A DNA stretch of 32,717 nucleotides, taken from positions 1-32,717 of the forward strand of contig CAMOZY010000024.1 of NCBI GenBank assembly GCA_946631295.1, given 5' to 3'. Both the position numbers and the translations under genes were made by a program. Shown one piece after another: positions 1 to 32,717 of this stretch. Origin of the DNA: an uncultured Lachnospiraceae bacterium (lineage in GTDB: Bacteria > Bacillota > Clostridia > Lachnospirales > Lachnospiraceae). The notes beneath the pieces were generated by a model. That model saw nothing but the letters and a program-made list of their open reading frames with translations. It was not told where the DNA came from and did not search any database. Position 1 is the first letter of the stretch; every line of letters starts with the position of its first letter.

Positions 1-49
1 CTACGCACTTATCATTTGTGTATACTAAAGATTCCTTACCATACTGCAT
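1..49 (-). CDS. N-terminus of an unidentified protein, cut by the window edge
   Basis: A start codon at 47-49 (minus strand) is preceded by a good ribosome binding site, GAGGTG, at 55-60. Sixteen codons are visible, reading MQYGKESLVYTNDKCV, open to the edge. The YTNDKCV end recalls the start of a 4Fe-4S motif (DKCxGCxxC) seen at the N-terminus of some clostridial sensory proteins, but the next residues lie outside the window, so this is only a guess. The gene is transcribed leftwards, away from the CPBP operon end. Confidence 0.5.
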   Translation of the reverse strand, partial: MQYGKESLVYTNDKCV

Positions 50-60
50 TTTTTCACCTC

Positions 61-91
61 GCAAAAAATAATACACAGGCAAACCTGTGTA
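61..91 (-). promoter_or_regulatory. Hairpin plus T-run in the leader of the left-edge gene
   Basis: TACACAGG (72-79) and CCTGTGTA (84-91) form a perfect 8-bp stem with a CAAA loop. On the minus strand the stem is followed by ATTATTTTTT, directly ahead of the ribosome binding site at 55-60. It could be an attenuator, an operator or a simple terminator of upstream transcription. The sequence does not decide between these. Confidence 0.45.
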
Positions 92-199
92 CTATTTTAC
101 CACATATTCAGTATTTTAGCGGTATAGAATATACTTTTACGGTTTTTAACCACAGAAAAATTAATGACTTTTAAACCGCGGTTTTAACTGAGATTTTAA

Positions 200-1132
200 C
201 TACTGCTTTTCCGTTTTCTGTTCACCCTTCCCCCATATAATCATCACAGGTATGACCACCACGAGAAGTGCTATGCACATTGCAATCATTCCTGTTGGAA
301 GATCCGTGGTCTTATTGTCAGGGTTGATGTATCCGGCAAGTATTGAGGGGTTAGAATTATTGACCGCGTGCATGATGGCTGCCGGCCAGACGGATCCGCT
401 CTTTTCCGTGATGAAAGTAAGAAGTACTCCCATAAGAGTACAGAATACGCACATACATATTATACCGAGATAAGGAAATCCCGGATAATCAGTGCCGAAG
501 TTATGTCCTATGCATGTAAGAGGTGCATGCCATAGCCCCCAGATCACACCGCCTATGATAAGCGCTCTTTTCCTGCCTGTGATCTTAAGAAGCTTGGGCA
601 TCATATAACCGCGCCATCCGCCCTCTTCTCCGAATGCTGCAAAAGAACCGACTGTTCCGGTCACTATCGCATATACCGGCATCAGCATAAGTATTCTTTT
701 CTCTACATCAAGGCTGATATAGTACTCCGGATCGTACAAAGACGGACACATTGCAAGTTCTATCAGGTTACTGAGTTCCATATAGAGCCAGGGAACCAGA
801 CACGCGAAGAGGAAATACTTCCACTTTCCGTCCTTAAGGACTATTCCGAAATATGAATTGTTCTCACCGTCAAATCTGAATCCTTCCTTCGTGATCACTC
901 TTGTAAGAACGTGACATATCACGGGGAACATCATGCCGAGAGCAACGAATGACTGTCTCATGGTCCCCATGTCTTCCCATGTGGAACCGTCCGGATTTGC
1001 TATGAAGAACCATAGAAAAGTAATAACAAATGTGAGTCCGAGAAATATCAAAAGTCTCTGTGTATCACTGTATTCTCTCGTACTTCTTTTGGTATCGTCA
1101 TAAACTTTAGTCATAGCCTTTGCATCACTCAT
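200..1132 (-). CDS. CPBP family intramembrane metalloprotease
   Basis: The protein has 310 residues, is very hydrophobic with about eight membrane segments, and carries the CPBP/Abi (type II CAAX prenyl protease-like) motifs: EEGGWRG, then WGLWHAP, then the H-N motif in IMHAVNN. These supply the glutamates and histidines of the intramembrane active site. The start at 1132 follows AAAGGAGAG; an ORF extension to 1195 would overlap the previous gene needlessly. With this start it overlaps the upstream permease by 8 bp, so it is the last gene of the GntR/ABC operon. CPBP proteins often accompany bacteriocin or peptide immunity and export loci. A role in peptide processing or self-protection is an inference here. 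Confidence 0.88.
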   Translation of the reverse strand: MSDAKAMTKVYDDTKRSTREYSDTQRLLIFLGLTFVITFLWFFIANPDGSTWEDMGTMRQSFVALGMMFPVICHVLTRVITKEGFRFDGENNSYFGIVLKDGKWKYFLFACLVPWLYMELSNLIELAMCPSLYDPEYYISLDVEKRILMLMPVYAIVTGTVGSFAAFGEEGGWRGYMMPKLLKITGRKRALIIGGVIWGLWHAPLTCIGHNFGTDYPGFPYLGIICMCVFCTLMGVLLTFITEKSGSVWPAAIMHAVNNSNPSILAGYINPDNKTTDLPTGMIAMCIALLVVVIPVMIIWGKGEQKTEKQ

Positions 1133-1901
1133 ATTCTCTCTCCTTTCTCTCATATATGCACACTGAAATACGATATGAGATGTAATAGAATGCAAGAGTA
1201 ATGAGCGGAGAAATGACCGCCATGAACATCAGTGCAAAAGAGTGAGCTTTAGCCCAGTCCATTATGCGATTGAAATCTATTATTTCTAATACCTCCAGAT
1301 TTCCGAAGAAAAGAAAAGCCACAGCAAACCATGCCAGGACCTCAAGAATACCTGTCTTGATCATCTGTCCTTTTTCTTTTCCGAAGGCGACAAAAACAGG
1401 AAATTCGATGCTTGCGCCGATAAGTGCCAGGGAGAAAAGTTCGATCAAAAATGATGAAATAAGCATCAAAATATCCAGAACAGCGCCATCGGACAAAAAC
1501 GCCATGGAGATGACGCACCATATTACGCAGATTGATAAAGCCGAATAAATGCATATGCCTATGAATACATACTTTTCCGCGATATATGTTCGCTTTGAAA
1601 GAGGCGTTGCAGACAGATATGCATGTATCTTGCTCTTCTCATCGTTTTGGATCACATTCGGAATCCACATGGCTATAAAACTGATGAACATGATTGGCAT
1701 TATCTGAGCAGGCATTGAAACAAGATAGTCAAGAAAACTCATGACCTCACCCTCGGAATTTTCCAGAAGCCAGTCATCCGGTGTATCTGCGAATGCCACG
1801 ATCAGTTTGAGAACCACAAGCAATATTGTAAGAACGGAAAAAACAGCAACATGCTTCTTACCACTAATAGAGAGAAAATCCTTATATAATAATCCGCCCA
1901 T
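1125..1901 (-). CDS. ABC-2 type transporter permease (second of two)
   Basis: This 258-residue membrane protein has about six hydrophobic segments and begins MGGLLYKDFLS, a start typical of ABC-2 permeases. Its ATG shares one base with the TGA of the preceding permease (TGATG), which indicates translational coupling. It lacks ATP-binding motifs and must depend on the ATPase encoded two genes upstream. The two permeases probably form a heterodimer with an ATPase dimer. The substrate is unknown; related GntR-controlled modules (YtrA type) respond to cell-wall-active antibiotics. The 3' end overlaps the CPBP gene. Confidence 0.82.
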   Translation of the reverse strand: MGGLLYKDFLSISGKKHVAVFSVLTILLVVLKLIVAFADTPDDWLLENSEGEVMSFLDYLVSMPAQIMPIMFISFIAMWIPNVIQNDEKSKIHAYLSATPLSKRTYIAEKYVFIGICIYSALSICVIWCVISMAFLSDGAVLDILMLISSFLIELFSLALIGASIEFPVFVAFGKEKGQMIKTGILEVLAWFAVAFLFFGNLEVLEIIDFNRIMDWAKAHSFALMFMAVISPLITLAFYYISYRISVCIYERKEREYE

Positions 1902-2680
1902 CAGATGACACCTCTCTTTCTTTCAGCAATGTATAAAGAGAGACCATAACTAAGCGCACTTACCAAAAGTGCAATGATCAGGAATACATATCCCTTTTCA
2001 CGGAAATAATCCAAGGGCTTCCAGAATGTGACCGAATCAAATCCCTGCTCCTCGATAAAAATCCGTATGAACACAGATTTAACGCCCTGAAACTTTATGA
2101 TCACAAAAGAAAGAATGATCGTAAGAAGGGAGAAAACCTGGGCATACTGTTCTTTACCGTAACCGAGAATCACACAATACAGGATCACCAGGGCACTGTA
2201 TATACTCAGTATGGATGCGCATGAAATGATGATCCCCAGAAAGCTTCCAAAGCTCATGATGTCCGTAATGGAACTGAGTACAAGAGCAAGAATGATATCC
2301 ACCACCGCTCCGATCCCACACAATGCATAGATCGTCAGGAATCTTGAAAGCATTCTCTTTTTCATTGATACGGGAAGCGAAGCCGAAACCTTAAAGAACC
2401 CTGCCTTTCCGTCCGCAATGAATACGTTCAGCATATCTCCCACGCTTACTATCGGGATCAGCATGAACAATACAAGAACCATGGAACCGAGATTCTTAAC
2501 ATCAACCTGAGACATGTTATTGTTCTCGTCCAGCAGAGCCACTCCGGCTTTCGCAAGATTACCGAAACGGCTGCTGAGAACATACAATATCGATATGACC
2601 ACCACTCCGGCTATGATGTATGCAAAAGTGGTGAGCTGTTTTTTTAGGCACATGATGTCCTTGATTATCAAACCTTTCAT
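1901..2680 (-). CDS. ABC-2 type transporter permease (first of two)
   Basis: This 259-residue integral membrane protein has about six predicted membrane segments and an N-terminus (MKGLIIKDIMCLKKQ) common to ABC-2 permeases encoded next to YtrB-like ATPases. GAGGTAAAACT precedes the start. It lies 35 bp after the ATPase gene and directly abuts the second permease, so all are very likely one transcript. It resembles the second permease only in general layout. I cannot assign a substrate. Confidence 0.83.
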   Translation of the reverse strand: MKGLIIKDIMCLKKQLTTFAYIIAGVVVISILYVLSSRFGNLAKAGVALLDENNNMSQVDVKNLGSMVLVLFMLIPIVSVGDMLNVFIADGKAGFFKVSASLPVSMKKRMLSRFLTIYALCGIGAVVDIILALVLSSITDIMSFGSFLGIIISCASILSIYSALVILYCVILGYGKEQYAQVFSLLTIILSFVIIKFQGVKSVFIRIFIEEQGFDSVTFWKPLDYFREKGYVFLIIALLVSALSYGLSLYIAERKRGVI

Positions 2681-2715
2681 AGTTTTACCTCACCGGTGAA
2701 CCTGGAACCGTTCAC

Positions 2716-3582
2716 TCATCTCTTTCCGTTTACATAGCCGATCATGATCTGTTCAAGCTCAGCTCTTTCAATGACCATTCCGGGATAAAGCTTCTCAGCG
2801 GCATGTCTGTCATTAACGAGGATCTCTGCACCGTAGTCACTCACTTCGGAATTTACGATAAGTGTCTCGCTTACCTTAGAAAGCTCATCCTTTTTACACT
2901 TTACGACAGCGTGTTTTTCAAGGATCTCATCCTTATTGCCGGACAAAACGATCTTTCCTCCGTCGATAAACACGACCTCATCGGCGATCTTCTCAAGATC
3001 ACTTGTGATGTGTGATGACAGAAGTATGGTATGGTCCTCTTCCACCACGAATTCACGGAAGATTCCTATCATCTCGTTTCTTACGATTGGATCAAGTCCG
3101 CTTGTGGGCTCGTCCATGATAAGAAGCTTCGCATTATGTGAAAGTGCAACTGCAATCTGGAGCTTCATCCTCATACCTCTTGAGAATGCGCCACACTTTT
3201 TCTTTGAAGGAAGTGAGAACTTCTTCAGGTTTTCAAAGAAAGCATCTTCATCCCAGTTCTTATAGATATTCTTCATCATGATATCGATGTCGCGTCCGGT
3301 CATAAATTCATGGAAGCCCATCTCATCAAATACGACACCGATATCTTCTCTCAAGTATGCCGTATCCTTATTAACACTCTCACCGAAAAGAGTTATCTCT
3401 CCCGAATCGCGCTTTATCACATCCAGTATCAGACTGATCGTGGTAGTCTTGCCGGCACCGTTCTGACCGATGAATCCGCATACGGTACCTTCAGGTACTG
3501 CAAAGCTTATATTATCAAGCTTGAAATCACCGTAATCCTTGGTAACATTCTTAAGTTCTATAACATTCTTAACTTCATCCAT
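2716..3582 (-). CDS. ABC transporter ATP-binding protein
   Basis: This 288-residue ATPase has all nucleotide-binding motifs: Walker A GQNGAGKTT near residue 40, signature SRGM near 134, Walker B LLIMDEPTSGLD near 155, and the SSH switch histidine. The C-terminal 70 or so residues form the extra domain typical of export ATPases of the YtrB/BcrA type. AGAGGAA precedes the ATG. It is encoded between the GntR regulator (71 bp upstream) and two permeases. The set is best read as an exporter or resistance pump induced when the GntR repressor is relieved. Confidence 0.92.
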   Translation of the reverse strand: MDEVKNVIELKNVTKDYGDFKLDNISFAVPEGTVCGFIGQNGAGKTTTISLILDVIKRDSGEITLFGESVNKDTAYLREDIGVVFDEMGFHEFMTGRDIDIMMKNIYKNWDEDAFFENLKKFSLPSKKKCGAFSRGMRMKLQIAVALSHNAKLLIMDEPTSGLDPIVRNEMIGIFREFVVEEDHTILLSSHITSDLEKIADEVVFIDGGKIVLSGNKDEILEKHAVVKCKKDELSKVSETLIVNSEVSDYGAEILVNDRHAAEKLYPGMVIERAELEQIMIGYVNGKR

Positions 3583-3653
3583 TTTCTATTCCTCTGTAGA
3601 GGCGATAGCCTTCCAATGTTTACATGAATCTTGCAAATGCAGGGAACAGCCCC

Positions 3654-4049
3654 TCACTCACCCTTCTCCTGACCTGCTCTTTCCTCGTAAATGATCTCAA
3701 GCATCTCTTTTAATTCATCAAGGGATATCTTACCCAGGACAGCCTTATCTGCTGCCTTCTCAATACATTCCTCGATAGCGTACTTCATATTCTCCTTCAT
3801 GAGTTCGGGATTGATGCCCTTTACAAAGCTTCCCTTTCCCACAACGGATTCTATGTAGCCGTCACGCTCGAGATCCTCAAATGCTCTCTTTGTTGTGATG
3901 ACGCTGATCTTAAGGTCCTTGGCCAGGATCCTCATTGACGGAAGGGCTTCTCCTGCAGCGAGTTCCCCTGTCATGATCAGACTCTTGATCTGTTCCTCGA
4001 TCTGCTCATAAATGGGCACTCCCGAGGTGTTACTGATAATTAAGTCCAT
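3654..4049 (-). CDS. GntR family regulator, YtrA-like subfamily
   Basis: The protein has 131 residues. An N-terminal winged helix (about residues 8-75) contains GVPIYEQIEEQIKSLI and the helix-turn-helix AKDLKISVITTKRAFEDL. The short all-helical tail (about 50 residues) marks the YtrA subfamily, which lacks a large ligand domain. The start at 4049 follows AAAGGAA; upstream in-frame codons have no ribosome site. It is the first gene of the ABC/CPBP operon. A perfect palindrome over the promoter -10 is the obvious binding site, so it probably represses its own operon. Confidence 0.9.
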   Translation of the reverse strand: MDLIISNTSGVPIYEQIEEQIKSLIMTGELAAGEALPSMRILAKDLKISVITTKRAFEDLERDGYIESVVGKGSFVKGINPELMKENMKYAIEECIEKAADKAVLGKISLDELKEMLEIIYEERAGQEKGE

Positions 4050-4105
4050 ATGGATTTCCTTTGTGCGCTCAGCGGGATAGTCCTGCGCATGAACCACTCC
4101 GCCTT

Positions 4106-4158
4106 AATGATTAATCATTGTATATATTCAATATATACACTCTATATACACTTGTCAA
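4106..4158 (-). promoter_or_regulatory. Promoter and GntR operator of the ABC/CPBP operon
   Basis: On the minus strand TTGACA (4153-4158) and TATATT (4130-4135) are separated by exactly 17 bp. A perfect palindrome GTATATATT-G-AATATATAC (4120-4138) covers the -10 box. The 9-bp unit TATATACAC occurs twice (4132-4140, 4143-4151). A second perfect palindrome, AATGATTAATCATT (4106-4119), lies at the likely transcription start. YtrA-type regulators are known to bind such palindromes, so autoregulation is the natural reading. Confidence 0.8.
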
Positions 4159-4186
4159 CACCCTATCGTTAAATGTACGTTAAATG

Positions 4187-4218
4187 AAAAAAGACTCCCG
4201 ACATAATTGCCGAGAGTC
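4187..4218 (-). terminator. Intrinsic terminator after the glycosyltransferase
   Basis: GACTCTCGGC and GTCGGGAGTC form a 10-bp stem with an AATTAT loop, followed on the minus strand by TTTTTT. It ends the DUF1653/nucleotidase/glycosyltransferase transcript just before the GntR promoter. Confidence 0.88.
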
Positions 4219-4225
4219 CGGAAAT

Positions 4226-5254
4226 TCAGTTAAACTTAAATATCTTCTGCGCTATCTTATAGCATTCAACGGAGACCTTGCGTCCTCCCTTTCCGGGAAG
4301 GTTCATGGCATTACCCGCAATTCCGCTTCTGAGATAACCCCAGAGATGCTTGTCGCGATCCTTGATATATGCCCAGAGCTTTGCCTTCTCCAGAAGACTG
4401 TCTTCCGTGTTCTTCTTGATCAGAAGTATCGAGGAGATCGTGGTCATGATCTCAAGATAATTCCTCATGTACTTATATCTCTTCTTGTCTTTCAGGGCCT
4501 TGGTCTTATTATCAATGAGATAATCGATCATCAGATAATTGACCCTGAGCTGCTGATCGATCCTGGAGATCATGATCTCTTCATTGACCGACTGTCCTTC
4601 GCGTCCGATGTAGTACCTGTAGAAATTAACATCCAGGTAGCACATCTTCTCCACATGAAGAAGCGGAGCAAATACATAATAGTTATCTACATAGAATGTA
4701 TGCTCGGGAAGAACCATTCCGGAATCCCTCAGAAGCTGTGTCCTGTATATCGCAGCATGCATCAGGATATAATGACCCTTTGAAAAATGATGACAGTCGC
4801 TCCAGGTAAATATCTCATCCTGCGGGAACATCCTGCGGTAATGGATGACCTTCTTGCGCTTCTCTCCCTCTTTTTCATATACGTAATTGCATATGAGAAG
4901 ATCGAGTTTCTCACCGCACATTACGATTTCCTTGAGTTTACCGAGGATCTTCGCATATGCGGATTTCTTTACCCAGTCATCGGAATCAACAACCTTGAAG
5001 AAGAGTCCGGTAGCATTCTGGATACCTGTATTGACTGCACCTCCATGGCCCTTATTGGGCTGGTCTATTGCGCGCACTATTCCGGGATATTTCTTCTCAT
5101 ACTCTCTTGCAATTTCCAGAGTATTGTCCTTGGTGGAACCGTCATTGATAACCAGTATCTCCACATCATCTCCGCCGGGAAGCAGTGATTCTATAGCCTT
5201 GGACATATAGGCTGCGGAATTATAACATGGAATAGCGATCGTCAAAAGTTTCAT
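4226..5254 (-). CDS. Glycosyltransferase family 2 protein
   Basis: This 342-residue protein opens with the GT-A fold of family 2: TIAIPCYNSAAY at the N-terminus, VINDGSTKDNT near residue 35, and the metal-binding DSDDW near residue 90. No membrane segment is evident, so it probably works at the inner membrane face transferring a sugar from a nucleotide donor to a lipid or polysaccharide acceptor. The acceptor cannot be told. The ATG has only a poor adjacent ribosome site; an AAAGGAG lies farther upstream beyond a small hairpin. It is the last gene of its operon and is followed by a strong terminator. Confidence 0.88.
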   Translation of the reverse strand: MKLLTIAIPCYNSAAYMSKAIESLLPGGDDVEILVINDGSTKDNTLEIAREYEKKYPGIVRAIDQPNKGHGGAVNTGIQNATGLFFKVVDSDDWVKKSAYAKILGKLKEIVMCGEKLDLLICNYVYEKEGEKRKKVIHYRRMFPQDEIFTWSDCHHFSKGHYILMHAAIYRTQLLRDSGMVLPEHTFYVDNYYVFAPLLHVEKMCYLDVNFYRYYIGREGQSVNEEIMISRIDQQLRVNYLMIDYLIDNKTKALKDKKRYKYMRNYLEIMTTISSILLIKKNTEDSLLEKAKLWAYIKDRDKHLWGYLRSGIAGNAMNLPGKGGRKVSVECYKIAQKIFKFN

Positions 5255-5267
5255 TTCTTAAAACTGT

Positions 5268-5290
5268 CGGCCTTTAAGCCGTCTCCTTTA
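5268..5290 (-). promoter_or_regulatory. Shine-Dalgarno plus hairpin ahead of the glycosyltransferase
   Basis: On the minus strand AAAGGAGA (about 5283-5290) is followed by the small stem CGGC-TTAAAG-GCCG (5268-5281), then 13 bases and the ATG at 5254. Folding of the stem would bring the Shine-Dalgarno near the start codon. This is an inference from spacing. Confidence 0.35.
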
Positions 5291-5339
5291 TATATTCACT
5301 CATGAGCAGACAAGGAAACATCCACCCCTGTTCACTCAT
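5274..5339 (-). CDS. Possible 21-codon upstream peptide before the glycosyltransferase
   Basis: An ATG four bases after the nucleotidase stop opens a 21-codon frame starting MSEQGWMFP and ending KETA. GGTGAT about ten bases upstream could act as a weak ribosome site. The frame ends inside the hairpin that separates the glycosyltransferase ribosome site from its ATG, so it could be a coupling leader. No similarity is recognised and it may be chance. Confidence 0.25.
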   Translation of the reverse strand: MSEQGWMFPCLLMSEYIKETA

Positions 5340-5342
5340 ATG

Positions 5343-6284
5343 CTATGTATCACCGGGCCCGGTCTCAGCCTCACCCTCGTACTTAAGCTTTCCTCCCTTA
5401 TAGGGAACTCTTGCCGATGGAACCTCCTCAGATGCAGGATCCGTATGGACGGACTGATCATCAAAAAATATCTGGGCACCGAATGCCTTAAGTATTTCTT
5501 TTTTCTCTACACCGCCGAGGAAGAACGCTTCATCAAGACGAACATTCCAGCTACGAAGAGTCTTGATGACTCTCTCATGAGCCGGCGCACTCCTTGCGGT
5601 AACAAGTGCCGTACGTATCGGGCACTCATCCACACCTATCTGATTTCTTATCCAGGTGAGTTTCTTAAGGAATCCTGCGAAAGGTCCTTCATCAAGAGGA
5701 TTGTCCGCATTGATCTCCTCATTTTCCTCAAATGCCTTAAGCCCCTTTTCTTTGTATATAGCCTCAGATGCATCATCAAAAAGAACCGCATCTCCATCGA
5801 AAGCTATCCTGATGGATCCGTCCGTCGCACCTGAATAGGAATGATCGGTAAGGATCATGCCTGCGGCAATACCACTGTTGATCGCATTCTGAACATCATC
5901 CTCGTATGCGGAAAGGAACAGATCGGTTTTAAATGCCTGCAGATACGGTGATAAGGATGAACCGCTTGCAAGAACCGCACGGGTTATCTTAAGTCCGTAA
6001 TGCTTGATCGAATTGAAAACCCTTAGCGAGGTATTGGTCGAATTCCTTGACATGATTATGACCTCGACAAGGGGATTTTCAGGATCCCTGTCATTAAGGG
6101 CAAGCAGACTCTTTATCAGCGAAAAACCTGGGCCCGGTGCAAGAATATCCTTCTCATGCTCAAACTGATAGGACTGATATGCATCAAGGCCTTCTTTTTC
6201 GAATATTTCATTTTCGGTTGTAAGGTCAAAAAGAGCTCTGGACGAAACTCCGATGACCATTTTATCTTCAAGCTTGTACGGCAT
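5343..6284 (-). CDS. Cytosolic 5'-nucleotidase (PF06189-like, HAD fold)
   Basis: This 313-residue protein matches the bacterial 5'-nucleotidase family related to animal cytosolic nucleotidase 1: IGVSSRALFDL at the N-terminus, the HAD nucleophile motif FDGDAVLFDD near residue 165, a TAR motif near 230, FLGGVEKKEIL and the acidic FFDDQ near 275. It should remove phosphate from nucleoside monophosphates in the cytoplasm. GGGGAGGG precedes the ATG. It lies 36 bp after the DUF1653 gene and 88 bp before the glycosyltransferase. Why these three genes travel together is not obvious. Confidence 0.88.
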   Translation of the reverse strand: MPYKLEDKMVIGVSSRALFDLTTENEIFEKEGLDAYQSYQFEHEKDILAPGPGFSLIKSLLALNDRDPENPLVEVIIMSRNSTNTSLRVFNSIKHYGLKITRAVLASGSSLSPYLQAFKTDLFLSAYEDDVQNAINSGIAAGMILTDHSYSGATDGSIRIAFDGDAVLFDDASEAIYKEKGLKAFEENEEINADNPLDEGPFAGFLKKLTWIRNQIGVDECPIRTALVTARSAPAHERVIKTLRSWNVRLDEAFFLGGVEKKEILKAFGAQIFFDDQSVHTDPASEEVPSARVPYKGGKLKYEGEAETGPGDT

Positions 6285-6320
6285 AAGCCCTCCCCGGGGC
6301 TGTACAGAGCATGGATACCA

Positions 6321-6830
6321 TTAATTCCTGAGCCTGTCGCCTTCATACTTGCCAAGTATCAGCAGTGATTCCCTGAGTGACAGATACTTCGTACGTATAT
6401 CGCCTTCTGGAAGATCGACATCCACAGCAGTTGCCATAGTAAGAAGCATCTCATCCGTAAGTCTGTGATTGAGGGATGCAAGTATATGAAGTCTCTCAGC
6501 GGAACTCTTCGCATCAAGAAATTCCTCAACTTCCGGATCAAGTCCGTCTACAGCAGGTGCTGAAGCTTTAACCGGCTGTGAAGTCTTAACCTGAACGCTT
6601 CCATTTTCCACCTTTTCAAATCTCATATCCTGAGTAGCATCAGGATACTTGACCTTGTCGACAGGTGACAGAAAGTTAACGACAGGTCTTGCCCAAACCT
6701 TGGACGGATCCTCTTCAGATCTGTAAATGACCAGTCCCTCCGAAGTCTCGGTATGTTGTGCAATGGTAACGATCCTGTACAGACCGCCTTTAAAATGTTT
6801 GTAAAGTTCTCCTGCAGCAGGCTGGGCCAT
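6321..6830 (-). CDS. DUF1653 domain protein
   Basis: The protein has 169 residues. The first 65 match the DUF1653 fold: YKHFKGGLYRIV, HTETSEGLVIYRS, and WARPVVNFLS. DUF1653 has no agreed biochemical role. A linker rich in Val, Ser and Pro follows, then a helical C-terminal domain (about residues 100-169) that I do not recognise. Stand-alone DUF1653 proteins are usually about 70-100 residues, so the C-terminal part is an addition. It is the first gene of the operon with the nucleotidase, and its leader begins with a strong hairpin. Confidence 0.8.
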   Translation of the reverse strand: MAQPAAGELYKHFKGGLYRIVTIAQHTETSEGLVIYRSEEDPSKVWARPVVNFLSPVDKVKYPDATQDMRFEKVENGSVQVKTSQPVKASAPAVDGLDPEVEEFLDAKSSAERLHILASLNHRLTDEMLLTMATAVDVDLPEGDIRTKYLSLRESLLILGKYEGDRLRN

Positions 6831-6870
6831 AATGTCTCCTTGTCATGTTAACTCGTTACTTTTCAGTATC

Positions 6871-6912
6871 ATCCGTATGGCGAAAAAAGTTCGCCACACG
6901 GATTACATTATA
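6871..6912 (-). promoter_or_regulatory. -10 box and 5' hairpin of the DUF1653 operon
   Basis: On the minus strand TATAAT (6907-6912) is followed at once by arms 6890-6903 and 6871-6884, a 14-bp inverted repeat with one mismatch and a short T-rich loop. The predicted transcript would begin with the stem-loop. It may protect the 5' end or bind a regulator. No good -35 box is visible. Confidence 0.5.
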
Positions 6913-7004
6913 CCCTAAATACCTGCAAAAATATATATCCGATATGGTCACATGATGCCAAACCACAATATGATCATCTGAGGTAAAAACATCATCTCTG
7001 AGAA

Positions 7005-7394
7005 TCAGGTAAGGTTGACCCTTATAGTGCATCTGTCATCCTCAAATCCCATATCTGTCAGAGCTTCCATGATCACCTCCCTTCTTTCATCACTCATACC
7101 TTCAAATCTCATGTGATGTACATTCAGAGTGTATGTCCTCATAAGATTCTCATCCGTCACATGTGTAAGTGTGACTCCGGGATTGCTGTATCCCATTTCA
7201 CTCAGATACTGTCTCACTCCGGATACGTAATCAGCTTCGACAGGTGCGTAATAATCATTCCATATTCCGTTATCATCTCCCGAAGAGCTTTTGACCGTCA
7301 GTGTAAAAAGAAAAAAAGCTCCTGCGATAAGTACTGCCGTGATGATCCCAAGTATTACAAATTCCGCTCTGAATATCTTCTTTACCATGTTCAT
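7005..7394 (-). CDS. Small single-pass membrane protein of unknown function
   Basis: This 129-residue protein has one N-terminal membrane segment (about residues 11-32, FVILGIITAVLIAGAFFLF) and a mostly acidic, soluble C-terminal domain expected outside the cell. GGGAGGAAGATC precedes the ATG, so translation is likely. I do not recognise the family. It sits alone between the DUF1653 operon leader and the GGDEF terminator. Its leader contains a small hairpin (CAGGCT/AGCCTG, about 7454-7472). Confidence 0.7.
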   Translation of the reverse strand: MNMVKKIFRAEFVILGIITAVLIAGAFFLFTLTVKSSSGDDNGIWNDYYAPVEADYVSGVRQYLSEMGYSNPGVTLTHVTDENLMRTYTLNVHHMRFEGMSDERREVIMEALTDMGFEDDRCTIRVNLT

Positions 7395-7506
7395 GATCTT
7401 CCTCCCTTACTCATATCCAAATCTTTTATCTGATCATTTTTCCACTCGCAGCAGGCTTTACCTTAGCCTGTCTCCTGTTTACATTAACGATCATACATCT
7501 ATCCAT

Positions 7507-7553
7507 GTGTAAAATTTTTCACACAAAAAGAACCGGCTGAAAACCGGTTCTTT
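7507..7553 (-). terminator. Terminator of the GGDEF gene with adjoining palindrome
   Basis: AAAGAACCGG (7527-7536) and CCGGTTCTTT (7544-7553) make a 10-bp stem; on the minus strand a T-run follows. An A/T-rich inverted repeat with GTGT and ACAC flanks (7507-7524) lies directly downstream. Confidence 0.82.
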
Positions 7554-7593
7554 AAGCTCTTAAATCATATTCTCATGTATTCTTTTTACTGCC

Positions 7594-8733
7594 TTATTTG
7601 GAATTAGGCCTTATATCACCTGTTTTCGGAATGGACGCATCCTTCTGGATGGGAGGCATCAGATAAGCAGTAACTCTGTTTCTTCCGCCTTCCTTAGATG
7701 CATAAACGCCTGCATCGGCATATTTGAAGGCATCTGAGAATGTGGTCGGATATGTGGCGCTTACGATACCACAGCTGAAGGTTACGCTTCTGTCGGTGAA
7801 CTTATACTTGATCTTTCCGAATCTTTCTCTCAGATCATCCATGAACTTGATATGATCATGATAATCGCCGCCGTCGAATACAAAGATGAATTCCTCACCG
7901 CCGTAACGTCCGGCTACAATGTTTTCCTTCAGGCTCTTGTTAACGGTATCACCGAATTTCCAGAGAACAACGTCACCGTTCTTATGTCCGTACGTATCGT
8001 TGATGCTCTTGAAGAAATCAAGGTCAACGACTGCAAGTGAAACAGGATGATCTTCGGATGCATCAAGCAGGAATATATCAGCCTTCTCCTGTGCGTAAGG
8101 ACGTGTGTGCAGATAGGTGAGCTGGTCTGTCTCAAGTCTCTGTCTGTAGCTGTCCTGCTTCTCATTTGCCTCAAAGACGATGTTCTGCATCTCCTTGTTG
8201 TAGATGATCATGTTACGGGATACGATCGCGCCGCAGGCAAGTACCATCATTACAACAAGCATGCTTTGAAGATAATAAACATAATCTTCGGGATACTGGA
8301 TCATCTCATAAAAAGCCGAAATAGCAACCGTGATTATCGAAAATACCGTGATCTTAAACAGCAGATGGGTATCATGGAATACGCTGCAGAACAGAACTGC
8401 AAGGATGGGAAGGCACCAGAGTGAAACATAGTATCCGTTCCAGAAGGAAATGCTCGCACCGATCGTAGCGCATGCAAAAGAACACACAGCGCACTTCTGG
8501 TCGTTTCCGACATTCTCCGAGGCATTTACAATCTTGGCGACAAAAGAAGCCACCAGATTGATGATAGTAGGTATGATAACCCTCAGAATGACGTAAAGCT
8601 TGATATCGTAATCAATGGTATGCATCACGGCACTGACGATACAGATACCAAGACTGACGATAAATCCCAATATCGTAAGCTGGAAATAAACCTTGATTAT
8701 TTTATTTCTCGCAAGAGTTTCTGCTTTATTCAT
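7594..8733 (-). CDS. Membrane-bound diguanylate cyclase (GGDEF)
   Basis: This 379-residue protein has about six N-terminal membrane segments (residues 15-190), a short coiled linker, and a C-terminal GGDEF domain. The active-site signature is GGEEF, preceded by DLDFFKSINDTYGHKNGD and followed by FSCGIVSA, so it should make cyclic di-GMP. The usual RxxD inhibitory site five residues before the signature is absent. The start at 8733 was chosen because longer versions run into the divergent MATE gene. The ribosome site is weak. The membrane part matches no sensor family I can name. Confidence 0.88.
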   Translation of the reverse strand: MNKAETLARNKIIKVYFQLTILGFIVSLGICIVSAVMHTIDYDIKLYVILRVIIPTIINLVASFVAKIVNASENVGNDQKCAVCSFACATIGASISFWNGYYVSLWCLPILAVLFCSVFHDTHLLFKITVFSIITVAISAFYEMIQYPEDYVYYLQSMLVVMMVLACGAIVSRNMIIYNKEMQNIVFEANEKQDSYRQRLETDQLTYLHTRPYAQEKADIFLLDASEDHPVSLAVVDLDFFKSINDTYGHKNGDVVLWKFGDTVNKSLKENIVAGRYGGEEFIFVFDGGDYHDHIKFMDDLRERFGKIKYKFTDRSVTFSCGIVSATYPTTFSDAFKYADAGVYASKEGGRNRVTAYLMPPIQKDASIPKTGDIRPNSK

Positions 8734-8815
8734 AGATATTTCAATTTTAATATCGAGGTAGTAAAATATCAACCGATTAAGAGAATAAACTTTCTGACAA
8801 TTTAAGGGATAGATT

Positions 8816-10138
8816 GTGAAGGATCTTACAAAAGGAAAACCTCTGAAGATCATATGTTTCTTCGCTCTTCCGATACTCATCGGAAGTCTGTTCAACCTCG
8901 CCTATTCCCTGGCTGACATGAAGATCCTGGGGCTTTTCATGGGGAAGGACGGAATCGCTGCCGCAGGTTCGGTCTCCGGGCTTTATGATCTTACTAATTC
9001 CTTTATGATGGGAATGACAAACGGGTTCGGTGTGATCACCGCGATGTATTACGGATCCGGTAACATGGAAAAGACCAGACATAATTTTGCGGTATCCATA
9101 TCTCTGGCATGTATCTGTGCTCTTACCGTTTCCGGCATCTGCCTGCTCTTTTTTGACAGGATACTTGATATACTGAATGTCCCTCCCGAAGTCAGGGAAA
9201 GTGCTTCTCTGTATATAGGGATAATGATCTCAGGTCTTATATTCTCGGCTCTTTATAACTGCCTGGCAGCATCCCTCAGAGCTGTAGGCGATGCCTACAC
9301 CCCTCTTATCTTCCTCGTAATCTCAACGCTTTTAAATACCGGGCTCGATGTTCTTTTTGTAGGAGGATTTAATCTCGGCACCCCCGGAGCAGCCATAGCT
9401 ACTGTCACAAGCCAGATCATCTGTTCCGGAGCATGCCTTGCTTATTCTTTTATCAGATATAAGGAACTTAGGTTCAGCCTTAAGGAAATGATCCCTCACC
9501 GGAAAGCAGGTCTCAGAATGCTCATGTCCTCGGGCATATCAATGGCTCTTATGAGCTCCATGGTCGCATTCGGAACGCTGTCACTTCAGACTGCCATCAA
9601 CACCCTCGGTGAAAACATTGTGGTTGCTCACGCAGCCACAAGGAAGCTTTCCGGCATATTCATGCTGCCCTTCGGAGTATTTGGAACCGCAATGGCCACA
9701 TACAGTGGCCAGAACTACGGAGCCGGCAGGAAGGACAGGATCAAAGAAGGACTCCGCGCTACCGTCGGGATTTCCTTTGCATACAGCCTCCTGTGTATGC
9801 TGGTAAGCTATACTATATGTCCGTCCATCATCAGGGCGATAGCAAGTACTGATGAGCATGAGATCATATTCAATGCAGTCAGGTATCAGAAGATAGACAC
9901 TCTCTTCTACTTCGTTCCTGCCGTGATATCCATCTTCAGAAATTCTCTGCAGGGAATGGGTGAGCACAGACTTCCCGTTATTTCCAGCTTTGCCGAGCTT
10001 CTTGGAAAACTCCTGATAGCCCTCTATCTGACACCGGTTCTTAAATACACAGGTATCATTCTGGCAGAGCCCATCGTGTGGATCATAATGGTCATTCCGC
10101 TCATATATGGCATGTGGAAAAGACTTAAGAATGAATAG
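8816..10138 (+). CDS. MATE family multidrug/sodium antiporter
   Basis: This 440-residue protein has about twelve membrane segments and the MATE layout: KDLTKGKPLKIICFFALPI at the start, the repeated internal halves, and the SLRAVGDAYTPL motif near residue 160. It probably exports cationic drugs or metabolites using a sodium or proton gradient. A GTG start follows AAGGGAT. It is divergent from the GGDEF gene with 82 bp between starts, so the two share a promoter region. The integrated element begins just after its terminator. Confidence 0.92.
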   Translation: MKDLTKGKPLKIICFFALPILIGSLFNLAYSLADMKILGLFMGKDGIAAAGSVSGLYDLTNSFMMGMTNGFGVITAMYYGSGNMEKTRHNFAVSISLACICALTVSGICLLFFDRILDILNVPPEVRESASLYIGIMISGLIFSALYNCLAASLRAVGDAYTPLIFLVISTLLNTGLDVLFVGGFNLGTPGAAIATVTSQIICSGACLAYSFIRYKELRFSLKEMIPHRKAGLRMLMSSGISMALMSSMVAFGTLSLQTAINTLGENIVVAHAATRKLSGIFMLPFGVFGTAMATYSGQNYGAGRKDRIKEGLRATVGISFAYSLLCMLVSYTICPSIIRAIASTDEHEIIFNAVRYQKIDTLFYFVPAVISIFRNSLQGMGEHRLPVISSFAELLGKLLIALYLTPVLKYTGIILAEPIVWIIMVIPLIYGMWKRLKNE

Positions 10139-10148
10139 AATAAAAAAA

Positions 10149-10174
10149 AGAAACCTCACGGTTTCTCTTTTTTT
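10149..10174 (+). terminator. Terminator of the MATE gene
   Basis: AGAAACC-TCAC-GGTTTCT (10149-10166) is followed by CTTTTTTTT. It ends 4 bp before the left attachment repeat. Confidence 0.85.
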
Positions 10175-10177
10175 ATA

Positions 10178-10220
10178 GTCGGAGTGACTAGATTCGAACT
10201 AGCGGCCTCCGCCTCCCTAA
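10178..10220 (-). repeat. Left attachment site: displaced 3' half of tRNA-Pro
   Basis: This is identical for 43 bp to 19658-19700 and then diverges in the anticodon-loop region. It holds the T arm and the 3' acceptor strand but no 5' half, so it is the original tRNA end displaced by insertion and is not a working tRNA. Confidence 0.9.
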
Positions 10221-10339
10221 CGGCTTTACTCGTTTTGTCTGATTTTCTCTATTTCCTCACAAATGCCGATTTTATGCGGTTTTCTAAACAGTCCCTTTTT
10301 ATAACTTTTTCTGTGTTTTTGTGGTTTTTTATATTTTTG

Positions 10340-10370
10340 TCCGTCAAATGTCTGTCAAATTCCGTCAAAA
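10340..10370 (+). repeat. Left integrase arm-type repeats
   Basis: Three copies of a 10-bp unit TCYGTCAAAW occur at 10340-10349, 10351-10360 and 10361-10370. The same unit occurs twice, in the same orientation, near the right end (19555-19575). Tyrosine integrases with an N-terminal arm-binding domain recognise such repeats. Confidence 0.65.
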
Positions 10371-10389
10371 TTGAACTAGTGCCCTCCGC
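10371..10389 (-). repeat. Degenerate third copy of the tRNA-Pro T-arm region
   Basis: GAACTAGTGCCCTCCGC (10373-10389) matches GAACTAGCGGCCTCCGC of the attachment repeat at 15 of 17 positions. It lies about 150 bp inside the left end. It may be a scar of an earlier insertion or a decoy core site. Confidence 0.45.
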
Positions 10390-10397
10390 AACAAAAT

Positions 10398-10427
10398 AAG
10401 GGGATTCAACCTCATGTGAACCCCCTT
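10398..10427 (-). terminator. Probable terminator of the integrase gene
   Basis: AAGGGGATTCA and TGAACCCCCTT form an 11-bp stem with one mismatch, downstream of the integrase on the minus strand. The following ATTTTG is a weak T-run. Confidence 0.55.
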
Positions 10428-10452
10428 AAAATGCCCTATATTCGCTTTTTGG

Positions 10453-11745
10453 TCAGTTTGCTAATAAATCACCTAATGTGTCAGATGCGACCTCATCCAT
10501 GGATTCCAGAGCGTGTCCGTATACATCAAGCGTGACGGAGGGATTAGCGTGTCCTAATCTGTGGCTGACGGTCTCAATATCTACCCCTTTGGCTAATAAC
10601 AGTGTGGCTGATGTATGCCTCAGATCATGAAGTCTTATAACCGGGAGTTTCAGATCCGGATCATCCACAGAGTTATTATACATCTCAATTATCTGTTGGA
10701 ACTTGTGGGACGGTGTATCAATTCCCATGTGCTGTCCGATATGATCCTCAGTCCGTATGAAGATATAATTATCGTCAAACTCTTTACCTCTGTATCCCTC
10801 CCAGGCTGTCCCGAGCTTTAAAGATAATTCCTTTTGCTGTGCTTTCCATTCCTTGAGCATACTGAAGCAGATATCCGGGAGTTTTATTTCCCTGTTGCCG
10901 CTGACAGTCTTTGTCCCCTTTACTATCTGCCCTTTTGACTGTGTCTTAGCTATGGATTTATTCACACTGATGCTTTTTGTGTCAAAATTCACATCTTGCC
11001 ATCTAAGAGCGATCATCTCACCTCTTCTGAATCCGGAATACAGAGCGATGGTAAAATAGACCTGGAACTGATACGGAACTGTCATTTTATAGGAATAATC
11101 GGGGACAGTGTAGTTTTCTCCGGTCTGTTTCAGTTTCCGTGTATGCCCCTTGTGTATCACGTCAAAAGTGCCCGATAGAGCTTTTAAAAAGATTTTGGCT
11201 TGATCTATATCGAAATAATGCAAGGAATCATCCTTTTGTAGTTTCGGGAGTCTCACACGGTCACAGGGATTAGTTTCTATTATCTCCATACGGAATGCAT
11301 ATTTCATAACGGAGTTTATAGGCACGTGCACACGCTTTATAGTCCCTGGAGCTCTCCCCTCGTTTTCCATATCGTTATAAATCTGCTGAATATGTAAAGG
11401 GGATATCTTATTCACAGGAATGTTGCCTAATACCGGAACCGCCCTCTGATTAAGTATTCGGATATAATCCTCCTGGATAGACAGTGTCAGATCCTTAAAT
11501 GCTCTGTCCTGTTTCCAATAATCAATCACTTGATTAAATGTCAGCTTATCACCCTTGAGATATTTTCCGTTCTTGACTCTCTCCTCGAACTCCATAGCCG
11601 CTTTTTCAACTTCTTTTTGAACCTTAGACGGTGCGGTTTCGGTCGGGGTAAATGTCATAGACTCACATATCTTTTTTCCTTTATCGTCACGTCCTACATA
11701 TACCGATATCTGATAAGTGTTTCCCCTCTGCCTTATGTTTGCCAT
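10453..11745 (-). CDS. int: Tyrosine recombinase / integrase
   Basis: This 430-residue protein has three parts: an N-terminal arm-binding domain (residues 1-60, RQRGNTYQISVYVGRD), a SAM-like core-binding domain (about 65-165), and a catalytic domain (about 180-425). The catalytic residues are present: Arg in GFRRGEM near 238, Lys in KTVSGNREI, HDLRH near 370, His in RLGH, and the Tyr nucleophile in LDVYGHA near 405. It should insert and excise the element at tRNA-Pro. It lies next to the left attachment site, as is usual, with the excisionase-like genes across the control region. Confidence 0.95.
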   Translation of the reverse strand: MANIRQRGNTYQISVYVGRDDKGKKICESMTFTPTETAPSKVQKEVEKAAMEFEERVKNGKYLKGDKLTFNQVIDYWKQDRAFKDLTLSIQEDYIRILNQRAVPVLGNIPVNKISPLHIQQIYNDMENEGRAPGTIKRVHVPINSVMKYAFRMEIIETNPCDRVRLPKLQKDDSLHYFDIDQAKIFLKALSGTFDVIHKGHTRKLKQTGENYTVPDYSYKMTVPYQFQVYFTIALYSGFRRGEMIALRWQDVNFDTKSISVNKSIAKTQSKGQIVKGTKTVSGNREIKLPDICFSMLKEWKAQQKELSLKLGTAWEGYRGKEFDDNYIFIRTEDHIGQHMGIDTPSHKFQQIIEMYNNSVDDPDLKLPVIRLHDLRHTSATLLLAKGVDIETVSHRLGHANPSVTLDVYGHALESMDEVASDTLGDLLAN

Positions 11746-11765
11746 CTTACACCTCGATTCTGTGA

Positions 11766-11960
11766 TTAAGACTCACTCACCAGGAACTTATCGAGGGGAA
11801 CCCCTAAAGCCTTGCATATCTTGTAATACAGTATGCAGTCCATTGTGTCCTGATCACACGCGCTTGACAGCTCCGGAACCGTGAGTCCGACACTCTCTGC
11901 AACCTTTGAAAATGACATTCCGCTCATTGTTATGTAGCTGCTTATCTTCTTACCTACCAT
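11766..11960 (-). CDS. Small HTH protein (Xre-like), first from integrase
   Basis: This 64-residue protein starts MVGKKISSYI and contains a lambda-repressor-like helix-turn-helix (SFSKVAESVGLTVPELSSA). The ATG at 11960 follows GAGAGGAG with eight bases between; a longer TTG start would lie on top of this ribosome site. It is one of three tiny HTH genes in a row before the integrase. They may act as Cro-like regulators of integrase or as excision directionality factors; I cannot tell which. Confidence 0.72.
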   Translation of the reverse strand: MVGKKISSYITMSGMSFSKVAESVGLTVPELSSACDQDTMDCILYYKICKALGVPLDKFLVSES

Positions 11961-12000
11961 GTTTTTATCTCCTCTCAAATTATTGTTGTGTCCGGTGAAG

Positions 12001-12204
12001 TTATGAGAAAAATATCTCCGTCAACTGATCATTAGACAGATTCAGTAAATCCCTCATTATGCTGATATCTGCAGACGTGAACTCACTGTGTCCGTTTGCT
12101 CTGTTCTCGAAACTAGAGCTTGATATTCCTAACATGTGAGCGATAAATGCTCTGTCAAGTCCCGATACTCTTATTATCTCGTTAAGTTTTGCCGTGTTCG
12201 TCAT
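12001..12204 (-). CDS. Small HTH protein (Xre-like), second
   Basis: This 67-residue protein has an Xre-type helix-turn-helix: DRAFIAHMLGISSSSFENRANG. AGGAGGTGAGACC precedes the ATG, one of the best ribosome sites in the element. It lies 14 bp after the third HTH gene and 40 bp before the first, on one transcript with the repressor. Its sequence differs enough from its neighbours that these are separate regulators and not a recent duplication. Confidence 0.75.
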   Translation of the reverse strand: MTNTAKLNEIIRVSGLDRAFIAHMLGISSSSFENRANGHSEFTSADISIMRDLLNLSNDQLTEIFFS

Positions 12205-12218
12205 GGTCTCACCTCCTG

Positions 12219-12401
12219 TTATGCAAAATACTTGTCAGCACTTATGCCGTACCTCACACACAGTGTCTTTACTTCCTGGAGCGTGAAAACGGATCTGTTA
12301 TTCAGTTTGCGGTTAACGGTCCCGATGGACACTCCCAGGAGCTCCGCGATATCACGCTGCTTAATGTGCTGTTCGATACAATATGCTTTAAATTTGCTCA
12401 T
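12219..12401 (-). CDS. Small HTH protein (Xre-like), third
   Basis: This 60-residue protein is almost entirely a helix-turn-helix: KQRDIAELLGVSIGTVNRKL. GGGAGGTAAAAAGAA precedes the ATG, and the start overlaps the end of the repressor gene by 4 bp (ATGA), so it is probably translated with it. It resembles phage Cro proteins in size. Confidence 0.75.
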   Translation of the reverse strand: MSKFKAYCIEQHIKQRDIAELLGVSIGTVNRKLNNRSVFTLQEVKTLCVRYGISADKYFA

Positions 12402-13195
12402 TTCTTTTTACCTCCCTTATTAATGGTATTTATTACTTGTTCAGCTTGTTCTGCAGTGCCTTTGTAATACGGTATTAATTCTTTAGGGATATCCTCAAAG
12501 CGTTGAATCTTGCCATTTTCCCAAAGCTCTTGAAGCGCTTCTGATCTTTGCATACGGCCTTCATAATAATCCTTGTCTCCGATATCCTTATCATAAGAGT
12601 AAACGTTATAACTTGATATGAGCTCGTTCATTAGCCTTGTGATTTTTACTATTATCAGATCCTGTCGGTCTCTTGCCCTCTCCCGAGCACCCTTATATCT
12701 GTTATCTATCGGCTGTTCAAGTAGTCCGAAATAATAGCTATTCCACATTAACAATTCATAGATCAGATCTAGCATATCAATAACGAACTCCGGACGGTTT
12801 GACAGCAGATAATCCAGCAGATTTTTCCGTAAATGAATATTCGATGTATTTAGGCTGATATCTTCGTCAATATCGTTATGAATAGCCTCTATTCCTTTTA
12901 TAGCCTTATCACTTAATCCTAACTTTTCAGATATAGACTTGTAAGAATCATCAAAGTGTTCCTGATCATCCATCAATAGATAATTCATATCGCACCCAAG
13001 CTTGTCGCAAATCTCAAGTAGTTTCTCAATTTTGGGAATTGTGCCACTCCCTGGATTTACATTTTTCCATTTCTCAATAGCCTTGATACTTAAATCAAAC
13101 ATTTCTGCCAGCTCTTGATTAGTCTTTTGTTTTGACTGGGCTAAATCTTTGAATCTTCTAGAAAACAATACTTTTAAATCTTCTTTCTCACTCAT
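12398..13195 (-). CDS. HTH repressor-like protein of the element
   Basis: This 265-residue protein has an N-terminal Xre helix-turn-helix (about residues 12-75: TNQELAEMFDLSIKAIEKW, then IPKIEKLLEICDKLGCDMNYLL) and a long helical, acidic C-terminal region that I do not recognise. No S24 peptidase serine-lysine pair is visible, so induction by self-cleavage is unlikely. The start at 13195 follows AAAGGA. The gene reads away from the divergent control region, the position of a master repressor. In satellites such repressors are often relieved by a helper phage protein, but here that is only inference. Confidence 0.78.
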   Translation of the reverse strand: MSEKEDLKVLFSRRFKDLAQSKQKTNQELAEMFDLSIKAIEKWKNVNPGSGTIPKIEKLLEICDKLGCDMNYLLMDDQEHFDDSYKSISEKLGLSDKAIKGIEAIHNDIDEDISLNTSNIHLRKNLLDYLLSNRPEFVIDMLDLIYELLMWNSYYFGLLEQPIDNRYKGARERARDRQDLIIVKITRLMNELISSYNVYSYDKDIGDKDYYEGRMQRSEALQELWENGKIQRFEDIPKELIPYYKGTAEQAEQVINTINKGGKKK

Positions 13196-13263
13196 CACCT
13201 TTTTCCTTTCTATGGATATTACCACTATCTTTTATGTGTTTATAATTCCTCTTATTGGTTCGT

Positions 13264-13312
13264 TGTGCTATCCCTCACCAAGAATATATACTCTTCTTGT
13301 GGCTGACGTCAA
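13264..13312. promoter_or_regulatory. Divergent control region with operator candidate
   Basis: An inverted repeat CAAGAA (13279-13284) / TTCTTG (13294-13299) lies midway between the divergent genes. On the minus strand TTGACG (13307-13312) and TATATT (13283-13288) are 18 bp apart. On the plus strand TTGTGC (about 13264) and ATATAC are 17 bp apart. The operator overlaps both promoters, so one repressor could control both directions. Confidence 0.5.
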
Positions 13313-13346
13313 CACAAAAAACAACAACATTTTATGGAGGTATTAA

Positions 13347-13541
13347 ATGAAAACTACACAGAAAAATCAGAAAATACGCATGGCACTCGTTAAGAATGGA
13401 CTCTGCCTTTGGAACCTGGAGGATATTCTCGGTGTATCCTCTATGACCATCACACGCATGATGAGACATGAGCTCCCAAAGGAAAAGCAGCTCGAGATCA
13501 TCAGTCTTATTGAAAAGGAGGTTAAGAATGGCAGCAGATAA
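13347..13541 (+). CDS. Small HTH protein, first gene of the replication operon
   Basis: This 64-residue protein carries a helix-turn-helix-like segment (LCLWNLEDILGVSSMTITRMM). GGAGGTATTAA precedes the ATG. It is the first gene to the right of the divergent control region, the position of Cro or of an activator in phages. Its stop lies 14 bp inside the next gene, so the two are coupled. Confidence 0.75.
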   Translation: MKTTQKNQKIRMALVKNGLCLWNLEDILGVSSMTITRMMRHELPKEKQLEIISLIEKEVKNGSR

Positions 13542-13725
13542 AGTCCCTGTCGTGGACATGATTCCGGAAATGCTTACCCTGGACCAAACGTCCAAGAGAT
13601 CCGGGCTAAGCTATGATGCGTTACGGAAAATGTGCTTAAACAATGAAATCGTTCATATCCGTGTAGGGAAAAAGTTTCTTATTAACTGGAATCGTTTCGT
13701 TGACTATCTCAACGGAGAAATGTGA
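13528..13725 (+). CDS. Excisionase-like HTH protein
   Basis: This 65-residue protein matches the small MerR-like/excisionase DNA-binding type (HTH_17): LTLDQTSKRSGLSYDALRKMC, then EIVHIRVGKKFLINWNRFVDYL, the typical wing and C-terminal helix. The ATG at 13528 follows AAAAGGAGG and overlaps the previous gene by 14 bp. Such proteins help excision by bending attachment-site DNA. The name Xis is an inference from family and context, since the gene is far from the integrase. Confidence 0.78.
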   Translation: MAADKVPVVDMIPEMLTLDQTSKRSGLSYDALRKMCLNNEIVHIRVGKKFLINWNRFVDYLNGEM

Positions 13726-13733
13726 GGGATATC

Positions 13734-13823
13734 ATGAATGATTATTTTTCACAAACAGAAAAGGAGGACTCCACCAATGACAAACGCGCCCACGTTTCCC
13801 AGCTGGATGAAGTCACTCCATAG
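13734..13823 (+). CDS. Possible 29-residue peptide in frame with the primase
   Basis: The ATG at 13734 follows GAGGGATATC and opens a frame MNDYFSQTEKEDS... that ends at a TAG (13821-13823). The same frame continues without another stop to the primase ATG at 13920. The 9-bp word GATGAAGTC flanks the stop at 13806 and 13833. It may be a small gene, a leader, or a once longer primase N-terminus broken by a nonsense codon. Confidence 0.35.
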   Translation: MNDYFSQTEKEDSTNDKRAHVSQLDEVTP

Positions 13824-13929
13824 CTGTTTATCGATGAAGTCCGGTATCATCGGACGTCCATCCAAAACATATTTATTATACATCGATTCCCCTTTGGGAA
13901 CAAACAGGAGGGGGACATCATGGATATAA
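13777..13929 (+). CDS. Possible 50-residue peptide overlapping the primase start
   Basis: The ATG at 13777 follows GGAGG and the frame (MTNAPTFPSWMK...) ends in a TAA that overlaps the primase start by 10 bp. This is the overlap style seen elsewhere in the operon. It also overlaps the 29-residue frame in another phase, so both cannot easily be main products. No family is recognised. Confidence 0.35.
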   Translation: MTNAPTFPSWMKSLHSCLSMKSGIIGRPSKTYLLYIDSPLGTNRRGTSWI

Positions 13930-14609
13930 ATATAACCGAGGTAAAAAAAGAGTTTTCGGAAAAGATTCCGGGAATATACGAAATCAGAATCCTTATTTCC
14001 GATAATTACAGTACCGCTCTATCCGCTTATGTTGACTATACGAACCTCGATTCTGTTCTGCAGCAGATAGTAACCTGGAAAGTCAAACCCGGTGTTAATT
14101 ACAACATATATGCAACGGTTAATCCTTGTAAAGACTATTGCAAGAGCCGTGAGCAATATGGAAAGCTCTGCAGAACACGTATAACCACCCAGGATGATGA
14201 TATCGAGCGTATTACTTGGCTCCCGATAGATATAGATCCTGAGCGTCCTAAAGGTGTAAGTGCAACGGATGAGGAAAAGCGAACCGCTTACCTACAAGCT
14301 GCAGATCTGATCCAGTATCTATCTATGCAAGGATGGGATTCTCCCGAGGAGGTAGACAGTGGTAACGGATATCACGTCAAGTATAGAGTGGACCTCCCTA
14401 ATGATGAAGAAGGCAGAGATATCATAGACTCAGCTCTTAAAAAACTACACCAATTATTTCCCTTAGTTGATACAACAGCGAAGAATCCATCAAGAGTTTT
14501 GAAACTCCCCGGAACTATTGCCATGAAGGGCAGAAATACCGAGGACAGACCTCATAGACTGTCTGTGATTATGGGAAAAGCCACGGAGGTTGTTAATGAG
14601 CAACAATGA
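13920..14609 (+). CDS. AEP-type DNA primase (RepB-like primase domain)
   Basis: This 229-residue protein shows archaeo-eukaryotic primase motifs: the metal-binding IDIDPERP near residue 102, SGNGYH near residue 145, and a downstream RVLKLPGTIAMKG. It should lay primers for replication of the excised element. AGGAGGGGGACATC precedes the ATG. Its 3' end overlaps the helicase gene by 14 bp, so the two are made together. In many satellites and plasmids primase and helicase are fused; here they are split into two proteins. Confidence 0.85.
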   Translation: MDINITEVKKEFSEKIPGIYEIRILISDNYSTALSAYVDYTNLDSVLQQIVTWKVKPGVNYNIYATVNPCKDYCKSREQYGKLCRTRITTQDDDIERITWLPIDIDPERPKGVSATDEEKRTAYLQAADLIQYLSMQGWDSPEEVDSGNGYHVKYRVDLPNDEEGRDIIDSALKKLHQLFPLVDTTAKNPSRVLKLPGTIAMKGRNTEDRPHRLSVIMGKATEVVNEQQ

Positions 14610-16062
14610 CTTAATAAAAAAATTTGCAATAAAAGAAACGGCTGTTCCTGCTACTCAGTCAGATTCGGGAACCGTCACTCGTAATGTCAATTATGAGAAT
14701 GCAGCTCCCGGATTATGGAATGATGAAAAACTAGAAAAGTTTTGTAATGAGCATAATGTCAAGATTCTATCCAGGAAAAATGAAAAAGACAGAATATATC
14801 TAAATATTATCTGTCCCTGGGAGTCGGATCATTCCGTCAAGAGTAGCCCTTCTGAGTGTTCAGTATTCGTGAGAAATGGTCATGTATGCTTTAAGTGTAT
14901 GCATCAGAGTCATGAATCGAAAACAGGATCTGATTTTCTCAAGTTTTACGATCCATCAGCCCGGCAGACGGATAAAAGGAAAAAGCATAAACGGAAAATA
15001 AAAATCGTATGTTTTGAAGATATCGAAGAAAGAAAACCGGAATGGTTAATCCCTCATTATATCCGTGCTAATCAACTAAATGCGATGACTGCTGATGGAG
15101 GAAGTGGAAAAGGTTTCATAATCAGCAAACTTATAGCCTGTCTGACAACCGGACAACCGTTTTGGGTAGAAGGTAAAAACGCGCCAATGCGTGAACCTAA
15201 AACCGTTTTGTATATGAGTGGTGAAGATGATCCAGCAGACACTATAAAAAGACGTTGTCGCCTTGCTGGTGCTGACATGAAACGATTATTTACTTTTGAA
15301 CTTCCGGAAATACATGATCCGGATGATCCTGAAGAAAATAAATATCCAACTTATGACAGCAGCGAACTTGAGGAGATCATCAGCGAACTGAGACCGGATT
15401 TAGTTATCTTTGATCCCTGGCAGTCCTTTTTGGATGAAGGTGTTAGGATAGCTGAGCGAAATGCTGTAAGAAGAAATCTGCAGCCGCTAATTGTTTTCGG
15501 TCAGAAATACAGAACCACGTCCCTCATAATAGTGCATACAAACAAGCAGTCCGGTGTTTGGGCCAGGAAACGCATGGCAGACTCCGCTGATCTTTGGGAT
15601 GCTGCTCGTTCAGTGTTCGCTGTCGGTTCCACAAAAGACCCTAAAATCCGTTATCTGTCGCACGAAAAATCAAACGGCTCTAAGCTCCAGCAAACTGTTT
15701 TATTTTCCATTCAGGATGATGGAACCGAGGATAATGCGTGTGCCTTTTTTGAAGGTCTTAGCACTCTTAAAGATAAAGACTTCGTGCTCGAAAATGATAA
15801 AAAGAATGGCAGACCAGACGTCCAAAAAAAGGAGGCACGTGAGTATATTCTGTATAGTGTCGCTGAGAATCGCGTTCAAGTAGGCAAGTTGAAGGACAAC
15901 GCCAAATCGAACGGTATAAAGCCCGAAACTTTCGACAATGCAGTAACGGAACTAATCAACGAAGGTGTCATTAAGAGAACTCATGAAAGTCAGGGATATA
16001 AACGCGGAGTGACAGTTTTTCTAGAAATGGCACTTGCTCCGACTAATCCCTCAGATGAATGA
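14596..16062 (+). CDS. RepA/AAA_25-type replicative helicase with zinc finger
   Basis: This 488-residue protein begins with a zinc-binding region like that of CHC2 primases (CPWESDH near residue 72, CFKC near 97). A RecA-fold ATPase of the RepA/AAA_25 type follows: Walker A DGGSGKG near 166, YMSGEDD near 212, Walker B LVIFDPW near 270, and IIVHTNK. The C-terminal 90 residues look like a winged helix that could bind the origin. The ATG follows ACGGAGG. It should open and unwind the element's origin, helped by the primase encoded just upstream. The origin-like repeats begin 26 bp after its stop. Confidence 0.88.
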   Translation: MSNNDLIKKFAIKETAVPATQSDSGTVTRNVNYENAAPGLWNDEKLEKFCNEHNVKILSRKNEKDRIYLNIICPWESDHSVKSSPSECSVFVRNGHVCFKCMHQSHESKTGSDFLKFYDPSARQTDKRKKHKRKIKIVCFEDIEERKPEWLIPHYIRANQLNAMTADGGSGKGFIISKLIACLTTGQPFWVEGKNAPMREPKTVLYMSGEDDPADTIKRRCRLAGADMKRLFTFELPEIHDPDDPEENKYPTYDSSELEEIISELRPDLVIFDPWQSFLDEGVRIAERNAVRRNLQPLIVFGQKYRTTSLIIVHTNKQSGVWARKRMADSADLWDAARSVFAVGSTKDPKIRYLSHEKSNGSKLQQTVLFSIQDDGTEDNACAFFEGLSTLKDKDFVLENDKKNGRPDVQKKEAREYILYSVAENRVQVGKLKDNAKSNGIKPETFDNAVTELINEGVIKRTHESQGYKRGVTVFLEMALAPTNPSDE

Positions 16063-16087
16063 CTTTCTACTACCCACGGTATTTTTA

Positions 16088-16232
16088 CCCGACTTGAATT
16101 TAAATCCAGTAAATACGCCAAATTTTTCAAGTCGGGGTTTATACCTTTTTGAATTTAAATCTAAAATTCAAGTAGGTATAAAACCCTAATTGAATTAAAT
16201 CCAGTAAATATCAGTATTTTAATTCAAATAGG
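16088..16232. repeat. Three tandem palindromes with iterons: candidate replication origin
   Basis: Arms CCCGACTTGAA / TTCAAGTCGGG (16088-16098, 16126-16136) are perfect. A second inverted repeat spans about 16136-16185 (GGTTTATACC.../...GGTATAAAACC), and a third spans 16185-16232 (CCTAATTGAATTAAA / mirror). The direct word TTGAATTTAAATC recurs at the left arm of each unit, and CCAGTAAATA in the loops of the first and third. AGGTATAAA ends the second and third. Location after the helicase gene and the AT-rich loops match satellite and plasmid origins. Confidence 0.6.
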
Positions 16233-16279
16233 TATAAATAAAACATGATAGTAAGAGAATAATTTTCAGGAGGTTAATG

Positions 16280-16516
16280 ATGGAAATAAAAACTTGTCCT
16301 TTTTGCGGCGGCAGAGCTTGTCTCAATAGCAACTATAGTTACAAAACTAGATCCTACTTTGTGTTTGTAAAATGCAACGTATGCAACGCTCAGTCGAAAC
16401 CTTATTACAGTCCGGACGAACCTGAAAAAGTAGGCTGGAAAAATGATTCTTGTAACGATGCTATCGAGGCCTGGAATCTGCGCGCGGACGAAAAAAGTTA
16501 TACAGTGTATGATTAA
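16280..16516 (+). CDS. Lar-like restriction alleviation / zinc ribbon protein
   Basis: This 78-residue protein has two zinc knuckles, CPFCGG near residue 6 and CNVC near 34, and the closing DAIEAWNLR, the pattern of the Lar family from lambdoid prophages. Lar eases type I restriction by helping the methylase of the host; in other phages the same fold has no known role. The ATG at 16280 is preferred over 16277 because it gives six bases to AGGAGG. It lies after the origin repeats and may have its own promoter. Confidence 0.75.
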   Translation: MEIKTCPFCGGRACLNSNYSYKTRSYFVFVKCNVCNAQSKPYYSPDEPEKVGWKNDSCNDAIEAWNLRADEKSYTVYD

Positions 16517-16623
16517 TCTCAATTCCGAGCTTACCGAAACTGATACCAAAGTATTAACCGTCTGCAGATCTGTGATTCACATGCAATATGCAACTATCGT
16601 TACAACGGTTAATCCATCAAAAT

Positions 16624-16662
16624 AGGCACATTCCCATTATCGGTGAGTGCGCCTGTTTCATT
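16624..16662 (+). terminator. Probable terminator after the Lar-like gene
   Basis: AGGCACA (16624-16630) and TGCGCCT (16648-16654) pair with one mismatch, followed by GTTTCATTT. Only a moderate terminator; it lies about 108 bp after the Lar-like stop. The convergent sigma-like gene ends at 16878. Confidence 0.4.
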
Positions 16663-16695
16663 TCTGTGCGGATTCCGTGATCACTTCTGAAAAAC

Positions 16696-16773
16696 TTATT
16701 CATATATGGGTAAAAAATCTTATTTTGACCCATATTTGGGTAAATTACCGATTTTTTATTCACATATGAATAA
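16696..16773. repeat. AT-rich inverted and direct repeats (second cluster)
   Basis: Arms 16696-16719 and 16750-16773 (TTATTCATAT... / ...ATATGAATAA, ending in TAAAAAATC / GATTTTTTA) match at about 21 of 24 positions. Inside, CATATATGGGTAAA and CATATTTGGGTAAA are near-identical direct repeats, and TGGGT/ACCCA can pair. It lies between the convergent operons. A second origin half, a binding site or a transcription barrier are all possible. Confidence 0.5.
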
Positions 16774-16877
16774 ATAATCAAGCCATGTGCTAAACGTCCG
16801 TAAACGGTCAAGAACGAACTATAAACCTTGCACGATAAAATATTTGCCTGTGCTGATTCCGTGCAATATCAAGCGAT

Positions 16878-17672
16878 TTAAAGTGCACTAAGCTCATATA
16901 ACTCAAGCGCTGCCCATTCTGTTGACGATATATCTCTGCTGTGCCAACGATAGACACGTGATATGATCCCCTCTTCTTTTGCAAGGTTTATTATCTGACG
17001 GTCATACTCTAAGTGTTTTAAACCTCGAGTTATCGCGCTCCGTCCGTTCGGGATCTGTGTCTGTGGTATGCCATAGAAATAATGTGCTGTGACTGCTGTT
17101 CTCTCATCTTCCGGGAGTCTCTGGACTGCAGCTCTGACGGTATCACACACGCACTCACGGACCGCAATATCCTCCGGACTTTCTGCAGAATCGGGAACGT
17201 TCTCTCCGATGGTCTCATCGGTTCCGGGGATGATATCATCAAGGGACTTAGGCTGTGACAATGCCTTGATAGATATAATGTGCTGTGGTTCGGTCCCGAA
17301 GTGTTTAGCGGTTTCGTCTGCAGTCGGGTACCTGTGATAGTAACTGAAAAATCGTTCCTCAAACTTCCTGATCTTCTTAACGTTCTTTGAGTTTTCGGGA
17401 GTGGTCCCAAGATATCTGTATATCTGCCACTTGAGATTTTTGGTCAGCCACGAAGTGAAACCAGCGCTCTCAGGATCATAATTATCGAGGGCATAAACAA
17501 GACCGAAGTAACACTCCTGGATCAGATCATCTACCTCAGCAAAACCGACAAAAGAAAAGGATATCTTATAGATTAAATCCTTATATTGTCTATATAGATT
17601 CTCTATGATATCCCTTTTCTCTTCCGGATCTGTTGTGGTCTGATACTCACGCACTAAATTATCAACGTCCAT
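16878..17672 (-). CDS. Sigma-70-like RNA polymerase sigma factor of the element
   Basis: This 264-residue protein has sigma region 2 (DDLIQECYFGLVYALDNYDPE near residues 47-70, then FTSWLTKNLKWQIYRYL), a region-3-like middle (KFEERFFSYYHRYPTADETAKHFG), and region 4 (QRLPEDERTAVTAHYFYG near 185-205). A further C-terminal stretch of about 50 residues is not part of standard sigma factors. GAGGGTATAA precedes the ATG. It probably directs polymerase to late promoters of the element or its helper; sigma-like genes are known in Firmicute phages and in Tn916-type elements. Confidence 0.85.
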   Translation of the reverse strand: MDVDNLVREYQTTTDPEEKRDIIENLYRQYKDLIYKISFSFVGFAEVDDLIQECYFGLVYALDNYDPESAGFTSWLTKNLKWQIYRYLGTTPENSKNVKKIRKFEERFFSYYHRYPTADETAKHFGTEPQHIISIKALSQPKSLDDIIPGTDETIGENVPDSAESPEDIAVRECVCDTVRAAVQRLPEDERTAVTAHYFYGIPQTQIPNGRSAITRGLKHLEYDRQIINLAKEEGIISRVYRWHSRDISSTEWAALELYELSAL

Positions 17673-18137
17673 TTATACCCTCACAAACATGATACTTATT
17701 CTGTTGTCAATAACGTGCCCCTATATCGCTCTAAAAACGGTCATTAAGGCTGTTTTATCATCCGTGTGATAATTTATCTGTCCGAGCGTTCAGAACGTGC
17801 TCACGGTCAAATTACAAACACAAGATGATCACTTCCATACTTTGATTTATGTTTAGAATCTCACATATTCCCGGGCATACCACTCCCTGTGGCTGACAGC
17901 GCCAAACAGGGAGGATATACCAGGACGCAAACAAGTCTAAGTGAGACTCTTAGACTCATTTTCTTGCCATACCGAAATTGTGGGAAATTTTATCAAGGAC
18001 GGCGGGAACGTTAACGCACCGGGGAGGGGAGGGGGAGTCCCCCCTATCCGCACATTATTTGTTTTGTGGTCCGTGTCCGTGCTGTGCGTGTACGCCCCCC
18101 CTGCTGTCCTGTGATCACTGTTCCCCTTTGTGCTGTA
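17673..18137. other. Gene-free 465-bp stretch with hairpins and G-runs
   Basis: I see no credible gene here. It contains a hairpin GTCTAAG-TGAGACT-CTTAGAC (17935-17955), a longer imperfect stem around TCCCTGT / ACAGGGA (about 17884-17913), and a G-rich block with GGGG-A-GGGG-A-GGGGG then CCCCCC (18021-18043) that can form a hairpin or G-structure. The composition is far more GC-rich and C/G-biased than the genes around it. A small RNA, packaging site or promoter region for the sigma-like gene are options. Confidence 0.45.
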
Positions 18138-18737
18138 TCATTCCTTCCTGGTACTTGCTATGATCTTCTGATATTCCGGAGTCTGACAGACATAATTTAT
18201 CATATCTGTTACGGCAGAATATTTGACCTTTGTTTGTGCAAGGCCATTGATTTTCCCATTATTGAAACGTGTCTCCGGATCCTTATAAACCTCAAGCTGC
18301 CATCTTGATAGAGTGGTATTAGCCATGGTTATATAATTGCCCATAATCTTTGCTATCTCTTCTATCTTTGCAAGGCACACTCCGGCGGTCTCCAGTGCTT
18401 CAAGCTGCATATTGTTAACTTCTGCTAAAACCTTGTCGCGCCACTCTTTGTATTCGTCCTCAGTCACAAGAGGTTTCTGCTTAAGCTGTTCGAGTCTGAG
18501 CGTGTGCAGCTCTGCATTATCCCTTGCGAGCTCCTGTTTGCTCTTAGCGTCGCGGTATGTAGAAACGTCATTGCTATGTATAGCTTTTTCTATCTCAGCC
18601 TCAGCATTTCTGATCATCTCATTATCGTTGTCGATAACGCTCTCAATAGCCCTGATTTCTTCGTCCCTCTGCAGCAATATCTCATTGATGTGATTTATAA
18701 GTTTTTCAACTTCATTTATTGATTCATTCTTTTTCAT
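18138..18737 (-). CDS. Hypothetical coiled-coil protein
   Basis: This 199-residue protein is highly charged. Residues 1-90 look like a long coiled coil (INEVEKLINHINEILLQ and following heptads), and the C-terminal half is helical. It has no membrane segment. The start at 18737 follows GGAGAG with eight bases; a longer frame to 18770 touches the previous stop but lacks a ribosome site. I do not recognise the family. It is the third gene of the leftward right-end operon. Confidence 0.68.
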   Translation of the reverse strand: MKKNESINEVEKLINHINEILLQRDEEIRAIESVIDNDNEMIRNAEAEIEKAIHSNDVSTYRDAKSKQELARDNAELHTLRLEQLKQKPLVTEDEYKEWRDKVLAEVNNMQLEALETAGVCLAKIEEIAKIMGNYITMANTTLSRWQLEVYKDPETRFNNGKINGLAQTKVKYSAVTDMINYVCQTPEYQKIIASTRKE

Positions 18738-18769
18738 TGTTTCACTCTCCAGGTATTCCCTAAAAATCA

Positions 18770-18991
18770 TTAGTAGTTAATTATATCTAGACGTACTAAA
18801 CACTCTTTAAGACACTCACGTGAAAAAGGCTCATCATCCTGGGACTCTGTGCGCTTGTTTTCTGTGCGCTGTGTGTCGGTTCCCTTTACATAGATATAAT
18901 CGGTTCCACCCTTTACACTTGTCGCTTTCCAGTACCCGAACTTTTTAGCCACTAGTTTGTTTTGGAGCCTGTTCAGCTTATCTGCATCCAT
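18770..18991 (-). CDS. Hypothetical 73-residue protein
   Basis: A small soluble protein starting MDADKLNRLQNKLV, with a basic N-terminal half and acidic C-terminal half. GGGAGGGATTAAAGC precedes the ATG, so it is probably translated. It lies 3 bp after the previous gene and 32 bp before the coiled-coil gene. I do not recognise it. Confidence 0.65.
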   Translation of the reverse strand: MDADKLNRLQNKLVAKKFGYWKATSVKGGTDYIYVKGTDTQRTENKRTESQDDEPFSRECLKECLVRLDIINY

Positions 18992-18994
18992 GCT

Positions 18995-19318
18995 TTAATC
19001 CCTCCCATATGTGTTACGGTGAATTATCAAACCGTTATCATCAAGCATTTTACGGAACATGCCCTGTTTGGTAGAAACTATCATAGATCTGTTATTCTGC
19101 TGCTCTTTTCCTTCAACAGCTTTTCTGTTTGCTGTTTTTGCTTTCCTGTCCCAGTATTCCGCATTCTTCTTTCGAAAATACTCTTTGTGGGATTCGTAAT
19201 ACTTCCGTGCGTATTCGTTCCGGCGCTGTTTCTGTTCCTCAGTCATACGCTCACGCCACTTGCGCAGATATTCCGCTCGGAGTCGCTTACCTTCGTCTGA
19301 AATATGCTCATTATCCAT
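18995..19318 (-). CDS. Hypothetical basic, charged protein
   Basis: This 107-residue protein is dominated by Arg, Lys and Glu (for example YLRKWRERMTEEQKQRRNEY) and repeats short Tyr-bearing helices (ARKYYESHKEYF, NAEYWDRK). Proteins of this look are frequent in Firmicute phages and may bind nucleic acid, but the role is unknown. GAGGATAAGCGC precedes the ATG. It is the first gene of the leftward right-end operon. Confidence 0.65.
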   Translation of the reverse strand: MDNEHISDEGKRLRAEYLRKWRERMTEEQKQRRNEYARKYYESHKEYFRKKNAEYWDRKAKTANRKAVEGKEQQNNRSMIVSTKQGMFRKMLDDNGLIIHRNTYGRD

Positions 19319-19657
19319 GCGCTTATCCTCATCAAACTATTTTATGTTAACCACTGTGTAAAACAACTTCAAGCGCTATACATGCGATTTATAGGCTTGT
19401 TTGTTGCTGATTCTTACATGTAATATCTTATCATTTCATATGTTTTATGTAAACCATTAATGTGTAATATTTTGGACGTTGATACACACTGAGCACATGC
19501 TCTGCAGCACAAAACAGCCCTCAAACCCAGTATCCATGCGGTTTTGAGGGATTGTCTGTCAAAAGTCTGTCAAAATGGAATTTTTGAGGATTTTTTAGAG
19601 TGAAAAACTGATAAAGAAAAAGCCCGAAACCCTTGATATTTAAAGGTTTCGGACTTC
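19319..19657. other. Right end of the element: gene-free, with integrase arm repeats
   Basis: No gene is seen. Two copies of TCTGTCAAAA (19555-19564, 19566-19575) match the left-arm repeats. CCCTCAAACC (19518-19527) and GGTTTTGAGGG (19540-19550) form a stem. The stretch must also hold the promoter of the leftward operon; TTGTTT and TAAAAT 16 bp apart just ahead of the first gene are a weak candidate. Confidence 0.55.
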
Positions 19658-19700
19658 GTCGGAGTGACTAGATTCGAACTAGCGGCCTCCGCCTCCCTAA
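19658..19700 (-). repeat. Right attachment site (tRNA-Pro 3' half)
   Basis: Second copy of the 43-bp direct repeat. Here it is continuous with the tRNA 5' half, so the element supplies the 3' end that keeps the tRNA gene intact. Confidence 0.9.
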
Positions 19701-19733
19701 GACGGCGCTCTAACCAAACTGAGCCACACCCCG
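19659..19733 (-). tRNA. tRNA-Pro (anticodon AGG)
   Basis: The sequence folds as a full cloverleaf of 75 bases with discriminator A: acceptor CGGGGTG / CACTCCG, D stem GCTC/GAGC, anticodon stem CCGTC/GGCGG with loop TTAGGGA, T stem GCTAG/CTAGT with loop TTCGAAT. The anticodon reads AGG, for CCU proline codons. CCA is not encoded. The 3' half is the attachment site of the element. Confidence 0.88.
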
Positions 19734-19754
19734 ATTTGCCTTGACAGCTTGATT

Positions 19755-19783
19755 ATAATATCATACGAAAAACTAAAATGCAA
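19755..19783 (-). promoter_or_regulatory. Promoter of tRNA-Pro
   Basis: On the minus strand TTGCAT (19778-19783) and TATTAT (19755-19760) are separated by 17 bp, with the mature 5' end about 20 bp downstream. It lies outside the element, so insertion leaves it undamaged. Confidence 0.65.
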
Positions 19784-19823
19784 CACCTTTTTTAATTCTT
19801 TTTTTCAGCGTAGCCAATACCAT

Positions 19824-19862
19824 AAAAAATGCGGGATGATCACATAAATCGCAATCATCCCG
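19824..19862 (-). terminator. Terminator of the LRR protein gene
   Basis: CGGGATGAT (19832-19840) and ATCATCCCG (19854-19862) pair, and on the minus strand CATTTTTTATG follows. It begins 11 bp after the LRR stop. Confidence 0.85.
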
Positions 19863-19873
19863 TACTGTTTTTA

Positions 19874-21469
19874 TCAATAGAAAGGTGCAACCGGTTCATC
19901 GTCCCTGAGTCCCAGCTCATATGCCTTAACATCGAACCTTGAGAACTCATCTCCGTAATAGTTATTGAACCACATATCCATCATCTGCTGGTATCTTGCA
20001 CATCCGTCTCTCCAACCCTGATCAACGGAAGGTCTTCCCCTTACTACCCTTACAACCTTCGCATCAGGATAAGTTTCTTCGAGCAGATCAAAATCCTCGG
20101 AAGATACCGAAGTACTCTCCAGCCATACTCTCTCCATCATGGGAGAATACAGAAGAGGCTCAATATTGGAAAGTCTTCTGTTATAGCTGATATTGACATC
20201 CACAAGTTCGTGGAGCTCTGCCAGGGGTGACAGATCAGTTATGTTATTTACAAACAGCTCCAGATAATGCAGATGCTTAAGGTTTGCAAGCGGGGTAAGA
20301 TCCGAGATCCAGTTATCTGCCATTATAAGGAGTCTTAAGTCTGTGAGATACTCTCCTATCACGCTTATATCAGAGATAGCCTGATGTCCCAGATCAAGAC
20401 ACTTAAGATCTGTACAATATTTGAGCACCTGTATATCAGCACTTCTAAGTCTTACATAATTGTAGCTGTAGATAAGTACTGAGAATGTGATCTGGTCAGT
20501 ACGAAGTCTCCACTTACCCATAGTCAGACGCCATACGACATTTACATCAGGAACTTCCTTCCTGAATTCTCCGAGAGTCTCATTATCCAGTCCGCAGTCA
20601 CAGAGGATCAGTTTCTTCAGTCCGTTTATCTGCTGTGTAAGTTCCTTAAGAGTAACAAGATCGGCTGTTGTAAGCCTGGTCCTTGAGATATCTATCTCCT
20701 CGGTATCGTCAGAATCATATTCGACATCACGATAGGTGACTACCCATCCGAAATGCACCTTGGGAAATTCACTGCTGAGCTTAACTCTGTCTTCCCATGT
20801 AAGTTCGGATCCGTGAAGGTCCGCACTCTTCAGATTTGGAAGAAGCTTTAATCCCGTGATCATGTCATCAAGCTGTGCGGATGCAACGGTAACCTTCGAA
20901 AAATCTATAGTCTCGGTATCAACCGGAACGGTAACTCCGCAAATATCCTGAAGCTCAACAACATCAAAAAGAACACCGGGGAACATGTCTCCCAGAAGAG
21001 ATTTATCCGCAGCGGTGATATGATTTTCTCCGAATTTTACAACTGAAAGGTTAGGAAGATATCCGAGCTTTCCGATGATCACATCAAGATCCGCATATCC
21101 GTGATCGGTAAGACTTACCTCCGAAGCATCAACGGGATAATCGATACCTTCGATCTGAACCCAGGTATCATATGCAAATGCAACTCCGGGAAAAGCCTGA
21201 TCAAGTCCCTCTTTTTCCTCTGCATACACTTTATATGATCCAAGACTGACGGACTTAAGGTTATTGAATCTTGTCAGGCCTGATTTAAGAGAAGCCAGAT
21301 CAGTGATCTCCCTTCCCTCAAAACAGATATTTTCCATGTATACATCACAGGGATGTCCGAACAGTTCAAAGCGCGTTTTTACAAGATATGAATATGCGCC
21401 TTCGGACAAAAGAACAACAAGCCCGGTAACTATAAGAAAGACGATCAAAAATCTCTTAAATACTTTCAT
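19874..21469 (-). CDS. Membrane-anchored or secreted leucine-rich repeat protein
   Basis: About 531 residues starting MKVFKRFLIVFLIVTG, a signal peptide or N-anchor. Residues 60-340 contain about four repeats of 70-80 residues, each with a FPxVxF strand, a VPVDTE-like strand and a LPNLKxxxL helix-strand. Residues 350-450 are canonical SDS22/internalin-like repeats (LKCLDLGHQAISDISVIG, LHYLELFVNNITDLSPLA). The C-terminal 80 residues form an unknown cap. An upstream ATG at 21490 is an alternative start; neither has a strong ribosome site. It has no sortase motif. It probably binds a surface or extracellular ligand. It is divergent from the HD-GYP receptor. Confidence 0.82.
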   Translation of the reverse strand: MKVFKRFLIVFLIVTGLVVLLSEGAYSYLVKTRFELFGHPCDVYMENICFEGREITDLASLKSGLTRFNNLKSVSLGSYKVYAEEKEGLDQAFPGVAFAYDTWVQIEGIDYPVDASEVSLTDHGYADLDVIIGKLGYLPNLSVVKFGENHITAADKSLLGDMFPGVLFDVVELQDICGVTVPVDTETIDFSKVTVASAQLDDMITGLKLLPNLKSADLHGSELTWEDRVKLSSEFPKVHFGWVVTYRDVEYDSDDTEEIDISRTRLTTADLVTLKELTQQINGLKKLILCDCGLDNETLGEFRKEVPDVNVVWRLTMGKWRLRTDQITFSVLIYSYNYVRLRSADIQVLKYCTDLKCLDLGHQAISDISVIGEYLTDLRLLIMADNWISDLTPLANLKHLHYLELFVNNITDLSPLAELHELVDVNISYNRRLSNIEPLLYSPMMERVWLESTSVSSEDFDLLEETYPDAKVVRVVRGRPSVDQGWRDGCARYQQMMDMWFNNYYGDEFSRFDVKAYELGLRDDEPVAPFY

Positions 21470-21522
21470 TATCCTAAACTGCCCCATCATAAGCGGTTTT
21501 TCCGCGATTTTTCAGACAGATA

Positions 21523-21544
21523 TTATATCACAACCAAATGTGAT
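21523..21544 (-). promoter_or_regulatory. Promoter and palindrome of the LRR gene
   Basis: On the minus strand TGATATAAT gives an extended -10 (TATAAT at 21523-21528). A perfect palindrome ATCACA-ACCAAA-TGTGAT (21527-21544) overlaps it and could be an operator. The -35 is weak. Confidence 0.5.
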
Positions 21545-21671
21545 ATTAAAGGAATCCGGTCTCCTTATCATAATATCTTTTCCGAATTATTTGCGAAAAC
21601 TTTTTTCAAAAAAAGCCGACAAAAACCCTTCACAGGAAATAACAGTTATTACAATTATCTGCCTGTTATTG

Positions 21672-21717
21672 TGCTATAATGTATTGAAATGCATTTAATA
21701 GGAAATGATGGCATTTC
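21672..21717 (+). promoter_or_regulatory. Promoter and leader hairpin of the HD-GYP receptor
   Basis: TGCTATAAT (21672-21680) is an extended -10. GAAATGC (21686-21692) and GCATTTC (21711-21717) pair at the start of the predicted transcript. The ribosome site GGGAGGAAT follows before the ATG at 21756. Confidence 0.55.
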
Positions 21718-21755
21718 AAATCTCTATCCTTCATGAGGCGGGAGGAATTCATAAA

Positions 21756-24700
21756 ATGAAAAACAAGAAGACATGGCAGATTGTTCTTTTTATTGCAATG
21801 TGCGTATGTGCGAATCTGGGCGGAAAGGTATTTGCTGTCAAGTTAGGTTTGCCGCTATGGGCCGACTCTTTCGGAACCGTGGTCTGTGCATATTTTGCGG
21901 GACCCGTGTGCGGAGCCATAGTCGGCATGACATGCAACCTTGCATATACTACCATTAATCATCTGTCAGCAGCTTATTCGGTCACCAGTATCTTCATCGC
22001 TCTGATCATCGGCTACGCTTCAAAAAAGAAATGGTTCGACCGTTTTTACGGTTTCATGAAAGCCGTATCTCTCGCAATGCTCACCGCAATTATCGTTTCG
22101 ATTCCTGTAAACATGATCCTTTCAAACGGATATACAGGGAACAGATGGGGAGACGGAGTGATCGAATATCTCCTCAGTAAGAACTGGCCCTTCTTCCTTT
22201 GCTGTGTCATGGGACAGTATGCCATAGAATTTGTGGACAAACTTCTCACAATAGCTGCATTGTACGCATTCATACTTATTCGCCGTGCAAGAAAAGAAAG
22301 AAAAAACACTCAGGCTATTCAGGCCGGAACCGCTTCAGGAATTACCGGCATTCTCATCATCTCCGCTATTTTATCTCTTCTCACCCCCATCAGGTCCACT
22401 GCTGCTTCAAAATCGGAGTTAACGGATTATAATGACTACGTTCAGACAATATACAGCAGCAACAATGGTCTGCCCTGTGGTGAAGCCAATGCGATTGCCC
22501 AGACCAATGACGGAGTTCTCTGGATTGGAACATATGCCGGACTATATCGTTATAACGGACGAGAGTTTCGCTGGGTAGACAATTATGAATCAGTCAAAAA
22601 CGTCAACTGCCTTTATGTTGACGAAGAGGGGCGTCTCTGGATAGGAACCAACGATAACGGATTATCCATTGTGATCCGTGAAAAGGTTGTCAACGTACTC
22701 GACCAGTCAAGTGGTCTTCCCTCAAATTCCGTAAGATGCATCACTCACGCATCGGATGGTTATTACTACATAGGAACCACGGGCAGCATGCAGATCCTCG
22801 TGATGAACAACGGTCTGAAGGCTGCAAACACACTGGATGAGATCTACTATGCTGACAGCATCACGGCAGATGAGAGCGGCCATGTAGCAACTATCGCTTC
22901 GGATGGCTGTCTTTTCCTGTTAAAAGAAGGCAAAATAGTCAATTCACTCAAGCTCCCATATAATCAGGAAATCTTCAACTGCTGTGAATTTTCTCCTGAC
23001 GGAAGACTCATGGTAGGATCTTCTACCAATAACATCTACTGCTATGATATTTCGAAGGACAAATTCAAGCTTCTCGATACCATCACATGTGAAGATGTAA
23101 ACAGCATCAACAATATTCACTATATCAATGACGGCACCCTGTTCATCTCAACAGACAGCGGTGTTTCCTACATTGATGCAAATGGTTATCACCGTATCAA
23201 TACCAACGATTTCAACAACTCCATCGATAACATGCTCTATGACTACCAGGGCAATCTTTGGTTCACCTCCTCAAGACTGGGACTTCTGAGAATGGCCAAG
23301 TCCCCCTTCAAGGATATCTATGGTTCACTTGGCATGGAAAGACGCGTAGTCAACACCATAGTATCCTGGCAGGACTGTTATTACATCGGTACCGATAATG
23401 GGCTTGATGTCGTTGACAGATCCTGCAGCAGGCAGATTGAAAACGAGCTTACTGAAGAGCTGGACGGAAGACGTATCCGCTGCATGTATGTTGATGAAAA
23501 GGATCACCTGTGGGTCTGCACATACGGAAACGGACTGATGGAGTTTTCTCCGAATGGTGAATCATGGACATATAATGCGAACAGCGGAAGTTTCGGTAAC
23601 CGTGCACGTATAGTAACCGGTCTTTCTGACGGAACCATCCTTGCAGCAGGTGACACCGGTATCAGTTTCATAAGCAACCACACGATTGAAAAAACCATTC
23701 GTAATGAAGACGGTCTTATAAATTCAATGATCCTTACCGTTACCGAAAGAAGTGACGGAACTATCCTTGCAGGTACGGACGGCGACGGCATAGCTGTAAT
23801 TGAGAATGGAGAAGTCATCGACATGCTTACCGTTGAAGACGGACTCAGCAGCGGTGTTATCCTCAGAACGATAAAGGATCCGAAGTCCGAAGGAGTATTT
23901 GTCGTCACCAGTAACAGCCTGTGCTATCTTGATCCGAGCGGAACCATCAGAGTACTTGATAAATTCCCTTACTTTAATAACTATGATATCTGGCCCAAAG
24001 ATGAGGACACACTCTTTGTCATGTCCAGTGCCGGTATCTACGTTGTAGAGCGTGACGAGCTTGTTGCAGGAAGTGATATAGCATGGGAACTTCTGGATGC
24101 AAGAAGAGGTCTCGGAACCTCTCTGACCGCCAATTCCTGGAACTATTACAACGGAAACGGCGAGCTCTTCCTTCCCTGCGATACAGGTGTTTACTGCATA
24201 GATGTTGACAAATACAACAGTGATGTCCGCTCCTACCGTATGCAGCTGGCTTCTGTCATGCTTGATGGAATCAATCATCCCATCGACCGCATGGGTGAGA
24301 TAACAGTCGGTCAGGGTGTTGACAGGATTGAACTTTCTCCCGAGGTTCTCAATTATACGATCCAGGAGCCTAATGTCGGTTACTATCTCGAAGGATTCGA
24401 TCCAAGATGGACGATAATCTCCCAGAACAATCTTAACAACATAACATATACCAATCTTCCCGCGGGCGAATACATCTTCCATCTCGCTATTTTCGACAGT
24501 GCGGGTGAACATGTTCTTGAAGAGAAAAAATTCACACTCGTCAAAGTCGGTGAACTGTATGAGCAGCGCGGATTCATCTTCTATATGCTGCTTCTCCTTT
24601 CATTGACCATAGTGTGGTTCACATGGCTGATCGTGCAGAGACAGATCAACCAGCAGCAGATCAAACTGAACATGGCCAACGAAACAGTCATGGCTATAGC

Positions 24701-25412
24701 TAACGCAGTCGACCAAAGGGATGTACGTACTCATCAGCACTCTACCCGTGTTGCTGAATATTCGGTTCTTATCGCTCAGGAAATGGATTGCTTCAAATGG
24801 TGGCAGCGCAGCAAGAAGCTTTCCAATCTCAAGAAAGCTGCCCAGATGCATGATATAGGCAAGATAGGTATTCCTGATGCGGTTCTCAACAAGGTCGGAA
24901 GACTTACCGATGAAGAGTATGCAATGATGAAATCCCACGTTCTTCGCGGTGCTGAGATTCTGAAGGACTTCACCCTGGTCGAAAACGTTCTGGACGGAAC
25001 AAAATATCACCATGAACGCTTCGACGGGCGCGGTTATCCAGATGGATTAAAGGGCGAAGAGATTCCTCTTTTTGCAAGGATCATAGGTGTAGCAGATGCT
25101 TTCGATGCAATGACCTCCAATCGTATCTACCGCAATCACATGGATACCGATTATGTCATGAAGGAAATGGAAAGAGGCAGAGGTACTCAGTTTGATCCGG
25201 AGCCTCTTGATGCATTCCTCAGACTCGTCGAAAAGAAAGTCATCAATCTCGATGAACTCTATGCCCAAAAGCGTGCTGAGATCCAGCAGGCAGATCAGGA
25301 ACAGCAGGAAGAGCTCAAGAGACGTGTAGAAGAAGACAAGAAGATTCAGGAAGCAGAAATGCAGAAGGATAAAAAGGATGCTTCCGCCGATAAGGAAGGA
25401 GCAAAGGAATGA
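21756..25412 (+). CDS. ECF-S-like / beta-propeller / Y_Y_Y / HD-GYP receptor
   Basis: This 1218-residue protein has four parts. Residues 1-205 are about six membrane helices resembling ECF transporter S components (GGKVFAVKLGLPLWADSFGT). Residues 215-850 are a periplasmic-type propeller of repeats like GVLWIGTYAGLYRYNG (Reg_prop). Residues about 855-930 are a Y_Y_Y domain. A membrane helix (940-960) leads to an HD-GYP domain (about 985-1160) with HxxxxR, HDIGKIGIPD near 1031 and HHERFDGRGYPDG near 1088. It should degrade cyclic di-GMP when the outer domain senses its ligand. The tail is a charged coil. The start follows GGGAGGAAT; its stop overlaps the BMP gene (ATGA). Confidence 0.9.
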   Translation: MKNKKTWQIVLFIAMCVCANLGGKVFAVKLGLPLWADSFGTVVCAYFAGPVCGAIVGMTCNLAYTTINHLSAAYSVTSIFIALIIGYASKKKWFDRFYGFMKAVSLAMLTAIIVSIPVNMILSNGYTGNRWGDGVIEYLLSKNWPFFLCCVMGQYAIEFVDKLLTIAALYAFILIRRARKERKNTQAIQAGTASGITGILIISAILSLLTPIRSTAASKSELTDYNDYVQTIYSSNNGLPCGEANAIAQTNDGVLWIGTYAGLYRYNGREFRWVDNYESVKNVNCLYVDEEGRLWIGTNDNGLSIVIREKVVNVLDQSSGLPSNSVRCITHASDGYYYIGTTGSMQILVMNNGLKAANTLDEIYYADSITADESGHVATIASDGCLFLLKEGKIVNSLKLPYNQEIFNCCEFSPDGRLMVGSSTNNIYCYDISKDKFKLLDTITCEDVNSINNIHYINDGTLFISTDSGVSYIDANGYHRINTNDFNNSIDNMLYDYQGNLWFTSSRLGLLRMAKSPFKDIYGSLGMERRVVNTIVSWQDCYYIGTDNGLDVVDRSCSRQIENELTEELDGRRIRCMYVDEKDHLWVCTYGNGLMEFSPNGESWTYNANSGSFGNRARIVTGLSDGTILAAGDTGISFISNHTIEKTIRNEDGLINSMILTVTERSDGTILAGTDGDGIAVIENGEVIDMLTVEDGLSSGVILRTIKDPKSEGVFVVTSNSLCYLDPSGTIRVLDKFPYFNNYDIWPKDEDTLFVMSSAGIYVVERDELVAGSDIAWELLDARRGLGTSLTANSWNYYNGNGELFLPCDTGVYCIDVDKYNSDVRSYRMQLASVMLDGINHPIDRMGEITVGQGVDRIELSPEVLNYTIQEPNVGYYLEGFDPRWTIISQNNLNNITYTNLPAGEYIFHLAIFDSAGEHVLEEKKFTLVKVGELYEQRGFIFYMLLLLSLTIVWFTWLIVQRQINQQQIKLNMANETVMAIANAVDQRDVRTHQHSTRVAEYSVLIAQEMDCFKWWQRSKKLSNLKKAAQMHDIGKIGIPDAVLNKVGRLTDEEYAMMKSHVLRGAEILKDFTLVENVLDGTKYHHERFDGRGYPDGLKGEEIPLFARIIGVADAFDAMTSNRIYRNHMDTDYVMKEMERGRGTQFDPEPLDAFLRLVEKKVINLDELYAQKRAEIQQADQEQQEELKRRVEEDKKIQEAEMQKDKKDASADKEGAKE

Positions 25413-26608
25413 AAAGGGTTTATTATTTAACCATAGTGACATGCCTTGCCATGTTATCTGTTTTCATCATTTGTTTCAGACTTATGGATCTTTCGAAAGG
25501 AAAGGACCACCTGACCGTAGGATTCGTCTACGACAATGATGAAAGCACTCCATATACATACAACTTCTCTCTTGCCAAGGATGCCGTTGTAAAGCAGTAC
25601 GGTGACAGGGTGGATATCATTACATGCAGTAACGTAATGGATGATGAGATGGAAGAACCAATCAGGGAACTTGCAGAACAGGGCTGCGATATCATCTTTT
25701 TCAACGGATACAGTGAACTCGTAAGAGAACTTGCTCCCGAATATCCGGACATCCAGTTCTGTCAGACATCTTATATGGACATGAGTGATCAGAAGGTTCC
25801 TGCCAATTACCACACCTTCAAGGGTGAAGCATATCAGGGTAGATATGTCAGCGGAATCGCAGCAGGCATGAAGATAAAGCAGATGATCTCGGAAGGAACC
25901 ATTACCGAAGATCAGGCAGTCGTAGGATTCGTAGCTGCATTCCCAACATCCGAGGTTATTTCCGGATATACAGCATTTATACTTGGTGTCCGCTCAATAG
26001 TCCCGACAGCCGTGATGCATGTCTGCTATACAGAAACCTGGAGCAGCTACGCACTTGAGAAAAAAGCAGCTCAGCAGCTTATAGACGAAGGTTGTGTCAT
26101 CATCTCACAGCATACAGACACCATCGGACCTGCAATCGCATGTGAAGAATCCTCTTCCGAAAAAGAGGTCTACTTTGTGGGATGGGGCGAAAGCATGTCG
26201 GAGGTAGCTCCCGGAACATCACTTGTCACATCAAGAATATGCTGGGAACCCTATGTTCTTTCTGCCGTTGAAGCTGTTATGACAAACAAAAGCATCGAAT
26301 CCGTTGTTGTTGGAAAGATTCACGGAAATGATGCATATGCAGGATTTGCTAACGGATGGGTCGAGATGATAGATATGAACCAGCAGGTTATGGCTCCCCG
26401 AACCGAGGAAGCAATGAACAGCATAATAGAACAGTTCACACGCGGAAACAGCAATTTCGTATTCCGAGGCGACTACACCGGTGTTAATCCGAACAATCCT
26501 TCTGACACGATCAATCTGAAAACAGTCTATACGGAAAATGAAAACACGTCCTATCCTCTCTTCAATTACATCCTTACGGATATCATAACCATCGAAGAGA
26601 TAAAATGA
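25409..26608 (+). CDS. BMP-family substrate-binding protein (nucleoside type)
   Basis: This 399-residue protein has an N-terminal hydrophobic helix (residues 4-25) without a clear lipobox, then the BMP/PnrA fold: LTVGFVYDNDEST near 37, GCDIIFFNGYSE, YQGRYVSGIAAGM, VVGFVAAFPTSEVISGYTAFILG and CVIISQHTDT. Family members bind nucleosides for ABC import. No permease or ATPase gene follows; instead the gene overlaps the HD-GYP receptor gene by 4 bp. It is therefore more likely a ligand-binding partner of that receptor than an importer part. A convergent terminator follows. Confidence 0.88.
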   Translation: MKRVYYLTIVTCLAMLSVFIICFRLMDLSKGKDHLTVGFVYDNDESTPYTYNFSLAKDAVVKQYGDRVDIITCSNVMDDEMEEPIRELAEQGCDIIFFNGYSELVRELAPEYPDIQFCQTSYMDMSDQKVPANYHTFKGEAYQGRYVSGIAAGMKIKQMISEGTITEDQAVVGFVAAFPTSEVISGYTAFILGVRSIVPTAVMHVCYTETWSSYALEKKAAQQLIDEGCVIISQHTDTIGPAIACEESSSEKEVYFVGWGESMSEVAPGTSLVTSRICWEPYVLSAVEAVMTNKSIESVVVGKIHGNDAYAGFANGWVEMIDMNQQVMAPRTEEAMNSIIEQFTRGNSNFVFRGDYTGVNPNNPSDTINLKTVYTENENTSYPLFNYILTDIITIEEIK

Positions 26609-26685
26609 TCCTCAGTTTGGCTTCCTATGTGTGATTCAATGTAATTCACAGATAAATCATTTTAACAGACAGATTAAGGGCATAA

Positions 26686-26722
26686 AGAAGCTCCTCCGCA
26701 AATGTCGGAGGAGCTTCTATGT
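26686..26722 (+). terminator. Terminator after the BMP gene
   Basis: AGAAGCTCCTCCG (26686-26698) and CGGAGGAGCTTCT (26706-26718) form a 13-bp perfect stem, followed by ATGTTTT. It may serve both convergent genes. Confidence 0.88.
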
Positions 26723-26811
26723 TTTAAATCTTCTTCTGTTTTATATCTTTTTTTCTTCAGCAATCTTCTTTTTACATCTAAGGTTATATTCTTGATTTCT
26801 TCTCCTGATGA

Positions 26812-27510
26812 TTACCTTCTGCGGGATGAAGATCTTCCGAGAACTCTTAATATTCTCAGGAATAGGTTCAGCAGATCCAGATAGATATCAACCGCGCTGT
26901 CAATCGCATTATCGATCGTCTTGGCGTACTGCTGAGCTTTCCAGTAATCATATCCTATATAGAGCGAAAATATTGCAGCTCCGATCCATGCGATATAGCT
27001 CTGATCCTTATGAAGGAAGAAGATATTGATGAGTTCCGCAAGAATAAGACCGATAAGAGCACCAAGGAGCAAGCCTCCTATCTTCGAGAAAAAGTCAGGT
27101 ACCGCAATTGAAAGACCGATCATACATGCGGCAATGATCGTGGTATAAATGATTGCCTGGAGAACAATGTCACCCGCTCCCATCATAACATACGCGGAAA
27201 CAACTGTTGAAACTATAAGTCCGCTGGGAACAACAACCAGATTATATCCGATGAAGCTTATGACAGGATTGTCGGATTTGGTCGACATCATGACACCTGC
27301 AAATGCACATACAAGATATCCGATAAAAAGGAAAAGCGGATTCACCCTCATCATACTGCTTCCAAGTGCGGCGCACATGACTATATTCAGGACAAGTCCG
27401 TATATCACCACGCCCCCAAGCACAAGGTTATATGTTCTTGCATCAACCTCTGTAGCTTCAGGAGATAAAAACATTCTTCCTTCACGTCTTGAATCCATAA
27501 AACTGCTCAT
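26812..27510 (-). CDS. Bax inhibitor-1 / YccA family membrane protein
   Basis: This 232-residue protein has about seven membrane helices and the family's closing signature near the C-terminus (DNAIDSAVDIYLDLLNLFLRIL). The N-terminal 25 residues are hydrophilic. Bacterial members (YetJ, YbhL) are linked to calcium leak and stress tolerance. The start at 27510 follows GGGGAGGATTGAT. It lies convergent to the BMP gene and 30 bp after the tRNA-Gly terminator, so it has its own short promoter region. Confidence 0.88.
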   Translation of the reverse strand: MSSFMDSRREGRMFLSPEATEVDARTYNLVLGGVVIYGLVLNIVMCAALGSSMMRVNPLFLFIGYLVCAFAGVMMSTKSDNPVISFIGYNLVVVPSGLIVSTVVSAYVMMGAGDIVLQAIIYTTIIAACMIGLSIAVPDFFSKIGGLLLGALIGLILAELINIFFLHKDQSYIAWIGAAIFSLYIGYDYWKAQQYAKTIDNAIDSAVDIYLDLLNLFLRILRVLGRSSSRRR

Positions 27511-27543
27511 ATCAATCCTCCCCATAGACCAATACTTTTAGTA

Positions 27544-27573
27544 AAACCCCGTAATGGATTCATTACGAGGTTT
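27544..27573 (-). terminator. Terminator of tRNA-Gly
   Basis: AAACCCCGTAATG (27544-27556) and CATTACGAGGTTT (27561-27573) form a 13-bp stem with one mismatch, ending in TTTT on the minus strand, 10 bp after the tRNA. Confidence 0.75.
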
Positions 27574-27582
27574 CAGGATCAA

Positions 27583-27653
27583 AGCGGCTAACGGGAGTCG
27601 GACCCGCCTCCTCAGCTTGGGAAGCTGATGTACTACCGATATACTATAGCCGC
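27583..27653 (-). tRNA. tRNA-Gly (anticodon CCC)
   Basis: A 71-base cloverleaf: acceptor GCGGCTA / TAGCCGC with discriminator U, anticodon stem TCAGC/GCTGA and loop TTCCCAA, anticodon CCC. CCA is not encoded. TATAAT at 27664-27669 (minus strand), overlapping no gene, is a likely -10 box just after the hydrogenase stop. Confidence 0.88.
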
Positions 27654-27682
27654 AACAAAGGTTATTATACCGCAAACCCTTC

Positions 27683-29191
27683 TTATTTTCCACCGAAAAC
27701 TTTCTTCACAAGTTCTTCGTCCATATGCCCGTGGCGGTTCATGGAAAATTCATTCATAGGATAATCCTTAAGGTTTTCAAGTATCTTCCTGTCATCAGCT
27801 TTTGCCAGAAGATTATTACGGGCCTTTGTTATCTCCGCTTCCGTCATATGCTTGGAAGGTCCGCCGACACATCCTCCCGAGCAGATCATACCCTCTATGA
27901 AATCTTCTTCAAGCCTTCCTGCCTTAAGCAAAAGAAGTGCCTTCTTACACTCATCTCCTCCTGCAACTTTCAGCAGTTTTATATCAGAGGTATCTTCTCC
28001 TCTTTCCTTCATGCATTCAAGAACAGCCGCTGCAACACCTCCGCTTGATGCAAACTTTTTTCCGAAGGCGGATGCCATCTGATAATCGCCATCAACATGC
28101 TTAAGTTCTATGTCTTTTGATCTGAGAAGTGCACGAAGCTCTCCAAATGTAATTACATAGTCCGCATTATCGGGAATTCTTTCATCTCTTGATTCAGCCT
28201 TCTTGGCAATGCAGGGTCCGATAAATACAGTCACACAGTCAGGATGCGTAAGCTTAAGATATCTTGATACAGCACACATCGGAGATACTGTTGTTGACTT
28301 ATTTTCCTTGTACTGGTCAGGGAAATGCTTGCGAAGCATACTGATGAAAGCAGGACAGCATGAAGTTGTCATCTTTCTGCCCTCTTTCAGTGCCTCACTC
28401 CATTCATATGACTCAAATGCAGCAGTCATATCACCGCCCAGTCCGACCTCCACCATATCCGAGAAGCCGAGTTCAAGGAGTGCCGCTTTTATCGAAGCCA
28501 TATCAATGTCTTCACCAAACTGTCCCTCGATAGCCGGAGCAACCATGGCGATAATTTCCTTATCAGCCAGGATATCCCGAATGATAGGAACAAGATATGT
28601 TTTGGAGCCTATGGCTCCGAAGGGACATTTATGTATGCAATGTCCGCAGTTGATGCACTTGGTTTCATCTATCTTACAGATACCATATTCATCATATGTT
28701 ATCGCCCCAACAGGACATGCTTTTTTGCAGGGACGCTCAAGATGAACTATTGCACTGTAGGGACATGCCTTGGCACACATACCGCATTCCTTGCACTTTG
28801 CAGGATCGATATGCATCCTTACATCACCGGGAGAAATTGCACCGAATTTACATGAATTAAGGCATGCCTTACCGGGACAGAATCTGCAGTTATCAGTTAC
28901 GGAATAAGCTGAAAGAGGACATTCATCACATGCAGCATGAATAACCTGAACAATATTATCAGAGCCCAGATTATCCGATGTATCCTGACCGCATGCAAGT
29001 CTGATACGCTCTCTTACTATTTCCCGCTCTTTATAAATACAGCATCTGAAAAGAGGCTTGGGCCCCGGAATGATCTTCTCTACAAGAGCAGCCTTGGTAT
29101 CTTCGTTTAGATTCGAGTCCCAGGCAAGCCTGCAGACCTCTTCCATAATTGTATGTTTAAAACGTACTATGCCTTCGTCGTTAGTAACCAT
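27683..29191 (-). CDS. Monomeric [FeFe] hydrogenase, group B-like
   Basis: This 502-residue protein has an N-terminal cysteine cluster (DECPLSAYSVTDNCRFCPGK) and two ferredoxin 4Fe-4S motifs (CKECGMCAKACP, CINCGHCIHKCP), then the H-cluster domain. Its three signatures are TSCCPAF near residue 272, IGPCIAKKAES near 325, and EGMICSGGCVGG near 431. These are the group B (TIGR04105-like) variants of the classic motifs. It may evolve or sense hydrogen; group B enzymes are little studied. AAAGGAATTTAC precedes the ATG. It starts 16 bp after the CHASE2 cyclase gene, so they share a transcript. Confidence 0.9.
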   Translation of the reverse strand: MVTNDEGIVRFKHTIMEEVCRLAWDSNLNEDTKAALVEKIIPGPKPLFRCCIYKEREIVRERIRLACGQDTSDNLGSDNIVQVIHAACDECPLSAYSVTDNCRFCPGKACLNSCKFGAISPGDVRMHIDPAKCKECGMCAKACPYSAIVHLERPCKKACPVGAITYDEYGICKIDETKCINCGHCIHKCPFGAIGSKTYLVPIIRDILADKEIIAMVAPAIEGQFGEDIDMASIKAALLELGFSDMVEVGLGGDMTAAFESYEWSEALKEGRKMTTSCCPAFISMLRKHFPDQYKENKSTTVSPMCAVSRYLKLTHPDCVTVFIGPCIAKKAESRDERIPDNADYVITFGELRALLRSKDIELKHVDGDYQMASAFGKKFASSGGVAAAVLECMKERGEDTSDIKLLKVAGGDECKKALLLLKAGRLEEDFIEGMICSGGCVGGPSKHMTEAEITKARNNLLAKADDRKILENLKDYPMNEFSMNRHGHMDEELVKKVFGGK

Positions 29192-29207
29192 GTAAATTCC
29201 TTTATTA

Positions 29208-31022
29208 CTATTTTATCGAATTAAGTTCAAGCACTTCGAAACCATCGGCCTTACCCTTGAGCTTGATGGTTGCTCCGAGTGATGTGTATGTAATGCGGTC
29301 TCCCAGGGCATCTGCAACAGAACGGCTGATGTAGATCTTGCCACCTGGTGCATTGGCTTCAAGCCTTGCAGCGGTATTAACAGTATCACCTATCGCAGTG
29401 TAATCCATATGCTTTTCGGCGCCCATATTACCTACGACTGCAGGACCGAAATTAACACCGACGCCTACCTTGAGTTCTTCACCGATCTCTTCCTTGAGTT
29501 CATCGGATACCCTTGCAGCTCCTTCAATGATTCCCACTGCGGTTTTGACAGCATTCATAACCGGATCTTCCTGAGGAAGAGGTGCTCCCCAGAATGCCAT
29601 CATAGCATCACCTACGAACTTATCAAGAGTTCCGCCGGTCTGCTCAACACAGTCACTGGCCATTGTCAGATATTTGTTCAGAATATGTACTACCTGTTCC
29701 GGATTAAGTCTCTCGGACATCGTGGTAAATCCTCTGACATCTACAAACAGCACAGCTATATCGCAGGTCTTACCTCCAAGAGAAAGGTTCTCTACACCTT
29801 CTTTTAAAATCTCCGAAACAATCTCAGGAGCCACGTATCTTTCAAATGTCTTTGTTACTCTCTGCCTTTCAAGAGCGGTCTTCACATAATGAATGACAAT
29901 GGATGCAATATAGAGCACCACCACTCCGACAGGAATCCAGAGAGGATGGAGAACATGTCCGACACCGCCGATATTCACATTGTAGGCAGCGTAATTTATA
30001 GCCGATATAAGAACAATAACAGAAACAGTCAGTATGGTTGCTGTTTTGATATTGGTCTTCTGGAACAGATAAAAAAGGAAGAAGCATACCAGGAAAAGGA
30101 TAATACCCTGAGGCAGTTTTGAAACCTCAGTTTTAAAATCCGAATCAAGTATCTGCTGTACAACATTGGCCTGATACTCAACTCCGTACATCTGCCTTGC
30201 TCTGTCGATAGGAGTAAAGTAAGCATCCTGAAGTCCTACGGTATAAGGTCCTATGAACACGACCTTGCCTGCATAATCATCGGGTGAGATATTACCGCTC
30301 AAAAGATCCGAAAAAGAAAAACCATCATAGTATCCGCCAGGTTTTGCGGAATATGATACATAGTATCTTCCGATGGAGCTTGCAGGTGGCATCTGTATTT
30401 CCTTTCCTGTGCTCTCACCGTAGATCATTGCTGCGGTAGAAGCCATGGAATAAACTCTCTCGCCATCCGGTCTGATATACAGGAGTGAATGACGAAGTAT
30501 TCCGTCAGAATCATACATAGCGTTGATATGACCCTGATGTGTCACTTCCTTAAGAGCATCAAAAGGTTCGTCATATCCGAGCACAGAATATCTGTCAAAA
30601 TATGTACTTCCGTTCTCGGTAACTACCTGAACTCCGAATTCTGCAAACGTTGCTACTACGACGTTACCGAGATTATCTGCAGCATCAACAAGCCTCTGAT
30701 CTGCTTCAGGAGTTGATGTTCCCGAAAAAAGAACGTCGATTGCCACAACTGCAGGAGCATTTTCAGGATCTTCACCAAGCTTTTCAAGAGCTTGTGCAAT
30801 GACATCTCTTCCCCAGGTATTGTAAGGTCCGAGTTCTTCAATAGATTTATCATCGATACCTATTACGATGATCTCACCATCAAGTGCTCTTGATGACTGA
30901 TACCAGGTATCCTCCATCCATGTGTCTGCATTGTCCAGCACTCCTCCCGCGGCGATGATCAGAGTCACTGCCAGCGAGGCAAGGAGTGAAATGATTATTG
31001 GATTTGAAAATAGTTTTTTCAT
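29208..31022 (-). CDS. CHASE2 domain class III adenylate cyclase
   Basis: This 604-residue protein has an N-terminal helix, an extracellular CHASE2 sensor (about residues 30-300, with IVIGIDDKSIEELGPYNTWGR and VVAIDVLFSG), three membrane helices (about 305-390), and a class III cyclase domain. The domain keeps metal aspartates in FVDVRGF near 422 and GDAMMAF near 470, the Lys of DKFVGD, and the D-T-N-R set in YTAIGDTVNTAARLEA. It should make cAMP in response to an outside signal. No ribosome site precedes the ATG. It is followed closely by the [FeFe] hydrogenase and preceded by a repeat-rich surface protein. Confidence 0.92.
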   Translation of the reverse strand: MKKLFSNPIIISLLASLAVTLIIAAGGVLDNADTWMEDTWYQSSRALDGEIIVIGIDDKSIEELGPYNTWGRDVIAQALEKLGEDPENAPAVVAIDVLFSGTSTPEADQRLVDAADNLGNVVVATFAEFGVQVVTENGSTYFDRYSVLGYDEPFDALKEVTHQGHINAMYDSDGILRHSLLYIRPDGERVYSMASTAAMIYGESTGKEIQMPPASSIGRYYVSYSAKPGGYYDGFSFSDLLSGNISPDDYAGKVVFIGPYTVGLQDAYFTPIDRARQMYGVEYQANVVQQILDSDFKTEVSKLPQGIILFLVCFFLFYLFQKTNIKTATILTVSVIVLISAINYAAYNVNIGGVGHVLHPLWIPVGVVVLYIASIVIHYVKTALERQRVTKTFERYVAPEIVSEILKEGVENLSLGGKTCDIAVLFVDVRGFTTMSERLNPEQVVHILNKYLTMASDCVEQTGGTLDKFVGDAMMAFWGAPLPQEDPVMNAVKTAVGIIEGAARVSDELKEEIGEELKVGVGVNFGPAVVGNMGAEKHMDYTAIGDTVNTAARLEANAPGGKIYISRSVADALGDRITYTSLGATIKLKGKADGFEVLELNSIK

Positions 31023-31046
31023 AATTTGTATTTATTTTTGACATCC

Positions 31047-31070
31047 CGAAAGCCCCTTTCGGGGCTTTCG
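31047..31070 (-). promoter_or_regulatory. GAAA-capped hairpin between surface protein and cyclase
   Basis: CGAAAGCCCC and GGGGCTTTCG form a perfect 10-bp stem with a GAAA tetraloop on the minus strand. No T-run follows on either strand, so it is not a classical terminator. It lies 22 bp downstream of the surface-protein stop and 25 bp before the cyclase ATG. RNA processing or partial termination is possible. Confidence 0.55.
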
Positions 31071-31091
31071 TTGATAAAAATAATTAATCAA

Positions 31092-32717
31092 TTACAAAAC
31101 TGTTACGGTTCCGTCTGAATTTACCTCTATCGTAATAGGATTCGCTCCAGGATATGTAAATACTAACTTATCGGTTGTAGTCTGTGACGCATCTACGTTG
31201 CAACCTCTGTATCTTTGACCACCGATATCCAAATCATAAGTTCCAGCCGTTCCTCCGGCATCACACCTAAATGATTGTCCATAAGTAACGTAAGTGATTA
31301 CTGAAAGGCCGGTTGCGTCAAATGTATTGTTTACCACTTCCTGCAGTGCTGCCATATTAGCGGGATTACTCGAATCAACTGCTACATCTACGCTGGGAGG
31401 ATTACCCGCAACGACATTACCAGTATAAGTTGCAGGACCATCTACAATAGTTTGAATCTGACCATAATTTCTCATGTAATGAGATATCTGCTCAACAGTA
31501 GTATTTGTATTTGAGACATCCATCGTAGTAATCTGAGATCCACCGGGCGTATTGCCATCTATAAATGCATTCGTCAAGTTAACATTTACCGGAGAGCCAT
31601 TCGCATCTACAACCTGTGAAGGAAGCGTTACGGAAGTAGTATCATTCGTAGATCCTCTGTTAATAAAAAACGTTGAGTTTGTGTCATCATAAGTCCCCTG
31701 TGTTCCATCATCAAATGTCACAGCATTTCCATCAACCTTGTTGGTGGTTGATGTGAATCCGTTATCATCTATTGTTCCGATAATGTGTGAGTTGCCTCCG
31801 TTACCGAATACTTCTATAGGTCTGGTATTATTCTGAATCTGGCCTACTCCCACAGCATACCAGTCTTTACCGTTAACATTATATGATCTTGTATTTTGAT
31901 TGTCATAATCAATGGAGAGATTACCGAAAGTAAAGTGATCATATGGAAATCCTCCTGAATTGGTCAGTATCTGTCCAACTTCCTGGGCACTTCCCGCCAC
32001 ACCAGTTTTAATTTCCATTGTCTTCTCGCCGGTTGTTTCAGTCTTGGCAATCGCCGTGGTTCCTTCTATCTCCACTCCCTGGTTATTGTCTGCAAATGTT
32101 CCGATATCGCTTGTTGTAGTAGTGAATGCTGTGGTATCAAGTTTAGTCACACCTGAATTAGAAGCAATTTCAACGTTACTAAGTGACAGGTTAACGGTCT
32201 GACCACTTTCATCAGTGATGGAAGCCGGCAAAGCAACAACACCGCTGGTATTTTTGGAGTCAATTCCGGTAATTTCCAGTTTAGTTCCATCATAATGAGC
32301 TTCAGCAACTATAGTACCACTACCGTCATCAATATTAACAATTCCGGTACCTTGAGCAGCAGTATTAGCCGGTGTGGTATTAGTATTCTGATTTGTACTG
32401 GTATTTTGGTTCGTGCTGGTATTCTGGTTCGTGCTGGTATTCTGGTTTGTGTTGGTATTCTGGTTAGTACTGGTATTCTGGTTAGTACTGGTATTCTGGT
32501 TAGTACTGGTATTTTGGTTTGTATTGGTGCTGGTATTCTGGGTCGTATTGGTACTCGTGTTGGTGCTGGTATTCTGGGTCGTGTTCGTACTCGTGTTTGT
32601 ATTGGTATTCTGAGTTGTATTGGTACTCGTGTTTGTATTGGTATTCTGAGTCGTATTAGTGGTCGTGTTTGTATTGGTATTCTGAGTCGTATTAGTGGTC
32701 GTGTTTGTATTGGTATT
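31092..32717 (-). CDS. Asn/Thr/Gln-repeat surface protein, C-terminal part
   Basis: The frame runs open to the window edge, so only the last 541 residues are seen; a TTG at 32231 is an internal Leu codon, not the start. The first 100 or so visible residues are repeats of NTSTNQ and NTNTNTSTNTTQ. Then come two related modules of about 190 residues, each with a LPxxxxDxxGxxV strand and a TNxxIxxxxxxxxITTMD motif, and a final module with two Cys. No LPXTG, membrane helix or choline-binding repeat closes the protein. It is probably exported; the role is unknown. Confidence 0.75.
   Translation of the reverse strand, partial: NTNTNTTTNTTQNTNTNTTTNTTQNTNTNTSTNTTQNTNTNTSTNTTQNTSTNTSTNTTQNTSTNTNQNTSTNQNTSTNQNTSTNQNTNTNQNTSTNQNTSTNQNTSTNQNTNTTPANTAAQGTGIVNIDDGSGTIVAEAHYDGTKLEITGIDSKNTSGVVALPASITDESGQTVNLSLSNVEIASNSGVTKLDTTAFTTTTSDIGTFADNNQGVEIEGTTAIAKTETTGEKTMEIKTGVAGSAQEVGQILTNSGGFPYDHFTFGNLSIDYDNQNTRSYNVNGKDWYAVGVGQIQNNTRPIEVFGNGGNSHIIGTIDDNGFTSTTNKVDGNAVTFDDGTQGTYDDTNSTFFINRGSTNDTTSVTLPSQVVDANGSPVNVNLTNAFIDGNTPGGSQITTMDVSNTNTTVEQISHYMRNYGQIQTIVDGPATYTGNVVAGNPPSVDVAVDSSNPANMAALQEVVNNTFDATGLSVITYVTYGQSFRCDAGGTAGTYDLDIGGQRYRGCNVDASQTTTDKLVFTYPGANPITIEVNSDGTVTVL
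32401..32717 (-). repeat. 18-bp and 36-bp tandem coding repeats
   Basis: Near-identical 18-bp units (six codons, NTSTNQ) repeat about eight times between 32401 and about 32530. Beyond that 36-bp units (twelve codons, NTNTNTSTNTTQ) repeat about five times to the window edge. All stay in frame. Copy number may vary by slippage. Confidence 0.85.

Follow-up and report, generated by a model that had tools for sequence, protein, structure and literature searches.

A pair of adjoining genes in the window, as we call the whole 32,717-nucleotide stretch of Lachnospiraceae DNA that was analysed, encodes a membrane receptor and a binding protein of the BMP family. On balance, we favour the reading that the two products form one receptor complex, which would sense a purine nucleoside or base and alter the breakdown of cyclic di-GMP through an HD-GYP domain. 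The initial annotation had also read the pair as a sensing complex, and the analysis supports this: none of the three findings that the annotation had set against itself (an ABC partner for the BMP protein elsewhere in the genome, a gene pair that is not conserved, and an N-terminus unlike ECF S components) was made.

Receptor gene and its domains

The open reading frame containing the receptor spans positions 21705-25412 of the forward strand. The ATG at 21756, with which the initial annotation begins, is the likelier start because a GGGAGGA ribosome-binding sequence lies upstream. The BMP frame occupies 25409-26608 of the same strand, and the coordinates and domains first assigned to both genes proved right when compared with these frames and with Pfam. 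The order of the receptor domains is ECF-S domain, double propeller, Y_Y_Y, transmembrane helix and HD-GYP.

21756..25412, forward strand: receptor gene, 1218 aa (open reading frame, ribosome-binding sequence, Pfam/NCBIfam, models)
21756..22310, forward strand: ECF-S (S-component) domain, residues about 1-185
22311..22409, forward strand: further hydrophobic helix ahead of the propeller, residues about 188-208
22425..24260, forward strand: double beta-propeller, residues about 224-835
24261..24551, forward strand: Y_Y_Y domain, residues about 836-932 (Pfam PF07495)
24567..24716, forward strand: last transmembrane helix, continuing as a signalling helix, residues 938-987
24651..25265, forward strand: HD-GYP domain with motifs HDIGK and HHERFDGRGYP (Pfam HD_5, solved relatives)
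25409..26608, forward strand: BMP-family binding protein, 399 aa, its start codon overlapping the receptor stop
25427..25483, forward strand: transmembrane tether of the BMP protein, residues 7-25, without lipobox
26686..26718, forward strand: terminator-like hairpin 3' of the BMP gene, 13 pairs

The receptor matched the Pfam families HD_5 (2.3e-38), Reg_prop (4.7e-26) and Y_Y_Y (5.2e-10), and its outer part (residues 224-932) is a double propeller plus Y_Y_Y by Pfam as well as by fold. The extra helix before the propeller was placed at residues 188-206 by hydropathy and at 194-208 or 196-208 by the models, the confidence of which is low there, while the last transmembrane helix was placed at 941-959 by hydropathy and at 938-987 by the model. 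As to output, HD_5 was the only such domain found by Pfam, with no match to GGDEF or EAL in the receptor and no histidine kinase. Phosphodiesterases of the HD-GYP kind are characterized by HD, HHExxDGxGYP and other metal-site motifs. The metal-site motifs are present in the window receptor, and the solved relatives of its HD-GYP domain include 5z7c, 4mcw and 4r8z. Among 93 non-redundant receptors, the first metal-site pattern was found in all 93, HDIGK and ADxFDA in 92 each, and HHExx[DN]GxGYP in 88, the remaining five having M, I, K or V in place of P. As the genome of the window contains 31 GGDEF matches, cyclic di-GMP is probably used by the cell.

The N-terminal domain, initially described as ECF-S-like, turned out to be related to ECF S components both by sequence and by predicted fold. 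Pfam gave nothing above its cut-offs for the N-terminal 215 residues, and NCBIfam matched the domain with NF045596 (CD3073 family putative ECF transporter S component; 3.3e-17) at 62.7 bits, which is below the equivalog cut-off of 180 bits, as are the scores of the stand-alone relatives L227 (95.9 bits) and L236 (129.8 bits). When the AlphaFold model of the domain (mean pLDDT 86.3) was compared with solved structures, the 22 best rows were ECF S components, 19 of them by title; 4huq, 4m5b and 4m58, which are among the 22, we take to be such components. By this comparison, the receptor N-terminus has the S-component fold. Residues N20, P33, mostly W35, D37, the GxTGNxWGD loop, D161 and K162 are common to receptor and stand-alone ECF-S domains, and the loop is missing from ECF-S domains fused directly to HD-GYP. 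In receptors of the window's type (A-type), two acidic positions differ from those of the stand-alone domains, E to Q at 154 and D to E at 158. Thus, the window domain is homologous to the CD3073-family S components and shares the GxTGNxWGD motif with them. However, stand-alone relatives mostly adjoin EcfT and EcfA (EcfT in 11 of the 13 nearest stand-alone genes), whereas the window domain is fused to a receptor, and neither EcfT nor EcfA is encoded next to it. No paper on a CD3073-family or a phosphorylase-linked ECF transporter was found in the open-access literature, as judged by titles and abstracts.

Could the ECF-S domain still dock on the EcfT/EcfA module of the cell, so that the receptor would report transport instead of binding? 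An EcfT-like gene is present in the genome, and helix 1 of A-type receptors is mostly small at the two positions examined (A in 75% at position 14, C in 67% at position 18; stand-alone domains have P and G there), both of which would suit such docking, for which a small-residue face of helix 1 (AXXXA) would be expected. Against it, the B-type receptors are bulky at the same positions (F/I/L and L), as is described in PMC11109136, in the part on which we rely, for receptors with the S fold. Moreover, soluble extensions would limit toppling, a speculation offered there for 5TMR kinases. We therefore give this possibility very little credence.

Conservation of the pair and related architectures

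The ATGA overlap of the BMP start with the receptor, claimed at the outset, can be read directly in the sequence (gaATGAaa). The pairing extends far beyond the window. Relatives of the ECF-S domain were sought in named genomes, and the best 80 of 422 were kept; their titles name Lachnospiraceae, Butyrivibrio and MAGs labelled Clostridia, Ruminococcaceae, Oscillospiraceae, Eubacterium or Christensenellaceae. A BMP gene followed the receptor in 74 of these 80 loci, the other 6 were cut by contig ends, and none lacked it. The two frames were on the same strand and no more than 120 bases apart in 71/74 loci, and in the remaining three (L097, L106 and L113) the receptor frame was broken. Since so many loci are paired, and since the 4-base overlap is exact in 67 of the 82 pairs with a placeable start, the pairing is not a matter of chance.

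A similar picture emerged from 392 genomes drawn evenly from the order. They contained 18 receptors of the window's kind, 15 of them with a BMP of the clade adjoining, two cut by contig ends (G312 and G277) and one without a BMP (C26), which makes 15 of 16 scorable receptors, adjacency having been established by comparing the tables by eye. Seen from the BMP side, 16 BMPs matched at 6e-186 or better, the next match being only at 1e-106; 15 of the 16 adjoin a receptor, and the sixteenth lies near a contig start. Within this draw, receptors also occurred in another family, f11, while among 391 genomes drawn evenly from the class they were found in three, all of the window's family. The counts from these draws come from a first look, in which at most seven candidates per genome were scored for receptors (order and class draws) and at most four for the BMP-receptor pairing. 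Hence a gene pair that is not conserved, which would have counted against the initial reading, is not what the 74/80 named loci and 15/16 scorable receptors reveal. The receptor without BMP, C26, is a paralogue in the window's own genome. No earlier description of the pair was found in the open-access literature, as judged by titles and abstracts.

Other proteins that combine ECF-S domain and propeller end in GGDEF (L206), in kinase and REC (L209 and L211) or in HD-GYP and REC (L205). The initial statement that propeller plus Y_Y_Y normally feeds a kinase or GGDEF thus holds for one GGDEF and two histidine kinase proteins and fails for the one with HD-GYP and REC. In the genome of the window, an ECF-S-HD-GYP protein and a propeller-histidine kinase are encoded by adjoining genes (C19). 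Such arrangements show that relatives exchange the parts. None of the eight ECF-S-propeller loci (L205-L212) contained a BMP, and within the loci searched the BMP accompanies one clade only.

The outer part of the receptor resembles that of the Bacteroides hybrid two-component systems (BT4663, BT3049 and BT4673) in its double propeller and Y_Y_Y. The latter have a histidine kinase output, whereas the window receptor has HD-GYP, an ECF-S domain in front and a BMP partner. By this likeness, the propeller might sense a glycan, as in Bacteroides, with the BMP and the ECF-S domain as accessory inputs. We consider this distinctly unlikely, given that the BMP is the only constant neighbour family (no other was present in more than 10 of 60 loci). 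In the window, the neighbours of the pair by Pfam are an LRR protein and a Bax1-I protein. Five terminator-like sites were counted in the region, where shuffled sequences gave a mean of 3.8, and of the five only the one with the 13-pair stem is noteworthy. Promoter-like sites were at shuffle level (11 vs 11.5) and were rejected, as was control by a riboswitch or another RNA, two tRNAs being the only RNA matches in the window at gathering thresholds.

The BMP protein and its ligand

The second protein matches Pfam Bmp (PF02608) at 5.7e-25 and 88.4 bits, above the cut-off of 24.1, and its nearest solved relatives are 3s99 (5e-26) and AtzT (6pi5; 1.6e-22). It shares its family and most ligand-facing residues with BMP/PnrA proteins such as 3s99 and AtzT, the latter as described in the portion of PMC6834077 that we draw on. 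However, the BMPs of ABC transporters (PnrA/NupN type) have a lipobox for a lipoprotein anchor and adjoining ABC genes, whereas the window BMP has a transmembrane tether and an adjoining receptor gene. A tree of 47 rows, in which 26 of the 95 receptor BMPs were used (11 A-type and 15 B-type, the latter 44-52% identical to the window's), separated the receptor-linked BMPs from those with an ABC ATPase downstream by a branch supported at 100/100. All 95 receptor BMPs have a hydrophobic N-terminal segment, followed by 10-17 residues to the binding domain. A lipobox was found in 0/95 of them and in 13/15 other BMPs with a pattern that required a small, polar or charged residue after Cys and that was chosen after the first result was known; the two others without it form a tandem pair adjoining a hybrid histidine kinase (L058). 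The first, looser pattern had counted 18/80 A-type, 1/15 B-type and 7/15 other BMPs, and its counts were discarded because it accepted a Cys within the membrane segment and missed forms like LCAC. Six long BMPs (658-685 aa) were excluded from both counts.

Could the BMP nevertheless be an ordinary transporter subunit, the gene of which merely shares an operon with a regulator? Its binding residues are the same as in transporter-type BMPs, and an ABC transporter of the genome (C56) is cut by a contig end, so that its binding protein is out of view. However, the transporter-type BMPs of relatives have an ABC ATPase behind them (one by Pfam, and in 12/13 loci by similarity to that one), whereas Pfam found no ABC permease or ATPase among the neighbours of the window BMP, as had been noted initially. 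The lack of a lipobox in receptor BMPs, the overlap and the exclusive pairing with a receptor speak against a transporter subunit as well. The genome encodes a single BMP, and one permease query, in a search run without a positive control, gave no match to a BMP-type permease; thus, the ABC partner elsewhere that had been named as contrary evidence was not encountered in a genome that is 91% complete and in which C56 is cut. The permeases of C56 match none of those at the BMP loci, and another transporter, C3, has its own Peripla_BP_6 protein and a branched-chain-type ATPase. Because of the 91% completeness, the genome may yet hold a partner transporter. In two near-complete relatives (G012, 98%, and G027, 99%), in which all candidates were scored, there is one BMP each, with the receptor adjoining. 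Altogether, a transporter subunit is highly improbable in our judgement.

The binding site of the BMP bears on the ligand. In the parts of PMC6834077 used here, AtzT holds guanine, 3s99 has adenine modelled, and the site residues of AtzT include Tyr45, Ser97-Phe98, Glu165, Trp194, Asn218 and Asn220. In our alignment, Tyr45, Glu165 and Trp194 correspond to Y49, E182 and W211 of the window BMP, Asn218 and Asn220 are replaced by H235 and D237, as in 3s99, and Ser97-Phe98 lie opposite a two-residue gap. The five aligned residues (Y49, E182, W211, H235 and D237) are conserved in 91-100% of the 80 A-type BMPs and in all 15 of the B-type. As they are mostly kept in transporter-type BMPs too, they mark the site of the family and not a ligand specific to receptors.

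Another indication comes from the stand-alone relatives of the ECF-S domain. A nucleoside phosphorylase adjoins 9/13 of the nearest stand-alone ECF-S genes, the nine loci representing only four genera of two families; in the loci with longer flanks (L227-L236) it was present in 4/10, all four among the places already counted in the 9/13. The 150 other loci retrieved contained no phosphorylase of this kind. L236, a closer CD3073 relative (129.8 bits), is located behind a RihC-like nucleoside hydrolase. QueT and QrtT, described in the part of PMC11130926 consulted as ECF S components carrying queuosine precursors, are a precedent for S components that take purine-like nucleosides. The nucleoside guessed at initially thus gains independent support from the phosphorylase and from the purine-site residues of the BMP; the exact ligand is a matter of inference, and in the solved BMPs closest to the window's the site is filled by a base and not by a nucleoside.

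The BMP may also report to the receptor a ligand that is not among the common purine nucleosides and bases; a uridine-type nucleoside, a queuosine precursor or some other heterocycle would be examples. The cargo of QueT and QrtT would agree with this, as would the two replaced residues and the two opposite the gap among the seven of AtzT, the four of 13 stand-alone loci without phosphorylase, and the NCBIfam scores of the phosphorylase, which were highest for uridine phosphorylase, followed by DeoD-type purine nucleoside phosphorylase, all below the cut-offs. However, the Tyr and Trp that stack and the Glu that reads the base are all conserved, and both replacements are shared with 3s99, which has adenine modelled. 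We regard such a ligand as unlikely, and prefer a purine nucleoside or base.

Proposed mechanism and known systems

In the mechanism that we propose, the BMP, held at the membrane by its short tether, would capture an extracellular purine nucleoside or base, and the closed BMP would dock on the outer part of the receptor, most likely the propeller. The change would then be relayed by Y_Y_Y and the last membrane helix to HD-GYP, altering, in either sense, the breakdown of cyclic di-GMP. The ECF-S domain may constitute a second, membrane-level site for the same class of ligands, its use in transport having been lost. What the computations establish is the domain architecture, the folds, the gene pairing, the missing lipoprotein anchor and the conserved binding residues. 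Speaking against the proposal are the paralogue C26 with no BMP, the gap opposite Ser97-Phe98, the presence of the five site residues in most transporter-type BMPs, the two altered acidic positions of the A-type ECF-S domain, and the few genera behind the phosphorylase link, which four of 13 stand-alone loci lack. The BMP-receptor contact is one that we infer: in a mirror-tree comparison of 74 A-type pairs, the distance correlation of the BMP was 0.44 with the propeller, 0.35 with the ECF-S domain and 0.28 with HD, but with equal column numbers 0.26, 0.22 and 0.17, respectively (sd 0.05-0.07). As the propeller is not clearly better with columns equalised, no docking domain can be named from these values.

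A bolder version, rather doubtful in our view, sees in the pair a two-site purine receptor assembled from parts of two unrelated importers, a BMP minus its ABC transporter and lipid anchor and an ECF-S domain minus its motor. The BMP would capture the ligand and hand it to the ECF-S domain, or report jointly with it, and both would set cyclic di-GMP breakdown via a propeller of the HTCS type.

In operation, the receptor complex that we favour would be closest, by analogy, to NspS-MbaA of Vibrio cholerae, in which, according to the part of PMC8079147 used, NspS signals through MbaA and import is ascribed to PotD1. Both systems have an extracytoplasmic binding protein encoded beside a membrane receptor acting on cyclic di-GMP. 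However, the ligand of NspS-MbaA is a polyamine and MbaA has GGDEF and EAL, whereas the window pair has a tethered binding protein of the BMP family, HD-GYP, an ECF-S domain and a propeller. Use of the S-component fold as a membrane receptor head was reported for 5TMR kinases in the part of PMC11109136 that we cite, and the 5TMR-LYT histidine kinases resemble the window receptor in that this fold serves a signalling protein as its input at the membrane. In contrast to them, the window receptor has no Pfam match to PF07694 (5TMR-LYT), which its relative L206 matches at 2e-7; its model begins at helix 1, without the extra N-terminal helix; it is directly related in sequence to an ECF S family; and its membrane domain is separated from the output by a propeller. 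In the main text of PMC11109136, none of the terms propeller, HD-GYP and binding protein appears. The pair is a new combination of known kinds and not a new kind.

The receptor shows clearly how an ECF S domain, akin to S components in sequence as well as in fold, has been recruited to form a receptor head. The transmembrane tether in place of a lipobox is a simple sequence rule by which signalling BMPs may be distinguished from those of transporters. For most cyclic di-GMP enzymes the ligands are not known, as the part of PMC8079147 used states for GGDEF and EAL proteins; in the window receptor and its BMP, the predictions from two independent domains agree on one ligand class, so that a large receptor family of the rumen and gut becomes directly testable. 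Through this tightly conserved two-gene sensor, nucleosides or their bases outside the cell probably switch cyclic di-GMP in these Lachnospiraceae-related bacteria of gut and rumen.

Receptor parts elsewhere in the genome

On contig C19 of the genome to which the window belongs, the parts of the window receptor are present but divided otherwise among genes. The row (L083:1606-11291) starts with an ECF-S-HD-GYP gene (732 aa), followed by a gene for a propeller-histidine kinase-REC-Hpt protein (1422 aa), and then by genes for a REC protein (252 aa) and an HD-GYP protein (802 aa).

Contig C26 of this genome carries a second ECF-S-propeller-HD-GYP receptor gene (L082:2992-6552, minus strand), which has no BMP gene and is followed by a 423-aa zinc-ribbon ORF. 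A flotillin-like gene was found near receptors of this architecture at three loci: L047, L049 and L082. Other genes around the receptor in the window were as follows:

7594-8895, minus: GGDEF protein, 433 aa
19659-19733 and 27583-27653 minus: a pair of tRNA genes that flank the region, one on each side
27683-32231, minus: 379-aa ORF, CHASE2-class III cyclase and iron-hydrogenase-like protein, arranged head to tail

Variant receptor and BMP genes

At three related loci (L113, L106 and L097) the receptor frame is disrupted within HD-GYP or the propeller, while the BMP frame is still open; these disruptions represent either assembly errors or decay. Six loci (L059, L064, L067, L068, L069 and L070) encode long BMPs of 658-685 aa with an N-terminal extension of about 300 residues. 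In the three scanned against Pfam (L059, L067 and L069), no domain besides Bmp scored above the cut-off.

Outside the receptor pair, a tandem pair of BMP genes, both products of which lack the lipoprotein anchor motif (lipobox), precedes a hybrid histidine kinase gene in genome G034 (L058:5608-10340), an arrangement that looks like an independent BMP-based sensor. BMP genes likewise occur in tandem at G323:C19 and G406:C21.

Stand-alone ECF-S genes

Among loci with stand-alone relatives of the receptor's N-terminal domain, the gene row phosphorylase, S component, EcfT, EcfA recurs at L184-L187, L189-L192 and L194, and at L227 and L229-L231, four loci with longer flanks that repeat places among the first nine. 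This row likely encodes an uncharacterised ECF nucleoside transporter.
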